A stretch of 64,000 nt of DNA from Lutibacter oricola (lineage in GTDB: Bacteria; Bacteroidota; Bacteroidia; Flavobacteriales; Flavobacteriaceae): assembly GCF_900106565.1 (NCBI RefSeq), contig NZ_FNNJ01000006.1, forward strand, positions 124,001 to 188,000, written 5' to 3'. Below are positions 1-64,000 of the stretch, piece by piece. The position numbers and the translations under genes are program-made. The notes beneath the pieces were generated by a model. It was given only the letters and a program-made list of their open reading frames with translations, made no database searches and had not been told where the DNA came from. Each line of letters begins with the position of its first letter. The stretch's first letter is position 1.

Positions 1-601
1 TTTTATTAATATGCCTATTAAAATTGTAAAAAGTGGCGATATTATGAAAGATGCGGTTGAGTTTTATAGTAAAACTTCAGCAGAGAAATCTTCAATAATT
101 TCTAAACTAAAACTTCAAAAAAATAAATTTGTATTGGCAACTATTCATAGGCAAGAAAATACAGATGATATAGCTAAATTAAAATCTATTTTTGAAGCAC
201 TTCAAGAAATAAATAAAAGCAAGCAAGTAGTTTTACCATTGCACCCTAGAACAAAAGCTATTTTAGAAAAAAACAATTTATTTTATAACCTTACTTTTAT
301 AGATCCTGTTGGGTATTTTGATATGTTAGAGTTACTTAAAAATTGTAATCTGGTTGTAACGGATAGTGGAGGTTTACAAAAAGAAGCATTTTTTAATAAA
401 AAACACTGTATTATTGCGCGTGAAGAAACGGAATGGGTAGAGCTTGTTACAAATAAATTTGCGAAAATTGTTGGTAGTAACGAGAATAAAATTATTGCTG
501 CTTTTAAAGAGTTTCAGGCAAGTACAATTAGTTTTGATATGGAATTGTACGGTAATACAGTTGGAGAAAATATTTATAAAGAAATTAAAAATATAATTTA
601 A
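1..601 (+). CDS. wecB: UDP-N-acetylglucosamine 2-epimerase, C-terminal part (5' truncated by window)
   Basis: C-terminal ~200 residues of a non-hydrolysing UDP-GlcNAc 2-epimerase, which makes UDP-ManNAc for cell-surface polysaccharide in the cytoplasm. The frame is open to the left edge, so the ATG at 11 is internal and the N-terminal half lies outside. Family motifs seen are HRQEN, LHPRT, TDSGGLQKEA and REETEW, which line the nucleotide-sugar pocket in this family. The stop codon overlaps the next start by one base (TAATG), so it is translationally coupled to the flippase gene. The family assignment is firm; the polysaccharide made cannot be told from here. Confidence 0.9.
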   Translation, partial: FINMPIKIVKSGDIMKDAVEFYSKTSAEKSSIISKLKLQKNKFVLATIHRQENTDDIAKLKSIFEALQEINKSKQVVLPLHPRTKAILEKNNLFYNLTFIDPVGYFDMLELLKNCNLVVTDSGGLQKEAFFNKKHCIIAREETEWVELVTNKFAKIVGSNENKIIAAFKEFQASTISFDMELYGNTVGENIYKEIKNII

Positions 602-2067
602 TGGGTATTGTTTTAAAACAATCTTTTTTAAATACCGTAATTCTTTTTTTAGGTTTTGCTATTGGAGGAGTTAATGTAATGTTTTTATACACTCATTTTT
701 TACACGAAGATTATTTTGGTTTAATTACTTTTTTACTTTCAACAGCAAATATATTATTACCGTTATTGGTTTTTGGAATGCACCATACGGTGGTTAAATA
801 CTTTTCGTCGTATACGTCTAAACAAGAGCAAGATACTTTTTTAATGTCTTCAGTGTTATTGCCATTGTTAATTATTATTCCTGCTGCTTTTTTAGGTATG
901 TTTTTTTATGAAACTATAGCTAATTTAATTTCAACAAAAAACATTTTAATAAAAAATTATACGTGGCTTATATTTTTTGTAGCCATTTTTATGGGGTATT
1001 TTGAAGTGTTTTACGCTTGGACAAAAGTGAGATTTAAATCTGTGTTTGGCGGTTTTATAAAAGAAGTTTTTGCACGTTTATGCACATCAATATTATTGTT
1101 TGCGGTTTATTTTAATTGGATTAATAGCGAGCAATTTATTTATGGCGTTGTTATAGTTTATGCACTAAGAGTTATAATTATGAAACTTTATGCGTTTTAT
1201 ATTTATATGCCTACAATTTCATTTAAGTTACCAAGTAATGTTAAGGAGTTGGTATCTTTTTCGTTATACATTATTATTGCTGGGTCTGCTGCAAGTGTAT
1301 TATTAGAGATCGATAAATTTATGATTCCGCAGGTAGAAAAAATAGCTGAAGTTGCTTATTATTCGGTAGGGATATATATTGCAAGTGTAGTAGCTATACC
1401 AACTAGAGCAATGCAGCAAATTACTAGTCCTATTACGGCAAAAGATATGAATGAGAACAATATTGTTGAAGTTGAAAAACTATACAAGCAAACTTCTATA
1501 AATCTATTAGTAATAGGTGGATTGTTCTTTTTGCTAATAAATTTAAATATTTCAGACTTATATGAAATAATTAACAAGCCGCAGTTTACAAAAGGAATTT
1601 GGATTGTTTTAATTATATCGGTTGCTAAATTAATGGAGTTAGCTATGGGTACAGCAAATTCTATTTTAGTAAATTCTAAATATTATAAAATATTTTTTTA
1701 CCTGTCATTAGCAATGGCTTTAACTGTAATTTTGTTAAACCATTGGTTAATAAAAGCGGTGGGTATTAACGGGGCAGCTTTGGCAACTTTAATTGTTGTT
1801 GTTGTGTATGGTTTTATAAAAATAGTATATATAAATTATAAATTTAAAATATCTCCTTTTAAGCCAGAAACGGTTAAATTATTATTAATTTTAACTGTTG
1901 TATTTTTTAGTTTTTATTTTTTGAATATTAATTTAAATCCGTTTTTTACAATTATTATTAAAAGTATACTAATAAGTGTTATATATCTTTTTTTAGTGAA
2001 GAGTTTAAATATATCTAAAGACTTAAACGAATTATTTTTTAATTTTATTAAAAACAAAAAAAGTTAA
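601..2067 (+). CDS. Polysaccharide flippase (Wzx/MATE-like), multi-pass membrane protein
   Basis: A 488-residue protein made almost entirely of hydrophobic segments (I judge about 12-14 membrane spans), the size and pattern of Wzx/MviN-type flippases that move lipid-linked oligosaccharides across the inner membrane. It begins within the stop codon of the UDP-GlcNAc 2-epimerase gene, so both belong to one surface-glycan operon. Its 3' end is followed by about 125 bp with no coding, where the operon appears to end. No short signature motif exists for the family, so the call rests on topology, length and neighbour. Confidence 0.8.
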   Translation: MGIVLKQSFLNTVILFLGFAIGGVNVMFLYTHFLHEDYFGLITFLLSTANILLPLLVFGMHHTVVKYFSSYTSKQEQDTFLMSSVLLPLLIIIPAAFLGMFFYETIANLISTKNILIKNYTWLIFFVAIFMGYFEVFYAWTKVRFKSVFGGFIKEVFARLCTSILLFAVYFNWINSEQFIYGVVIVYALRVIIMKLYAFYIYMPTISFKLPSNVKELVSFSLYIIIAGSAASVLLEIDKFMIPQVEKIAEVAYYSVGIYIASVVAIPTRAMQQITSPITAKDMNENNIVEVEKLYKQTSINLLVIGGLFFLLINLNISDLYEIINKPQFTKGIWIVLIISVAKLMELAMGTANSILVNSKYYKIFFYLSLAMALTVILLNHWLIKAVGINGAALATLIVVVVYGFIKIVYINYKFKISPFKPETVKLLLILTVVFFSFYFLNINLNPFFTIIIKSILISVIYLFLVKSLNISKDLNELFFNFIKNKKS

Positions 2068-2192
2068 AACCATAATTAGACTTTGTTATTTTAATAATTG
2101 TTTTTTATAAAGAATATAAAACTGTAATGTATGTTACAATATAGCGTCTTAAAATTTGAGGAAAATCAATTACTTTCGTTTAAATTTTAATT

Positions 2193-2804
2193 ATGGAATA
2201 TTTACAGCACGTTTTTTATGGAGTTATAATGGCGTACATAGGTTTAATTGCGCCAGGTATGTTAAACATGACGGCTTTAAAAATTAGATTAAATACAGGT
2301 AAATATGAAAGCGTTAAATTTGTAGCAGGAGCTTCAACTGTTGTTTTTATTCAGGCGGGTATTGCATTGTTTTTTGCTGAATTTTTTGTCAATAATCCAG
2401 CTGTTATTAAGAATTTGAAAATAGCAGGTATTGTTGTGTTTTTTATATTATCGGCAGTGTTTTTTTTACAAGCTAGAAAAAAAGTAAATTCAAAAAATAC
2501 AACTAAAGGTAATTATTATCTAAGAGGCGTATTTATGTCTTCAATTAATTTATTAGCAATTCCATTTTACCTAGGTGTAAGTGTTTTATTAGCTTCAGAA
2601 GATAAAATAATTATAGCGCAGCCATATATCGTATTTTTTGTGTTTGGCGCTTCATTAGGTTCGTTTTTATTGTTTTATACCTATATAGCTTTTGCTAGTT
2701 ATATTGAAAAAAGAATATCTTTTATTACCCAAAACATAAATTATATTTTAGGTAGTTTATTTTTTATTCTAGGTTTGGTAACTTTTTATAAAACCCTATT
2801 TTAA
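2193..2804 (+). CDS. LysE/RhtB-family amino-acid exporter-like membrane protein
   Basis: A 203-residue inner-membrane protein with six predicted hydrophobic segments. The N-terminal stretch YIGLIAPGMLNMTALK matches the LysE-family opening, where a PGP-like turn follows the first helix, and the length is normal for the family (about 200 aa). Members export amino acids or similar small metabolites; the substrate cannot be predicted here. It stands alone between the polysaccharide operon and the DinB-like gene, 38 bp upstream of the latter, so the two may be co-transcribed. Confidence 0.7.
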   Translation: MEYLQHVFYGVIMAYIGLIAPGMLNMTALKIRLNTGKYESVKFVAGASTVVFIQAGIALFFAEFFVNNPAVIKNLKIAGIVVFFILSAVFFLQARKKVNSKNTTKGNYYLRGVFMSSINLLAIPFYLGVSVLLASEDKIIIAQPYIVFFVFGASLGSFLLFYTYIAFASYIEKRISFITQNINYILGSLFFILGLVTFYKTLF

Positions 2805-2842
2805 TTTATTATTATATTTACGAACTCAAAATTATTTATTGA

Positions 2843-3331
2843 ATGATAGGCGCTATTGAAAACAATTTAAAAAGGGGAATTAGTTTGTTAGAAAACATTT
2901 CTGATGAAGAGTATAGCAATACAAGCATTGCTCCTTATTATTCTAGTATTGGTGGGCATATGCGTCATATATTAGATGTTTTCGACTGTATTTTTGAAGG
3001 TTTAGATTCAAAAAGTGTTAATTTAGTAAATAGGAAAAGAAATCAACTTGCTGAAAACTATACAAAAGACGGTATTTTATATTTTGATAGAATTATAAAG
3101 TCTTTAAATGAAATAGATGTTACCATGCTTGATTGTATAGTTGAAGTAAAAGATGATTTAGGTATGGGAATTATTTCTGCGAACTACACCTTAGGTGCTG
3201 CTCTTATTCAGGCGCACAGCCATGCAATTCATCATTTTGCAAGTATTGGGTACGTTGTAACTCAACTAGGAATTGAATTGCCAGATGAAGATTTTGGTTT
3301 TAATCCAACTACACCAAAATTAACTACTTAA
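2843..3331 (+). CDS. DinB-like four-helix-bundle protein
   Basis: A 162-residue soluble protein of the DinB/YfiT-like superfamily. The expected metal-binding histidines are present: H39/H42 in the GGHMRHILDVF segment and H125, H127, H130 and H131 in AHSHAIHHF. Such proteins are often metal-dependent thiol transferases or of unknown role; the name comes from a DNA-damage-induced Bacillus gene and does not imply repair. A weak hairpin (AAAAGC-TATTT-GCTTTT) starts directly after the stop and may end transcription. Confidence 0.7.
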   Translation: MIGAIENNLKRGISLLENISDEEYSNTSIAPYYSSIGGHMRHILDVFDCIFEGLDSKSVNLVNRKRNQLAENYTKDGILYFDRIIKSLNEIDVTMLDCIVEVKDDLGMGIISANYTLGAALIQAHSHAIHHFASIGYVVTQLGIELPDEDFGFNPTTPKLTT

Positions 3332-3349
3332 AAAAGCTATTTGCTTTTA
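3332..3349 (+). terminator. Weak terminator-like hairpin after the DinB-like gene
   Basis: AAAAGC / GCTTTT stem with a 5-nt loop immediately after the stop codon, followed by only a short T/A run. The stem is six bp and mostly A-T, so this is tentative. Confidence 0.35.
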
Positions 3350-3465
3350 AATGTGACCTTTAGAAAAAGTGTGTGTCCAATTATTGTAAGCGTGTAGATT
3401 ATTTTGCTTATCGATTGTTTTGGACTGTTCAACGATAAATATAAGTTTTTAATCTAAAATTAGTT

Positions 3466-3493
3466 TTGGTTTTTTTAAATTGTAATAGATTTG
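3466..3493 (+). promoter_or_regulatory. Bacteroidota -33/-7 promoter for the exported-protein cluster
   Basis: TTG at 3466-3468, 17-bp spacer, TAGATTTG at 3486-3493. This fits the Bacteroidota sigma-A type (TTG...TAnnTTTG). The start site would fall near 3498, leaving a leader of about 47 nt before the ATG at 3545. Confidence 0.5.
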
Positions 3494-3544
3494 TCCAAAA
3501 TAACCAGTAATGTTTAACCGAGTTTTAATTGAATCATTAAAAAA

Positions 3545-4480
3545 ATGAAAAAAGTATTAGTTTTATTTTTATTATTCTCGACCACTATTTTTTCGCAAGT
3601 TAAAATTGGTGATAACCCTTCTATAATTGATTTAAATTCAATTTTGGAATTAGAGAGTACGAATAAAGCTTTTGTTTTAACAAGGTTAACAACTAATCAA
3701 ATGAATGCAATAACTCCTTTAAAAGGAGCTATTATATATAATGTAGATGAGAATTGCTTGTTTTTATTTAATGATGTTGAGTGGAAAAGTATGTGTAATT
3801 CATATGAAGGCGTAAATGTTACAACTTCAAATAATGCACCTACCAATAATGTAACGGGAGATTTTTGGATTAATAATGAGAACGGAATTCCACAAGTTAA
3901 CTTATGGAATGGAAGTGAGTGGGTTTTAGTGAGTCAAAATAATTACAGTGGAACAGGAGTTCCAAACAATGCGACAGTTTTAAACCCAAATCAAGGTAAC
4001 ATTTATTTCGATCAAACTTCTGGAGATGTTTATTTATATAATGGAGTAAATTGGGAGTTAGTTAGTAGTATTTCTGCTAATAATGGTCTAACTAAGGTTG
4101 GTAATACTATTCAGTTAGGTGGAGACCTTATAAAACCTACAGAAATAACTACAACAGCTACAAATACACTTGCTTTACAAGGCTTAGAAAATGAGGTAGA
4201 TGTAAATGAAGTTGAACTTGTTGTTGTGGATAAAGCGACAGGTGTATTGAAAAAAATTGAACCTTCTAATTTATTAAGAGAAGAAGAAATTGTAATTATA
4301 GCCAACGATGGACAAAGTCAGTTTTCTCCGCCGTATCCAATAACAAATCCCAAGCACATTGATGTGTATAGAAATGGAGTTCGAATAGATTTTACAACTA
4401 TTAACGCTACTACTATAGAAGTAGAATCAGAAGCTGTTTGCTATAAAAATGACAAAATAAGAATAGTACAATTTTATTAA
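3545..4480 (+). CDS. Exported protein with tail-fibre-like W motifs (function unknown)
   Basis: A 311-residue protein with a Sec signal peptide (cleavage likely before QVKIG, residue 18). It opens with a segment common in exported Bacteroidota proteins (SILELESTNKAFVLTRLT) and then has three copies of a short motif ending in an aromatic-rich turn (G-x-IYN/FW/YFD ... LYNG-x-x-W), at residues 61-80, 105-126 and 151-170. The same motif recurs once in each of the genes at 5379 and 7826. The C terminus holds VYRNGVRI...NDKIRIVQFY, a module like those ending phage tail fibres and adhesins. I see no enzyme motif. It is the first of five adjacent exported proteins and probably forms a transcription unit with the next gene. 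Confidence 0.75.
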   Translation: MKKVLVLFLLFSTTIFSQVKIGDNPSIIDLNSILELESTNKAFVLTRLTTNQMNAITPLKGAIIYNVDENCLFLFNDVEWKSMCNSYEGVNVTTSNNAPTNNVTGDFWINNENGIPQVNLWNGSEWVLVSQNNYSGTGVPNNATVLNPNQGNIYFDQTSGDVYLYNGVNWELVSSISANNGLTKVGNTIQLGGDLIKPTEITTTATNTLALQGLENEVDVNEVELVVVDKATGVLKKIEPSNLLREEEIVIIANDGQSQFSPPYPITNPKHIDVYRNGVRIDFTTINATTIEVESEAVCYKNDKIRIVQFY

Positions 4481-4537
4481 AAGAGAAATATTAAAAGAAA
4501 AACAAATAGAATAACCCAAAATTTAAAAACAGAAAAA

Positions 4538-5245
4538 ATGAAAAAAAGAACATTTAAAACAAGTTTAAAATTAGCTTTAGTAGCTATATTTATGATGTCA
4601 GTTGGAGCAGTTAGTGCACAACAAACTGACGGAGCAACTGGTATTGCTAAAATAGAAGATGCTGGAAAATCTAAAGTGCTTAATGGTACAATTAGAGTTA
4701 TAGACAACAAAGGGACTAAGAAATTTTTACAAGTTCAAAATGGTTTAACTTTACTTACTAATGAAGCTCCAGACGGAGGTATTGTTTCTACATGGCAATT
4801 AGGTGGTACTTTAACAGATGATACAGAAATAAAAGCTGATGGTAAAGAGTTCAAGATTACATTAGAAAACGGAGGTACATTTATAGTAGATGGTATAGAG
4901 GAAACTGAAGAAGTTGCTGCAACTACTATTGGAACAAGTGGTTACACTGTTTTAGTTAGAAATGAAGCAACTGGTGAGGTAGAAAAAATGTTAGTTTCAG
5001 ATTTAGTAGAAGGTGGTCATATGGAGGTAGAGGCTACAGCAGATACTACAGTACCTGCAATTTCTGATGCAACTATTCCAGCAGAATACCAAAAAGTTTC
5101 AGTTTATAGAAATGGAGCAAAATTAAGAGCTAATGTAGATTATACTGTTGCTGCAGGTGCGGTAACTTTGGTACCTCAAGCTGGAGCTCCAAATGATTGG
5201 GCTATTTATAATGGTGATATTTTTGAAGTACAATGGGTAAAATAA
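4538..5245 (+). CDS. Exported protein sharing the VYRNG C-terminal module (function unknown)
   Basis: A 235-residue protein with a clear signal peptide ending near VSAQQTDGA. The C terminus (VSVYRNGAKLRANVDYTV...GDIFEVQWVK) is the same kind of module as that ending the upstream protein, arguing that the two are related surface components. The middle is beta-prone, rich in G, T, E and V, with no cysteine and no enzyme motif. It lies 57 bp downstream of the previous gene and is followed by a strong hairpin terminator at 5284-5316, so the two form a bicistronic unit. Confidence 0.75.
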   Translation: MKKRTFKTSLKLALVAIFMMSVGAVSAQQTDGATGIAKIEDAGKSKVLNGTIRVIDNKGTKKFLQVQNGLTLLTNEAPDGGIVSTWQLGGTLTDDTEIKADGKEFKITLENGGTFIVDGIEETEEVAATTIGTSGYTVLVRNEATGEVEKMLVSDLVEGGHMEVEATADTTVPAISDATIPAEYQKVSVYRNGAKLRANVDYTVAAGAVTLVPQAGAPNDWAIYNGDIFEVQWVK

Positions 5246-5283
5246 AAGCTATCCAAAATAATTGATTCTTGTTTTAAAATATA

Positions 5284-5318
5284 AAAAGAGTTGGTTAAAG
5301 TATTAGCCAACTCTTTAT
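5284..5318 (+). terminator. Rho-independent terminator
   Basis: Stem AAAGAGTTGG / CCAACTCTTT around a loop of about 13 nt, ending in a short T-rich tract, between the exported-protein genes at 4538 and 5379. It separates the two-gene unit from the following three-gene unit. Confidence 0.7.
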
Positions 5319-5378
5319 AACAAGGATTAAAATAAATGAGTGTTTTGAATTAAAAATTTAGATTAATAATAAAAAGAT

Positions 5379-7820
5379 ATGTTTTACAAGAGATTGATAA
5401 GGGTTTTGTTGTTTACACTTTGTGTAACATATGTGCAAATTGGTTTTGCGCAAAAGGTTACCGTTATTAATCAAAAAGGAACAAAAATAGATGTTGTAAA
5501 TAATACTGTTACAACTTCAACTACAGCACCATCAAACCCAAATACCGATGATATTTGGTTTGATACAACAAACAATTTAACTAAAGTGTTTAATGGTACA
5601 GGTTGGGATGAATTAGGAGGAGTTAATACAAAATTTGAAGTTGTTGGTACAAATTTAGAAATTACCGATTCAAATGGAACTTTATCTATCCCAATATCTT
5701 CAATTAATACCGATGCTCAAACAATCGCTTTATCAGACGATATCATTACGTTATCAAATGGAACAGGAGCAGATACTACTGTAGATTTATCAGGTTATAT
5801 AAGTTCAGACAATCAAAACTTAACAGGGGCAACTCTAACAGGAACTTCATTAGAGATTGAAATAGAAGATGGAGATCCAGTAACAGTAGATTTAGGAGCC
5901 TTGGTAAACGATACAGATTTTGATATTACTAATGAAATACAAGATTTATCATTATCAGGAAATGATTTAACAATCACAAATAATACAGGAGCAACCACCA
6001 TAGATTTATCACCTTATTTAGATAATACCGATGCTCAAACAATCGCTTTATCAGGCGATACCATTACGTTATCAAATGGAACAGGAGCAGATACTACCGT
6101 AGATTTATCAGGTTATATAAGTTCAGACAATCAAAACTTAACAAGGGCAACTCTAACAGGAACTTCATTAGAGATTGAAATAGAAGATGGAAATCCAGTA
6201 ACAGTAGATTTAGGAGCCTTGGTAAACGATACAGATTTTGATATTACTAATGAAATACAAGATTTATCATTATCAGGAAATGATTTAACAATTACAAACA
6301 ATACAGGAGCAACCACCATAGATTTATCACCTTATTTAGATAATACCGATGCTCAAACAATCGCTTTATCAGGCGATACCATTACGTTATCAAATGGAAC
6401 AGGAGCAGATACTACCGTAGATTTATCAGGTTATATAAGTTCAGACAATCAAAACTTAACAGGGGCAACTCTAACAGGAACTTCATTAGAAATTGAAATA
6501 GAAGATGGAAATCCAGTAACAGTTGAATTAGGAGCCTTGGTAAACGATGCAGATTTTGATATTACTAATGAGCTTTCCAATTTAAGTCTGGACCCAGTTA
6601 CAAATATACTTACTTTAACTAATCCAGCTACAAGTGGTAATGAAGTTGATCTAAGTAATATTTCAACAGACGATCAAGAGATTAACTTTTTTGCATTTAA
6701 TGGTTCAACTTTTGAATTACAAGTGGGTATAGAATCAGGAGGAGCACCAAAAATGGTAAATCTTTCTGCTTTATATGCAGATGGTACTGAAACAGAGATT
6801 AATGCAGGTACTAACATTCAAATTTTAGGAGATGGATCTTCTACATTACCATATGTTATAAATAATACTTTTACAGAAGTTGATGGAAGTATTACGAATG
6901 AAATTAATACAGCATTTAGTGTAGTAGATGTTTCAGGAACCGATTATTTAAGAATAACTGATTCTAATGGAAATTTAGATGTTCCTCTTTCCGATTTGGA
7001 GCATACTGGAACTACTGGTTCACTTTTCTTTGCAGGAATTGATGGAAAGCCAACAGAGGATAATGTAGAATTATTTTTTGATAATACAAATAATAGGTTA
7101 GGTATAGGAACTAATAGTCCTACAAATAAATTAGAAGTTTCTGGAGCTACAGGAACTCAAGGGGTACTTAATTCAAATGGAACAGTAAATGAACCTTCTT
7201 ATAGATTTAAGAATGATACAAATACTGGTTTTTATAGACCTGCAGCAGATGAGATTGGTTTAACAGTTGGGGGTATTGAAGCTTTAAATATTGATGAAAC
7301 GTCTAATAGTACAACAGTAACAATTAAAGAAACATTAAAATTAGATGGTGATGTTTTAGACTCTAATGGAGATGCCGGTACAGCTGGGCAAGTGTTATCT
7401 TCTACTGTTAGTGGAACAGACTGGGTTGATGCTCCTGCAGCACCATCACTTACAATAGAAAAAGAAACAATTGGTTATGTGTTTGCTGCAGCTCAAATTC
7501 AAGGAAATGGTACTAATTTATTTAAAATTGGTTGTAGCGTTTCTCGTACTGCTGTAGGAAGATATACAGTAACTTTTGATAATGCGCATCCAAATGGTGC
7601 GGCCTATGATATTTCTTTCGGAGCTCAAGTAGAAAATGCAAATAATAGAAGAGACTCAAGAATAGTTTCTGTGGAAACAGGTTCGCAAACAGCTAATGGG
7701 TTTAATGTGCTTGTGCTTACAGGAGATAATGGTACCACAGCAGATGTTTTTGTAGATGAAGTTTGGTATTTTAACACTTCAGCAACAAAAGAAGTGGTTG
7801 TTGACGTAAAACTTAATTAA
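5379..7820 (+). CDS. Exported 813-residue repeat protein, tail-fibre/adhesin-like
   Basis: Signal peptide (residues 1-24, ending GFAQ). One G/D-x-IWFD...FNGTGW motif follows at residues 57-76, as in the neighbouring genes. From residue ~112 to ~397 there are about 2.7 copies of a 106-residue acidic, Thr/Asn/Asp-rich repeat (SGDTITLSNGTGADTTVDLS, DLGALVNDTDFDITNEIQDL). The second half carries NRLGIGTNSPTNKLEVSG and NTGFYRPAADEIGLTVGGIE, phrases typical of phage tail-fibre shafts and of Bacteroidota surface proteins. Only one cysteine lies in the mature part. It is probably a long extracellular fibre. It starts a three-gene unit with 5- and 6-bp gaps. The substrate or partner bound is unknown. 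Confidence 0.8.
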   Translation: MFYKRLIRVLLFTLCVTYVQIGFAQKVTVINQKGTKIDVVNNTVTTSTTAPSNPNTDDIWFDTTNNLTKVFNGTGWDELGGVNTKFEVVGTNLEITDSNGTLSIPISSINTDAQTIALSDDIITLSNGTGADTTVDLSGYISSDNQNLTGATLTGTSLEIEIEDGDPVTVDLGALVNDTDFDITNEIQDLSLSGNDLTITNNTGATTIDLSPYLDNTDAQTIALSGDTITLSNGTGADTTVDLSGYISSDNQNLTRATLTGTSLEIEIEDGNPVTVDLGALVNDTDFDITNEIQDLSLSGNDLTITNNTGATTIDLSPYLDNTDAQTIALSGDTITLSNGTGADTTVDLSGYISSDNQNLTGATLTGTSLEIEIEDGNPVTVELGALVNDADFDITNELSNLSLDPVTNILTLTNPATSGNEVDLSNISTDDQEINFFAFNGSTFELQVGIESGGAPKMVNLSALYADGTETEINAGTNIQILGDGSSTLPYVINNTFTEVDGSITNEINTAFSVVDVSGTDYLRITDSNGNLDVPLSDLEHTGTTGSLFFAGIDGKPTEDNVELFFDNTNNRLGIGTNSPTNKLEVSGATGTQGVLNSNGTVNEPSYRFKNDTNTGFYRPAADEIGLTVGGIEALNIDETSNSTTVTIKETLKLDGDVLDSNGDAGTAGQVLSSTVSGTDWVDAPAAPSLTIEKETIGYVFAAAQIQGNGTNLFKIGCSVSRTAVGRYTVTFDNAHPNGAAYDISFGAQVENANNRRDSRIVSVETGSQTANGFNVLVLTGDNGTTADVFVDEVWYFNTSATKEVVVDVKLN
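5713..6571 (+). repeat. 318-bp in-frame tandem repeat, about 2.7 copies
   Basis: Copies begin at 5713, 6031 and 6349 (starting ATGCTCAAAC), a period of exactly 318 bp (106 codons). The third copy stops matching after 6571. The copies are nearly identical at DNA level; visible differences include GATATC/GATACC and one Gly/Arg change (GGGG/AAGG near 5827/6145). Such identity implies recent duplication or gene conversion and predicts copy-number variation between strains. Confidence 0.95.
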
Positions 7821-7825
7821 AAATT

Positions 7826-9124
7826 ATGAAGTTTAAAATAATTGTTTTTGTAGTATTATGTTTGTTTTCAATTAGTTTACATGCTCAATTGGATGAATTT
7901 TCTGTAATGGGAATTCCATCAGGGACAACTTCAGAAATAAATGCAGTTACACCTTTAGAAGCTGGTGCTATAGTTTATAATTCAGAAACAAAAAAAATAA
8001 TGCTATTTGATGGAACTAGTTGGGTTAATAACGAAAATACAGATGGTGATAGCTGGTCTTTGAAAGGAAATAGCATAACAAATGGTTATTTTATAGGTTC
8101 AACAAATAACGAAGATTTGGTATTAAAAGCCAATAATATTGAATCAGGACGTATTAGTGTTTATCAATTATCTACGGCATTGGGTTATAATGCAAAGGCA
8201 GCTTATCAAGGTACTACTATTGGAAGAGAAGCGGTTGTTGGAGGTAATGCAGGAGTAGCTATTGGATTTAAAACTCAAGCGAATAATCAAAATTCAACAG
8301 TGGTAGGTTCTGGCGCTCAAGGAAATGCAAATAATACAACTGTTTATGGATACAGAGCTGTAATTAATACTTCAGCTCAAAATTCTACAGCAATAGGTGC
8401 AAATGCAAGTGTGAGTGCTAATGGTCAAAATTCTAATGCCATTGGTTACAATGCAAAAGTTAATGCGTCTGGGTATGTTACAAATGCAACAGCAATTGGA
8501 ACGAACGCAGAAGCTACAAAATCTAATACATTAATTTTAGGTAACAACGCTAATATAGGTATTGGAACTAGCGATCCAACTGAAAAATTACAAGTTAATG
8601 GCTCAGTAAAAATAGTTGATGGTACTGAAGGAGATGGAAAAGTATTAACATCTGACTCTAATGGAAAGGCTTCTTGGAAAAGTAATACAACAGTATATGT
8701 TGGTCAATTCATTATTTCTGCAACAGGAAATAAAATTATTACAGGATTACCTTTTAAGCCTTCTTCAATAACTTTTGTTGCTCATGCAAATGTAGAGACT
8801 TTAGATATGGATACTGATAACGCTGCAGGAGATAATAATAAAGGTTTAGCCAATTCATTTGGAACTATGAATGGTTTTGCAAGAGATGATGACGGAACCA
8901 TAACACAACAAGTTATATACATAGGAGGAAGTGGAAATTCAATTAATGATATATCTAGATACGCTTCAAGTAGTAGATGTATTGGATTAAGATATAGTGA
9001 CCAAAATGGTAATGCTTTAGGTAGAACTTTAGGTAGTTTAACATCCTTCAATACAAATGGATTTACAATAAATGTTACAAATAAATCAGACAACATAGTT
9101 GTTTTATATACAGCTTATAAATAA
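7826..9124 (+). CDS. Exported YadA-head-like protein with tail-fibre C terminus
   Basis: A 432-residue protein with a signal peptide ending LHAQLDE. Residues 37-66 repeat the family motif (INAVTPLEAGAIVYN...LFDGTSW) seen in the gene at 3545. Residues ~118-240 are a run of loops of the TAIGANAS / NAIGYNAK / AVAIGFKT type, the left-handed beta-roll repeats of trimeric YadA/Hep_Hag heads. IGIGTSDPTEKLQVNGS follows, as in the 5379 product. The last ~140 residues (FIISATGNKIITGLPFKPSSITFVA...) resemble C-terminal domains of phage fibres. It is probably a trimeric surface fibre or head. It sits 5 bp after the repeat protein and 6 bp before the T9SS-domain gene. Confidence 0.8.
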   Translation: MKFKIIVFVVLCLFSISLHAQLDEFSVMGIPSGTTSEINAVTPLEAGAIVYNSETKKIMLFDGTSWVNNENTDGDSWSLKGNSITNGYFIGSTNNEDLVLKANNIESGRISVYQLSTALGYNAKAAYQGTTIGREAVVGGNAGVAIGFKTQANNQNSTVVGSGAQGNANNTTVYGYRAVINTSAQNSTAIGANASVSANGQNSNAIGYNAKVNASGYVTNATAIGTNAEATKSNTLILGNNANIGIGTSDPTEKLQVNGSVKIVDGTEGDGKVLTSDSNGKASWKSNTTVYVGQFIISATGNKIITGLPFKPSSITFVAHANVETLDMDTDNAAGDNNKGLANSFGTMNGFARDDDGTITQQVIYIGGSGNSINDISRYASSSRCIGLRYSDQNGNALGRTLGSLTSFNTNGFTINVTNKSDNIVVLYTAYK

Positions 9125-9130
9125 AATTAA

Positions 9131-10291
9131 ATGAAAATCAGGATATTTTTATTGTTTTTAATATGCCAGACTGCTTTTGGTCAATCGGCATTTTTTAACA
9201 ATGGAAATGTTCAAATACATGAAGGTGGCTCTATTGGTTTTCATACAGATTTAATAAATAATGGGGTTTTTAATAAAAATTTAGGGCTAGCAGGTTTTTA
9301 TAATAAAGGAAACTTTTTAGTAGTTTCTGGTACTAATAAATCTATTTTTTATAATGTTGAAGTAGATGTTGAAGATAATTTGTATTTAGAAACTTCATTA
9401 GGTATTACAAATAATTTGTCTTTTTTTTCTGGGCATATTGTTACACCCCGTAATTCTACTAATATTAATTTAGAGTTTATAAATTATGGAGTATATGCAG
9501 GTGAGGGAGATTTAACACATGTAGATGGATATACAAAAATAATTAACGAAGGAGAGTTTGTTTTTCCTATTGGTCATAATGATGTTTTAAGACCAATGAT
9601 TCTTCCAAATCAGGTTAAAAATACATTTTATTCAGGTGCTTATTTTAATGAAGATCCTAATAATCCAAGTACATTTTCTCAATCTTTTGATACAACAGAA
9701 AAGCAATTTGTTTTAGACAAAGTTAGTGAAGTGGAGTTTTGGGATTTAGATGGAGATACAGAAACATCAATAATTTTAACTTGGAATATAGATAGTAATA
9801 TAGAAGCTTTGGCTGAAGATCTTGAACCTTTAACTGTAGTTGGTTGGAGTAAGGATCTTAAAAAATGGATTGATCTAGGACAAGAGAACATAGAAGGAGA
9901 TTTAGAAGAAGGAGAAATAGAGTCAAAACCATTTGTTCCAAATGATTATGAAGTTATAACTATTGGTAGTGATGTTTTTAGTGTTGGATCTGAATACACC
10001 GAAAATTCTGAAAACCATAACTTTGGAATATCTCCAAATGGAGATGGAATTAACGATACTTTTGTTATTGAAGGTATTGAGCTAAGACCAAACAATGTAT
10101 TGTACATCTATAATAGGTGGGGAGCACTTGTATATAGTAAAAAGAGTTACGATAATACCTGGGGCGGATTTTCAGAACATGATTTAACAATTAAAAGAAG
10201 TAAAGGTTTACCAGAAGGAACTTACTTTTACATTTTAAAATTTATGGATGAAAATGTAAATTGGCAAGGCTGGATTTACTTAAGACGATAA
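9131..10291 (+). CDS. Gliding-motility/T9SS type-B sorting-domain surface protein
   Basis: A 386-residue protein with a signal peptide (ending AFGQSAF). The C-terminal ~95 residues are a type-B type IX secretion sorting domain: FGISPNGDGINDTFVIEGIE, LYIYNRWGALVY, NTWGG, LPEGTYFYILKF and a final WQGWIYLRR. Such proteins are carried across the outer membrane by the T9SS and usually stay associated with the cell surface. The N-terminal part is beta-rich and unrecognised. As the last gene of the three-gene unit it is the only member with a T9SS signal, so it may anchor or help export the two fibre proteins upstream (inference). Its 3' end overlaps the convergent ATP-grasp gene by 12 bp. Confidence 0.85.
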   Translation: MKIRIFLLFLICQTAFGQSAFFNNGNVQIHEGGSIGFHTDLINNGVFNKNLGLAGFYNKGNFLVVSGTNKSIFYNVEVDVEDNLYLETSLGITNNLSFFSGHIVTPRNSTNINLEFINYGVYAGEGDLTHVDGYTKIINEGEFVFPIGHNDVLRPMILPNQVKNTFYSGAYFNEDPNNPSTFSQSFDTTEKQFVLDKVSEVEFWDLDGDTETSIILTWNIDSNIEALAEDLEPLTVVGWSKDLKKWIDLGQENIEGDLEEGEIESKPFVPNDYEVITIGSDVFSVGSEYTENSENHNFGISPNGDGINDTFVIEGIELRPNNVLYIYNRWGALVYSKKSYDNTWGGFSEHDLTIKRSKGLPEGTYFYILKFMDENVNWQGWIYLRR

Positions 10292-11335
10292 GCTGTGCTT
10301 TTTTATAAAAGAAGTATACTTTTTAAGCTGTTTTAAACTACCTAAAAAATCAGAAACAGAATCAAACATTATCCCTTTTTTATTATTAGCAATTGCTGTT
10401 TTGTACATTATTTTCCAATGCTTTCTAAATCCTTTTAAAGCATTGAAATAAGTGTTTTTAGAAGCATCATAAATATGCGTAGGTTCAGCAATAATACCAT
10501 TAATTTCTAATACTTTGAATTCATTTTGTTTTATAATGTTTTCAAAAGAGTTAAATTTTAAATCTAATCTTCCATAATAAAAGCCAGGAATTTGTTTCAT
10601 AAACGCATCAATACTATCTTCCAATTCTTTTGAAATTAAATGATTACCGTTTAAAAATTGAGTTCCCTTAGCGTGATTACCTATGACTGTTAAAAGAACT
10701 TCTTCGTTGTTATATGGTGTTTTTTGAAGTTTTTCTTTGTGAATTTCTCTAAGCAAATCTATATAATGTTGCGCCCTATCATCGTTTAAAATTAGATTTT
10801 CTAAAGTTGTTTTACCATCACCATGAACTGTAAGAAATTTTTTTAAAGTTATAGAACTAATTTTTCCGTTTTCTTCAGTTGGAATTCTATGATAAAAAAT
10901 TCCACATTCATTTTTGTAATCAATAAAATCTTGAAGAATTAAATCAATGCAATTATTTTTTGCTAAGTACTCTTCTAAATCTTTAGTAGAGTGAATTTGT
11001 TTTACAAGTAGGCCTCTAAAGCCAATATCTGGTTTAATAATAAGTGGAAATTCTAAATTGTTTTCCAAAATTTGGTTTAAAACCCATTTAAAGGTTTCAT
11101 TTTTTTGAATAAAAATGGTTTTAGGTATAAACTTTTTTGGAATTAATTCTAACGTTTTGTATTTAGATTCACTTCCGTTTCCAGAATGAGAAATACAAGG
11201 GTTTGTTGCAGAGAAAAACACTAAGCTTTTCGCTTTAATAGCAAGGTAAATTGCATAAGGTAAATTTGGAATGTAAAACATATACCAAGGCCAATATTCC
11301 CAATTTGTTAGTTTTGTTAAATTAATTTTAGCCAT
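10280..11335 (-). CDS. ATP-grasp family ligase (D-Ala-D-Ala-ligase-like fold)
   Basis: A 351-residue cytoplasmic protein with ATP-grasp features: FPLIIKPDIGFRGLLVKQI (ATP-binding strand and loop, residues ~96-114), LILQDFIDYKNECGIFYHR (hinge and strand) and a metal-binding end, YGRLDLKFNS...FKVLEINGI. These match carboxylate-amine/thiol ligases that activate a carboxylate as acyl-phosphate. The substrate is unknown. The stop of this gene lies inside the 3' end of the convergent surface-protein gene. Its start abuts the stop of the small membrane-protein gene upstream (shared base 11335), so it is the last gene of a murQ-led operon. Confidence 0.7.
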   Translation of the reverse strand: MAKINLTKLTNWEYWPWYMFYIPNLPYAIYLAIKAKSLVFFSATNPCISHSGNGSESKYKTLELIPKKFIPKTIFIQKNETFKWVLNQILENNLEFPLIIKPDIGFRGLLVKQIHSTKDLEEYLAKNNCIDLILQDFIDYKNECGIFYHRIPTEENGKISSITLKKFLTVHGDGKTTLENLILNDDRAQHYIDLLREIHKEKLQKTPYNNEEVLLTVIGNHAKGTQFLNGNHLISKELEDSIDAFMKQIPGFYYGRLDLKFNSFENIIKQNEFKVLEINGIIAEPTHIYDASKNTYFNALKGFRKHWKIMYKTAIANNKKGIMFDSVSDFLGSLKQLKKYTSFIKKHSLSS

Positions 11336-11559
11336 TAATCTTTATTAAAAAAAGCATTTAAAATAATTCTAATTCCCATAAAGCCTAAAACTATTGCTCC
11401 TGCAGAAACAAGAATTCCGGCAATTAACCATAAATAATTATTGTTTGCTTTAAGAGCTTTAAATCCAATAGTAATTAATACCGGACCAAGAATTAACAAC
11501 GGGAATGCTGCTAATTCATATTTTAAACCTCTAGTTAATTCGTCTCTATCCGTTGCCAT
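11335..11559 (-). CDS. Small two-span membrane protein (DUF6095-like)
   Basis: A protein of about 74 residues with two hydrophobic helices (FPLLILGPVLITIGFKAL and LWLIAGILVSAGAIVLGFMG), matching a Flavobacteria-specific family of unknown function that I recall as DUF6095. I choose the ATG at 11559 (MATDRDELTRG) over the longer reading from 11580, because it overlaps murQ by only 14 bp and starts at the conserved acidic segment. It lies between murQ and the ATP-grasp gene, overlapping both, so all three are translated from one mRNA. No function can be given. Confidence 0.7.
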   Translation of the reverse strand: MATDRDELTRGLKYELAAFPLLILGPVLITIGFKALKANNNYLWLIAGILVSAGAIVLGFMGIRIILNAFFNKD

Positions 11560-12367
11560 TGGTATAGTTATTAATTGCATTTCTAACGTTTTTGTATGTT
11601 GAAAGCAGTTCGGTTGCTTTTTCTTTGGAAACTGAAAGTTCTTCCATTAACATTTTTACACCTCTCTCAACAAGTTTATTGTTAGATAGTTGCATGTCAA
11701 CCATTTTATTTCCTTTAATTTTTCCAAGCTGAATCATTACGCTAGTAGATATCATATTTAATGCTAGCTTTTGTGCAGTACCAGCTTTCATTCTAGAACT
11801 ACCTGTAACAAATTCTGGTCCAACAATAATTTCAATTGGATGTATAGAAACATTACTTAAAGGGCTATTTTGGTTACACGTAATACACGCAGTCAATATT
11901 TTATTTTTATTACATTCCTCTAAGGCACTTATTACGTAAGGAGTTGTTCCTGAAGCAGCAATTCCAATTACCGTATCATTTTTTGAAATATCATACTCTT
12001 TTAGATCTAGCCAACCTTGTGTTGTTGAATCTTCAGCAAATTCAACTGCTTTTCTAATGGCAGAATCTCCACCTGCAATTATACCAATAACCAAATTATG
12101 ATCAACACCAAAAGTTGGTGGACATTCAGATGCATCAACAATTCCTAATCTACCGCTTGTACCAGCACCAATATAAAATAAGCGTCCGCCTATTTTCATT
12201 CTGCTAACAATGTTTTCTACAAGTTTTTCAATGTTGTTAATTTCTTTTTCAATTGCTAATGGAACAGTTTTGTCTTCATTATTAATGTTGGTTAATAATT
12301 CTTTGACGCTCATTTTTTCTAAATAATTGTATTTAGAAGCCTGTTCTGTAATTTTTATAAAACTCAT
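11546..12367 (-). CDS. murQ: N-acetylmuramic acid 6-phosphate etherase
   Basis: A 273-residue SIS-fold enzyme that removes lactate from MurNAc-6-P to give GlcNAc-6-P during recycling of cell-wall sugars. The signature GAGTSGRLGIVDASECPPTFG is at residues ~67-87, followed by IAASGTTPYV and GSSRMKAGTAQKLALNM. It is slightly shorter than the ~300-residue E. coli protein. It is first in a three-gene operon. A TATTTTTG -7 element at 12372-12379 lies just 4 nt before the ATG, which predicts a leaderless transcript. Confidence 0.93.
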   Translation of the reverse strand: MSFIKITEQASKYNYLEKMSVKELLTNINNEDKTVPLAIEKEINNIEKLVENIVSRMKIGGRLFYIGAGTSGRLGIVDASECPPTFGVDHNLVIGIIAGGDSAIRKAVEFAEDSTTQGWLDLKEYDISKNDTVIGIAASGTTPYVISALEECNKNKILTACITCNQNSPLSNVSIHPIEIIVGPEFVTGSSRMKAGTAQKLALNMISTSVMIQLGKIKGNKMVDMQLSNNKLVERGVKMLMEELSVSKEKATELLSTYKNVRNAINNYTNGNG

Positions 12368-12463
12368 TTTTCAAAAATACTAAATTGAAGTAAATATTTA
12401 ATAAAATAAGTGACTTGTTATGTAACAATGTGTCATATGTATATAAACAAAAATAAAATTAAA

Positions 12464-13288
12464 ATGGAAAACATATCGAAGTCATTAAGTTCTTTTTTTA
12501 GTTCAATTTTTAACGGAGTTGGAGAATGGGGATTAAGTTTAATAGGAGCTTTAGTTTCTTTAATAATTGGGCTGTGGATTATTAGAATGATAATGAAAGC
12601 AATTTCTAAAGGATTTGATAAATCTAAAGTAGATGAAACATTAAAGCCTTTTTTAATTACTTTAATTGGTTTTGGATTAAAAGCGTTGTTATTTATTACA
12701 ATAGCTCAAATAGTTGGTGTTCCAATGACATCTTTTGCAGTATTACTTGGAGGTGTAGGTATTGCTATTGGAGCTGCATTTAATGGTTCTTTAGGTCATT
12801 TGGCTTCGGGAATTATGTTGTTAGTGTTTAGACCTTTTAAAGTGGGTGATTTAATTGAAGTAAATGGCGAATTAGGGTTTGTAAAAGAGATTTCTGTTTT
12901 TGTTACAGTTTTAGAAACATTTCAGAATAAAACAGCTATAATTCCAAATGGTACGGTAACAGCAAATAAAATTGTGAATTACACTTCTAAAGGAACTTTA
13001 AGAGTTGATATGCCATTTGCAATTAGATATGGAACTGATATTGCTAAAGCAAAAGAAATAGTGTTAGATATTTTAAAAGAAGATATAAACGTATTGCAAG
13101 ACCCACAGCCAAGAGTGGCAGTAAATAATTTAGGTGAAAACGCAGTAGAACTTTTAGCATTACCTTATTCTGGAGTAGAAGAGTATTGGGATGTTTATTG
13201 GGATACTCGTCAAAAAATTGTAGAAGCGTTAGGTAATTCAGGTTATGAAGCGCCGTTCCCACAACGTGTTGTTACAATGGAAAAATAG
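12464..13288 (+). CDS. MscS-type small-conductance mechanosensitive channel
   Basis: A 274-residue inner-membrane channel that opens on membrane tension to release solutes on osmotic downshock. The pore helix is clear: GGVGIAIGAAFNGSLGHLASGIML (Ala/Gly-packed TM3), followed by RPFKVGDLIEV and the beta domain with IIPNGTVTANKIVNYT. I choose the ATG at 12464 (MENISKSL) rather than an 18-codon longer reading that starts in the divergent promoter region. Length and order are as in E. coli MscS (286 aa). A strong bidirectional terminator follows. Confidence 0.9.
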   Translation: MENISKSLSSFFSSIFNGVGEWGLSLIGALVSLIIGLWIIRMIMKAISKGFDKSKVDETLKPFLITLIGFGLKALLFITIAQIVGVPMTSFAVLLGGVGIAIGAAFNGSLGHLASGIMLLVFRPFKVGDLIEVNGELGFVKEISVFVTVLETFQNKTAIIPNGTVTANKIVNYTSKGTLRVDMPFAIRYGTDIAKAKEIVLDILKEDINVLQDPQPRVAVNNLGENAVELLALPYSGVEEYWDVYWDTRQKIVEALGNSGYEAPFPQRVVTMEK

Positions 13289-13312
13289 AGTGGAAGAGAG
13301 GATTAGTAAGAT

Positions 13313-13346
13313 AAAAAGCGAGCATTAAATGCTCGCTTTTTTGTTT
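13313..13346. terminator. Bidirectional terminator between mscS-like gene and icd
   Basis: AAAAGCGAGCAT-TAA-ATGCTCGCTTTT hairpin with A-tract before and T-tract after, serving the convergent channel gene (+) and icd (-). Confidence 0.85.
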
Positions 13347-13366
13347 TTTAGGTGTAAAAAACGGTT

Positions 13367-15619
<2,253 letters not shown>

Positions 15620-15692
15620 TTAATGTTTTTAGCTGTAACTACTAATACATAGTAATTATAGTGTTTCTGTTAATTTTACTTTTGAAGATGTG

Positions 15693-15735
15693 CAAATGTA
15701 ATAAATAATACGGTTAAATTAGCTCCGAAAACGTT
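15693..15735 (-). promoter_or_regulatory. icd promoter -7 element with upstream CGAAAACGTT site
   Basis: On the minus strand TACATTTG (15693-15700) fits the -7 element; transcription would begin near 15688, giving a ~74-nt leader. AACGTTTTCGG (15725-15735) sits about 25 bp farther upstream. No clear -33 TTG is present at the usual spacing. Confidence 0.45.
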
Positions 15736-15805
15736 ATAAATAGGTGGGTCAAATTATAATTAATGTAAAAATAGATAGTTAAAATTAAGAGAATGATAAA
15801 GGTGA

Positions 15806-16261
15806 ATAAAAACAAAAGCCATCATATTGATTTCTCAGTATCATGGCTTTTTGCTGAAACATTTTTAATAAGTTTATTTTAAACTTTTAATTTTACAATC
15901 CTCTCTCAAGGTTTGCAAACCAAAACTCTACAAACTTGCTGGTTCTTACGAATCAACTTCTTACTTGTAAAATGTTTCTTTTAAAACAGCTGTCCTAAAA
16001 CTTTGTTGTTTCTATTTTCATAAAAACTTGTTTTAAAGTACTATTTTAAAAATGTTTTTAAAATCTTAGTTTCATATATTCATGCTAAATACTTTGATCC
16101 TTTACTATTACTAGTTTAGATTTTAAAAACTATGTTCAAGAACATTAGAATATAACTTTTAATATTGTTAGTTGTAACCTGATGAAATTCACATTTTATC
16201 TTATTAAAGCTAACATGTATCTCTGTTAATTCTTATGTAAATTAAGTGGATAAAAAATTAA
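15806..16261 (-). ncRNA. Candidate non-coding transcript between rplS and icd
   Basis: The 770-bp gap between icd and rplS has no convincing ORF, yet contains on the minus strand a good promoter (TTG at 16292-16294, N18, TAAATTTG at 16266-16273) and, ~440 bp on, a terminator-like hairpin (AAAAGCCAT / ATGGCTTTT, 15814-15851) followed by TGTTTTTATT. Inside is a perfect 12-bp palindrome GGTTTGCAAACC (around 15912-15923). It lacks the signatures of tmRNA, RNase P RNA or SRP RNA that I know. It could be a regulatory RNA or an unrecognised short-peptide gene. Confidence 0.3.
15814..15851 (-). terminator. Terminator-like hairpin in the rplS-icd gap
   Basis: 9-bp stem AAAAGCCAT / ATGGCTTTT with a ~20-nt loop; on the minus strand it runs into a T-rich tract. 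No annotated gene ends here, which is the main argument for the upstream candidate RNA. Confidence 0.5.
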
Positions 16262-16265
16262 AAAA

Positions 16266-16294
16266 CAAATTTATAACTATTTTAATATCAACAA
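16266..16294 (-). promoter_or_regulatory. Orphan promoter in the rplS-icd gap
   Basis: Minus-strand TTG (16292-16294), 18-bp spacer, TAAATTTG (16266-16273); predicted start near 16261. No gene begins within 600 bp downstream. Confidence 0.5.
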
Positions 16295-16331
16295 GATGTG
16301 AACCGTGGTTGTTAACAATTGTTAATAACAA

Positions 16332-16363
16332 AAAACCCGCTTTGAAACATCAAAGCGGGTTTT
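16332..16363 (-). terminator. rplS terminator
   Basis: 14-bp stem AAAACCCGCTTTGA / TCAAAGCGGGTTTT with a 4-nt loop, just downstream of the rplS stop on the minus strand. Confidence 0.9.
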
Positions 16364-16384
16364 AAATAAGTTTGTAAAAGCTTA

Positions 16385-16738
16385 TTAAGAACGTCTACGT
16401 TCTTTAATTCTTGCTTTTTTACCTGTTAAACCTCTAAAGTAATAGATACGTGCTCTACGTACTTTACCTTGTTTGTTAACTTCAATTTTTTGAATTGCTG
16501 GTAAATTTACAGGGAAAATACGCTCTACACCAACTGTTCCAGACATTTTTCTAATTGTAAATGTTTCAGAAGTTCCAGTTCCTCTTTTTTGAATAACTGT
16601 TCCTCTAAAGAACTGTGTACGAGTTTTGTCACCCTCTTTAATTTCGTAATAAACGGTAATAGTATCTCCTGCTTGAAATTGAGGAAATTCATTTTTAGTT
16701 ACAAATTCGTCTTGTATAAATTTTACTAAATTTTCCAT
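16385..16738 (-). CDS. rplS: 50S ribosomal protein L19
   Basis: A 117-residue ribosomal protein at the 30S-50S interface. Conserved sequence: FQAGDTITVYYEIKEGDKTR, FRGTVIQKRGTG, TFTIRKMSGTVGVERIFPVN and the basic end KARIKERRR. I use the ATG at 16738 (MENLVKFIQDEF), which matches the usual start of flavobacterial L19, not the 8-codon longer reading. It has its own promoter inside the 3' end of trmD and a ~63-nt leader with a compact hairpin, so it can be expressed separately from trmD. A strong terminator follows. Confidence 0.95.
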   Translation of the reverse strand: MENLVKFIQDEFVTKNEFPQFQAGDTITVYYEIKEGDKTRTQFFRGTVIQKRGTGTSETFTIRKMSGTVGVERIFPVNLPAIQKIEVNKQGKVRRARIYYFRGLTGKKARIKERRRS

Positions 16739-16802
16739 TTTTTTAGTTTTAATGGTTTTCAATGGTCAACATTCACGATTCTCGTCAGAGGTTGATTTTG
16801 AG
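16739..16802 (-). promoter_or_regulatory. rplS 5' leader with structured hairpin (candidate autoregulatory L19 leader)
   Basis: The leader folds as an outer stem TCAAC/GTTGA (16766-16770 with 16791-16795) and an inner stem ACGA-GAA-TCGT (16775-16785) separated by an asymmetric internal loop. L19 leaders have been proposed for Flavobacteriia from comparative genomics (recalled, not checked). A protein-binding leader that limits L19 synthesis is a fair inference. Confidence 0.5.
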
Positions 16803-16806
16803 TTTG

Positions 16807-16836
16807 CAAATTTAGTTAAAATATTTAATCTTCCAA
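16807..16836 (-). promoter_or_regulatory. rplS promoter inside the trmD 3' end
   Basis: Minus-strand TTG (16834-16836), 19-bp spacer, TAAATTTG (16807-16814); start near 16802. Both elements fit the Bacteroidota consensus and spacing. Confidence 0.65.
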
Positions 16837-17502
16837 CAGGTCTGGTCTAATTTTTTTTGTTCTTTCTAGCGCTTGGTCATTTCTCCATTCTTCTATTTTA
16901 GGAAAATTACCTGATAAAAGTATCTCTGGCACCTTAAGTTCTTTATAATCAGATGGTCTTGTGTATACAGGAGGTGATAGTAAATCGTCTTGAAAAGAGT
17001 CTGTTAAAGCAGATGTTTCATCTCCTAAAACGCCGGGAATTAATCGAATTATTGAATCGCATAAAACAGCAGCGCCTAATTCTCCACCACTTAATACGTA
17101 ATCGCCGATAGATATTTCTTTAGTAATAAATAAATCACGTACTCGTTGGTCTACACCTTTGTAATGGCCACAAAGAATAATCATATTTTCTTTTAAAGAT
17201 AAAGTGTTGGCCGTTTGTTGGTTAAGTGTTGCGGCATCTGGAGTCATATAAATTATTTCATCATAATCTCTTTCAGCTTTCAGTTTAGAAATGCATTTGT
17301 CTATAGGTTCTACCATTAAAACCATTCCTGCACCGCCACCAAATTGATAATCATCAATTTTTCCGTAATCGTTTAAGGCATATGTTCTTAAATCGTGAAA
17401 ATGAACTTCAACTAGTTTTTTGTCAATAGCACGTTTAATTATTGAAAATTCAAACGGACTTTTAATTAATTCTGGTGAAACGGTAATTATATCAATTCGC
17501 AT
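16825..17502 (-). CDS. trmD: tRNA (guanine-N1-)-methyltransferase
   Basis: A 225-residue SPOUT methyltransferase making m1G37 in tRNAs, which prevents +1 frameshifting. Conserved blocks: [12 protein letters not shown] start, [44 protein letters not shown] and the trefoil-knot segment [18 protein letters not shown]. It lies upstream of rplS as in many bacteria, although rplS has its own promoter. TAACTTTG (17507-17514) stands 4 nt before the ATG, so the mRNA is predicted to be leaderless. Confidence 0.95.
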
Positions 17503-17539
17503 AGTGCAAAGTTATTTTTTTAGTTGAAATTTTAAAGCA

Positions 17540-18853
17540 TTATTTTAAAATACTAATTCTAACTTTTTTCTTTTTTAGTCTGGTGTTGTTTACCTTAGTA
17601 ATTAAATGATGTATGTTAGAACAGGAAACAGCAACATACGCACAATCTTGTTTTAATTCTATAATACCAAGTTCGTTTTTGTTAATATTACCTTGTTTAA
17701 AAAATAAACCAGCAATATCTCCTTTTGAAATTTTGTCTTTTCTTCCTCCAGAAATATATAGTGTTTGCCAATTGCTTTTAGCTGCTTTTTTGTTTGAAGT
17801 AATTTTTAGTTCTTCATTACCATCAATAAAATCTGGTAACTCTTCGTTTTTCCATTTTAAAATATAGGCAGTTCCATTGCTATGCATTCTTGCTGTACGA
17901 CCATTTCTATGGGTAAATTCATCAAGGCGTTGAGGTAATTCATAATGAATAATAAAATCCATTTCTGGAACGTCAATTCCTCGTGCAGCTAAATCTGTTG
18001 CAACTAAAATTTTATGAGTTCCATTTCTAAATTTTATCAATGCTCTTTCTCGGTCTATTTGTTCTAAATCGCCAGAAAAACAACCGTGATTTATTTTTTG
18101 ATCGTATAAAAAGTCGCTTACAAACTCTATACTTGCTTTTAAATTACAAAATATAATTCCACTAGCATTACCAATGTGTCCAAGTAATTGTTTTAATGAG
18201 TCTAGCTTATCTTCTTTGTTAGTAACAATTGTTTTTAGTGCTAGTTTTGAAGTTTTTTGACTTAAATAATTTATTCTTTTAGGATTTTTAAGATTCATAA
18301 AAGGAGGGATTTTAACTTTTTGTGTGGCAGATGTTAAAATCTTTTTATTTATTGAAGGTAATGAGTTTATTATAAATTTCATTTCATCTTCAAAACCAAC
18401 TTCTAAAGATTTGTCGAATTCATCTAAAACTAATGTTTTAATATCTTTTATGTCTATGGTTTCTCTTTCAATATGGTCGTAAACCCTACCTGGCGTTCCA
18501 ACTAAAATAGCAGGTGGATGTTTTAATTCGAATCGATCCTTGGAGCCTGACCTTCCACCGTAAACAGCATTTGCTTTGTAACCGCTACCCATCTCGCGGA
18601 TAACTTGCTCAATTTGTATGGCTAACTCTCTTGAAGGAACAATAATTAATGCTTGAATATTTTTTATGTTTGGGTTTAATCCATTGATTAAAGGTAGTAG
18701 AAAAGCTAATGTTTTTCCTGTTCCGGTTGGTGATAGTAAAATAGTTTCGGCACTAGAAGTAACTGTTTTAAAAGTTTCTTCTTGCATTGGGTTAAGTTTT
18801 TTTATACCTAATTTGCATAAAATATCTTGTTGGTTTTTAAAGTTTTTTGCCAT
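17540..18853 (-). CDS. DEAD-box RNA helicase with DbpA-type RNA-binding domain
   Basis: A 437-residue ATP-dependent RNA helicase. Motifs in order: SPTGTGKT (I), PSRELA (Ia), GTPGR (Ib), DEFD (II, replacing DEAD), SAT (III), IFCN (IV), VATDLAARGID (V) and HRNGRTAR (VI). The C-terminal ~75 residues (TLYISGGRKDKISKGDIAGLFF) match the DbpA RNA-binding domain, which in DbpA targets 23S rRNA hairpin 92, so a ribosome-assembly role is likely. The DEFD variant keeps the catalytic acidic pair. A TACATTTG element (18858-18865) is 4 nt from the ATG, predicting a leaderless mRNA. Confidence 0.88.
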   Translation of the reverse strand: MAKNFKNQQDILCKLGIKKLNPMQEETFKTVTSSAETILLSPTGTGKTLAFLLPLINGLNPNIKNIQALIIVPSRELAIQIEQVIREMGSGYKANAVYGGRSGSKDRFELKHPPAILVGTPGRVYDHIERETIDIKDIKTLVLDEFDKSLEVGFEDEMKFIINSLPSINKKILTSATQKVKIPPFMNLKNPKRINYLSQKTSKLALKTIVTNKEDKLDSLKQLLGHIGNASGIIFCNLKASIEFVSDFLYDQKINHGCFSGDLEQIDRERALIKFRNGTHKILVATDLAARGIDVPEMDFIIHYELPQRLDEFTHRNGRTARMHSNGTAYILKWKNEELPDFIDGNEELKITSNKKAAKSNWQTLYISGGRKDKISKGDIAGLFFKQGNINKNELGIIELKQDCAYVAVSCSNIHHLITKVNNTRLKKKKVRISILK

Positions 18854-18950
18854 TTGGCAAATGTACTTGTTTTTTTGTTAGAACCTTGCAAAGGTTTAGA
18901 GTAGTAAATTAAAAAACAAAAACCAGTAACCAGTAACTAGCAACCAAGCA

Positions 18951-19796
18951 CTAAATACTACTTTTTAACATTCTATCTTCACCAAATATATCCTTTTTAA
19001 TTTGTACGTTTTTAAATCCTTTTTGACTAATAAGTTCTGCAGTTTCTTTACCTAAATACTGATTTATTTCAAAATAAAGATTGCCGTTTTTAGTAAGATG
19101 ATTTTTAGCCAAATCTCCAATCTTATTATAAAATATTAACGGATTATCATCTTCTACAAATAAAGCTAAATGAGGTTCGTTGTCTAAAACATTTTTCTCC
19201 ATATGCTGTTTCTCAGCTTCTCTAACATATGGTGGGTTGCTAACAATTACATCAAAATTACCTGGTAATTCTTCTGAGTTTAAAATATCAGTTTCAATAA
19301 ACTTAACTGAGGCATTGTTTAAAATAGCATTTTCTGTAGCAGTTTTTAGTGCTTCTGCAGAAACATCTATAGCGTAAACTTTTGCGTTTGGTAAATTTTT
19401 GGCTAAAGAAATAGCAATACAACCGCTACCAGTACCAATATCTAGAATTTTAATTTCGCCGGAATTTTTGTGGTCATCTATTATAGATTGCACTAATTCT
19501 GCAGTTTCTGGTCTTGGAATAAGAACGTTGCTGTTAGTTTTGAAAACTAAATCGAAAAACTCAGTTTCCCCTAATATATATTGTATAGGTGTAGATTTAC
19601 TTAATTTTATTAACGCATTGTTTAAAAAAGTAACATCGTTTTCTAAAATATCAAATTCAGGTTGCAAGGCAACATCAATTCTGGTTAAACCAAGTTTATA
19701 TTCAATAATTAGATTAAAAAATGATTGTATTTCGGTTTGTGGGTATAATCCTTTTAAATCAGTAAAAAACTGATTTTTAAATTCTTTTATTAGCAT
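18951..19796 (-). CDS. prmC: Peptide chain release factor N5-glutamine methyltransferase
   Basis: A 281-residue SAM-dependent enzyme that methylates the GGQ glutamine of release factors. Signatures: ILDIGTGSGCIAISLA (SAM site) and NPPYV (catalytic loop), with an N-terminal helical substrate-recognition domain of ~90 residues containing QYILGETEFF. Its start overlaps the end of the upstream acetyltransferase gene by 7 bp, so the two are coupled. The intergenic tail at ~18920-18945 holds short imperfect CAGTAAC tandem repeats. Confidence 0.92.
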   Translation of the reverse strand: MLIKEFKNQFFTDLKGLYPQTEIQSFFNLIIEYKLGLTRIDVALQPEFDILENDVTFLNNALIKLSKSTPIQYILGETEFFDLVFKTNSNVLIPRPETAELVQSIIDDHKNSGEIKILDIGTGSGCIAISLAKNLPNAKVYAIDVSAEALKTATENAILNNASVKFIETDILNSEELPGNFDVIVSNPPYVREAEKQHMEKNVLDNEPHLALFVEDDNPLIFYNKIGDLAKNHLTKNGNLYFEINQYLGKETAELISQKGFKNVQIKKDIFGEDRMLKSSI

Positions 19797-20287
19797 TGTA
19801 AATCTTTAAGCATCCATAAATTACACGAAAAATGACCTGTGTCACCCATTGGAGCATTTAAACTGTTAAAACCAACTTTACGGTATAGCTTTCTAGCATC
19901 TTCCATATAAGGCAACGTTTCTAAGTAACATTTTTCGAAGCCAAAATCTTTGGCTTTCTGTAGGCAAATATCCATCATTTTACTACCTAAACCAATTCCG
20001 CGAGCTTCATTTTTAAAATACATTTTTTGAAGTTCGCAAATATTGCCTTCAAAATTGTCTAATTGCTTAATTCCAGCACCGCCATAAATTTCACCGTTTC
20101 TTTCAATTACAAAATAAGTTGCAGCGTCACAATTATAAGCTTCAAACAATGTGTCTAAAATTTTGTCGGCATATGCGGTACCTACTTTTGGAACTCCAAA
20201 TTCTATTAAAACTTCTCGAATAGCTGTCGCAATTTTTGGATTATCTTTTTGCTGAATTTCTCTAATGGTAAAATCTGAAAGAGTCAT
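19790..20287 (-). CDS. GNAT-family N-acetyltransferase
   Basis: A 165-residue acetyl-CoA-dependent acetyltransferase. The acetyl-CoA loop is seen as MYFKNEARGIGLGSKMMDICL (Q/RxxGxG/A type), preceded by GGAGIKQLD and followed by CYLETLPYMEDARKLYRKVGF. The acceptor is unknown. It lies directly upstream of prmC with a 7-bp overlap. Its start is only 22 bp from the divergent ribD start, so the two promoter regions are packed back to back. Confidence 0.8.
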   Translation of the reverse strand: MTLSDFTIREIQQKDNPKIATAIREVLIEFGVPKVGTAYADKILDTLFEAYNCDAATYFVIERNGEIYGGAGIKQLDNFEGNICELQKMYFKNEARGIGLGSKMMDICLQKAKDFGFEKCYLETLPYMEDARKLYRKVGFNSLNAPMGDTGHFSCNLWMLKDLQC

Positions 20288-20309
20288 TTTAAAATATTAT
20301 TTTTGCGTA

Positions 20310-21359
20310 GTGAATATACACGAAAAATATATAAAACGTTGCATTGAACTTGCTAAAAATGGTTTAGGTACTACATATCCAAATCCTATGGTTGGTAGTG
20401 TAATTGTTGTAGATAACACAATAATTGGAGAAGGCTGGCATAAAAAAGCAGGAGAACCACATGCGGAGGTAAATGCAATAAATTCAGTTAAAGATAAATT
20501 GCTTCTGAAGCAGGCAACTATTTATGTGAGTTTAGAGCCTTGTTCTCATTTTGGTAAAACACCACCTTGTGCAAATTTAATTGTTGATAACGGAATTAAA
20601 AATGTAGTTATTGGTATTGTAGATTCTAACAGTAAAGTGAGTGGAAGAGGAGTAGCGCATTTGAAAAATAATGGTTGTAATGTTGAAGTTGGAGTTTTAG
20701 AAAAGGAGTGTTACGATTTGAATAAACGATTTTTTACATTTCATAATAAAAAGAGACCGTTTATAATATTAAAATGGGCTGAAACTAAAGATGGGTTTAT
20801 TGATAAAATTAGAGATGAGAATTCTGAAAACACTCCAAATTGGATTTCAAATGAATTTTCTCAGCAGTATGTTCATAAAATGCGAGCTGAAGAGCAGGCA
20901 ATTTTAGTTGGAACAAATACAGCTTTAAATGACAATCCGAGTTTAACGGTTAGAAGTTGGAGTGGAGAAAACCCAGTTAGAATTGTTTTAGATAGAACGT
21001 TAAAAATACCAACAAGTTATAACTTGTTAAATGATGGGATAAAAACTATTGTTTTTTCTGAGATAAAAGACATTGAAAATACTAATGATACTGTAATTTT
21101 TGAAAGAATCGATTTTAAAAATAATGTGCCGGAGCAAATTTGTAATGTTTTGTATACACATGAAATTCAATCTGTAATTATCGAAGGAGGTAAGCTAACT
21201 TTACAAAGTTTTATTGATGCTAATTTATGGGATGAAGCATATGTTTTTACTGGAAATGTTTTGTTTAATAAAGGTTTAAATGCTCCAGTAATTAAAAAAA
21301 GTTCTTCAGAAATAAAAAATATAGAAAACGATTTATTGACAATTTATACGAATAGTTAA
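20310..21359 (+). CDS. ribD: Bifunctional riboflavin deaminase/reductase (GTG start)
   Basis: A 349-residue two-domain enzyme for steps 2 and 3 of riboflavin synthesis. The deaminase domain has HAEVNAI and SLEPCSHFGKTPPC (zinc ligands); the reductase domain has LKWAETKDGFI, VGTNTALNDNPSLTVR and IIEGGKLTLQSF. I start it at GTG 20310 (N-term NIHEKYIKRCIELAKNG) because the longer frame to 20265 would run into the divergent acetyltransferase gene. TATTTTTG (20298-20305) lies 4 nt before this GTG, so the message is probably leaderless. It shares four bases with the end of the convergent asparaginase gene. Confidence 0.92.
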   Translation: MNIHEKYIKRCIELAKNGLGTTYPNPMVGSVIVVDNTIIGEGWHKKAGEPHAEVNAINSVKDKLLLKQATIYVSLEPCSHFGKTPPCANLIVDNGIKNVVIGIVDSNSKVSGRGVAHLKNNGCNVEVGVLEKECYDLNKRFFTFHNKKRPFIILKWAETKDGFIDKIRDENSENTPNWISNEFSQQYVHKMRAEEQAILVGTNTALNDNPSLTVRSWSGENPVRIVLDRTLKIPTSYNLLNDGIKTIVFSEIKDIENTNDTVIFERIDFKNNVPEQICNVLYTHEIQSVIIEGGKLTLQSFIDANLWDEAYVFTGNVLFNKGLNAPVIKKSSSEIKNIENDLLTIYTNS

Positions 21360-22402
21360 CTTCTATTTTTCTTAAACATTTCAATTTTAGTTTCTCCATC
21401 CGATTTTTTTAAAGCTCTAAACATTCCTGAAGAATTAAAATCCCAATAAACATCACCATATTTATCTATTAGAATCATTCCGCCTTCACCGCCTAAAGGT
21501 TCAATTTGGTTGAATATCACATGATGTAAAGCTTCAGGAGGAGTTTGGTTTCCATATTGAATTAAACTTGAAACTTCGTGCGAGGCTACTGTTCTAATAA
21601 AATACTCTCCAGTTCCAGTAGCTGAAATGCCACAAGTTGTATTATTAGCATAGGTTCCTGCTCCAATAACAGGTACATCGCCAATTCTTCCATATTTTTT
21701 ATTGGTCATTCCTCCAGTTGAAGTTCCAGCTGTAATGTTTCCTTCCATGTCAATTGCAACTGCTCCAACTGTTCCATATTTATGATCTTGTAAATCAAAT
21801 TCTTTATTTAAAGCAGTGTGATCTATTTGGTTTTTCTCTTTTCCTTGAACTCGTTTTAACTGATTAATTCTTTTTTCATCATAAAAGTAAGTGCTGTCAA
21901 CTAATTCAATTCCATATTTTTCAGCTAAAATAACAGCTCCTTTACCAGAAAGCATAACATGTTTAGAGCTATCCATAACAATTCTTGCTGCCAAAATTGG
22001 ATTTTTAATGTAATTTACACCTGCAATTGCTCCAGAATTCAGTGTTTTTCCATTCATTATGGCAGCGTCCATTTCTTGATTTCCTTCACTGTTATATACA
22101 GAACCTTTCCCTGCATTAAATAATGGAGAGTCTTCCATTATAGTTATAGCTGCTTGGATTGCATCTTGAGAGTTTCCACCCTTTTCAAGAATAGTATAAC
22201 CTGCATTTAAAGCTTCTTCAAGTTTTTGTTCATATACTTTTTGTCTTTTTTCTGAAATATTATCGCGTGTAATTCCTCCTCCGGCTCCACCATGAATTAC
22301 GATTGCAAAAGAATTAGGTTCTTTAACTTTTTTAGTTTTTTTTTGAGTGTCACAACTGTAAAATAAGGTTGATATAGCGATAATTAATATTGAAAGTCTC
22401 AT
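21356..22402 (-). CDS. Isoaspartyl peptidase/L-asparaginase, lipoprotein
   Basis: A 348-residue Ntn-hydrolase precursor that self-cleaves before the threonine of YGTVGAVAID to give the active alpha/beta enzyme. Other family blocks: HGGAGGG near the N terminus, GKGSVYNSEGNQEMDAAIM, TAGTSTGGMTNKKYGRIGDVP and GAGTYANNTTCGISATGTGE. The N terminus is a lipoprotein signal (ILIIAISTLFYSC), so it is likely a periplasmic or outer-membrane lipoprotein that hydrolyses isoaspartyl dipeptides or asparagine. I start at ATG 22402; the longer reading uses a TTG that lies inside the promoter -7 element (TATATTTG, 22421-22428). Confidence 0.9.
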   Translation of the reverse strand: MRLSILIIAISTLFYSCDTQKKTKKVKEPNSFAIVIHGGAGGGITRDNISEKRQKVYEQKLEEALNAGYTILEKGGNSQDAIQAAITIMEDSPLFNAGKGSVYNSEGNQEMDAAIMNGKTLNSGAIAGVNYIKNPILAARIVMDSSKHVMLSGKGAVILAEKYGIELVDSTYFYDEKRINQLKRVQGKEKNQIDHTALNKEFDLQDHKYGTVGAVAIDMEGNITAGTSTGGMTNKKYGRIGDVPVIGAGTYANNTTCGISATGTGEYFIRTVASHEVSSLIQYGNQTPPEALHHVIFNQIEPLGGEGGMILIDKYGDVYWDFNSSGMFRALKKSDGETKIEMFKKNRS

Positions 22403-22420
22403 GGTAGATAGAATTTTAAT

Positions 22421-22463
22421 CAAATATATTCATTTTGTACCACAGTTAACATTCTTATATTTG
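22421..22463. promoter_or_regulatory. Divergent promoters for the asparaginase gene and yigZ
   Basis: Minus: TATATTTG at 22421-22428, start near 22416. Plus: TTG at 22435-22437, 18-bp spacer, TATATTTG at 22456-22463, start near 22468. The plus promoter leaves only ~15 nt before the ATT start proposed for yigZ. Confidence 0.55.
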
Positions 22464-22482
22464 CAAATATAAATCCTATATT

Positions 22483-23094
22483 ATTTCTATAAAAGACACA
22501 TATAATACTATTGAAATTGCTAAGGGCGAAGTACTTTTTAAAGAAAAAGGTAGTAAGTTTTTTAGTTTTGTTGTTCCTGTTTTTAGTGAAGAAGAGGTGA
22601 AGGCACAGTTGGAGATTATTAAGAAAAAGCATCATTCGGCAAGACATTGGTGTTATGCGTATCAATTAGGAGTTGAAATTAAGCGATACCGTGTAAACGA
22701 TGATGGAGAACCGGGCAATACTGCAGGTCAACCAATATATGGACAGATTTTAGCGAAAGATATTACCAATATTTTAGTTGTAGTAGTACGTTATTTTGGA
22801 GGAACAAAATTAGGTGTTGGAGGTTTAATAAGTGCGTATAGAAATTCAGCAAAAATGGTATTGGATGAAGCAAAAATTGTAGAAAAAACAATTGATGTTC
22901 AATTTGAACTAATTTTCGAGTATGCACATATGAATAAAGTGATGCGAATTGTGAAAGAGAATAACCTTCAAATTTCGCATCAAAAAATGGAATTAAATTG
23001 TGAGTTTACAATTCCTGTAAGAAAGAAAAATTCAGAAAGAATTAAAAAGCTTTTTACCGATTTAAGATGTCTTAAAATTACGGAAGTTGACTAG
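22483..23094 (+). CDS. yigZ: IMPACT/YigZ-family protein with apparent ATT start codon
   Basis: The frame encodes a complete YigZ-like protein of about 203 residues: DTYNTIEIAKGEVLFKEKG, SKFFSFVVPVFSEEEV, HHSARHWCYAYQL, DDGEPGNTAGQPIYGQI, NILVVVVRYFGGTKLGVGGLI. There is no ATG, GTG or TTG between the in-frame stop at 22447 and a GTG at 22597, and that GTG would remove about 38 conserved residues. The ATT at 22483 places the start four codons before DTY, where I recall homologues starting. The family's role is unclear (translation-linked in eukaryotic IMPACT). Its end overlaps the convergent thioesterase by 17 bp. ATT start, or a sequence error, are the choices. Confidence 0.8.
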   Translation: MSIKDTYNTIEIAKGEVLFKEKGSKFFSFVVPVFSEEEVKAQLEIIKKKHHSARHWCYAYQLGVEIKRYRVNDDGEPGNTAGQPIYGQILAKDITNILVVVVRYFGGTKLGVGGLISAYRNSAKMVLDEAKIVEKTIDVQFELIFEYAHMNKVMRIVKENNLQISHQKMELNCEFTIPVRKKNSERIKKLFTDLRCLKITEVD

Positions 23095-23491
23095 AGTGTT
23101 TTTCTATTTTTTTTAATAAGTATTCGGGTATTCTAGTAGGTCTATTTGTTTTCATATTTACAAACACTAAAGTTATGTTTGCTTCTGTAACTAAAGTGTC
23201 ATTTATATAGATCTCGTATTCAAATTCTAATCGAGCTGTTGGCTTTTTAGATAATTTAGTTTTTAAGGTAAGTAAATCGTCATATTTTGCTGGTTTTAAG
23301 TAATTTGTATTTAGACTAATTACAGGTAACATAATACCATCCTCTTCCATTTGTTTGTATGATACTCCTCTTTCTCTTAACCATTCTATGCGGCCCATTT
23401 CGAAGTATTGAGCGTAATTACCGTGATGTGCGTAACCCATTTGATCGGTTTCGCTATATCTTATTCTAAATTGTATTGTACTTGTTGACAT
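23078..23491 (-). CDS. Hotdog-fold acyl-CoA thioesterase (YbgC/4HBT type)
   Basis: A 137-residue hotdog-fold hydrolase of the 4-hydroxybenzoyl-CoA thioesterase group. The catalytic segment RYSETDQMGYAHHGNYAQYFE (Asp in ETDQMG) and the following EMGRIEWLRERG are diagnostic. It hydrolyses acyl-CoA esters in the cytoplasm; the chain specificity is not readable. It is convergent with yigZ, overlapping 17 bp, and its 5' side faces the dnaA upstream region. Confidence 0.85.
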   Translation of the reverse strand: MSTSTIQFRIRYSETDQMGYAHHGNYAQYFEMGRIEWLRERGVSYKQMEEDGIMLPVISLNTNYLKPAKYDDLLTLKTKLSKKPTARLEFEYEIYINDTLVTEANITLVFVNMKTNRPTRIPEYLLKKIEKHSSQLP

Positions 23492-23657
23492 TTTTTTATT
23501 TTTAAGCTAGCTTATTTACGTAAAAAAAAATTAATAATCAATAGTTATTTTATTTTTTTATGATAAAAAATATTCACATTTTTGTACCATCAAAAAGGTT
23601 GATTAGATAGTGCCCTCTATATCTGTAAAAATTTATTAAAATTCTACGAAAATACTA

Positions 23658-25085
23658 ATGAGTAAAACTGCATCTTCGGTTTGGAATGAATGTTTGTCTT
23701 TTATTAAAGATAACATTAAGCAACAAGCATATAAAACATGGTTTGAACCAATAAAACCAGTTAAATTAGCAGGAGAAGCTTTAACTATTCAGGTGCCTAG
23801 TAAATTCTTTTACGAGTGGTTAGAAGAGCATTATATTAAGTTATTGAGAGTTGCATTAGTAAAACAGCTAGGTGAAGATGCCAAGTTGGTGTATGATGTT
23901 AGAATGGAAAATAACTATAGCAGTAGCAACCCACATACAGTTAAAATTCCAAGCTCAAATAGAAATCCAATAAACCCGCAAGGTGTAACTGTACCTATGG
24001 ATATTAATAAGCGTGAGCTTAAAAACCCGTTTATTATACCTGGTATTCAAAAGGTTAAAATTGAATCTCAATTAAACCCAAATTACAATTTTGCAAGTTT
24101 TGTTGAAGGAGATTCTAATAGGTTAGGTAGATCGGCTGGTATGGCTGTAGCTAATAAGCCAGGAGGAACTTCTTTTAATCCATTATTAATTTATGGTGGA
24201 GTTGGATTGGGTAAAACGCATATTGCACACGCAATTGGTGTTGAAATTAAAGATAAATATCCTGATAAAACTGTATTATATATTTCATCAGAAAAATTTA
24301 CACAACAATACATAGATTCTGTAAAAGGAAATACTAGAAATGATTTTATTCATTTTTATCAAATGATTGATGTGTTAATAATTGATGATGTTCAATTTTT
24401 ATCTGGAAAAACTGGAACACAAGATGTTTTCTTTCATATTTTTAACCATTTACATCAAAATGGGAAACAGGTAATTTTAACATCAGATAAAGCACCTGTT
24501 GATATGCAGGATATTGAACAACGTTTACTTTCTCGTTTTAAATGGGGATTGTCTGCAGAACTTCAAGCTCCAGATTATGAAACTCGTGTATCTATATTAA
24601 AAAATAAATTATATCGTGATGGTGTTGAAATGCCAGATGAAATAATTGAATATATAGCAAAACATATCAAATCTAATGTTAGAGAGTTAGAAGGTGTTTT
24701 AATTTCTATGATAGCGCAAGCTTCATTCAATAGAAAAGAATTTACACTGTCTTTAACAAAACAAATTGTTGATAAGTTTGTTAAAAATACAAAACGTGAA
24801 GTTTCTATAGACTACATTCAAAAAGTAGTATCTAGTTACTTTGAGTTAGATGTTGCAACTTTGCAATCTAAAACACGTAAACGCCATATTGTTCAAGCGC
24901 GTCAATTAGCAATGTATTTTGCAAAAAGAATGACAAAAGCTTCATTGGCGAGTATTGGATCTCAAATTGGAAAAAGAGATCACGCTACAGTTCTACATGC
25001 TTGTAAAACGGTTGATAATTTAACCGAAACTGATAAGCAATTTAGAAAATATGTAGACGATATTACAAAGAAACTTACTTTCTAA
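23658..25085 (+). CDS. dnaA: Chromosomal replication initiator protein
   Basis: A 475-residue AAA+ initiator that melts oriC. Domain I (residues 1-~85, WNECLSFIKDNIKQQAYKTWF), a short linker, Walker A GGVGLGKTHIAHAIG, Walker B VLIIDDVQFLSGK, arginine-finger region QRLLSRFKWGL, and a C-terminal DNA-binding helix-turn-helix with GKRDHATVLHACKTV. The ~165-bp upstream region has one DnaA-box-like sequence (ATATTCACA) but no cluster, so oriC is not evident here. An LMW phosphatase gene follows 9 bp downstream. Confidence 0.97.
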   Translation: MSKTASSVWNECLSFIKDNIKQQAYKTWFEPIKPVKLAGEALTIQVPSKFFYEWLEEHYIKLLRVALVKQLGEDAKLVYDVRMENNYSSSNPHTVKIPSSNRNPINPQGVTVPMDINKRELKNPFIIPGIQKVKIESQLNPNYNFASFVEGDSNRLGRSAGMAVANKPGGTSFNPLLIYGGVGLGKTHIAHAIGVEIKDKYPDKTVLYISSEKFTQQYIDSVKGNTRNDFIHFYQMIDVLIIDDVQFLSGKTGTQDVFFHIFNHLHQNGKQVILTSDKAPVDMQDIEQRLLSRFKWGLSAELQAPDYETRVSILKNKLYRDGVEMPDEIIEYIAKHIKSNVRELEGVLISMIAQASFNRKEFTLSLTKQIVDKFVKNTKREVSIDYIQKVVSSYFELDVATLQSKTRKRHIVQARQLAMYFAKRMTKASLASIGSQIGKRDHATVLHACKTVDNLTETDKQFRKYVDDITKKLTF

Positions 25086-25094
25086 AAATAAATA

Positions 25095-25556
25095 ATGACT
25101 AAAATATTAATGGTTTGCTTAGGTAACATTTGCCGCTCACCATTAGCAGAAGGAATACTAAAATCTAAAGTTTTTAATTTTAAAACTAAGGTTGATTCTG
25201 CTGGTACGGGAGCTTATCATGTTGGAAATAAGCCAGATGCTAGATCTATAGCCGTAGCAAGAACAAATGGATTGGATATAAGTGATCAAAAAGCAAGAAA
25301 ATTTGTAGTTTCAGATTTTGATGAGTTTGATATAATCTATGTTATGGATAATTCAAATTATAGAAATATTGTTAAATTAGCTAGAAACGAAGAGGATGTT
25401 GCTAAGGTAAAACTAATTTTGAATGAAGTTTTTCCTGGTGAAGATTTAGATGTTCCTGATCCTTATTATGGAGGTGATTTCGGTTTTAAAAATGTATATA
25501 ATATGTTAGATGAAGCTTGCGAAATAATAGCCAAAAAAATAAACCCAAATGGATAG
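25095..25556 (+). CDS. Low-molecular-weight protein-tyrosine phosphatase
   Basis: A 153-residue cytoplasmic phosphatase with the N-terminal P-loop VCLGNICRSPLAEG (Cys nucleophile and Arg) and the general-acid loop DVPDPYYGGDFGF near the C terminus, both as expected. It may act on a tyrosine kinase of capsule export or on small phosphate esters. It follows dnaA by 9 bp and overlaps the next gene by 8 bp, so dnaA, this gene and the methyltransferase form one operon. Confidence 0.9.
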   Translation: MTKILMVCLGNICRSPLAEGILKSKVFNFKTKVDSAGTGAYHVGNKPDARSIAVARTNGLDISDQKARKFVVSDFDEFDIIYVMDNSNYRNIVKLARNEEDVAKVKLILNEVFPGEDLDVPDPYYGGDFGFKNVYNMLDEACEIIAKKINPNG

Positions 25557-26265
25557 CGATAAAGGAGTTTTATATTTAATACCAACTACTTTAGGTGATA
25601 ATGAGCCTTTAGAGGTATTGCCGTATTCAGTAAAAAAGGTTATTGAAGAATTAACTTATTTTATTGTTGAAAATGAAAAAACTGCTCGTAAGTTTATAAA
25701 ACGAATTACTCCTAAAAAATCTCAACCATCATTGCAGTTGTTTAAATTAGATAAATATGCAGATGAAATGGAGGTTAGAACCTATTTAGATGAATGCTCT
25801 AAAGGAGTTTCTATTGGGTTGCTTTCTGAAGCTGGTGTACCTGCTATTGCAGATCCAGGTGCAGAAATTGTAAAAATGGCTCACGAAAAAGGAATTCGTG
25901 TTGTGCCGTTGGTTGGGCCTTCATCAATTATTTTAGCAATGATGGCATCAGGCTTTAATGGTCAAAACTTTAGTTTTAATGGTTATTTACCTATTGAAAC
26001 TTCTGAAAGAAAAAAGGCTATAAAGCAATTAGAGCGTTTGTCTAAGGAGAAAAATCAATCTCAAATATTTATAGAGACGCCTTATAGAAACGAAAAAATG
26101 CTAGCAGATTTAAAAAGTACGCTTACTCCAGGAGCTAAGCTGTGTGTTGCTTGTGATATAACGTTGCCAACAGAGTATATAAGAACACTCGAAATTAAAG
26201 ATTGGAAACATACAAAGGTTGATTTACATAAGCGACCTGTAATATTTATAATTCATAAAGAATAA
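25549..26265 (+). CDS. RsmI-like SAM-dependent methyltransferase (tetrapyrrole-methylase fold)
   Basis: A 238-residue protein with the tetrapyrrole-methylase fold used by 16S rRNA 2'-O-methyltransferase RsmI: LYLIPTTLGDN, GLLSEAGVPAIADPGAEIV, VPLVGPSSIILAMMASGFNGQNFSFNGY (read as separated blocks) and IFIETPYRNEKML. It is shorter than E. coli RsmI (~286 aa) because it lacks the C-terminal extension; this is a common Bacteroidota form. It probably methylates rRNA, but that is by family resemblance. A strong terminator follows. Confidence 0.8.
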   Translation: MDSDKGVLYLIPTTLGDNEPLEVLPYSVKKVIEELTYFIVENEKTARKFIKRITPKKSQPSLQLFKLDKYADEMEVRTYLDECSKGVSIGLLSEAGVPAIADPGAEIVKMAHEKGIRVVPLVGPSSIILAMMASGFNGQNFSFNGYLPIETSERKKAIKQLERLSKEKNQSQIFIETPYRNEKMLADLKSTLTPGAKLCVACDITLPTEYIRTLEIKDWKHTKVDLHKRPVIFIIHKE

Positions 26266-26299
26266 AAAAAAGCCTTAACAATTGTTAAGGCTTTTTTTT
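26264..26299. terminator. Bidirectional terminator
   Basis: AAAAAAAGCCTTAACA / TGTTAAGGCTTTTTTT palindrome between the convergent rsmI-like gene (+) and transglycosylase-like gene (-). Confidence 0.92.
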
Positions 26300-26315
26300 A
26301 TTCTTTGTTTTTGAT

Positions 26316-26939
26316 TTATACAGTAGGTTTTCTGTTGGCTTCTATAAAAGAAGTATCGTAACCAGAGAATTTTTTAATATAATGCTTAATAGAAGACCCG
26401 TAAGCGTCTTTAAATGCGTTAACGCCATTACTACGCAAATATTTTTTTACGTTACCTGCGCCCGCTAAATGAGCTGCAGCTAAAATTCCTGACTCTGTAA
26501 TTGTAATTCCGTTTATTTTTTTACCTACACTTCTCGAAATATCTTTTCTCAAAATCCATTTATTTAAAGAGCAAAGTGCCATAAAAGCATCCTCTTGTAA
26601 TTCTGGAGTTTTTAAAAAGTGAGTTGTGTTGTAAATTCTAAAACGTTCTAATGTTGTTTTTCCGAATTGATATTTTCCAAGATATCCATAAGTATTAACA
26701 ACATGATATTTTCCTTGCGATTCTTTAAACGCCAAAGCTTCTTTAAAACCATTAAACGAAGTTCCTAAAAACGGAATTCTGTAGTCTTGAAGGTAACTTT
26801 CTTCTTCTGTAAGTACGGTGCTAATCTCATTAGTTCCGTACATATTAGTTGAGTTTGAATTTGTGCTATTGTTTTTTGTAAAACCAAGAGCAATAAAAAC
26901 TAAAACAACCAATATTGAAAATTGGGTTATTTTTTTCAT
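26316..26939 (-). CDS. Exported lytic-transglycosylase/lysozyme-like protein
   Basis: A 207-residue protein with an N-terminal signal (MKKITQFSILVVLVFIALGF). The core FKEALAFKESQGKYHVVN-TYGYLGKYQFG resembles lysozyme-like transglycosylases, with ES as the likely catalytic glutamate and YGYLGKYQF as the goose-lysozyme-like strand; ILAAAHLAGAGNVKKYL matches the later helix. It probably trims peptidoglycan in the periplasm. Promoter TTG (27004-27006), N19, TAATTTTG (26977-26984) gives a ~33-nt leader. It is monocistronic. Confidence 0.65.
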   Translation of the reverse strand: MKKITQFSILVVLVFIALGFTKNNSTNSNSTNMYGTNEISTVLTEEESYLQDYRIPFLGTSFNGFKEALAFKESQGKYHVVNTYGYLGKYQFGKTTLERFRIYNTTHFLKTPELQEDAFMALCSLNKWILRKDISRSVGKKINGITITESGILAAAHLAGAGNVKKYLRSNGVNAFKDAYGSSIKHYIKKFSGYDTSFIEANRKPTV

Positions 26940-26976
26940 AATTTAAAGGCTTTAATTCCTTGTAAATTTCAGCGGG

Positions 26977-27006
26977 CAAAATTACACCTTATTCCGACAT
27001 GAACAA
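26977..27006 (-). promoter_or_regulatory. Promoter of the transglycosylase-like gene
   Basis: Minus-strand TTG (27004-27006), 19-bp spacer, TAATTTTG (26977-26984); predicted start near 26972. Confidence 0.55.
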
Positions 27007-27145
27007 CTAAAAGTATGAAATATTTTATTGATTAACAATATTTTAGCTTTTTTAAGATTGTTTTAAGAATTATTCAATAAAGAAATCTCTATTGCTAAAA
27101 ATTAACAAAAAAATACTGGTGCGGTCAATGTTTTTAACTTGTGAG

Positions 27146-28180
27146 CTACCTGTTAACACCTTGTTTATTTAGCCAATTTTGATACTTGGCGGCGTTTCGG
27201 TTGTGTTGCGAAAGGGTTTTCGCAAATTCATGCTGTCCAATATTGGTAATACTGGCACACATGTAGTAATAATTATGATTTGCTGGATTTAGAATCGCAT
27301 CTATAGATGAGATGTCTGGCATCGCAATTGGTCCCGGTGGAAGACCAGCATTTTTATATGTGTTGTAAGGCGATTCAATTTTTAAATCATTTAGTAAAAC
27401 ACGTTTTATAACCTTATGTTGCCCTTGCTTTTGTTTTAAAGCAAATATAATAGTCGGGTCGGCTTGTAAAGGCCATTTATCTTGTAAGCGGTTTAAATAT
27501 AAACGTGCAACTTTAGGGCGTTCATTAACAGTTGCGGTCTCTTTTTGAACAATAGAAGCTAGTGTAATAACTTCAAACTTAGATAAATTTAGCTTTTTAG
27601 CTTTAGCTAGTCTATTTGAATTCCAAAATCGGTTATATTGAGAAAGCATTTTTTTTCTGAAGGTTGTAGCAGACGTATTCCAATAAAACTCATAGGTGTT
27701 CGGAATATACATAGCCAATGCATTTTTAGATTCAAAACCATTTTGCTTTAAAAAAGTAGGATCTTTAATTGCTTTTAATATTGAAATTGAATCAGCTTCA
27801 ATTTGTTCAGCAATTCTACCAGCTAGTTTTTCAAAAGTATCTTGGTTGTTAAAAGATAGTTTAATAGTAGTTTGTTTACCACTTCTTAATAAATTAACCA
27901 AATCGTTATTATTCATTCCATTTGTAATATGAAATTTACCAGCTTTTATAGTATTTGGATAATTCTTTTTGTTAGCAACCCAGTTAAAAGGTTTTACACG
28001 TTTTAAAAAAGGGCGAACTAATTCTGATACTTGGTCAAAGTTACTGTCTGTTGGAATATATACATAACCTTCTTTAGTAGTGTTTGATTTGTAAATTTTA
28101 GCGTAAAAGTTATAAGCTAAAATTCCAGCTATAATAAGTAGTAAACTTGTAATTAAAAGAATAAGTTTTTTAATATTCAT
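27146..28180 (-). CDS. mltG: Endolytic peptidoglycan transglycosylase
   Basis: A 344-residue inner-membrane protein: one N-terminal membrane helix (residues ~5-25), a LysM-like region, then the YceG domain with the catalytic glutamate in LASIVQKETATVNERPKVA and the conserved LQADPTIIFAL, SPYNTYKNAGLPPGPIAMP and ILNPANHNYYYMCA. MltG cuts nascent glycan strands and sets their length. It follows the acetyltransferase gene by 5 bp, in an operon led by dapF, so two of the operon's three genes serve cell-wall synthesis. Confidence 0.93.
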   Translation of the reverse strand: MNIKKLILLITSLLLIIAGILAYNFYAKIYKSNTTKEGYVYIPTDSNFDQVSELVRPFLKRVKPFNWVANKKNYPNTIKAGKFHITNGMNNNDLVNLLRSGKQTTIKLSFNNQDTFEKLAGRIAEQIEADSISILKAIKDPTFLKQNGFESKNALAMYIPNTYEFYWNTSATTFRKKMLSQYNRFWNSNRLAKAKKLNLSKFEVITLASIVQKETATVNERPKVARLYLNRLQDKWPLQADPTIIFALKQKQGQHKVIKRVLLNDLKIESPYNTYKNAGLPPGPIAMPDISSIDAILNPANHNYYYMCASITNIGQHEFAKTLSQHNRNAAKYQNWLNKQGVNR

Positions 28181-28185
28181 TGGAG

Positions 28186-28704
28186 TTATTTTATAAGCTG
28201 ATATAATAATTCATTTTTGAAGGTTGAATTTGAAAAAATCCAATCTTTTTTTTCTCCAACCTTAGCAAAGTTGAATTTTTCGAACAAAGCAATACTCTTT
28301 TTGTTTGTTGAAGCTATGTTAGCGTAAATTTGATGTACGTTTAAATAAGTAAAAGCATAATCAATTACCAATTCTAAAGATTTTGAGCCATAGTTTTGTT
28401 GTTGATATTCGGGTAAAATTAAAATTCCAATACCAACTCTAAAATGTTGAGGGTTAAAATCAAATAAATCAATAAGACCAACAGGTGTATTATTAGCATT
28501 ACAAATTACAAAACGATACTGTTTTGTTTCGTAAATATCGAGATGTGCATTCTCAATATAATTTTTTAAAATGTATTTTGAAAATGGTAGTTGCGTACTG
28601 CTAACCTCCCAAAAAAGCTCATTGTTTTCTGTCGAAAATAAAAAATCTAAATCCGTTGGTTCTAGCGCTCTTAAGCTAATATTTTTACCTTGTAATATTG
28701 CCAT
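28186..28704 (-). CDS. GNAT-family acetyltransferase (RimJ/RimL-like)
   Basis: A 172-residue acetyltransferase of the ribosomal-protein-alanine type: LRALEPTDLDFLFSTENNE at the start, GIGILILPEYQQQNYGSKSLELVIDYAF as the acetyl-CoA binding core and NIASTNKKSIALFEKFNFAKVGEKK at the end. The substrate is unknown. It overlaps the dapF stop by one base and precedes mltG by 5 bp, so it belongs to the dapF-mltG operon. Confidence 0.82.
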   Translation of the reverse strand: MAILQGKNISLRALEPTDLDFLFSTENNELFWEVSSTQLPFSKYILKNYIENAHLDIYETKQYRFVICNANNTPVGLIDLFDFNPQHFRVGIGILILPEYQQQNYGSKSLELVIDYAFTYLNVHQIYANIASTNKKSIALFEKFNFAKVGEKKDWIFSNSTFKNELLYQLIK

Positions 28705-29483
28705 TAAACAGTTATTGTACCTTCAAACACAAATGTTGCAGGTCCTTTTAAAAATACGTTGGTATATTTATTATCATCTTCATCGAATGAAACTTCTAAG
28801 TTTCCACCTAAAACTTCAACTTTTAAATGGGTACTTGTTGTTTTATTGGTGCTGTTCGCAGCAATAGCAACAGCAGTAACACCTGTTCCGCAAGCTAAAG
28901 TTTCATCTTCAACACCTCTTTCAAAAGTTCTAACTTTAAATGAGTTTTCTGAAACTTGTTCCGCAAAATTTACATTAGTACCTTCTTCAAAATATGGGGC
29001 ACCAAATCTAATTTTAGAACCAACAGTTTTTACATCTATTTCTGAAATATTATTGCTAAATTCTACGTGATGAGGAGAGCCGGTATTTAAAAAGCTATAT
29101 TTTTTATTTGAATCTACAGTATCAATATCAATCATTTTTAAACTTACAATACCATTTTCAATTGTTGCGTAATGTTCTCCATCTACAGCAATAAAAGTTG
29201 TTTTGTTTTTAATAACACCTAATTGATTGGCAAAAGCAACAAGACATCTTCCTCCATTACCACACATACTACCTTCATTACCGTCTGCATTGTAATAAAC
29301 CATTTTAAAATCGTAATCTGTGGCAGGTTCTAACAGAATTAATCCATCGGCACCTATACCAAACCTTCTATCGCATAGATTGTTAATTAACGCTGTGTTT
29401 TCTTTTGGAAATGTTAATGATCTGTTGTCAATCATTACAAAGTCATTTCCAGTTCCTTGATATTTATAAAATTGTAAATCCAT
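28704..29483 (-). CDS. dapF: Diaminopimelate epimerase
   Basis: A 259-residue PLP-independent epimerase that makes meso-diaminopimelate for peptidoglycan and lysine. Both catalytic cysteines are present, in GNEGSMCGNGGRC and ETLACGTGVTA, and the N-terminal YQGTGNDFVMIDNR is standard. First gene of a dapF-GNAT-mltG operon. TACATTTG (29489-29496) lies 5 nt before the ATG, so the transcript is predicted to be leaderless or nearly so. Confidence 0.95.
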   Translation of the reverse strand: MDLQFYKYQGTGNDFVMIDNRSLTFPKENTALINNLCDRRFGIGADGLILLEPATDYDFKMVYYNADGNEGSMCGNGGRCLVAFANQLGVIKNKTTFIAVDGEHYATIENGIVSLKMIDIDTVDSNKKYSFLNTGSPHHVEFSNNISEIDVKTVGSKIRFGAPYFEEGTNVNFAEQVSENSFKVRTFERGVEDETLACGTGVTAVAIAANSTNKTTSTHLKVEVLGGNLEVSFDEDDNKYTNVFLKGPATFVFEGTITV

Positions 29484-29649
29484 TTCTGCAAATGTAATAA
29501 AAATTGAAGTTGTTTTTTAAGTTAGAATGCCTTCCAAAGTGAAAATTGTTAAAAAAAGTTAAAACAGAGTTAACGTAGCGTTAAACCAATTTTTTGAATA
29601 TACTAAAATGGTAAATTTGGGTGTTAGTTAATAAAAAATAATATTAAAA

Positions 29650-31056
29650 ATGAAAAAAATAATAAGCATAGTTTTATTTTCGGCACTTGGAGGTGCAATA
29701 GCTTTAGGAGCTTACAAGTTGTTTTTTGAAAAACCACAGGTTGTAGTTGAAAAGGTTGTTGAAGCGAAACCAACAACAATGCAAACTAACTTTGGGAATA
29801 GTATGGTTGCAGGTATGGAAAATACCGACTTTACTGTAGCAGCCGAAAAAACATTAAATTCTGTAGTACACGTAAAAAATACTTCAGTAAAAACGTATAC
29901 AGATCCAATGGCTCAATTTTTTTATGGGCAAGGAAACGGAACTAAACAATATTCGCAAGTAGGTACAGGTAGTGGTGTTGTAATTTCGAAAGATGGTTAC
30001 ATTATTACAAATAACCATGTAATTAAAAACGCTACAGAAATTGAAGTGACTTTAAATAATAAAAAAGTATATAAAGCAGAGTTAATAGGAACAGATTCTA
30101 CAAACGATATTGCATTGTTAAAAGTGGAAGCAGATGATTTACCGTATGTAACTTTTGGTGATTCTAATTCTATAAAAGTAGGAGAGTGGGTATTGGCAGT
30201 TGGAAACCCTTATAATTTAACTTCAACAGTTACCGCAGGTATTGTAAGTGCTAAAGGAAGAGATTTAGATGGTAATAGTAGTATAGATTCTTTTATTCAA
30301 ACAGATGCAGCAGTAAATCCTGGTAATAGTGGTGGAGCTTTGGTAAATACAAGAGGAGAGTTAATTGGTATTAATACAGCAATATCATCAAAAACAGGTT
30401 CTTTTGTTGGGTATTCTTTTGCGGTACCTTCTAATATAGCTCAAAAAGTTATTGAAGATATTATGGAGTTTGGTAGTGTACAAAAAGCTGTTTTAGGTGT
30501 AAAAGGTGGAGAGCTAAATGGTAATGTATCTAAAAAGCTAGATGTAGATTTAACTGAAGGTTTTTATATTGCTGAAGTTATTGAAGGTTCTGGAGCAGAT
30601 AAAGCAGGATTAGAATCTGACGATATTATTATAAAAGTTAATAATGTAAAAATTTCTACATATGCAGATTTAACTGGGTTTTTAGGTTCTAAAAGACCAA
30701 ATGATGTGGTTGCTGTAACTTATTTAAGAGAAGGAAAGCAATATACAGCAAATGTAACTTTACTTAAAAATGAAGTTAGTAATGTTTCATCTTTAGGGTT
30801 AGAACTTAAAAACTTAGATAAGTCTACATTAAAAAAGTTGAAAATAGAAAATGGAGTTAAAATTAGCGATATAACTAATAAAGAATTGTTGTATTATGGT
30901 GTTGAAAAGGGTTTTATAATTACAGCAATTAACGGAAAAAAAGTTGTTAATGTAGACGATGTTACTTCAATGATCTCTAATAAGAGTAAAGGTGAGGTGT
31001 TAAGAATTGAAATGTTAAATCTCGATGGGGAACTCGAGAGATATATATTTAGATAA
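29650..31056 (+). CDS. HtrA/DegP-type periplasmic serine protease
   Basis: A 468-residue exported protease/chaperone for misfolded envelope proteins. N-terminal hydrophobic signal or anchor (residues ~4-24), trypsin-like domain with catalytic His in ITNNHVIKN, Asp in NDIALLKVE and Ser in VNPGNSGGALV, then PDZ1 (~265-360, GFYIAEVIEGSGADKAGL) and PDZ2 (~370-468, GFIITAINGKKV). A TAAATTTG element at 29612-29619 gives a ~26-nt leader. It is followed by a terminator and is monocistronic. Confidence 0.93.
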   Translation: MKKIISIVLFSALGGAIALGAYKLFFEKPQVVVEKVVEAKPTTMQTNFGNSMVAGMENTDFTVAAEKTLNSVVHVKNTSVKTYTDPMAQFFYGQGNGTKQYSQVGTGSGVVISKDGYIITNNHVIKNATEIEVTLNNKKVYKAELIGTDSTNDIALLKVEADDLPYVTFGDSNSIKVGEWVLAVGNPYNLTSTVTAGIVSAKGRDLDGNSSIDSFIQTDAAVNPGNSGGALVNTRGELIGINTAISSKTGSFVGYSFAVPSNIAQKVIEDIMEFGSVQKAVLGVKGGELNGNVSKKLDVDLTEGFYIAEVIEGSGADKAGLESDDIIIKVNNVKISTYADLTGFLGSKRPNDVVAVTYLREGKQYTANVTLLKNEVSNVSSLGLELKNLDKSTLKKLKIENGVKISDITNKELLYYGVEKGFIITAINGKKVVNVDDVTSMISNKSKGEVLRIEMLNLDGELERYIFR

Positions 31057-31071
31057 ATAAAAGTTAATTAA

Positions 31072-31108
31072 TTAAAAGCTCTTTCATTTTTGAAAGGGCT
31101 TTTTTTTG
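31072..31108 (+). terminator. Terminator after the htrA/degP-type gene
   Basis: AAAAGCTCTTTC / GAAAGGGCTTTT stem (one G-T pair) followed by a T tract. Confidence 0.8.
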
Positions 31109-31118
31109 ATAAAAACAC

Positions 31119-31148
31119 TTGCGAAAACGTTTGAAATAGGTATGTTTG
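31119..31148 (+). promoter_or_regulatory. gap promoter with CGAAAACGTTT in the spacer
   Basis: TTG, 19-bp spacer, TATGTTTG (31141-31148), start near 31153. The spacer contains CGAAAACGTTT (31122-31132), which resembles a palindrome upstream of the double-rhodanese operon and a site near icd. A repressor bound there would block polymerase. Confidence 0.55.
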
Positions 31149-31173
31149 TAAAAAATAAACTACACCTAAAAAA

Positions 31174-34715
<3,542 letters not shown>

Positions 34716-34787
34716 GCGCTTTTCAAGGAAAGGAAAAAAAACATATAGCGAAATAGATTTTTGCTTTCGTAGAAGTGACAGTTAAGT

Positions 34788-35441
34788 CTAAATATTATCA
34801 ATAATAATTCGGTTTCTTCTAATTTGAATTTTCCCTTCGTTTTCTAATTGTTTTAACAATCTAGAAACTACAACTCTAGATGTGTTAATGTCATCAGCTA
34901 TTTCTTGATGCGTAATAATTAAGGTGTTACTTTGCATTATTTTAACCTTGTCAGTTAAGTATTTAAGTAGTCTGTCATCTAGTTTCATAAATGCCAAACT
35001 ATCAATAGATTCTACCATTTCTATTAAACGCATATGGTAACTATCAATAATAAAATGCCTCCAAGTTTCGTATTTAATAAGCCATTCATCTACCTTTTCA
35101 ACAGGTATAAATACACCTTCAGTATCTTTTTCGGTTAAACCTCTAAACATACTTTTGCTTCTATTAATACAGTTTATAAAAGAAATTGCACAAGTGTCTC
35201 CTCTTTCTAAAAAATAAAGAGCAATTTCATCGCCGTTTTTATCTTCTCTAATAATTTTAACAGCTCCACTTAAAATTAAGGGAATATGTGTCATGCTATC
35301 ACCAATATCTAGTAATAATTGACCACTTTTAATATTTCGAATAAAACTATTATTAACAATATCTTCAATTAGTTCCTCTTCAAATATTTGAGCGTAATAA
35401 TCGTTTAACTTCTCTCTAATTAAATCTTTTCCTGAATTCAT
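34788..35441 (-). CDS. Crp/Fnr-family transcriptional regulator of the sulfur island
   Basis: A ~217-residue regulator with a cyclic-nucleotide-binding-like beta barrel (LLDIGDSMTHIPLILSGAVKI, ALYFLERGDTCAISFINCINRS) and a C-terminal winged helix (ITHQEIADDINTSRVVVSRLLKQLENEGKIQIRRNRIII). The recognition helix reads SRVVVSR, lacking the Glu of the E-x-x-S-R pattern in Crp/Fnr. Two cysteines in GDTCAISFINC could sense redox or sulfur species (inference); there is no N-terminal FNR iron-sulfur motif. I choose ATG 35441 over a longer reading. Promoter TAAATTTG is at 35473-35480. It is the last gene of the island and probable regulator of its promoters. Confidence 0.82.
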   Translation of the reverse strand: MNSGKDLIREKLNDYYAQIFEEELIEDIVNNSFIRNIKSGQLLLDIGDSMTHIPLILSGAVKIIREDKNGDEIALYFLERGDTCAISFINCINRSKSMFRGLTEKDTEGVFIPVEKVDEWLIKYETWRHFIIDSYHMRLIEMVESIDSLAFMKLDDRLLKYLTDKVKIMQSNTLIITHQEIADDINTSRVVVSRLLKQLENEGKIQIRRNRIIIDNI

Positions 35442-35472
35442 ATATAAACTGTTACAACTTACTGTAGATAAC

Positions 35473-35480
35473 AAATTTAA
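35473..35480 (-). promoter_or_regulatory. -7 element of the Crp/Fnr gene
   Basis: TAAATTTG on the minus strand, predicted start 35468, ~27-nt leader. Its upstream region coincides with the porin terminator hairpin, so no ordinary -33 TTG is visible. Confidence 0.45.
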
Positions 35481-35488
35481 AAAAATAA

Positions 35489-35520
35489 AAAAACTCCTAA
35501 GTAACATTAGGAGTTTTTTA
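35489..35520 (-). terminator. Terminator downstream of the porin gene
   Basis: AAAAACTCCTA / TAGGAGTTTTT stem, 8-nt loop, T tract. It ends the double-rhodanese/porin transcript and lies just upstream of the regulator's promoter. Confidence 0.85.
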
Positions 35521-35542
35521 TCTAGAATATTTCTATATAAGT

Positions 35543-36595
35543 TTAAAATCTAACTTGTACTTGTGCTAATAAAGCATCGTGATCTGAATTGTTGTCAACT
35601 TCTTTAATTTGGTAGTTAACTTGTAATCTAACTTTTTTATGGAAGAAATAATTTACACCAACAGTAAACATTTCTTGATAACCAGAAATAGGTGATACTT
35701 TAAGATCTGTATCCGCATCAAAATATTCATACTTTAAAACAGGTTGTAATTTGTCGGATACCTTGTAGGCTGCCATTACATAGGCTCCTTGTCTTTTATC
35801 GCCTAAAATTACAGGTGTTGCTCCGCAGCCACCATCTGCACCTAAATTATAGGCGCCTTCATCATAAATATACTCACCTTGTACGCTTAATTTTTTATAA
35901 GAAATTAAGGCATCAAATCCGTAAGAAGTTCTATCATCATCTTCATTAGTTGGGTATCCATATCTAAAACTAGCTCCAACATTTAAAAAATTTAATAGCT
36001 GGTAAGTTGCTCTACCTATAACATCTTTCTTTTTGTTGGTATCTTTAGTTCCAAGTCCGGTACCGTTCATTAATGCTAATGAGTATCTAAATTTAGTTTT
36101 ACTGCTACCTCCTAATAACATTAATCCATAATCACGTTGAGGAGCTACTAATTGATCTGCTACAATGGAACGATCGATAGTGGTTAAAGAATGGCATGCT
36201 GTTGCAACGTCTCTACTAAAAGGTTGTTTAAAAGAACCCATAGATATTTTAGCCCATTCGTGTTTATCCCAAGTTATAAATGCATCTAATAAATAAGGAT
36301 TACCATCCGAAGAAACAAAATCACTAGCCTCTAAACTAGCATAATAAGAGAAAGATCTATTTATTCGTCCTCTTACTCCAAAACGAGCTCTTTTAAAGTG
36401 AAATGAACTTGTTGTTTCTGGTTGTAAAAATTCAGAAGAATATTGTCCTTGAATATAACCAAAAAATGTTATGCTGCTAGTTGTAGGAACTCCAGATTTG
36501 GTTCCAGTTGGGGCTATATCATCTTCACAACCTTGTGCAAAAGAGAAGTTTACTGCAAGTAATACTACTACGATTAATAAAATTTTTGTTTTCAT
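35543..36595 (-). CDS. Phosphate-selective porin O/P-like outer-membrane porin
   Basis: A 350-residue outer-membrane beta-barrel with a signal peptide (ending FAQGCEDD). Family features: ITFFGYIQGQYSSEF, FHFKRARFGVRGRIN, LEASDFVSSDGNPYLLDAFITW and alternating beta strands to a C-terminal VQVRF, where a final Phe is the barrel-insertion signal. It would allow anions such as thiosulfate or other sulfur oxyanions into the periplasm (inference from neighbours). It follows the lipoprotein rhodanese by 115 bp. A TTGAAA-N4-TTTCAA palindrome (36609-36624) sits just before the start. Confidence 0.8.
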   Translation of the reverse strand: MKTKILLIVVVLLAVNFSFAQGCEDDIAPTGTKSGVPTTSSITFFGYIQGQYSSEFLQPETTSSFHFKRARFGVRGRINRSFSYYASLEASDFVSSDGNPYLLDAFITWDKHEWAKISMGSFKQPFSRDVATACHSLTTIDRSIVADQLVAPQRDYGLMLLGGSSKTKFRYSLALMNGTGLGTKDTNKKKDVIGRATYQLLNFLNVGASFRYGYPTNEDDDRTSYGFDALISYKKLSVQGEYIYDEGAYNLGADGGCGATPVILGDKRQGAYVMAAYKVSDKLQPVLKYEYFDADTDLKVSPISGYQEMFTVGVNYFFHKKVRLQVNYQIKEVDNNSDHDALLAQVQVRF

Positions 36596-36608
36596 ATTAT
36601 AATATATT

Positions 36609-36624
36609 TTGAAAGTGTTTTCAA
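36609..36624. promoter_or_regulatory. TTGAAA-GTGT-TTTCAA palindrome before the porin start
   Basis: Perfect 6-bp inverted repeat with 4-bp spacer, 14 bp upstream of the porin ATG. No matching -7 element is nearby. It could be an operator or an RNA hairpin in the leader. Confidence 0.3.
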
Positions 36625-36709
36625 CATAAATAATTGCTATTTTACATTGTTGTTCAACTATTTTTTTTGAAAAGACTTGTGTTTTTTAATTAATTTGAAT
36701 AACTATTAT

Positions 36710-37708
36710 TTAGTCTGCATAAGGTAATCCGGCAACATATTTACTACCCCAATGGTTAGAAACTCCAGCCCAGAAAGAATTGTCATAATACAATCCATTC
36801 ATTCCAAAGGTTAAACTATATGCATCATAACCTAATACATTTAGGCAGGCAGTTATAACTGCTGAAGTTTGCCCAGTATAACAGTAGGTAACTATTTTTT
36901 TACTTGGATCTAAATGAATCGTGTTTTCTCCAAAAGTTATAGGATTAATTCTATAAGCACCTTTTATATGTCCAAATCCAGTGTAATGCGCGTCAGAAAA
37001 GAAGTTATTAATATAGTAACTTTCTGGGCTTGTTAAAACATCAGTATTTACAACAGTTTTAAATCCATCGGCAACAGCTTGCTCAACACGTTGTTTTAAT
37101 AAAGTGGAGCCGCTTGTAGAAGTTAATGCTATAAAAGGAGTTTCAGTAAAAGTAGGAGTTGTTGGTGCAGCACTTGTTGTCCAATTAGAATCTCCTTGAG
37201 CAGGATTCGATCCAATTTTTCCATTCCAAGGTGAAGCTGTTGCATCATTCCAACCACTCATTCCCCATTTTAAAGCTTGTGTATTTGTATAGCCATACAT
37301 ACGCATTAAAGCTGTAGCATAACAAGCAGTTTGTCCAGTATAGCAAATTACCAATGCTGGTTTTCCTGCAGTTTTCGCATTTGCACCTTCTGTTAATATA
37401 TCTCCAAATGCAATATTTTTAGCGCCTTCAATATGGTTTGCACCAAAAGCATCAGCTTTTCTAATATCAATAATATAATATTTATCTAAAAAAGTATTTA
37501 AATCAGCTAGAGCAGGAGCAGGAACAACAAACTTTGCTCCATCTTCATTTGTAATAATTTTATTAATATCCATTCCATTTGCAACAACGTAATCTCTTAG
37601 GATAGTAAACCTAGGTGTTTCTTCTACTTCTTCACCTTGATCACACGATGTTAAGAACAATGCAGGGACAAATAACAGTCCAATTAATAATAATGATAGT
37701 TTTTTCAT
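36710..37708 (-). CDS. Lipoprotein with two rhodanese domains, both catalytic
   Basis: A 332-residue lipoprotein (lipobox FLTSC, Cys22) with two rhodanese-like domains. Domain 1 holds the DIRKADAFGANHIEGAKNI strand and the active loop CYTGQT (C122); domain 2 has FGHIKGAYRI and CYTGQT (C276). Rhodaneses carry sulfane sulfur as a cysteine persulfide. Each domain ends with a GM-x-G/S-W/L type segment. It lies 42 bp after the other double rhodanese and upstream of the porin, and is likely displayed in the periplasm on a membrane face. The donor and acceptor are unknown. Confidence 0.85.
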   Translation of the reverse strand: MKKLSLLLIGLLFVPALFLTSCDQGEEVEETPRFTILRDYVVANGMDINKIITNEDGAKFVVPAPALADLNTFLDKYYIIDIRKADAFGANHIEGAKNIAFGDILTEGANAKTAGKPALVICYTGQTACYATALMRMYGYTNTQALKWGMSGWNDATASPWNGKIGSNPAQGDSNWTTSAAPTTPTFTETPFIALTSTSGSTLLKQRVEQAVADGFKTVVNTDVLTSPESYYINNFFSDAHYTGFGHIKGAYRINPITFGENTIHLDPSKKIVTYCYTGQTSAVITACLNVLGYDAYSLTFGMNGLYYDNSFWAGVSNHWGSKYVAGLPYAD

Positions 37709-37750
37709 GATTTGTTTGTTTATGTTTGTTTTTTGCCTAAAAGGCGAATT

Positions 37751-38740
37751 TTACTCGACTACAGGAAAATTTTTAATTTCTTTTGTTGAAAATCCATTCC
37801 AGTGGTTTTCCAACATTATTTTATTCATGTAGCCATTAGAACCATACGCTAGGTTATAAATGTCGTAACCTAAAATATGTAAGTATGCAACAGCGTAAGC
37901 CGCATCTAGACCAGTATTACAGTTTATTAAAACCTTTGAATTAGTTGGTAACGTAGCTAAATTTGTTGTAGTTGCTAAAGATTTATTAGGCTCATATAGT
38001 ATGGCACCTTTTAAATGACCTGCATTGTATGTGTCTTTACTCATATAATTAATTATATGATAGTCTGAAGAGTTTTCAATAGCAATAGGAGCCTTAACAA
38101 CAAACTCTTTATAAGGTTTTAGAAATGCAGCTTTAACTCGTTCTTTTAAAATTTCTGTAGCAACTGTTTTTCCTGTGTTTATAGTAGGATATGTTGTTTT
38201 TTCTGGTATCGGATTTTCAGTTGTTTCTAAATTATCTAGCAAGTTTTCTTTAGTGTTTTTCACCCAGCTGTTTGCTGCGAAATCTTCGTGCCAAGAACTC
38301 ATTCCCCATTTTAAACTGTAAACATTATTGTAACCTAATAATCTTAATAAACTTGTGTAGTATGCAGCAGATTGACCAGAATAGCAAACAATGGTAATTT
38401 TAGTGTAATCTTCTGGTTTAATTTTAGATTCAAAATAATCTAAAATATCTACAGCTTTTATATTTACAGCTTTTTTAATATGTCCATACTCAAACCAGCT
38501 TTCACTTCGTATATCTAGAACTAAATTGGTTTTGTTTTTTAGCTCTTCTTTTAGTTGGGTAGCATCAATTAAAGCAGGTGATAATGTGCTATTAATAAAG
38601 TTTCCATTTTCTTCTAAATGTTTCACTAATAATTCAAATTCAGAAGGAGGATTTGTAGTTTCTGATTCATTGTTTTTAAAACTGCTAAATATTGTCAATA
38701 TGACAAAAAATAGCACAGAATAGACGCTTAATTTTCTCAT
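37751..38740 (-). CDS. Exported protein with two rhodanese domains
   Basis: A 329-residue periplasmic or membrane-tethered protein (hydrophobic residues 5-21, no lipobox). Domain 1: VLDIRSESWFEYGHIKKAVNI with active loop CYSGQS (C119); domain 2: AGHLKGAILYEP with loop CNTGLD (C274), less typical. It is a paralogue of the next gene (LKWGMSSWHEDFAANSW versus LKWGMSGWNDATASPW). First gene of a transcription unit whose promoter carries a CRP-like box and a separate 16-bp ACGAAAACGTTTTCGT palindrome. It is inferred to transfer sulfur in the periplasm. Confidence 0.83.
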   Translation of the reverse strand: MRKLSVYSVLFFVILTIFSSFKNNESETTNPPSEFELLVKHLEENGNFINSTLSPALIDATQLKEELKNKTNLVLDIRSESWFEYGHIKKAVNIKAVDILDYFESKIKPEDYTKITIVCYSGQSAAYYTSLLRLLGYNNVYSLKWGMSSWHEDFAANSWVKNTKENLLDNLETTENPIPEKTTYPTINTGKTVATEILKERVKAAFLKPYKEFVVKAPIAIENSSDYHIINYMSKDTYNAGHLKGAILYEPNKSLATTTNLATLPTNSKVLINCNTGLDAAYAVAYLHILGYDIYNLAYGSNGYMNKIMLENHWNGFSTKEIKNFPVVE

Positions 38741-38781
38741 GTTATTATTTTTTATAGTGTTAAATTGTTTATTTGGTATTA

Positions 38782-38826
38782 TAAAGATAATTACGAAAAC
38801 GTTTTCGTTTTATGATTTATATCACA
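38782..38826 (-). promoter_or_regulatory. CRP-like class-II promoter of the double-rhodanese operon
   Basis: Minus-strand TATCTTTA -7 element (38782-38789; start near 38777) and a TATGA-TTTATA-TCACA box (38811-38826, plus-strand reading) centred 29.5 bp above it, that is at -41.5. The palindrome ACGAAAACGTTTTCGT (38793-38808) lies between box and -7, where a repressor would compete with polymerase. Confidence 0.55.
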
Positions 38827-38985
38827 CTTTTGTAATATAGAATGTGTTTACTGTGACACTTAAGTTACATATATAGATATATGATTTTCAGGTGTTTGTG
38901 AGGAGTGTGAACAGCTTTAGTTTAAAGTCTTTAAGAATTCTGGTTGAAGACTAGTTTTAAGGCTGTTTTCTAGATTTTTAGGCAT

Positions 38986-39016
38986 AAAAAAAGAGGCTGA
39001 ATTCAGCCTCTTTTTA
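38986..39016 (-). terminator. Terminator of the oxidoreductase-channel-rhodanese operon
   Basis: AAAAAGAGGCTGA / TCAGCCTCTTTTT near-perfect palindrome just past the last rhodanese-like gene, separating it from the double-rhodanese unit. Confidence 0.92.
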
Positions 39017-39030
39017 TCAATTTAATTAAA

Positions 39031-39657
39031 CTAACAACCGCCTTCAACAGGCATTTTCTTTTTCTTCTTTTTAGGGATAACTACCTTTTTTACAGGAGCT
39101 TTTACAACTGGTTTTGGTTTAGGCTTTGCTTTCATTAATTCATTCACCTTTTTTGCTGAAGTCTCAATAAATTTATTGATGTTTTCTCCTTTCTTTTCAA
39201 TTTCAGCAGGAGTTGTAATCAATTTATCTTGATTAAGTGAATTATTAACAGCTAATATTTTTACATTGTTAAAACCTAATTGTTGTAAAACCATTAACGG
39301 AGCAATAGCTTCAGAAGGAGTATTGCCATAAAGTGCTACATTTTTACCTTCTTCTTTAAGTGTTTCAAATACATTTTTATTATCTTCTAATAAAATATCT
39401 GAAGCATCTATATTAATGGCATTTTCTATATGTCCTTTTTCAAATTCAAACTTATTTCTAATATCAATTAGAATAGTTTCAGAATTCAATTCACTTTTTT
39501 GAATAAAATTATTCAATGCTGTTTGTTCTAATGCTTGTTGCGTATTAACTGTATATAAATGTTTTGGCTTTTTATACGTTAACAAAGCTATGATTACAAC
39601 TAAAATAGTGATAACAGCTGCTATAGATATTCGTTTTGTTTTTTCTAATTCTTTCAT
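39031..39657 (-). CDS. Membrane-anchored rhodanese-like protein without loop Cys, ending in GGC tail
   Basis: A 208-residue protein: cytoplasmic basic start (MKELEKTKR), one membrane helix (~10-27), then a periplasmic rhodanese fold (LIDIRNKFEFEKGHIENAINI) whose active loop reads YGNTPSE, with no cysteine. The tail (residues ~176-208) is Lys/Pro/Val-rich and ends PKKKKKKMPVEGGC; C208 is the only cysteine. I take the ATG at 39657; the longer frame starts with a TTG. Last gene of the oxidoreductase operon. The terminal cysteine could act as a mobile sulfur-carrying arm (inference). Confidence 0.8.
   Translation of the reverse strand: MKELEKTKRISIAAVITILVVIIALLTYKKPKHLYTVNTQQALEQTALNNFIQKSELNSETILIDIRNKFEFEKGHIENAINIDASDILLEDNKNVFETLKEEGKNVALYGNTPSEAIAPLMVLQQLGFNNVKILAVNNSLNQDKLITTPAEIEKKGENINKFIETSAKKVNELMKAKPKPKPVVKAPVKKVVIPKKKKKKMPVEGGC
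39041..39075 (-). repeat. 35-bp direct repeat, copy 1 (3' end of rhodanese-like gene)
   Basis: Identical over 35 bp to 39685-39719 at the 3' end of the adjacent paralogue; it encodes the shared Lys-rich GGC tail. The rest of the two genes is strongly diverged. Confidence 0.9.
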
Positions 39658-39674
39658 CTGTTTAAACTTTTTAA

Positions 39675-40349
39675 TTAGCAACCACCTTCAACAGGCATTT
39701 TCTTTTTCTTCTTTTTAGGAACAACAACTTTTGGAGTTGTAGTAGTTTTTTTAGGTGCAACGTATGCCTTTTTTGAATCAGGTTTTTTAACTTGATCTAC
39801 GTACATAACACCAAAATACATACTTGCCGCTTTTCTGAAAGAATATAAATTGTATTCTGTTTGTGGCATATTTTCAGAAGGTTTTTTTGGATTAATTATA
39901 GTATTAAACCATTCATTTATTCCACCTTTTAAAACGTGGAGATTTTTATAGTCTAATCTGTTACATAAAATCCAAGCTTGATCTGCTTTAAAACTATCGT
40001 TTGAAAATAAAATTACATCATATTCAGCTTGATCTAAATAACCTTCAAAATCTTCATTAAGTAATTGATCTAAAGGAATATTTACTGAATTTGGTAATGT
40101 ATTTTCATTAAAACTAGCTTCATCTCTAACATCAATTAATAAAATTGAAGGATCGTTACTAATAATTCTATCAGCTAGCTCATCAGTAGAAATATAACGT
40201 TCAGGGCTTATGGCATTGCTAAGTAAAAGTTCTGGTGCAATACCTTCTTGTTTTTCAAATTTTGGTAATAAAACCAAACCTCCTGCAAGTACTATAATAA
40301 GTGCCGACAGAAATAAATAGCGAGGTGTAATTAATTTGTTTGTAGACAT
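39675..40349 (-). CDS. Membrane-anchored rhodanese-like protein without loop Cys, ending in GGC tail (paralogue)
   Basis: A 224-residue protein: N-terminal membrane helix (~11-29), rhodanese-like domain (LLIDVRDEASFNENTLPNSVNIPL) with loop SNDSFKA lacking the catalytic cysteine, then a long Lys/Thr/Pro/Val-rich tail ending PKKKKKKMPVEGGC. Its cysteines are C129 in a helix and the terminal C224. The topology puts the tail in the periplasm. It is 15 bp downstream of a YeeE-type channel gene and 17 bp upstream of its paralogue. The shared tail, on proteins with otherwise low similarity, implies a specific function such as docking or sulfur transfer to the channel (inference). Confidence 0.8.
   Translation of the reverse strand: MSTNKLITPRYLFLSALIIVLAGGLVLLPKFEKQEGIAPELLLSNAISPERYISTDELADRIISNDPSILLIDVRDEASFNENTLPNSVNIPLDQLLNEDFEGYLDQAEYDVILFSNDSFKADQAWILCNRLDYKNLHVLKGGINEWFNTIINPKKPSENMPQTEYNLYSFRKAASMYFGVMYVDQVKKPDSKKAYVAPKKTTTTPKVVVPKKKKKKMPVEGGC
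39685..39719 (-). repeat. 35-bp direct repeat, copy 2
   Basis: Matches 39041-39075 exactly, 644 bp away in the same orientation; encodes the same C-terminal tail. Confidence 0.9.
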
Positions 40350-40364
40350 AATAATTCGGTTTTA

Positions 40365-40955
40365 TTAATAAAATACTTTTTTAACACGCCTTCTAATAAT
40401 ATCGGTTACAAAGAAAGCGAGTACCGCAACAACAGTTAATCCAAAAATAAACCAGTACGGGTTTGCTCCAAAGTAATCAACTACTGTGATGTTTCCAAGA
40501 TATGATCCTTCGTATAAAGGTTGAAATATAGAATAAGCTTCAGCAAAAATGAAAACTCCAATCATAATTCCAACGATATAAACAATGGCATCAATTTTTC
40601 CTATGGCAACAGCTGTTAGGGCAGTTCCTGGACAAAATCCAGCTGAAATAAATCCAACACCCATAATAGCTCCACCTATAATACCACCCCATAAATATGT
40701 TGGTTGAACATAAAGTTCACCTAAATTTACATATCCAAGGTAGTCCATATAATACAATCCAATGGCAGCAGTTACAGCTGCAGTAAAAAAGACTTTAAGT
40801 ACGGCAAAGTCGTAACCGTAGAATACACCTGCAAGTTTTCTTGATGAAGAAAAACCTGACGATTCTAAAACAAATCCGAAAGCAATACCAATTAAAATGG
40901 CAATAATATTATTCCATTCATAAGGTATTATTTCGTTAGGAATTAATGGTCCCAT
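40365..40955 (-). CDS. YeeE/YedE-family membrane channel, subunit 2
   Basis: A 196-residue inner-membrane protein with five to six hydrophobic helices and the family cysteine motif GFCPGTALTAVAIGKID, the site that contacts thiosulfate in YeeE/TsuA-type transporters. At half the length of full YeeE (~350 aa), it pairs with the next gene upstream to make a split two-subunit channel, as in PmpA/PmpB-type proteins. It is likely to move thiosulfate or another sulfur species across the inner membrane. Mid-operon, 15-19 bp from its neighbours. Confidence 0.85.
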   Translation of the reverse strand: MGPLIPNEIIPYEWNNIIAILIGIAFGFVLESSGFSSSRKLAGVFYGYDFAVLKVFFTAAVTAAIGLYYMDYLGYVNLGELYVQPTYLWGGIIGGAIMGVGFISAGFCPGTALTAVAIGKIDAIVYIVGIMIGVFIFAEAYSIFQPLYEGSYLGNITVVDYFGANPYWFIFGLTVVAVLAFFVTDIIRRRVKKVFY

Positions 40956-40974
40956 AATATTTTTTTTTAATTAA

Positions 40975-41502
40975 TTAAATCCAGTTTTTTCTAAAGAAAT
41001 AAGCAGCCAAATAACCAGTTCCAAAAATGGCAATGGTAGAAATAAATCCACCTACAGATAGTACTGACATACCACTTAAAGCAGCTCCACTTGTACAACC
41101 TCTACCTAATTGAGCTCCTATTCCAAATAAAATACCTCCACCAAGTGCAAAGTATAATCTTCTTCTTTTTGTAATTTTTGGCGAATGTTGAACTTTCCAG
41201 CCAATTCTTCCAGATAGTCCACCAGAAATAAGTCCACCAATTAAAATTCCTAAAACTTCAAAAACTAACCAATTATTTAAAGGTGATTTATCTTCACTAA
41301 TAAACTTACTGTAATACGCATTGTTTTCAGCGTGTGTTGGTGCAACTACATCAACAGCCGCAACTACAGTGCTTTTCATTGCTCCACTAGCACCTAATCC
41401 TCTTCCTGTCATATAGAAAGTGAAAAGTACTATTAATCCTAAAAGGAAGCCACCAAAATATGGGTTCCAATATATATGTCTGTTTTGTTCAGTAACTTTC
41501 AT
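40975..41502 (-). CDS. YeeE/YedE-family membrane channel, subunit 1
   Basis: A 175-residue inner-membrane protein, other half of the split YeeE-type channel. The key motif GAQLGRGCTSGAALSGMSVLS carries the conserved cysteine. A periplasmic loop (residues ~45-75, YYSKFISEDKSPLNNW) separates the first two helices. Together the two halves give the two-cysteine pathway seen in full-length YeeE (by analogy). It starts 11 bp after the NrfD gene and is followed 19 bp later by subunit 2. Confidence 0.85.
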   Translation of the reverse strand: MKVTEQNRHIYWNPYFGGFLLGLIVLFTFYMTGRGLGASGAMKSTVVAAVDVVAPTHAENNAYYSKFISEDKSPLNNWLVFEVLGILIGGLISGGLSGRIGWKVQHSPKITKRRRLYFALGGGILFGIGAQLGRGCTSGAALSGMSVLSVGGFISTIAIFGTGYLAAYFFRKNWI

Positions 41503-41513
41503 ACTTAAATTTT

Positions 41514-42455
41514 TTAATAAAGGTAACGTGTAATTTGACCAGCTTCAACCATTACAAAACGGAAGATGAGTCCTCCTAATAAAATGAGTAAAGCAGGAAT
41601 AGCAACTGGAATTTTAAAACCTCTTAATTCTAAAAATTCTAAAATGGCAGGAACTATTAAACCTAGAATTACAACAAATCCAAAAAACATCATTGTAAAT
41701 TCTCCTCCAATTAATAATTGCATAGCTTCTAATTGTACTTCAGAACCAGCATACATTCCCATTAGCATATGTACAATTAAACCTAGTTCTAAAATTACCA
41801 AGCCTAAATCTATTTTGCTAAAGAAGTGACGTTCCTTAGCGGTATTTGCTAATAATATAATTGTTGCAGCACCAGTAGATAAACCAGAAGTTAAAAATAG
41901 AGGTCCTAAAATGGCATTATTCCATAATGGTCTTGCATTAAAAGCCGAAAGTAAAATACCTGTATAAACTCCTAAAACAATTGATAATGGTAATAAAGCA
42001 TATGCCATTAACATTCTATTTTTTTGAAGGAATTTTTCAAAAGTGTTTAAAAATTCAAACTTCATTTTAAATTTTGGAAACAATTCTGTGTAATAACTTA
42101 GTACCCATAAAAATGATAATGGAGTGATTATTAATAATACCCAAGCTCCCCAACTCATAGGAGATTCAATTCTTACAGTTGTGTATAATCTCCAAAAATA
42201 AATTTTATGAGTTAAATCGTAAAATAAAGCTATTAACCCTAAAGTTAGAGCCAATGGAGATACTATTGATGCAAATTTTACTGCTGCAGGATATTCTTTA
42301 TCCTTTTTTAAAACAGTAATTAATGCTGCAAAAAACAGTAAACCTGCTGCCAATCCTCCTAAAAATAAGTACACCGAAATTGGCCAGTGCCATACTTCTA
42401 ATGAGGGATCTATGTTCGGAATATTTCTTCCGCTTACAAATAATTCTTCTTGCAT
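41514..42455 (-). CDS. NrfD/PsrC-like quinone-linked membrane subunit
   Basis: A 313-residue protein with eight hydrophobic helices, of the NrfD/PsrC family that exchanges electrons between the quinone pool and a periplasmic FeS subunit. The opening EVWHWPISVYLFLGGLAAGLLF is typical. With the two genes upstream it makes a Psr/Phs-type ABC complex: catalytic Mo subunit, FeS subunit, membrane anchor. Direction (reduction or oxidation of sulfur compounds) is not decided by sequence. It lies 10 bp after the FeS gene. Confidence 0.9.
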   Translation of the reverse strand: MQEELFVSGRNIPNIDPSLEVWHWPISVYLFLGGLAAGLLFFAALITVLKKDKEYPAAVKFASIVSPLALTLGLIALFYDLTHKIYFWRLYTTVRIESPMSWGAWVLLIITPLSFLWVLSYYTELFPKFKMKFEFLNTFEKFLQKNRMLMAYALLPLSIVLGVYTGILLSAFNARPLWNNAILGPLFLTSGLSTGAATIILLANTAKERHFFSKIDLGLVILELGLIVHMLMGMYAGSEVQLEAMQLLIGGEFTMMFFGFVVILGLIVPAILEFLELRGFKIPVAIPALLILLGGLIFRFVMVEAGQITRYLY

Positions 42456-42465
42456 AATTCAAAGA

Positions 42466-42999
42466 TTAAATTAGATAATAAACTTTAGGTTTTGTTCCAG
42501 CTTCTGGAGCTAAAGTTTTCCATTTTCTGTTTTTCAACAATTTAGAAACTTCACTATTTGGGTTGTCTAAATCTCCAAAATACATACATTTTGTAGGGCA
42601 GACTGATACACAAGCAGGAAGTTGTCCTTTTTCTAATCTGTGGTGACAGAACGTACATTTATCAACATAACCTTCAGGATGTTGAAAACGTGCATCGTAC
42701 GGGCAAGATTCTATACAAGCTCCACAACCAATACATTCATCACCTGTAACTAATACAATTCCATTGTCTAATTGATGACTCGCGCCTGTTGGACAACAAC
42801 GTACACAAGGTGCATTTTCACAATGATTGCATCGTTCAGATTTTAGTTCTAATTCAATATTTGGATATGCACCGCTTACAGTTTCAGTAATCCAATCTCT
42901 ACAGTACCCAATTGGTACATTGTTCTCTGTTTGACAAGCAACTACGCAGTCGCTACATCCAACACACTTTAGTGTGTCTATAACCATTGCATATCTCAT
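42466..42999 (-). CDS. Four-cluster ferredoxin subunit (PsrB/NrfC-like)
   Basis: A 177-residue electron-transfer subunit with four cysteine groups for [4Fe-4S] clusters: CVGCSDCVVAC, CNHCENAPCVRCCPTGA, CIGCGACIESCPYDA and CTFCHHRLEKGQLPACVSVCP. It links the molybdenum subunit to the NrfD anchor. It has no signal peptide and is presumably exported with the Tat-dependent catalytic subunit. Its start overlaps the stop of the catalytic gene by 4 bp, so the two are translationally coupled. Confidence 0.92.
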   Translation of the reverse strand: MRYAMVIDTLKCVGCSDCVVACQTENNVPIGYCRDWITETVSGAYPNIELELKSERCNHCENAPCVRCCPTGASHQLDNGIVLVTGDECIGCGACIESCPYDARFQHPEGYVDKCTFCHHRLEKGQLPACVSVCPTKCMYFGDLDNPNSEVSKLLKNRKWKTLAPEAGTKPKVYYLI

Positions 43000-45239
43000 A
43001 TCTCTACAGTTTTATGTGGGTTTTCAGTTAAAATCTCAACAAAGTTTCCTCTCATACCTGTTCCACCCATAATTGGGTCAACCATAGTTTTAGAAATCAT
43101 TTGTGTGTCATTAATTCCTTTTCCAAAGGCACGAGTTAATTTTTTGTTGTCGTGACCAAATCCGTGAACCATATAAACAGAATCCCAACGAACTCTTTCT
43201 GTAACTCTAACTTTTATTCCGAAAGTTGATGTGATTTTATCTTGATTACGCAACCAAACTTCTTGCCCGGTTTTTAAACCAAGAATACGAGCAACTTTTG
43301 GGTTTACCCATAAATTGTTTTCACTTTTTAAATCATTTAAATTTGGGTTGTTTGCTGTACGGCTAAACGTATGCATAGGAGCACGTCCATAATTTAATCT
43401 GTAGAATCCTTGAGGTGCTTCAGGGTGTTTTGTGTATTTTGGTAAAGGATCGAAGCCTAAGTTTTTCAATTCTTTAGAATACAATTCAACTTTACCACTT
43501 TCAGTAGCAAATTCGTGATCTTTTCCTTCTTCAATATATAATGAGCCAGATTTTCTAGGGAAGTGTTTTACTCCAATTTTGTTCATTTCTTCTAACGAAG
43601 TTCCTAGCTGTTTTAATTGCCATTCAATTACTTCTTTATAATCATTATAATTGAAATATTCACCTAAACCTAAACGCTCACCAATTTGTTTGGCAACCCA
43701 CCAACCAGGTTTAGAATCGTATTTAGGTTTTACTGCAGGAACTCGAACCGCAATAGAAGGTTCTCTATTTGTTGCTGAACGAATACCATCGTAACGTTCT
43801 AAATAGGTACATTCAGGTAAAACAACATCGGCATAACCAGTAACATCCATTGGCATTGTATCCAAAACTACCATAAACTCTAATTCGTCCATAGCTTTTT
43901 CAAGCAATGCTTTTTCAGGAATAGATTTGGTAATATTTGTTCCAGCAACCATCATTGCTTTTACAGGATATTTATTGTCTTTACTAGGAATTGCAGCTCT
44001 AATTATTTCAGTTGTAATTCCCATTTGCGCCATAGGGTATTTTTCTCCAATATCTCTCCAATCCCATTTTGGGTGTGGATATTTAGGTGAAGGATATTTA
44101 GGTACTTTAATACTTTCTTTAAAATAGAAGCCACCTCTACGTCCCCAAGAACCTAATAAACCATTTAAAATAGCCATAGCTCTTGCACGTTGTGTATCAT
44201 CTCCATACCAAGAAACGTGACGACCAGGATGTACAATTACAGCTGGCGCTGCGTGTGCCATTTCACGTGCCGTTTCTCTAATTACTTCTGGTTTAATTGT
44301 AGTAATTCCATACGCCCATTCTGGAGTAAAGTTTAAAACGTGATCTTTTAACTCTTTAAATCCAGTAGTGTATTTTTCTACATATTCTTTATCGTAAATG
44401 CCTTCTTCAATAATTACATTCATCCAAGCCAACATTAATGCAATATCTGTAGCAGGTTTAATCGGTAACCAATGTTTAGATTTACTTGCTGCTGTTGAAA
44501 AACGAGGATCAACTGTAATAATAGTTGCTCCGTTATCAATAGCATCAGACATTTCCTGAACTTGTGAATTGTGCATGTTTTCACCAATATGTGAACCGAT
44601 AAGTACTAAACATTTAGTATCTCTAATATCAGTTGGTTCTGGTGATCCTACCCAAGATCCGTAAGTTAAAGCAAAACCAGCTTCACGTGCTCCTCTACAT
44701 TGTGCATAAGCAGGCTCTGCAATAGTGTCTGATCCATATGCTTTAAACAAATGTTCCAAGTGTTTACCTGGAGAACCGTGTTTTAATAATGCCAAAGATT
44801 CAGCACCGTATTTTTCTTTAATGTTTTTGAATTTTGAAGCAATTAAGTCTAAAGCTTCGTCCCAACTAGCCTCTTTGAAAGTTTCTTCGCCGTTAACGTT
44901 TGTTCTAATTAACGGAGTTTTCAAACGGTCTTCATCGGAATACATACCAACACCACCAGTTCCACGAGGACATAGTCTTCCGTAACAATGTGGGTCAGTT
45001 TCATTTCCTATTATTTTTTGGATATTTCCATCTTCATCACTATAAGTCCAAGCAGCACATTTCCAAAAGCACACTTCGCAATAGGTTGGAGTTCTTTTCA
45101 GTTTTTTAGTTACATTCTGTTTTACTAGTTCATTTAAATAAGAACTTGAACCGAACATGCTAAAAGCCGATGTTGCAGTTGCAACACCTCCTAAACCCAA
45201 GGCAGAAATTTTAATAAACTTTCTTCTTGAAGTTGTCAT
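42996..45239 (-). CDS. Molybdopterin oxidoreductase catalytic subunit (polysulfide/thiosulfate-reductase-like)
   Basis: A 747-residue Tat-exported enzyme (signal SRRKFIKISALGLGGVA). Proximal [4Fe-4S] site: C54, C57 and C61 in CEVCFWKC and C90 in LCPRG. A probable Mo-ligand cysteine is C181 in AYAQCRGAREAG, as in PsrA/PhsA rather than the Ser or Asp types. MGD-binding blocks: LVLIGSHIGEN, VDPRFSTAASKSKHWLPIKPATD and VLPECTYLERYDG. Closest in kind to polysulfide, thiosulfate or tetrathionate-handling enzymes; which one is undecided. First gene of the operon, with a CRP-like box promoter at 45263-45307. Confidence 0.88.
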   Translation of the reverse strand: MTTSRRKFIKISALGLGGVATATSAFSMFGSSSYLNELVKQNVTKKLKRTPTYCEVCFWKCAAWTYSDEDGNIQKIIGNETDPHCYGRLCPRGTGGVGMYSDEDRLKTPLIRTNVNGEETFKEASWDEALDLIASKFKNIKEKYGAESLALLKHGSPGKHLEHLFKAYGSDTIAEPAYAQCRGAREAGFALTYGSWVGSPEPTDIRDTKCLVLIGSHIGENMHNSQVQEMSDAIDNGATIITVDPRFSTAASKSKHWLPIKPATDIALMLAWMNVIIEEGIYDKEYVEKYTTGFKELKDHVLNFTPEWAYGITTIKPEVIRETAREMAHAAPAVIVHPGRHVSWYGDDTQRARAMAILNGLLGSWGRRGGFYFKESIKVPKYPSPKYPHPKWDWRDIGEKYPMAQMGITTEIIRAAIPSKDNKYPVKAMMVAGTNITKSIPEKALLEKAMDELEFMVVLDTMPMDVTGYADVVLPECTYLERYDGIRSATNREPSIAVRVPAVKPKYDSKPGWWVAKQIGERLGLGEYFNYNDYKEVIEWQLKQLGTSLEEMNKIGVKHFPRKSGSLYIEEGKDHEFATESGKVELYSKELKNLGFDPLPKYTKHPEAPQGFYRLNYGRAPMHTFSRTANNPNLNDLKSENNLWVNPKVARILGLKTGQEVWLRNQDKITSTFGIKVRVTERVRWDSVYMVHGFGHDNKKLTRAFGKGINDTQMISKTMVDPIMGGTGMRGNFVEILTENPHKTVEI

Positions 45240-45262
45240 ATGTTAAATTGTTTTAGTCTTTG

Positions 45263-45307
45263 TAAAGATATTTATAGCTCGAATTTTAGAGTATGATAAA
45301 AGTCATA
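45263..45307 (-). promoter_or_regulatory. CRP-like class-II promoter of the oxidoreductase operon
   Basis: TATCTTTA -7 element on the minus strand (45263-45270; start near 45258) with TATGA-TAAAAG-TCATA (45292-45307) centred 29.5 bp above it (-41.5). Element, box and distance match the double-rhodanese promoter. Confidence 0.6.
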
Positions 45308-45324
45308 GAAAAGTATTAGCTATG

Positions 45325-45338
45325 GTAACAATAGTTAC
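45325..45338. promoter_or_regulatory. GTAAC-AATA-GTTAC palindrome
   Basis: Perfect 5-bp inverted repeat with 4-bp spacer, the layout of Fnr-type operators but with different half-sites. Centred near -73.5 of the oxidoreductase operon. Confidence 0.45.
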
Positions 45339-45368
45339 AGTAAATAATTAATAATCAAATAATTGTAA

Positions 45369-45382
45369 GTAACAAGTGTTAC
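45369..45382. promoter_or_regulatory. GTAAC-AAGT-GTTAC palindrome
   Basis: Second copy of the same half-sites and spacing, 44 bp from the first; centred near -102 of the cytochrome gene. Confidence 0.45.
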
Positions 45383-45489
45383 GTAAGTAGCTAGATGATG
45401 TGTATTGTTTTAATTGTCAGTAAATTATATTTTATAGTTGCTGAAGGTGTAAATTTTAATTGTTGTAATTTTGTTAGAGAAACTAATTT

Positions 45490-47388
45490 ATGAAGAAAAA
45501 GTACTTTCTAATATTAATGCTCTTAGTTTTTGCAGCTAGCTTAATTGGGGTTAAAATTTATAATGAATCATCTCAAGATTATTATAAGTTGAATTCTGAA
45601 GAAAAGGTAAGTGTAGTAACAGGAAAAAAAGAATCTTGTTTAGAGTGTCACCAAAATACAAAAGGTTATTCTAGTTATCATAATCCAGATTTAATTGGTT
45701 GTGCAAGTTGTCATTTAGGAAATACTTCAGCATTAGAAAAAGAAAAATCTCATAAAGGAATGGTTTTAATTCCCGGAAATTTAAGCGATGCTAAAGAGAC
45801 TTGTGGAAAATGTCATCCAAACGAATTGCGCAAAATTGAAAATTCGTTAATGGCTACCAATAGTGGTTTGGTGGCAGTTGATAAATATATTTTTGGTGAG
45901 GCAGATTCTCCAAATTATCAATATCATATTCAGCAAATAAAAAATTCGCCTTCCAATAAGCATTTACGAGATTTATGCGCTAATTGTCATTTAGGAGCCG
46001 AGAAAAAAGAGTTTGGTGCAATTACACAGTTAAGTAGAGGTGGAGGTTGTAATGCGTGCCATTTAAATTATTCCGAAGAAGCAAAAAAGGATTTAGATTC
46101 ATATATAGCTTCAAATAAAAAAGAATTACCTAAAGCACATCCTTCAACAGATATTTTTGTGCAAAATGAACATTGTTTTGGTTGTCATAGTCGTTCAAGT
46201 AGAATTTCAACAAATTATGAAGGTTGGCAAGAAACCTTGTTAGATGAAGAAGAATTGACTTCAAAAGAAGGGTTTAGAGTTTTAGATGATAAGCGTGTTT
46301 ATAAATATATTGAAGAAGATGTGCACCATACTAAAGGCTTGTTGTGTATAGATTGCCATAGTACGCACGAAGTAATGGGTGATGGTAAAAAATACATACA
46401 CGAAGAAGATGCGGTTTCTTTACAATGTAGCGATTGTCATTTTAAAGAAAAACCAAGAACAATGCCTTACGATTCTTTAGATAGAGAAAGTTTGTTGGTT
46501 TTTTTACATAGAGATTATAAACACAATGATAAAGAGATAATTGCAGTTGAAAAGGATGGACATCCACTGGTGAATACTTATGTAGATTCTGTTGGAAATG
46601 CTTTTTTAATTGGTAAAAAAGATAAAAAGTTGCATCTATTAAAATCACAAAGTGATGTTTGTTCGAGAGATAATGTGCATAAAAATGTAAGTTGCTCAAC
46701 TTGCCATTCATCCTGGACATCGCGTTGTATTGGTTGCCATAATGAGTATGATGAAAACGAACCTAGAGCATTTGATTTGTTAGATAGAAAGTATGGTAAA
46801 GGGCAATGGAAAGAGTTTATTGCTGAATTTTCGTCATCTAAACCCGCTATGGGAGTTAGAGAAAATAAGAAAGGAAAACATATTGAACCTGCTGTACCTG
46901 GAATGATTTTAACTATTGATAAAGGTAGTTATTCAGGAAAAAAAATAGGAGAAGATGTTTCGTTTCATAGGTTGTACGCTCCAAATTCACCGCATACTAC
47001 AACTTCAAAAGTTAGAGATTGTAAAAGTTGTCATTCGAATTCGGCAACTTTAGGGTATGGAAATGGAGAATTAAATTATATAGTTGAAAATGGAGTAGGT
47101 AAGTGGCAATTTGTTGCCGAGTATGCAATAAATAAAAATGATAATTTACCTGAAGATGCTTGGATTCCTTTTTTAGGTGAAACTCCAAAAGGAGTTGTAA
47201 ATTCAACAAGAACAGATTTTAGACCTTTTTCAATAAAAGAGCAGCAGCAACTGTTAACTGTTGGAGCTTGTTTGCAATGTCATAAAGAAGATTCTAAAGT
47301 AATGCAGCAAAGTTTAATTAATGGTTTAAAGCCTCTTTTACAAAAGTTAGATAAGCAATGTGTTTTGCCTGTGTGGGAGTTAGAATAG
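45490..47388 (+). CDS. Dodecahaem c-type cytochrome, periplasmic or membrane-anchored
   Basis: A 632-residue protein with an N-terminal hydrophobic signal or anchor (residues 4-22) and twelve CxxCH haem-binding motifs: CLECH, CASCH, CGKCH, CANCH, CNACH, CFGCH, CIDCH, CSDCH, CSTCH, CIGCH, CKSCH and CLQCH. Many free histidines (for example EDVHHTKG, SHKG) can serve as distal ligands. It is divergent from the Psr-like operon across a shared regulatory region, so it is the likely electron partner or terminal conduit of that complex. There is no sequence sign of a specific catalytic activity, though some multihaem proteins are reductases. Its end overlaps the convergent DoxX-like gene by 9 bp. Confidence 0.88.
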   Translation: MKKKYFLILMLLVFAASLIGVKIYNESSQDYYKLNSEEKVSVVTGKKESCLECHQNTKGYSSYHNPDLIGCASCHLGNTSALEKEKSHKGMVLIPGNLSDAKETCGKCHPNELRKIENSLMATNSGLVAVDKYIFGEADSPNYQYHIQQIKNSPSNKHLRDLCANCHLGAEKKEFGAITQLSRGGGCNACHLNYSEEAKKDLDSYIASNKKELPKAHPSTDIFVQNEHCFGCHSRSSRISTNYEGWQETLLDEEELTSKEGFRVLDDKRVYKYIEEDVHHTKGLLCIDCHSTHEVMGDGKKYIHEEDAVSLQCSDCHFKEKPRTMPYDSLDRESLLVFLHRDYKHNDKEIIAVEKDGHPLVNTYVDSVGNAFLIGKKDKKLHLLKSQSDVCSRDNVHKNVSCSTCHSSWTSRCIGCHNEYDENEPRAFDLLDRKYGKGQWKEFIAEFSSSKPAMGVRENKKGKHIEPAVPGMILTIDKGSYSGKKIGEDVSFHRLYAPNSPHTTTSKVRDCKSCHSNSATLGYGNGELNYIVENGVGKWQFVAEYAINKNDNLPEDAWIPFLGETPKGVVNSTRTDFRPFSIKEQQQLLTVGACLQCHKEDSKVMQQSLINGLKPLLQKLDKQCVLPVWELE

Positions 47389-47763
47389 TTTGCCAATAAT
47401 TGGAAGTTGTTGTCTTTCTATCCAAATTACTACTCCGCTTAAAATAAAGGTTCCTAAAGCCATATAAAACAATGTACCTCCATCATTATTAATTTCTATG
47501 CCTAATTGAGTTAAGTGCATTATAATTGCTCCAAAAATAATTCCAAAAGTTAATGTGGCTCCTGCCCAAATAGTTTTAGGAATTAGAATTAAAACAGCTG
47601 CAATTAATTCAATAATTCCAATGCCAATTCTTCCAAAAGGTTCTAAGCCTACTTTTGAAAAAATATAAACGCTATCTGGATGTGCCGTAAATTTAAATCG
47701 TAATGTTTGAATTAAAATTACAGCAATAATAATTCGTAAAAGAAGGTAAAGCTTTTTATTCAT
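47380..47763 (-). CDS. DoxX-like small membrane protein
   Basis: A 127-residue protein with four hydrophobic helices, like the DoxX family (RIIIAVILIQTLRFKF, GRIGIGIIELIAAVLILIP). DoxX/DoxD relatives form part of archaeal thiosulfate:quinone oxidoreductase, but most bacterial members have no known role, so a sulfur link here rests on position only. Its start codon lies in one arm of a perfect 10-bp inverted repeat (47761-47790), which could sequester it. It is convergent with the cytochrome gene. Confidence 0.7.
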   Translation of the reverse strand: MNKKLYLLLRIIIAVILIQTLRFKFTAHPDSVYIFSKVGLEPFGRIGIGIIELIAAVLILIPKTIWAGATLTFGIIFGAIIMHLTQLGIEINNDGGTLFYMALGTFILSGVVIWIERQQLPIIGKLF

Positions 47764-47790
47764 CGTCTAAGGTTTTAAATTTAGACGATG
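47761..47790 (-). promoter_or_regulatory. Inverted repeat covering the DoxX-like start codon
   Basis: CATCGTCTAA / TTAGACGATG, a perfect 10-bp stem with a 10-nt loop; one arm contains the ATG. In mRNA it would hide the start; in DNA it could be an operator. Confidence 0.5.
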
Positions 47791-47820
47791 AATTTTTATG
47801 AGTTTACAAATAAGTTTATT

Positions 47821-48861
47821 TTATTTCGAAAAAACTTGATTGTGTTGTTCTTGAACTCTAATAAAAGTTGTTCTTTTAGTTAGTTCTTTTAATTTGCTAG
47901 CACCAACATAAGTACACGTAGATCTTAAACCTCCTAAAAAATCTTGAACTGTATTTTCAACAGCTCCTCTAAAAGGAATTTGTACTGTTTTTCCTTCGGA
48001 AGCTCTATAGTTTGCAACACCACCAACGTGTTTGTTCATTGCAGTTTCGGAGCTCATTCCGTAGAATTGCTTGAATTTTTCACCATCAATTTCAATAGTT
48101 TCTCCGCCACTTTCAGTATGTCCAGCAAGCATTCCGCCAAGCATAACAAAATCTGCTCCACCACCAAAAGCTTTGGCAATATCTCCTGGTATTTTACAAC
48201 CACCATCAGAAACAATTTGTCCGCCTAATCCGTGTGCAGCATCCGCACATTCTATAATTGCCGAAAGTTGTGGGTAACCAACACCAGTTTTTACACGAGT
48301 TGTACAAACAGATCCTGGTCCAATTCCAACTTTTACAATATCTGCACCAGCAAGAATTAATTCTTCAACCATTTCTCCAGTAACCACATTACCAGCCATT
48401 ATTACTTTGTTTGGATATTGTTCACGCATGTGTTTTACAAAACCTACAAAATGCTCAGAATAACCATTGGCAACATCAATACAAATAAATTTTAAATGTG
48501 GGTTTTGTTCAAAAATAGTAGCTACTTTTTCTTTGTCGGCAGTACTTGTACCTGTGCTTACGGCTATATAATCTATAATTTCGGTTGAAGCACTGTCTAC
48601 AAAAGTTTTCCATTCTTCAATGGTATAATGTTTATGTACTGCGGTAAAAATTCTATGTTTAGCTAATTCTTTAGCCATTTCAAAAGTTCCAACAGTATCC
48701 ATATTGGCAGCCATAATTGGCACACCTTTCCATTTGTAGTTGCTGTGTAGAAAAGTAAATTTTCTATCTAAAGATACTTGTGCTCTAGAGCTTAAAGTTG
48801 ATCTTTTTGGGCGAATCATTACATCTTTAAACCCTAATTTTAATCCCGTTTCAATTCTCAT
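47821..48861 (-). CDS. guaC: GMP reductase
   Basis: A 346-residue (beta/alpha)8 enzyme that converts GMP to IMP with NADPH in purine salvage. Catalytic cysteine in [20 protein letters not shown]; other conserved blocks [31 protein letters not shown] and [13 protein letters not shown]. Length and sequence favour GuaC over IMP dehydrogenase, since the CBS domain is absent. It stands alone between the DoxX-like gene and the 5'-nucleotidase pair, 18 bp after the latter, so it may be the last gene of that operon. Confidence 0.93.
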
Positions 48862-48879
48862 TCTATCTATTTTATTCTC

Positions 48880-49794
48880 TTAAACTATTATACTTTTTCC
48901 TTTGCTTGTTATATTTTTATCACTGTCGAAATGAAAATCAACTCGACCAACATTTAAACCGTAACAGCCTACTTGATTAACCAAAACATTTTCGCCTGCG
49001 CTATTTTTAGTAACAGTTGGTTTAGGTAAAAACGTATGTGTATGTCCTCCAATAATTAAGTCTATGTTTTTAGTTTTAGAAGCTAGTGTTAAATCATCAA
49101 TTTTAGAATGTTTTTCTGTATAGTGATATCCTAAATGCGATAAACAAATAATTAGATCACATTGTTCATCTTCTTTTAAAATTCTACTCATATCTTGAGC
49201 AATTTCAACAGGATTTAAATATTTAGTTTCCTTATATAATTTATTATCTACAAGTCCTTTTAATTCAATTCCAATTCCAAAAACTCCAATTTTAATATCG
49301 CTTTTATTGAAGATTTTATAAGGTTTTACATGTGTGTCTAGAACGGTATTTTTAAAATTGTAATTAGATGATACAAAATCGAACTTTGCATTAGGTAGTT
49401 GCGCGTATAAACCATCTATACCATTATCAAAATCGTGGTTTCCAATAGTTGCAGCATCATATTTAAGCATACTCATTAGCTTAAATTCAATTTCGCCACC
49501 GTAGTAATTAAAATAAGGTGTTCCTTGAAAAATATCACCGGCATCTAATAATAAAGTGTTTGGATTTTCTTTTCTAATATTTTCAACTAAAGTTGCTCTA
49601 CGTGCTACGCCTCCCATATTTGGGTAGTTGTGGTGGTTTATATCAAACGGCTCAATATGGCTATGCGTGTCGTTTGTATGTAAAATGGTAATTTGTTTAG
49701 ATGTTTTTTTAGCAAACGATTCTAACCCAAGTCCTCCAACAGTTAATAAAGCAGCAGCAGCTGATGATTTTTGAATAAAATTTCTTCTTTTCAT
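48880..49794 (-). CDS. 5'-nucleotidase/2',3'-cyclic phosphodiesterase, metallophosphatase half
   Basis: A 304-residue exported metallophosphoesterase with a Tat-like signal (MKRRNFIQKSSAAAALLTVGGLG). Metal-binding motifs: LHTNDTHSHIEPF, LLDAGDIFQGTPYF, IGNHDFDNG, CLSHLGYH and GGHTHTF. It lacks the C-terminal substrate-binding domain of UshA-type enzymes, which is encoded by the adjacent upstream gene 6 bp away. The two probably form a heterodimer that salvages nucleotides in the periplasm. It precedes guaC. Confidence 0.9.
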   Translation of the reverse strand: MKRRNFIQKSSAAAALLTVGGLGLESFAKKTSKQITILHTNDTHSHIEPFDINHHNYPNMGGVARRATLVENIRKENPNTLLLDAGDIFQGTPYFNYYGGEIEFKLMSMLKYDAATIGNHDFDNGIDGLYAQLPNAKFDFVSSNYNFKNTVLDTHVKPYKIFNKSDIKIGVFGIGIELKGLVDNKLYKETKYLNPVEIAQDMSRILKEDEQCDLIICLSHLGYHYTEKHSKIDDLTLASKTKNIDLIIGGHTHTFLPKPTVTKNSAGENVLVNQVGCYGLNVGRVDFHFDSDKNITSKGKSIIV

Positions 49795-49800
49795 AATATC

Positions 49801-50550
49801 TTATTTCATTATAAATCTACCATCAAGTTTTACCTTAACTGTATCCGTTTCTTTTAAATAATCTATAATTGCGTTTCTAACTTTGTAATCTAGTTTGTGT
49901 AATTTAATAGGGTTTTTAAAGAAAACCATATTGTCTCCACCATTTTGTAAATAATCAGATGTTAAAACAAAGTATGTTTTGGTTTTATCTATTTTTTTAT
50001 TGTTTATGGTAAAAGTGTAACCACTTTTTGTGGCAACCAATTTAACTTGTTTAGATAATGGGTGTGCTGTATTGGCTTTTATAAGAAAATTGCACAGTTC
50101 AACTATTTTTTCTGAAGATAATTCTGCAACAACCAAAGTGTTTTCAAAAGGCATTAAATTAAATGCGTTTTCAGTTTTAATATTACCTTTAGTAATTCCA
50201 GCTCTTATACCTCCAAAATTGAACAAAGCAAAGTCAATATTTTTACCTGTTCTAGATTTAAAAACCGGATTTGCTCTTTCGTAACATAAATCAGCCATTA
50301 AATTTCCTAAGCTACTTTCGTTTAATGCATCTGTTCTAACCAAATCAACAGGAGTATAACTTAAAACGCTACTCATTTCGCTTTCAACCTTTTTTTTGAA
50401 AGGAGCAATGTAGTCTTCGATTTCTTTAACTGATTCAGTTTCTTTTGTAATAGGTAAAAGTTTACCTTCAATTTTAACTAATTTATTGGGTTCATTTTTA
50501 CAACTAAAAAGTAGTGAAATTGCAAAAAATGATAGAATAAAATTTTTCAT
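49801..50550 (-). CDS. 5'-nucleotidase C-terminal domain lipoprotein
   Basis: A 249-residue lipoprotein (FAISLLFSC) holding only the C-terminal substrate-binding domain of 5'-nucleotidases: ESSLGNLMADLCYERA, DFALFNFGGIRAGI, GNIKTENAFNLMPFENTLVV and YFVLTSDYLQNGGDNM. In E. coli UshA this follows the metallophosphatase domain in one chain; here the order is reversed in the operon and the two domains are separate genes. First gene of the unit. Confidence 0.88.
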   Translation of the reverse strand: MKNFILSFFAISLLFSCKNEPNKLVKIEGKLLPITKETESVKEIEDYIAPFKKKVESEMSSVLSYTPVDLVRTDALNESSLGNLMADLCYERANPVFKSRTGKNIDFALFNFGGIRAGITKGNIKTENAFNLMPFENTLVVAELSSEKIVELCNFLIKANTAHPLSKQVKLVATKSGYTFTINNKKIDKTKTYFVLTSDYLQNGGDNMVFFKNPIKLHKLDYKVRNAIIDYLKETDTVKVKLDGRFIMK

Positions 50551-50603
50551 TGTTGAAATGCTAATGATTTTAACTAATTTTGTGAATTCAAGGGTAAATA
50601 TAG

Positions 50604-51125
50604 ATGATTTTTACAGGATTCAAACGAAAAACTAATCAAATATTTTTTAACAAGAAACTTACCGAGTTTGTTAATGAAACTAAGGAAGAATCTTCAAAAA
50701 AAATAAACAATATTATTGTAATTATTGACGCTATTAATGATGAAGAAAGTATTGTAAAGGAACTATCATCTTTGTTGAAGGTAGATAAAAGTAATATTAC
50801 AACGGTAATTGCTGTAAATAAGAAGAATAAGAAAGCGCCTATAGAGAATTCATTTAGCGGTGCAGATTTTGGTTGGAGAGGAAAAGTAAAATCTGATTAT
50901 TTGAAAAACATTTTAACAAAAAAATACGATTTGTTAATTAATTACAGTAAAGTTGATAATTTATATGTCAACTTGTTAATATTGCAGTGTAAATCGGTGT
51001 TTAACGCTGGTTTTACACATTTAAATAATGAATTATATCAGTTGTTGGTTGATTGTGAACCAGATGATTATACTGTTTTTAATTCTGAATTGAAAAAATA
51101 CTTAACGATTTTAAAGAAATTATAA
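50604..51125 (+). CDS. DUF6913-like protein of unknown function
   Basis: A 173-residue soluble protein I cannot assign a role. It matches a Flavobacteria family I recall as DUF6913, usually located just before dapA. The visible pattern is a small alpha/beta fold: [14 protein letters not shown], then [20 protein letters not shown] and [22 protein letters not shown]. There are no catalytic motifs. It overlaps the dapA start by one base, so it is coupled to lysine/cell-wall synthesis by position. Confidence 0.65.
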
Positions 51126-52000
51126 TGCAAGAATTATTAGGAACCGGAGTAGCTTTAGTAACACCATTTAATAGTGATAATACTGTAGATGTTGAAGGTT
51201 TGAAGCGTTTGGTAAAATACCAAATAAACAATGGTGTAAATTATTTAGTTGTTTTAGGAACAACTGCCGAGGCAGCAACTTTAACTCTTGAAGAAAGAGA
51301 GTTAGTTAAGGCAACAATAATTAAGGCTAATAATGGTAAGCTACCTTTAGTGTTAGGTATTGGGGGTAATAATACTGTAAATGTTGTTGAAGAAATTAAG
51401 CAAACAGATTTAAGCGATTTTGATGCAATTTTATCAGTTGCACCATATTATAATAAGCCTAGTCAAGAAGGGTTGTATCAACATTTTAAAGCGGTTGCCT
51501 TAAGTACTAAAAAGCCAATAGTTTTATATAATGTGCCAAGTAGAACAGGTGTAAATATAGCTCCAGATACAATTATTAGATTGGCTAACGATTTTGAAAA
51601 CGTAGTTGCTGTTAAAGAAGCAGCAGGAGATATAGTGCAGGCAATGAGCTTAATTCAGAACAAACCAAAAGATTTTATGGTAATTTCTGGAGACGATATG
51701 ATTGCTTTACCAATGACATTGGCTGGAGGTTCTGGAGTTATTTCAGTAATAGGGCAAGGTTTACCAAAAGATTTTTCTCAATTAATTCAATTAGGTATAG
51801 AAGGTAAAAATACCGAAGCATTTGCTTTACATTACAAATTAGCTAATAGTATAGATCTTATTTTTGAAGAAGGAAATCCGGTAGGTATAAAAGCAATGTT
51901 ACAGAAGCTAGAAATTTGTTCGGCAAATGTACGTTTACCTTTAGTTGAAGCCACACCTCAATTACAAGAAAAAATTAATAGTTTTATTGATAATTATTAG
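51125..52000 (+). CDS. dapA: 4-hydroxy-tetrahydrodipicolinate synthase
   Basis: A 291-residue (beta/alpha)8 enzyme condensing pyruvate with aspartate semialdehyde, the first step to lysine and diaminopimelate. Conserved: GTTAEAATL (phosphate/substrate loop), [16 protein letters not shown], the Tyr of [12 protein letters not shown] and Schiff-base Lys in [10 protein letters not shown]. It overlaps the upstream DUF6913-like gene by one base. dapF is elsewhere in this window, 22 kb away. Confidence 0.95.
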
Positions 52001-52043
52001 TAATTTTACTTTTTAAATCAAGTGAAATTTTAAATAAAGAATT

Positions 52044-52559
52044 ATGTTATCAGAAAGTATGCAAGCGGCTTTAAATAAGCAAATTAGAATTGAAGCTGAA
52101 TCTTCTCAAATATATTTAGCAATGGCTTCTTATTCAGAAGATAAAGGGTTAGAAGGAGTTTCTCAATTTATGTATGATGCTTCAGATGAAGAACGCCAGC
52201 ACATGTTAAAAATGTTTAAGTACGTAAATGAACGTGGAGGACATGCAAAAGTTTCTGAACTAAGTCAACCAGCTTTAGAGTTTGGTTCAATAAAAGAAAT
52301 GTTTGAAACACTATTTAATCACGAAGTGTTTGTTTCTAAAAGCATAAATGAATTGGTACATATAGCATTAGAAGAAAAAGATTATGCTACTCATAACTTT
52401 TTACAATGGTATGTTGCAGAACAAATTGAAGAAGAAGCACAAGCGAGAACTATTCTTGATAAAATAAACCTAATTGGAGACGATAAAGGTGGCTTATATT
52501 TATTTGATAATGATGTTAAACAACTTACTGTTGTAAGCTCTGTTATGCCAGGCGCATAA
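52044..52559 (+). CDS. Ferritin
   Basis: A 171-residue non-haem ferritin that stores iron in a 24-mer shell. Ferroxidase ligands appear in IEAESSQIYLAMASYSEDKG, ASDEERQHMLKMF and YVAEQIEEEAQAR. The length is typical for FtnA-like proteins. It lies 43 bp after dapA and 110 bp before bamD. That gap contains the -7 element of bamD. Confidence 0.93.
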   Translation: MLSESMQAALNKQIRIEAESSQIYLAMASYSEDKGLEGVSQFMYDASDEERQHMLKMFKYVNERGGHAKVSELSQPALEFGSIKEMFETLFNHEVFVSKSINELVHIALEEKDYATHNFLQWYVAEQIEEEAQARTILDKINLIGDDKGGLYLFDNDVKQLTVVSSVMPGA

Positions 52560-52657
52560 TTAACAAACAATTAAGAGCTTTAAGCAATATTTATTTCCTG
52601 AGAAAGTTAAATTTGTGGACTATTAATAAAACATTTTAATAATCCATAATTAATAAC

Positions 52658-52665
52658 TAATTTTG
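52658..52665 (+). promoter_or_regulatory. bamD -7 element immediately before the start
   Basis: TAATTTTG followed by CCAA and the ATG at 52670, giving a predicted leaderless transcript. The DEAD-box helicase gene has the same TTTGCCAAATG arrangement. Confidence 0.5.
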
Positions 52666-52669
52666 CCAA

Positions 52670-53488
52670 ATGCAAAAAAATAAAATTTACATTTTAATTA
52701 TTTGTGTCGCTGCTACATTTATGTCTTGTGGCGAATACCAAAAAGTATTAAACAAAGGTGCTGTAGGTGACCAATATAAAATGGCTACTGAAATGTATGA
52801 GAACCAAAAGTTCAATAAAGCAATTCAGTTATTTGAAAAAGTAACGCCATCATATAGAGGAAAACCTCAAATGGAACGTATTCAATATATGATTGCGCAA
52901 GCCCATTACAATACCAAACAATATAGCTTAGCAGCTTATTATTTCGATAAGTTTGCAAAAAACTATCCTAAAAGTTCTAAGTTAGAGGAAGCAGCATATT
53001 TATCTGCACACAGCTATTATTTAGCTTCTCCAGTATTTAGTTTAGATCAAAAAGATACAAATGAAGCTATTAATGCTTTACAAAACTTTATTTATAAATA
53101 TCCAGATTCTAAAAGATTGACAGATGCTAATAAATATATTAAAGAATTAAACCATAAATTAGAGAAAAAATCTTTCGAAATTGCCAAACAATATTACTTA
53201 ACAGAAGATTATATTGCTTCAATTGTAGCTTTTGATAATTTATTAGCAGACCATTTAGGTACTAGTTATAAAGAAGAAGCGTTATATACTAAGTTTTTAG
53301 CATCATACAAATTAGGTATGAAAAGTATATATAGAAAGAAAGAAGAAAGAATAAAAAATGCACTTAAATTTCAAGAGCGTTTTAAAAAGAATTTTTCTGA
53401 ATCTAAATATTTAAAAGAAACAGAAAAACTGGTAAAAGAATTGAACAAGGAATTAAATGCGGTAGTTGCGCTAAAAACTGAAATATAA
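52670..53488 (+). CDS. bamD: Outer-membrane assembly lipoprotein BamD
   Basis: A 272-residue lipoprotein (lipobox FMSCGEYQ) of TPR repeats, part of the Bam complex that folds beta-barrels into the outer membrane. Features: YEKQKFNKAIQLFEKV-like TPR1 (residues 42-60), IQYMIAQAHYNTKQYSLAAYYFDKFAKNYPKSSKLEEAAYL (split into repeats) and the later YKYPDSKRLTDANKYI. It starts a bamD-rpoZ-coaBC-porD-recN stretch; rpoZ begins in its stop codon. Confidence 0.92.
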   Translation: MQKNKIYILIICVAATFMSCGEYQKVLNKGAVGDQYKMATEMYENQKFNKAIQLFEKVTPSYRGKPQMERIQYMIAQAHYNTKQYSLAAYYFDKFAKNYPKSSKLEEAAYLSAHSYYLASPVFSLDQKDTNEAINALQNFIYKYPDSKRLTDANKYIKELNHKLEKKSFEIAKQYYLTEDYIASIVAFDNLLADHLGTSYKEEALYTKFLASYKLGMKSIYRKKEERIKNALKFQERFKKNFSESKYLKETEKLVKELNKELNAVVALKTEI

Positions 53489-53811
53489 TGGATTATAAAA
53501 ATACGAAAGCTGCGAGTAGCACTATTACTTACAATAGAGATAAAATTGAAGCTCCTACAGAAAATTTGTACGAAGCAATTACAATTTTAGCTAAAAGAGC
53601 TCAGCAAATTAATGGAGATTTAAAATCTGAATTAATTGATAAGCTAGAAGAATTTGCTACTTATACAGATAGTTTAGACGAGGTTTTCGAAAATAAAGAA
53701 CAAATTGAAGTTTCTAAATTTTACGAAAAATTACCAAAACCAACTGCAATAGCTGTTGAAGAATGGTTAGAAGGTAAAATTTATCATAGAAACCCAGAAG
53801 ATAAAGAATAA
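53488..53811 (+). CDS. rpoZ: RNA polymerase omega subunit (Bacteroidota type)
   Basis: A 107-residue small RNA polymerase subunit. The segment EAPTENLYEAITILAKRAQQI matches the RpoZ core helix, which clamps beta'. The N- and C-terminal parts differ from the proteobacterial protein in the usual Bacteroidota way. One-base overlap with bamD and 3 bp before coaBC place it within the operon. Confidence 0.85.
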   Translation: MDYKNTKAASSTITYNRDKIEAPTENLYEAITILAKRAQQINGDLKSELIDKLEEFATYTDSLDEVFENKEQIEVSKFYEKLPKPTAIAVEEWLEGKIYHRNPEDKE

Positions 53812-53814
53812 TAA

Positions 53815-55029
53815 ATGTCTATTTTAAGCGGTAAAAAAATTCTTTTAGGCGTTACCGCCGGTATTGCTGCTTATAAAACAGCACATTTAGTACGACTATT
53901 TATAAAAGCAGGTGCACAAGTTAAAGTTGTAATGACACCTGCTTCTAAAGAGTTCGTAACTCCACTTACACTATCAACATTATCAAATAACCCAGTATAT
54001 TCTTCTTTTTTTGAAAAAGGTGAAGAAGATACTGAAGAATGGAACAGCCACGTAGAACTAGGTTTATGGGCTGATTATATGTTGGTAGCACCTGCAACAG
54101 CAAATACATTGGCTAAAATGGCTAGTGGTGTTTGTGATAACTTGTTAATGGCAGTATATTTATCGGCAAAATGTAAGGTGTATTTTGCACCTGCAATGGA
54201 TTTGGATATGTATAAACATCCAACCACAACAGAAAGCGTAGAGAAATTACAAACATTTGGCAACGTTTTTATTCCACCATCTAGTGGTTTTTTAGCGAGT
54301 GGTTTAATTGGTGAAGGTAGAATGGAAGAGCCAGAAAATATTGTTTCATTTATTGAAAACGATATTATTAAAGGTATGCCATTGTATAATAAACAAGTTG
54401 TAATTACAGCTGGTCCAACTTACGAAGCAATTGACCCTGTCCGTTTTATTGGAAATCATTCTTCAGGGAAAATGGGATTTGAATTAGCTAAAACAGCAGC
54501 TAGTTTAGGAGCAAACGTTAAATTAATAACTGGCCCATCTAACGAGCAAGTATCATCTAACTTAATTGAGAGAATTAATGTTGTTAGTGCTGAAGAAATG
54601 TATAACGAAGTTCATGGAAATTATGAGCAATCAACAATTGCAATTTTATCTGCTGCAGTTGCAGATTACAGACCAAAAGAAATTTCTGAACAAAAAATAA
54701 AAAAATCAACAGATGTAATGTCTATTGATTTGGTAAAAACAAAAGACATATTAGCATCGTTAGGAAAAGCCAAAAAAGACCAGTTTCTAGTTGGTTTTGC
54801 TTTAGAAACTAATAATGAATTAGAAAACGCAACGGCTAAATTAACTAAGAAAAACTTAGATTTAATTGTGTTAAATTCTCTGCAAGATAAAGGAGCAGGA
54901 TTTAAAAAGCCAACAAATAAAGTAACTATAATTGATAAATTCGAAAATATTTCAGAATTTAGTCTAAAATCTAAAGCTGAGGTAGCTGAAGATATATTTA
55001 ATGAAATTTTGAAACGAATTTATGCGTAA
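53815..55029 (+). CDS. coaBC: Bifunctional phosphopantothenoylcysteine decarboxylase/synthetase
   Basis: A 404-residue coenzyme A biosynthesis enzyme. N-terminal CoaC flavin decarboxylase: GVTAGIAAYKTAHLVRLF, PATANTLAKMASGVCDNLL, active-site Cys in SAKCKVYFAPAMDLDMY. C-terminal CoaB: VVITAGPTYEAIDPVRFIGN, HSSGKMGFELA, AAVADYRPKEI. It follows rpoZ by 3 bp and overlaps the porD start by 8 bp. Confidence 0.96.
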   Translation: MSILSGKKILLGVTAGIAAYKTAHLVRLFIKAGAQVKVVMTPASKEFVTPLTLSTLSNNPVYSSFFEKGEEDTEEWNSHVELGLWADYMLVAPATANTLAKMASGVCDNLLMAVYLSAKCKVYFAPAMDLDMYKHPTTTESVEKLQTFGNVFIPPSSGFLASGLIGEGRMEEPENIVSFIENDIIKGMPLYNKQVVITAGPTYEAIDPVRFIGNHSSGKMGFELAKTAASLGANVKLITGPSNEQVSSNLIERINVVSAEEMYNEVHGNYEQSTIAILSAAVADYRPKEISEQKIKKSTDVMSIDLVKTKDILASLGKAKKDQFLVGFALETNNELENATAKLTKKNLDLIVLNSLQDKGAGFKKPTNKVTIIDKFENISEFSLKSKAEVAEDIFNEILKRIYA

Positions 55030-55909
55030 ACTACTTTTTATATTTGCTTTGTTATTGGTCGCTTTTCAAGTAAAAGCACAAGAATTAAATTGTACAATTT
55101 CAGTAAATTCAGATAAAATTCCTGGTTCAAATAAGCAGGTTTTTAAAACGTTAGAAACTTCGTTAAACGAGTTTATAAATCAAAAGCGTTGGACAAATTT
55201 AAATTATAAACCTCAAGAACGTATTGGGTGTAATTTAACCTTAACATTACTAGAACGTGATGGTGATACTTTTAAAGGTCATATTCAAATTCAATCTTCT
55301 AGACCAGTATTTAATTCAACATATTTAACACCGGTTTTTAACTTTAAGGATAGTAATTTTACTTTTAATTATACTGAATACGCGCCTTTGTTATACAATG
55401 CAACAGCTTTTGAATCGAATTTAGTTTCTGTAATATCATTCTATGTGTATACTGTTTTAGGTATGGATGCAGATACGTTTACCCTAAATGGAGGAACAAG
55501 TTATTACACACAAGCACAAGATATTGTTGTACAAGCACAACAAAGTGGTTATTTAGGGTGGAATCAAAATGATGGAACAAATACAAGGTTTACTTTGATT
55601 GATAATTTACTATCACCAACATATAGTTTGTTTAGATCTACCATGTATAATTACCATATAAAAGGTTTAGATTACTTAATAAAAGATAAAAAATCTGGTA
55701 AAAACGAAATTGCTAAATCAATTTTAGATTTAAAATCTATTTACGATAATCGTCCAAATGCTTTTTTATTACGTGTATTTATGGATTCTAAAGCAGATGA
55801 AATTGTACAAACATTTTCTGATGGACCATATATGGATGTATTTAAATTAAAAGAAGACTTGTTAAAAATGTCTCCATTAAATTCATCAAAATGGAATAGC
55901 ATTAAATAA
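55022..55909 (+). CDS. porD: PorD-like (DUF4835) type IX secretion accessory protein
   Basis: A 295-residue exported protein (signal ending VKAQELN) of the DUF4835 family, which I recall as PorD of the type IX secretion system. Features: IGCNLTLTLLERDG, HIQIQSSRPVFNS and FYVYTVLGMDADTF. Its presence fits the T9SS type-B sorting domain seen at 10 kb. Overlaps coaBC by 8 bp and precedes recN by 23 bp, a usual Flavobacteria order. Naming confidence is moderate. Confidence 0.75.
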   Translation: MRKLLFIFALLLVAFQVKAQELNCTISVNSDKIPGSNKQVFKTLETSLNEFINQKRWTNLNYKPQERIGCNLTLTLLERDGDTFKGHIQIQSSRPVFNSTYLTPVFNFKDSNFTFNYTEYAPLLYNATAFESNLVSVISFYVYTVLGMDADTFTLNGGTSYYTQAQDIVVQAQQSGYLGWNQNDGTNTRFTLIDNLLSPTYSLFRSTMYNYHIKGLDYLIKDKKSGKNEIAKSILDLKSIYDNRPNAFLLRVFMDSKADEIVQTFSDGPYMDVFKLKEDLLKMSPLNSSKWNSIK

Positions 55910-55932
55910 TTTTTTAAGATTATAACCAACAA

Positions 55933-57585
55933 ATGCTTACAAACCTTTCTATAAAAAATTACGCGTTAATTGAAAATCTATCAGTTAGTTTTAGGGATAA
56001 CTTGTCTATAATTACTGGAGAAACAGGTGCAGGTAAATCTATTTTACTTGGCGCGTTAGGTTTGGTGTTAGGAAAAAGAGCAGATTCTTCAACCTTAAAA
56101 AATCCTGAAGTTAAATGTATAATTGAAGCTGAATTTTCAATTTCTAAATATAATTTAGAACCTTATTTTAGAGATAATGATCTAGATTTTGAAGGAGAAA
56201 CAATTATTAGAAGAGAAATTTTACCTAGTGGTAAATCAAGAGCTTTTATAAATGATACGCCAACAACACTTTCTGTATTACAAGGTTTAAGTGAAAAAAT
56301 TATTGATGTTCATTCTCAGCATCAAACAATGCAACTTTCTACAAGTAGTTTTCAGTTTAAAGTATTAGATGCATTAGCAAAAACTGCAGCAAAAATAGAA
56401 TCATACAAAAGAGGTTTAAAGTTATTTAATAAGTTAAACAAGGAGCTTACCGATTTAAAAAGTAATCAGCAAGCTGCAAAAGAACAATACGAGTATAATT
56501 TGCATTTGTTTAAAGAGTTAGATGAAGCTAAAATAGTTGTAGATGAACAAGAAAGTATTGAACAAAAGTTAGATAAATTAAATAATATTGAAGAAATAAA
56601 AACAAACCTTTTAGAAATTCAAGAAGTATCTTTTGCTGAAGAAATAGGTTTGCAATCTTTATTAAATTCAATAACATCAAAATTAGCCAACATATCTTCA
56701 TATTCTAAAGAGTATCAAGAGCTTTATGAAAGATTAAATAGTGTAAAAATTGAATTTGATGATGTAGCTAATGAAGTTGAATTAGCTAATGAAAATATTC
56801 AATTGGATGCTGGTGAAATTGAAAAGTTAAACGATAGATTACAGCTAATATATAATTTACAAAAAAAGCATACAGTTGGTTCTAATAAAGAACTAATTGA
56901 AGTTTATAATAATTTATCTTTAAAAGTGGAGGCTGTTGAAAACTCTTCAGGTCAATTAACTGCTAAAGAAAATGAAGTAAATGAAGTTGCAGCAAAAATT
57001 GATGTTTTAGCACAAAAAATAAGTAACGATAGATTAAAAGCAATTCCAAAGTTGGTTAAAAAGTTAGAAAATTTACTTGCAACTTTAGGTATGGAAAATA
57101 CAAGGTTTAAGTTTAACTTAAAACATACAAAACAGTATTTTCAAAATGGAAAGGATGAGTTGGAGTTATTAATTTCGGCAAATAAAGGAGCCAATTTTGG
57201 TGAATTAAAAAAGGTTGCTTCTGGTGGAGAATTATCTAGGATAATGTTATCTGTTAAAGCAATATTATCGGAGTATTTAAGTTTACCAACTATTATTTTT
57301 GATGAGATTGATACAGGAGTTTCTGGAGACGTTTCGCAAAAAATGGCTGATATTATGAAACTAATGTGCGATAACATGCAGGTAATTACAATTACTCATT
57401 TACCACAAATAGCATCCAAAGGACAACAACATTATAAAGTTTATAAAGAAGATATAAATAATAATATAGTAACAAAACTTAAGCAATTATCAGATAATGA
57501 GCGAGTTAATGAGATTGCGGAAATGTTAGGAGGGAAAAATATAACTTCTACAGCAATTGAACACGCAAAAGAGCTATTAAATTAA
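55933..57585 (+). CDS. recN: DNA repair protein RecN
   Basis: A 550-residue SMC-like ATPase for double-strand break repair. N-terminal Walker A GETGAGKSILLGALGLVLG, a central coiled coil (residues ~150-350, rich in Lys, Glu and Leu), ABC signature SGGELSRIMLSVKAIL and Walker B TIIFDEIDTGVSGD, with the final ITHLPQIASKGQQHY. It follows porD and precedes fabI. Confidence 0.96.
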   Translation: MLTNLSIKNYALIENLSVSFRDNLSIITGETGAGKSILLGALGLVLGKRADSSTLKNPEVKCIIEAEFSISKYNLEPYFRDNDLDFEGETIIRREILPSGKSRAFINDTPTTLSVLQGLSEKIIDVHSQHQTMQLSTSSFQFKVLDALAKTAAKIESYKRGLKLFNKLNKELTDLKSNQQAAKEQYEYNLHLFKELDEAKIVVDEQESIEQKLDKLNNIEEIKTNLLEIQEVSFAEEIGLQSLLNSITSKLANISSYSKEYQELYERLNSVKIEFDDVANEVELANENIQLDAGEIEKLNDRLQLIYNLQKKHTVGSNKELIEVYNNLSLKVEAVENSSGQLTAKENEVNEVAAKIDVLAQKISNDRLKAIPKLVKKLENLLATLGMENTRFKFNLKHTKQYFQNGKDELELLISANKGANFGELKKVASGGELSRIMLSVKAILSEYLSLPTIIFDEIDTGVSGDVSQKMADIMKLMCDNMQVITITHLPQIASKGQQHYKVYKEDINNNIVTKLKQLSDNERVNEIAEMLGGKNITSTAIEHAKELLN

Positions 57586-57593
57586 GAATTTAC

Positions 57594-57601
57594 TATATTT
57601 G
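57594..57601 (+). promoter_or_regulatory. fabI -7 element
   Basis: TATATTTG, predicted start 57606, leader of about 25 nt. No good -33 TTG is seen. Confidence 0.4.
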
Positions 57602-57630
57602 CCACTGAAATAAAATAAAGAAGAATTAAT

Positions 57631-58470
57631 ATGTACAACCTACTAAAAGGGAAAAAGGGAATTATTTTTGGAGCATTAGATGCTAATTCTATAGCTTGGA
57701 AAGTTGCTGAAAGAGCGCATGAAGAAGGTGCAACTTTTGTATTAACAAATGCACCTGTTGCTATGAGATTAGGAACAATATCTGAATTGGCTGAAAAAAC
57801 GGGTTCTCAAGTTGTACCTGCAGATGCAACTTCAATGATGGATCTTGAAAATCTTATTGATAAATCGATGGAGATTCTAGGAGGAAAAATTGATTTTGTA
57901 TTACATTCAATAGGAATGTCGGTTAACGTAAGAAGAGGAAACCACTATACAAATCAAGACTATAATTTTACAAAAACAGGTTTTGATGTGTCAGCATTAT
58001 CATTTCATAGAGTAATGAGTATGTTGTATAAAAAAGATGCAATGAATGAATGGGGAAGTGTAGTTGCTTTATCATATATGGCAGCTCAACGTGTATTCCC
58101 AGATTATAATGATATGGCTGATAATAAAGCATATTTAGAATCTATTGCTCGTAGTTTTGGTTATTTCTTCGGAAGAGATAAAAATGTAAGAGTAAATACT
58201 ATATCTCAATCACCAACACCAACAACTGCTGGTAGTGGAGTTAAAGGGTTTGATGGTTTTATTGCGTATGCAGAAAAAATGTCTCCACTTGGTAATGCTA
58301 CAGCATTAGAATGTGCTGATTATACAATTTCATTATTCTCAGATTTAACAAAAAAAGTAACTCTTCAAAATTTATTTCATGATGGTGGATTCTCAAATAT
58401 GGGAGTAAGTACTGCAATTATGAGTGATTTTATGGAAAGAGAATTTCCAGAAGAAGAAAAAGGTGAGTAA
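57631..58470 (+). CDS. fabI: Enoyl-[acyl-carrier-protein] reductase (NADH)
   Basis: A 279-residue short-chain-dehydrogenase-like enzyme for the last step of fatty-acid elongation. NADH-binding GIIFGALDANSIAWKVAERAHEEG (blocks), HSIGMS, and the catalytic Tyr-x6-Lys in DYNDMADNKAYLE. C terminus DGGFSNMGVSTA is usual for FabI. It has its own -7 element and a strong terminator. Confidence 0.95.
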   Translation: MYNLLKGKKGIIFGALDANSIAWKVAERAHEEGATFVLTNAPVAMRLGTISELAEKTGSQVVPADATSMMDLENLIDKSMEILGGKIDFVLHSIGMSVNVRRGNHYTNQDYNFTKTGFDVSALSFHRVMSMLYKKDAMNEWGSVVALSYMAAQRVFPDYNDMADNKAYLESIARSFGYFFGRDKNVRVNTISQSPTPTTAGSGVKGFDGFIAYAEKMSPLGNATALECADYTISLFSDLTKKVTLQNLFHDGGFSNMGVSTAIMSDFMEREFPEEEKGE

Positions 58471-58493
58471 CACACACACTTTTAATAAAATAT

Positions 58494-58529
58494 AAAAAAG
58501 CAGCAATTTAAAATTGCTGCTTTTTTTTT
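58494..58529 (+). terminator. fabI terminator
   Basis: AAAAAAGCAGCAATTT / AAATTGCTGCTTTTTT palindrome with a long T tract. Confidence 0.92.
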
Positions 58530-58656
58530 GTCTTTTTTTTAATGAAGTGGTTAATCTTTACGTGTCTTTTTTTTGAAGTATGAGTATTATCAGTATTTAC
58601 GTGGTTTAATTCCTTTAATTTTAAGAAATCAAATATCTAAATAGTAAAAATATTTT

Positions 58657-59532
58657 ATGAGACCACTTAAAATTGTTGTACTTGCAAAGCAAGTACCGGA
58701 CACACGTCATGTGGGTCCTGATGCCATGAAACCAGATGGTACAGTAAATAGAGGTAAATTGGCAACTGTTTTTAACCCGGACGATTTACATGCGCTAGAA
58801 CTGGCATTAAACATAAAAGATCGAATTCCAGGAACAGAAGTAACTATATTAACAATGGGGCCACAAAAAGCTGCAGATATTGTTCGTGAAGGTTATTATC
58901 GTGGAGTTGACAATGGTATTATGATCTCCGATCGAAGATTTGGAGGTGCAGATACTCTTGCAACTAGTTACACCATAGTTCAAGGAATTAAAAAAATATC
59001 TGATTATGATTTAATTGTTGGAGGAAGACAAGCCATTGATGGAGATACAGCTCAAGTAGGACCACAATGTGCAGATAAGTTAAACATTCCTCAAGTAACT
59101 TATGTTGAAGAAATTTTAGAAATCGAAGAAGATAAAATTATTGCTAGACGAAGATTGTCTAAAGGAATTGAAACAGTAGCTGCTCCATATCCTTGTTTAA
59201 TGACCGTACATGGCTCTTCTCCAAAATGCAGATCTAGAATTGCAAAAAATGTAATGAAATATAAATATGCAAGAACTAAATCAGAGCTAAGATCTGCCGA
59301 TGAGGTGTTACTTAATCTACATAAAAAACGCCCTTATTTAACAATTCCAGAATGGAGTGTTGAAGATATTGAGGCTGATGCTTCAAAAATTGGATTGGCA
59401 GGCTCGCCAACTAAAGTTAAAAGCGTTTCAAGTATTGTGTTAACTGCAAATGAATCTAAAATTTTAACAGATTCGGATAGTGACATTGAAGGAATGATTA
59501 AAGAATTAATTGAACATCACACCATTGGGTAG
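58657..59532 (+). CDS. etfB: Electron-transfer flavoprotein beta subunit, long form
   Basis: A 291-residue EtfB/FixA protein. N-terminal KIVVLAKQVPDTRHVGPDAM, GGRQAIDGDTAQVGP and the beta-subunit RRLSKGIETV are typical. At 291 residues it is longer than the ~248-residue EtfB usual for aerobic respiration and resembles forms from anaerobes; whether it has the second FAD for bifurcation cannot be judged by eye. It leads an etfB-etfA-acyl-CoA dehydrogenase cluster with 25- and 132-bp gaps. Confidence 0.9.
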   Translation: MRPLKIVVLAKQVPDTRHVGPDAMKPDGTVNRGKLATVFNPDDLHALELALNIKDRIPGTEVTILTMGPQKAADIVREGYYRGVDNGIMISDRRFGGADTLATSYTIVQGIKKISDYDLIVGGRQAIDGDTAQVGPQCADKLNIPQVTYVEEILEIEEDKIIARRRLSKGIETVAAPYPCLMTVHGSSPKCRSRIAKNVMKYKYARTKSELRSADEVLLNLHKKRPYLTIPEWSVEDIEADASKIGLAGSPTKVKSVSSIVLTANESKILTDSDSDIEGMIKELIEHHTIG

Positions 59533-59557
59533 TTGATATAACTTAAAATTAGTAAAA

Positions 59558-60577
59558 ATGAAAAGTGTTTTTGTTTATTGCGAAGTAGAAAATAAAAAAG
59601 TCGCAGAAATTAGTCAAGAGTTATTATCAGCAGGAAAACGATTAGCTCAAAAATTAGGTTGTCCATTAGAAGCAATGGTTTTTGGAAATAGTTTAAAAGG
59701 AATTGAAAGTCAAATTTCACCTTATGGAGTTGATAAATTATTTGTTGCAGATGATGCAAGATTAGAACCTTACACAACATTACCTCACGCAGCTTTGGCT
59801 TATAAAGTGTTAAAACAGCAAGATCCTCAAATTGTTTTGTTCGGCGCAACCTCAATAGGAAGAGATTTAGCACCTAGATTAGCTTCAAAATTAAATTGTG
59901 GTTTAACAGCAGATGCTACAATATTAGATATTGGAGATCATTTTGTTAAAAAAGAAAAGAAAGAATATACAGATTTGTTGTATGCAATTCGTCCTGCTTT
60001 TGGAGGAAGCATTATGGCAAATATTATAAACTGGGATATGCACCCTCAAATGGCAACGGTTAGAGAAGGTGTAATGAAAAAAGAGATTATTGATGAGAAT
60101 TATAGCACAGAGGTTATTACTGTTGAAGTAAATGGTGTTGTAAAAGATGAAGACTTTGTTGTGGAAGTAATTGACCGTCATATTGAAGAATCTGGTGTAA
60201 ACTTAAAAGAATCACCTATTATTGTGGCTGGTGGATACGGAGTTGGTTCAAAAGAAAACTTTGACTTACTAAAAAATCTCGCTAATATTTTAGGAGGTGA
60301 AGTTGGAGGTTCTAGAGCAGCAGTAGATGCAGGCTTTATTGATCATAACCGTCAAATTGGACAAACCGGAACTACGGTTAGACCTAAATTATATATTGCT
60401 GCAGGTATTTCAGGTGCAATCCAACATACTGCTGGTATGCAGGATGCCTCTATGATTATTTCAATAAATAATGATCCTGAAGCGCCAATAAATGATATTG
60501 CAGATTATGTAATTACGGGTGATTTAGGAGTTGTTCTTCCTAAAATGATTAAATATTATAAGGAGAACGCAAAATAG
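59558..60577 (+). CDS. etfA: Electron-transfer flavoprotein alpha subunit
   Basis: A 339-residue EtfA with the C-terminal FAD domain signature: VAGGYGVGSKENFDLLKNLA, VGGSRAAVDAGFID, IGQTGTTVRPKLYIAAGISGAIQHTAGMQ (blocks) and NNDPEAPINDIADYVITGDL. Paired with etfB it accepts electrons from the downstream acyl-CoA dehydrogenase, or supplies them, at the cytoplasmic membrane side. 25 bp after etfB. Confidence 0.94.
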   Translation: MKSVFVYCEVENKKVAEISQELLSAGKRLAQKLGCPLEAMVFGNSLKGIESQISPYGVDKLFVADDARLEPYTTLPHAALAYKVLKQQDPQIVLFGATSIGRDLAPRLASKLNCGLTADATILDIGDHFVKKEKKEYTDLLYAIRPAFGGSIMANIINWDMHPQMATVREGVMKKEIIDENYSTEVITVEVNGVVKDEDFVVEVIDRHIEESGVNLKESPIIVAGGYGVGSKENFDLLKNLANILGGEVGGSRAAVDAGFIDHNRQIGQTGTTVRPKLYIAAGISGAIQHTAGMQDASMIISINNDPEAPINDIADYVITGDLGVVLPKMIKYYKENAK

Positions 60578-60623
60578 TTAAACAATAAAATAAATAGAAG
60601 TTTTGAAATAGAATGTAATCGTT

Positions 60624-60644
60624 ATGCTGAATTTGTTTTAGCAT
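60624..60644. repeat. Hairpin repeat of flavobacterial intergenic type
   Basis: ATGCTGAA-TTTG-TTTTAGCAT followed by CTCATT between etfA and the dehydrogenase gene. It resembles TCATGCTGAAC...GTTTCAGCATCTC elements scattered through flavobacterial genomes (recalled). A related element lies at 62456-62527. Confidence 0.4.
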
Positions 60645-60709
60645 CTCATTAAAAAAATAACGAATGGCGCATTTTTAGAATTTCTATAAATAATATAAAA
60701 TAGAAAAAA

Positions 60710-62437
60710 ATGGATAATTTTTTCAAAGATACACCGGATTTTAAGTTTCACCTTAAAGATCCAATTGTAAAAAAAGTTGTACAATTAAAAGAAGATAATT
60801 TTGAGCAATCTGAAAAGTTTGATTATGCTCCTTTGAATCATGAAGATGCAATAGATTCATATGAGAAAGTACTAGAAATAGTAGGAGATATTTGCGCAAA
60901 TACAATAGCTAATAATGCAGAATCTATAGATATTGAAGGTCCACATATTGAAAATAACGAAGTAATTTATGCTAAAGGAACTACTGAAGATTATAAAGCA
61001 TTGTATGATGCTGGTCTTGTTGGTATGGCATTACCTCGAGAATATGGTGGTTTAAATTTTCCTTTATTGCCATATGTAATGGCTGCGGAAATGGTAGCAC
61101 GTGCTGATGCTGGGTTTGCAAATATTTGGGGACTTCAAGATTGTGCCGAAACTATTTACGAGTTTGGTTCAGAAGAACAAAAAGAAAAGTTTTTACCTAG
61201 ATTTAATAGAGATGGAGCAACAGCAGCAATGGTTTTAACAGAACCAGATGCAGGATCGGATTTACAAGCAGTAAAACTAAAAGCTGTTTTTGATGAAGAA
61301 AAAAATACTTGGGTTTTAAATGGCGTTAAGCGTTTTATTACTAATGGTGATGCTGATATTTCGTTAGTGTTAGCTCGTTCTGAAGAAGGAACTAGTGATG
61401 CTCGTGGATTATCTATGTTTATTTACGATAGAAATGATCACGCAGTTGAAGTTCGACATTTAGAAAAAAAACTAGGAATTAAAGGTTCTCCAACTTGTGA
61501 ATTAGTGTTTAAAGATGCTCCTGCTGAATTAGTAGGGAAAGAGCGTTTTGGTTTAATTAAATACGTAATGTCTTTAATGAACTCTGCGCGTTTAGGTGTT
61601 GGTGCGCAATCTGTAGGTATTGCAGACGCTGCTTATAGAGAAGCTTTAAAATACGCTGAAGAAAGAGCGCAGTTTGGGAAAGAAATTGTGAATTTTCCAG
61701 CGGTTTACGAAATGTTAACCAATATGAAAGTTAAAGTAGATGCACTTCGTTCTTTATTATATGAAACTACACGTTTTGTAGATCTTTTAAAAGCTTATGA
61801 GGAAGTTATGAAAGATAGAAAGCTAGAGAAAGAAGAACGTATGGAAATGAAACACTATGCTAAACTTTCTAACGTGTTTACACCTCTTATTAAATTAACT
61901 GCAAGTGAGGCTTGTAATAAAATTGCTTACGATTCTTTGCAAATTCACGGAGGTACTGGTTTTATGAAAGATTTTCCGATAGAACGTATTTATAGAGATG
62001 CTAGAATTACTTCAATTTACGAAGGAACATCTCAATTACAAGCAGTAGCTGCAATTAAAGGTGTAACTACTGGAGTTTTCTTCGATCAAATTAAAGAGTA
62101 TGATGCGTTAGTATCAGATAAAAACTGTGAAGTAAGAACAAAACTTCATAAAATGGCAGAAAAATATCAAACTATTGTAAAAAGAGTTGTAGATCAAGAT
62201 AGTGCTGAATTGATAGACTTTCATTCAACTAGGCTAGTAGAAATGGCCGGTAATATTATTATGGGGTATTTATTAGTATTGAATAGTCAAAAAGATGAGA
62301 AATTTGTGAAGACTGCAAGGTTGTTTGTAAATTTAGTACGATCTGAAAACAAAGAGAGATTTGATTATATGAGAGGGTTTAGTTTAGAAAATTTAGAGAT
62401 GTACAAAGATGTAGATTTAGAGGTTTTACAGAACTAA
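60710..62437 (+). CDS. Acyl-CoA dehydrogenase family protein, long form
   Basis: A 575-residue flavoenzyme. FAD/substrate blocks AMVLTEPDAGSDLQAVKLKA, the TNGDADISLVLAR region, RLGVGAQSVGIADAAYREAL, YAEERAQFGKEIVNFP and IHGGTGFMKDFPIERIYRDARITSIYEGTSQLQ with the catalytic-Glu region (blocks). It is longer than the typical ~380-residue enzyme because of an N-terminal extension and a C-terminal helical domain (~450-575). With the EtfBA genes it forms a unit for beta-oxidation of a long-chain or otherwise special acyl-CoA; substrate unknown. Confidence 0.9.
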   Translation: MDNFFKDTPDFKFHLKDPIVKKVVQLKEDNFEQSEKFDYAPLNHEDAIDSYEKVLEIVGDICANTIANNAESIDIEGPHIENNEVIYAKGTTEDYKALYDAGLVGMALPREYGGLNFPLLPYVMAAEMVARADAGFANIWGLQDCAETIYEFGSEEQKEKFLPRFNRDGATAAMVLTEPDAGSDLQAVKLKAVFDEEKNTWVLNGVKRFITNGDADISLVLARSEEGTSDARGLSMFIYDRNDHAVEVRHLEKKLGIKGSPTCELVFKDAPAELVGKERFGLIKYVMSLMNSARLGVGAQSVGIADAAYREALKYAEERAQFGKEIVNFPAVYEMLTNMKVKVDALRSLLYETTRFVDLLKAYEEVMKDRKLEKEERMEMKHYAKLSNVFTPLIKLTASEACNKIAYDSLQIHGGTGFMKDFPIERIYRDARITSIYEGTSQLQAVAAIKGVTTGVFFDQIKEYDALVSDKNCEVRTKLHKMAEKYQTIVKRVVDQDSAELIDFHSTRLVEMAGNIIMGYLLVLNSQKDEKFVKTARLFVNLVRSENKERFDYMRGFSLENLEMYKDVDLEVLQN

Positions 62438-62455
62438 TTCTATTAAAATAATTAT

Positions 62456-62527
62456 AAAAATTGTCATTTTAAGTGAGGCGAAAAATCTTTTTTTAGATGC
62501 TGAATTTCATTTAGAATGACAATTTTT
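62456..62527. terminator. Terminator-like hairpin, dispersed-repeat type
   Basis: AAAAATTGTCATTTTAA (62456-62472) pairs with TTAGAATGACAATTTTT (62511-62527), a 17-bp stem with one G-T pair; the loop contains GTGAGGCGAAAAATCT and ATGCTGAA. This is the TGTCATTCTGAGCGAAG-type element common in Flavobacteria (recalled), here acting as a terminator for the dehydrogenase gene. Confidence 0.65.
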
Positions 62528-62532
62528 TAGTT

Positions 62533-62540
62533 TAAATTTG
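62533..62540 (+). promoter_or_regulatory. -7 element of the glycosyltransferase gene
   Basis: TAAATTTG, start near 62545, leaving a 13-nt leader before the GTG start at 62558. Confidence 0.45.
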
Positions 62541-62557
62541 CTTCAAATCAAAAAATA

Positions 62558-63514
62558 GTGAAGTTACTTTTTTCAATAATAATTCCAGTTTACAATAGAC
62601 CTCAAGAAATTGACGAATTATTGCAAAGTTTAACAACCCAAACTTATACTAAAAAGTTTGAAGTTATTATTGTTGAAGATGGATCAGAAAATATTTCAAA
62701 AGAAATTGTTGAGAGTTACCAAGAGAAACTTCAATTAAAATATTTTTTAAAAAATAATACTGGAGCAGGAGCAAGTCGAAATTATGGAATGCAAAAGGCC
62801 TCTGGAAATTACTTTATAATTTTTGATTCAGATTGTATAATTCCGCCTAACTATTTAAATGAAGTAGAAAAAGCTTTAATTAATAATTATACAGATGCTT
62901 ATGGAGGTGCAGATGCTGCGCACGAATCTTTTACAATTATTCAAAAAGCAATAAATTATAGTATGACTTCCTTTTTTACAACCGGTGGAATTCGAGGAAG
63001 TAAAAAAGCAGTAGATAAATTTCAACCAAGAAGTTTTAATTTGGGAATTTCAAAAAAGGCTTTTGAAGCAACTGAAGGTTTTTCTAAAATGAAAATAGGA
63101 GAGGATATTGACTTAACTTTTAGAATTTGGGAGCATAAATTTGATACTCAATTTATTGAAGGTGCTTTTGTGTACCATAAACGAAGATCTACTTTTAAGC
63201 AGTTTTTTAAACAAACTTTTGCCTTTGGAAAAGGAAGGCCATTTTTGAATGCAAAATTTCCTGGAACTGCCAAAATTACCTATTGGTTTCCTTCAGTTTT
63301 TTTAATAGGTTTATTATTTTCAATAGTAGCTTTTATTACAGGTATTAATTTATTTATTGGTTTGGTAGGGTTATATTTTGCCGTAATTTTTATTGATTCA
63401 TTATTAAAAAATAAAAGTATTCTAGTTGCTGCGGCAAGTATTGTTACAACGCTAATTCAGTTTTGTGGTTACGGTTCTGGTTTTATAATCGGTTACTTAA
63501 AACCTAGAAGTTAA
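62558..63514 (+). CDS. Family-2 glycosyltransferase (GTG start)
   Basis: A 318-residue GT2 enzyme (GT-A fold). Nucleotide-binding SIIIPVYNRPQEIDELLQSL, metal/diphosphate FDSDCIIPPNYLNE (DxD-like DSD) and acceptor segment AYGGADAA and MKIGEDIDLTFR (ED) are as expected. The last ~70 residues form two hydrophobic helices, so it is membrane-associated. It starts with GTG, 18 nt after a -7 element. It adds a sugar to an unknown surface glycan. Confidence 0.88.
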   Translation: MKLLFSIIIPVYNRPQEIDELLQSLTTQTYTKKFEVIIVEDGSENISKEIVESYQEKLQLKYFLKNNTGAGASRNYGMQKASGNYFIIFDSDCIIPPNYLNEVEKALINNYTDAYGGADAAHESFTIIQKAINYSMTSFFTTGGIRGSKKAVDKFQPRSFNLGISKKAFEATEGFSKMKIGEDIDLTFRIWEHKFDTQFIEGAFVYHKRRSTFKQFFKQTFAFGKGRPFLNAKFPGTAKITYWFPSVFLIGLLFSIVAFITGINLFIGLVGLYFAVIFIDSLLKNKSILVAAASIVTTLIQFCGYGSGFIIGYLKPRS

Positions 63515-63528
63515 GTTTTGAGCAAAAA

Positions 63529-63556
63529 AAAAGGTTGATTGCTCAACCTTTCTTTA
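63529..63556. terminator. Bidirectional terminator between glycosyltransferase and clpC
   Basis: AAAGGTTGA-TTGC-TCAACCTTT hairpin preceded by A-tract and followed by T-rich sequence, between convergent genes. Confidence 0.8.
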
Positions 63557-63573
63557 ATTATGTTTTTTGTTGA

Positions 63574-64000
63574 TTACTCAACTTTGTCTTTTTCTATACT
63601 AATTGTAAGCTCATCCTTATCTTTATCAAGTTCCATAGTTATGGTGTCGCCTTCTTTTAATTTAGAGTTTACAATTTCTTCAGCCAATGCATCTTCAATA
63701 TATTTTTGAATTGCACGTTTTAAAGGTCTAGCTCCATATTGCTTATCAAAACCTTTATTGGCAATGTAATCTTTAGCTTCATCACTTAAGTTTAAGTTGT
63801 AACCTAAATCTTCAATACGAGAAACTAATTTTTTCAATTCAATATCAATAATTGAATGAATATCTTCACGCTCTAATGCATTAAACACAATTACATCATC
63901 AATTCTATTTAAAAATTCTGGAGCAAACGATTTTTTTAAGGCATTTTCAATTACACTTTTAGCATTTGCATCTGCTTGTGCTTTTTTAGATGAAGTACCA
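63574..64000 (-). CDS. clpC: ClpC-type AAA+ ATPase, C-terminal part (5' truncated by window)
   Basis: C-terminal ~142 residues of a Clp ATPase that unfolds proteins for ClpP. On the minus strand the frame is open from the right window edge. Seen: SFAPEFLNRIDDVIVFNALERED (sensor-2/arginine-finger region), GFDKQYGARPLKRAIQKYIEDALAEEIV, and an acidic ending. The GTG at 63888 is internal, not a start. ClpC rather than ClpB by the short C-terminal end (inference). Confidence 0.85.
   Translation of the reverse strand, partial: GTSSKKAQADANAKSVIENALKKSFAPEFLNRIDDVIVFNALEREDIHSIIDIELKKLVSRIEDLGYNLNLSDEAKDYIANKGFDKQYGARPLKRAIQKYIEDALAEEIVNSKLKEGDTITMELDKDKDELTISIEKDKVE

Follow-up and report, generated by a model that had tools for sequence, protein, structure and literature searches.

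Why should two neighbouring membrane proteins, each carrying a rhodanese-like domain whose loop has no cysteine, end in one and the same basic tail closed by a cysteine, and what might such a tail do beside a transporter and a respiratory sulfur enzyme? The question is raised by the genes RhoB and RhoA of Lutibacter oricola, which lie within a stretch of 64,000 nucleotides, referred to below as the window.

A preliminary description of the locus had claimed that the two proteins share an identical tail, that both have a rhodanese fold with the loop Cys lost and one membrane anchor each, and that they are diverged outside the tail. Our analysis bears it out on all of these points. The frames and the tails were confirmed (RhoB ends in VVVPKKKKKKMPVEGGC and RhoA in VVIPKKKKKKMPVEGGC), the last 14 residues being identical in the two proteins of the window. 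A Pfam scan of both (E <= 0.1) returned PF00581 only, above its cut-off in each case (E=1.3e-14 for RhoB, E=2.5e-13 for RhoA), and no SoxY (PF13501), DsrC or TusA-type domain. The loop positions read FSNDSFKAD and YGNTPSEA, with no Cys in either, and each protein has one hydrophobic segment. The divergence of the pair was measured in 28 genomes with both genes readable (27 from the genus, the other from the same family), in which the rhodanese domains of RhoA and RhoB are on average 30.8% identical. Orthologues of RhoB in the genus carry a tail of the same kind, and within its own genome the motif MPVEGGC was found only in the RhoA and RhoB tails (reversed pattern, 0). The listed TTG start of RhoA at 39681 would overlap RhoB, and alignment revealed that the ATG at 39657 (MKELEK...) is kept in relatives; the latter is most likely the true start.

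The surroundings of the pair are summarized in Table 1. On the minus strand the genes follow in the order molybdopterin subunit, iron-sulfur subunit, NrfD subunit, two YeeE halves, RhoB and RhoA, so that the PsrABC/PhsABC subunit set is complete in the window; downstream of RhoA, past an apparent gap, lie two tandem rhodaneses whose loop Cys is normal, followed by genes for a porin and for a Crp-type regulator. The structure matched by the molybdopterin subunit, 2vpw, bears the name thiosulfate reductase in the PDB, and we take it to be the Thermus polysulfide reductase. Against the NCBIfam PhsA model the same subunit reached 475 bits, below the cut-off of 694, and the label PsrA/PhsA-type does not therefore fix its substrate. 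For Lutibacter profundi, genes for SQR and polysulfide reductase have been reported, as has the absence of stimulation by thiosulfate, in the passages cited (PMC5219744).

The porin and the Crp-type regulator are kept in most of the related loci compared and, with the lipoprotein rhodaneses, recall outer-membrane conduits. The ExtM-like multihaem cytochrome (ExtM being known from selenite/tellurite operons) is divergent from the Psr operon, which it adjoins in many relatives.

Table 1. Features of the rhodanese, transporter and respiratory gene cluster in the window.
Feature	Position	Strand	Description or basis
Crp-type regulator	34788-35507	(-)	end of cluster
Porin	35543-36595	(-)	end of cluster
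tRho2	36710..37708	(-)	lipoprotein-like tandem rhodanese, loop Cys (CYTGQ); Pfam; lipobox-like LTSC read from sequence
tRho1	37751..38740	(-)	tandem rhodanese, normal loop Cys (CYSGQ); two PF00581 stretches
RhoA	39031..39657	(-)	second rhodanese-like protein with a tail; start at the ATG that relatives share; 208 aa
RhoA tail PKKKKKKMPVEGGC	39034..39075	(-)	sequence; co-changes with RhoB tail
RhoB	39675..40349	(-)	membrane anchor at the N-terminus, then a rhodanese-like domain lacking the loop Cys, a basic arm and a terminal Cys; 224 aa
RhoB tail PKKKKKKMPVEGGC	39678..39719	(-)	sequence; model pLDDT <50 over residues 190 to 224
YeeE2	40365..40955	(-)	N-terminal half of YeeE/YedE transporter (PmpB-like), CPGT Cys; PF04143 positions 8-150 of 310
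YeeE1	40975..41502	(-)	C-terminal half of YeeE/YedE transporter (PmpA-like), GRGCTSG Cys; PF04143 positions 173-309 of 310
NrfD/PsrC-type membrane quinone subunit	41514..42455	(-)	PF03916 3.2e-49
PsrB-type iron-sulfur subunit	42466..42999	(-)	PF13247 3.4e-24
PsrA/PhsA-type molybdopterin catalytic subunit	42996..45239	(-)	2vpw "thiosulfate reductase" 622 bits; twin-arginine-like N-terminus (SRRKFIK)
Divergent multihaem cytochrome c, ExtM-like	45490..47388	(+)	NF040943 243 bits, cut-off 800

The tail proved not to be confined to the genus. A RhoB search of 60 relatives gave matches in 44 genomes, some of them only to other rhodaneses. In a sample of 395 genomes of the phylum, a RhoB profile that included the tail detected 56 places in 53 genomes (E <= 1e-15), and all 55 places besides the window have a Cys at the terminus or within one residue of it. 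These loci came from a profile containing the tail, and the search was repeated, as a check, with a tail-less profile. This returned 64 places at E <= 4.7e-26, namely the 56 known and eight new ones, with weaker matches starting at 1.2e-18. Seven of the eight new places end in Cys; the eighth (L139) has a broken frame, a KKKKREGC end being readable in another one. At least three family members lie below this gap in E-values: L146, which also ends in Cys, L149 and L159.

Fusions of YeeE2 to a tailed rhodanese extend the family further. A scan of GTDB contigs with such a fusion gave at least 468 relatives, of which the best 80 were analysed, the named fusions having been found by patterns in the YeeE part. 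Judged by record titles, which can be wrong for assembled genomes, these best 80 of at least 468 belong mainly to Ignavibacteria and other Bacteroidota, with further representatives in Acidobacteriota, KSB1, LCP-89, Planctomycetales, Elusimicrobiales and Caldithrix. A Cys stands within the last three residues of 77 of the 80; in L240 it is four from the end, the contig breaks off within L215, and in L250, a full-length relative, the terminal Cys is absent. The frame-broken relatives L139 (G351) and L258 (G105) show the family tail in another or a short frame.

The pooled family comprises 148 entries, of which 12 repeat a sequence, leaving 136 distinct members. These were compared with control rhodaneses of the same phylum, hand-picked as 31 regions from the weaker matches of the tail-less profile (mostly rows without inner stops) and reduced to 29 when L149 and L159, being YeeE2-rhodanese fusions with a near-terminal Cys, were moved to the family. 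The comparison revealed an exchange of one cysteine position for the other. A Cys occurs in the last four residues of 133/136 members and is the very last residue in 117/136, as against 0/29 controls in both cases, whereas the catalytic loop column holds a Cys in 2/136 members (L103 and L106; a gap in two more) and in 27/29 controls. In L125 the Cys lies one position before the loop column. An alignment of 42 diverse members, with a mean column identity of 30%, varies in every column except those of the rhodanese D, the rhodanese R and the terminal Cys. The residues up to this Cys read GGC in 106 of the 136 members and EGC in 18, and a few members end in GGCG. The last 30 residues are rich in Lys/Arg (23.7% vs 12.3% in controls) and in Pro (7.2% vs 2.2%). 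By alignment, RhoA and RhoB are thus members of a larger family in which the loop Cys has been lost and a terminal Cys gained. On the same count of terminal cysteines we reject chance as the cause of the identical tails.

Is the tail, then, a property of this family or a more common ending? The pattern KKxEGC matched 44 times in the 395 genomes, vs 26 for the reversed-pattern control. With a real stop following and no inner stop, 32 places were left: 16 family genes, one broken-frame family tail, 13 after open frames of <=34 aa, and two at the ends of longer frames (341 and 104 aa) outside the recognised family. As far as tested in this form, the restriction of the tail to a sulfur-linked family, on which the preliminary description had staked its reading, holds, and the idea that the tail is common to unrelated proteins was rejected.

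The two tails of a genome also change together. The four residues before EGGC are identical in both tails of 24 of the 28 pairs, a value equalled by 0 of 10000 permutations. On a tree of the tail-less bodies this block changes 14 times in each gene, with 14 joint changes, which is the expectation if every change hits both genes; for a ten-residue block the figures are 20, 19 and, jointly, 24. Some recent changes use the same codons in both genes (L021, L027), and codon identity at matching residues is slightly higher within genomes (115/177) than across genomes (2263/3811), so local gene conversion may take part. That the identical tails are nothing but a by-product of such conversion between neighbouring genes is extremely unlikely: it would explain the likeness of the pair, but not the terminal Cys kept in single-copy relatives and in fusions of other families, and many synonymous differences separate the tails. 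As the whole account, gene conversion was rejected.

G037 and G052 belong to a different family of the order; in both genomes the counterpart pair of RhoA and RhoB and the adjoining tandem rhodanese all end in ...AVSGGCG. The last twelve residues are the same in all three rhodaneses of G052 (KRKKKAVSGGCG), one of which has active-type rhodanese loops, and differ at one residue among the three of G037. Judged from sequence, one member of the pair and the tandem rhodanese begin like lipoproteins, and this puts their tails outside the cytoplasm. The tRho1 homologues of loci L033 and L034 end in SGGCG.

Three neighbouring rhodaneses, one with active-type loops, have a common ...AVSGGCG end at L033:6026-8555 and L034:9509-12149. 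In two further loci the tRho1 homologue (L047:11409-12431 and L052:8788-9810) ends in APGCD, so that a rhodanese of the same cluster has a near-terminal Cys there as well.

A short common end on otherwise diverged proteins, present on three proteins of one operon in L033 and L034, is typical of recognition tags, and one might see in it a processing or attachment signal for an enzyme that modifies the C-terminal Cys (by a lipid, a thioester or sorting). We regard this as very unlikely, given that the lipoprotein forms of these two loci and the membrane-anchored forms are already attached to the membrane, that the tail is confined to sulfur loci as far as tested, and that the operons showed no candidate gene for such processing.

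What nearly all these loci have in common is a transporter. The claim of the preliminary description that the tailed rhodaneses adjoin YeeE channels applies to the window, with its two YeeE halves, and to nearly the whole family: halves, separate or fused, were found in 54 of the 55 loci and in 63 of the 64 phylum-sample loci (the 55 and nine from the tail-less search). In L084 both tailed proteins and PsrABC are present and YeeE genes are absent. YeeE2 aligns to the N-half and YeeE1 to the C-half of the Spirochaeta YeeE, so that, as in a split of the PmpA/PmpB type, the two cover the N and C halves of Sulf_transp with one essential Cys each. The CPGT Cys of YeeE2 and the RGC.SG-type Cys of YeeE1, which match the two Cys called essential in the Spirochaeta protein, were each present in 134/134 loci, six loci falling outside this count. 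The region of the third, cytoplasmic Cys of Spirochaeta YeeE (C22) aligns to GFS without Cys, and no Cys was found in this region among the commonest 25 variants of the YeeE halves. In the passages cited, the relay of YeeE runs C293, C91, C22 and then C17 of YeeD as the fourth (PMC11073785), and PmpA and PmpB are YeeE halves that keep C91 and C293 (PMC11582611). A YeeE protein whose motif reads GUxSG appears in the cited table of a selenoprotein review (PMC13188914); this would be expected of a redox-active YeeE1 Cys.

The second frequent partner is a respiratory sulfur enzyme, which may be of either of two unrelated types. Among the 64 phylum-sample loci, 25 have a PsrABC-type enzyme, 33 an octaheme cytochrome with cytochrome b, and six neither; one of the latter six lies on a contig of 3.4 kb. 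Of the best 80 of at least 468 fusion loci, 79 contain octaheme, cytochrome b and YeeE1 genes in the fetched stretch. One fusion locus was typed in full: its octaheme protein scored 579 bits with the model of the tetrathionate reductase family (curated cut-off 375), and its fusion protein has the Sulf_transp and Rhodanese domains. Viewed from the enzyme, the linkage is one-sided. The 395 genomes contain 60 octaheme places, and a tailed fusion lies within a few kilobases on the same contig in 35 of them; of the other 25, 14 belong to one family with 2 Mb genomes and 11 to a shorter form. In eight of the 25 that were inspected, YeeE halves and rhodanese were absent from all, and cytochrome b was present at four and absent at four. 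The octaheme enzyme can therefore work without the arm. For Ignavibacteria Ch128a (our L188), the cited passages mention the octaheme enzyme and a cytochrome b561, with no mention there of a tail or fusion (PMC7509429).

Five loci (L107, L115, L118, L124, L144) consist of YeeE1, YeeE2 and a tailed rhodanese ending in RMGC or FQC, without Psr or octaheme genes; in L107 and L115 a further rhodanese gene lies directly upstream.

These associations bear on two other explanations. The terminal Cys might be a redox tether or sensor, forming a disulfide with YeeE1, PsrA or the octaheme cytochrome that assembles or gates the complex without carrying sulfur. A flexible arm with one Cys, facing a YeeE1 with just one Cys in 123/134 loci, would suit such a bond, and the tails of the pair co-vary as if they bound one partner. 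We nevertheless think this explanation unlikely, for it leaves unexplained both the SoxY-like GGC or GGCG end and the choice, as scaffold, of a rhodanese without its own reactive Cys. Alternatively, the arm might capture or deliver a metalloid or metal (selenium, tellurium, mercury) in place of sulfur. Models of the YedE selenium transporter give weak scores with both YeeE halves, and the divergent cytochrome resembles ExtM of the selenite/tellurite operon model (243 bits, cut-off 800), but none of these YedE and ExtM scores comes near its curated cut-off, the catalytic enzymes linked to the arm belong to the polysulfide/thiosulfate and tetrathionate types, and a lone Cys with a Lys arm would be an unusual metal site. 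The metalloid alternative is, in our judgement, quite improbable.

The preliminary description had suggested a periplasmic setting for both proteins. The proposed location stood for RhoB and for the fusions, and is uncertain for RhoA. The charges flanking the hydrophobic segment of RhoB (mean +4.3 before and -0.2 after, 33 proteins) lend good support to a predicted N-in, C-out orientation. In 72 of the best 80 of at least 468 fusions, a hydrophobic segment lies between the basic YeeE2 end and the rhodanese, which suggests a periplasmic rhodanese. For RhoA the corresponding charges are +1.9 before and +3.1 after (29 proteins); its predicted topology is ambiguous, and these charges do not favour a periplasmic domain. 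AlphaFold models of RhoB and of one fusion, of modest mean confidence (pLDDT 60.7 and 59.2), have rhodanese domains as their best Foldseek matches; the tails of both, probably disordered, stay at pLDDT <50, and the rhodanese part of the fusion is mostly >80.

Which known systems come closest? In DsrC/TusE, named as the model by the preliminary description, a reactive Cys lies near the C-terminal end of a flexible arm, but these proteins are cytoplasmic and of another fold, and the Pfam scan detected no DsrC domain in RhoA and RhoB. They are not the nearest model: closer parallels are SoxY for the GGC/GGCG end and YeeD for the pairing with YeeE. Compared with the rhodanese superfamily, the fold is kept, and the active-site loop Cys of the active sulfurtransferases is absent. 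Sud, a periplasmic sulfur transferase of Wolinella that serves polysulfide reductase, is a rhodanese-fold protein proposed to feed the PsrABC enzyme; it uses the rhodanese loop Cys, which RhoA and RhoB have lost.

SoxY carries sulfur on a Cys at the tip of a swinging arm, and the tailed family shares with it a C-terminal motif of the GGC type, whose full form in SoxY is GGCGG. According to the passages cited, GGC is the functional motif by which SoxY sequences are recognised, and a SoxY-SoxZ pair lies beside the octaheme tetrathionate reductase gene in lucinid symbionts (PMC11237559), an arrangement that would suit a requirement for a carrier of some kind in certain settings. A transfer that starts at the SoxY Cys and runs along the SoxT cysteines has been called conceivable, direct transfer being doubted in the cited passage because of the distances (PMC11582611). 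Unlike SoxY, the tailed proteins are built on a rhodanese scaffold (PF00581 only) with no SoxY domain, are membrane-anchored or fused to a transporter half, and are linked to Psr or octaheme enzymes. PF13501 was found in 0/40 relatives, and the control genomes likewise gave no match. In the YeeE-YeeD (TsuA-TsuB) system, as described in the cited part of that work, a thiol carrier partners or can fuse with YeeE and extends its Cys relay (PMC11073785), but YeeD is a cytoplasmic TusA-type protein at the exit, whereas the tailed partner has a rhodanese fold and is probably periplasmic; moreover, the transporter here is split into halves of the PmpA/PmpB kind, as these are described in the passages cited (PMC11582611). 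The respiratory enzymes of our loci belong to the PsrABC/PhsABC and octaheme tetrathionate reductase (TIGR04315) kinds, the standard sets of which are without a tailed rhodanese, octaheme genes also occurring without it. The accessible parts of the literature searched describe no tailed rhodanese of this kind. A thiol on a swinging arm is thus already known from SoxY; as far as these searches show, the novelty lies in the rhodanese scaffold, in the shift of the Cys and in the fusion to a split YeeE. The proposed arm would work like SoxY or YeeD and is a member of neither.

The combination of Cys swap, channel and sulfur-respiring enzyme suggests a new kind of sulfur-carrying arm. The carrier-arm idea of the preliminary description finds support, at the level of sequence, in the move of the Cys from loop to terminus across a family extending beyond the genus, and in the linkage to YeeE and a respiratory sulfur enzyme. 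We consider it probable, with some reserve, that RhoA and RhoB are membrane-tethered and most likely periplasmic sulfur-carrier arms acting between the cysteine relay of YeeE and the respiratory enzyme. Weighing against this reading are the octaheme places without a tailed fusion, the absence of YeeE from L084, the missing terminal Cys of L250, the ambiguous topology of RhoA, the modest confidence of the structure models and the reported lack of a thiosulfate effect in Lutibacter profundi. We infer that the terminal thiol would take up sulfane sulfur (as a persulfide) or a thiosulfonate, either from active tandem rhodaneses, which would load the arm in the window, or from thiosulfate or polysulfide. 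The arm would swing this sulfur to the catalytic subunit for reduction (PsrA here, a haem site of the octaheme cytochrome in relatives), and PsrABC would reduce it on the arm with quinol electrons. The arm may also give sulfur to, or receive it from, the Cys in the GRGCTSG motif of YeeE1, the first of the YeeE relay on the periplasmic side, as a periplasmic counterpart of the cytoplasmic "fourth cysteine" of YeeD. The overall flow may also run in the reverse direction. The rhodanese body would serve as a docking platform, and the Lys-rich stretch might guide the arm towards acidic surfaces or towards anionic species of sulfur. In this scheme RhoA would presumably share the periplasmic location.

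A wider proposal can be put forward tentatively, as one that might well fail. The tailed rhodaneses may constitute a separate class of sulfur carriers, in which a rhodanese fold gave up its loop Cys for a thiol at the tip of a basic arm and became tethered or fused to a split YeeE, the moving Cys connecting a respiratory sulfur enzyme in the periplasm with a cysteine relay across the membrane. This class would serve two unrelated enzymes, the PsrABC type and the octaheme tetrathionate reductase; its members occur in Bacteroidota and, to judge from record titles, in several further lineages. If this is true, a SoxY-like carrier arm was reached on another scaffold by the move of a catalytic Cys from the loop to the chain end, and the YeeE cysteine relay would have a periplasmic entry point. 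The PsrABC and octaheme tetrathionate reductase loci would also gain a carrier component, which would help to account for the delivery of insoluble or toxic sulfur during anaerobic respiration.
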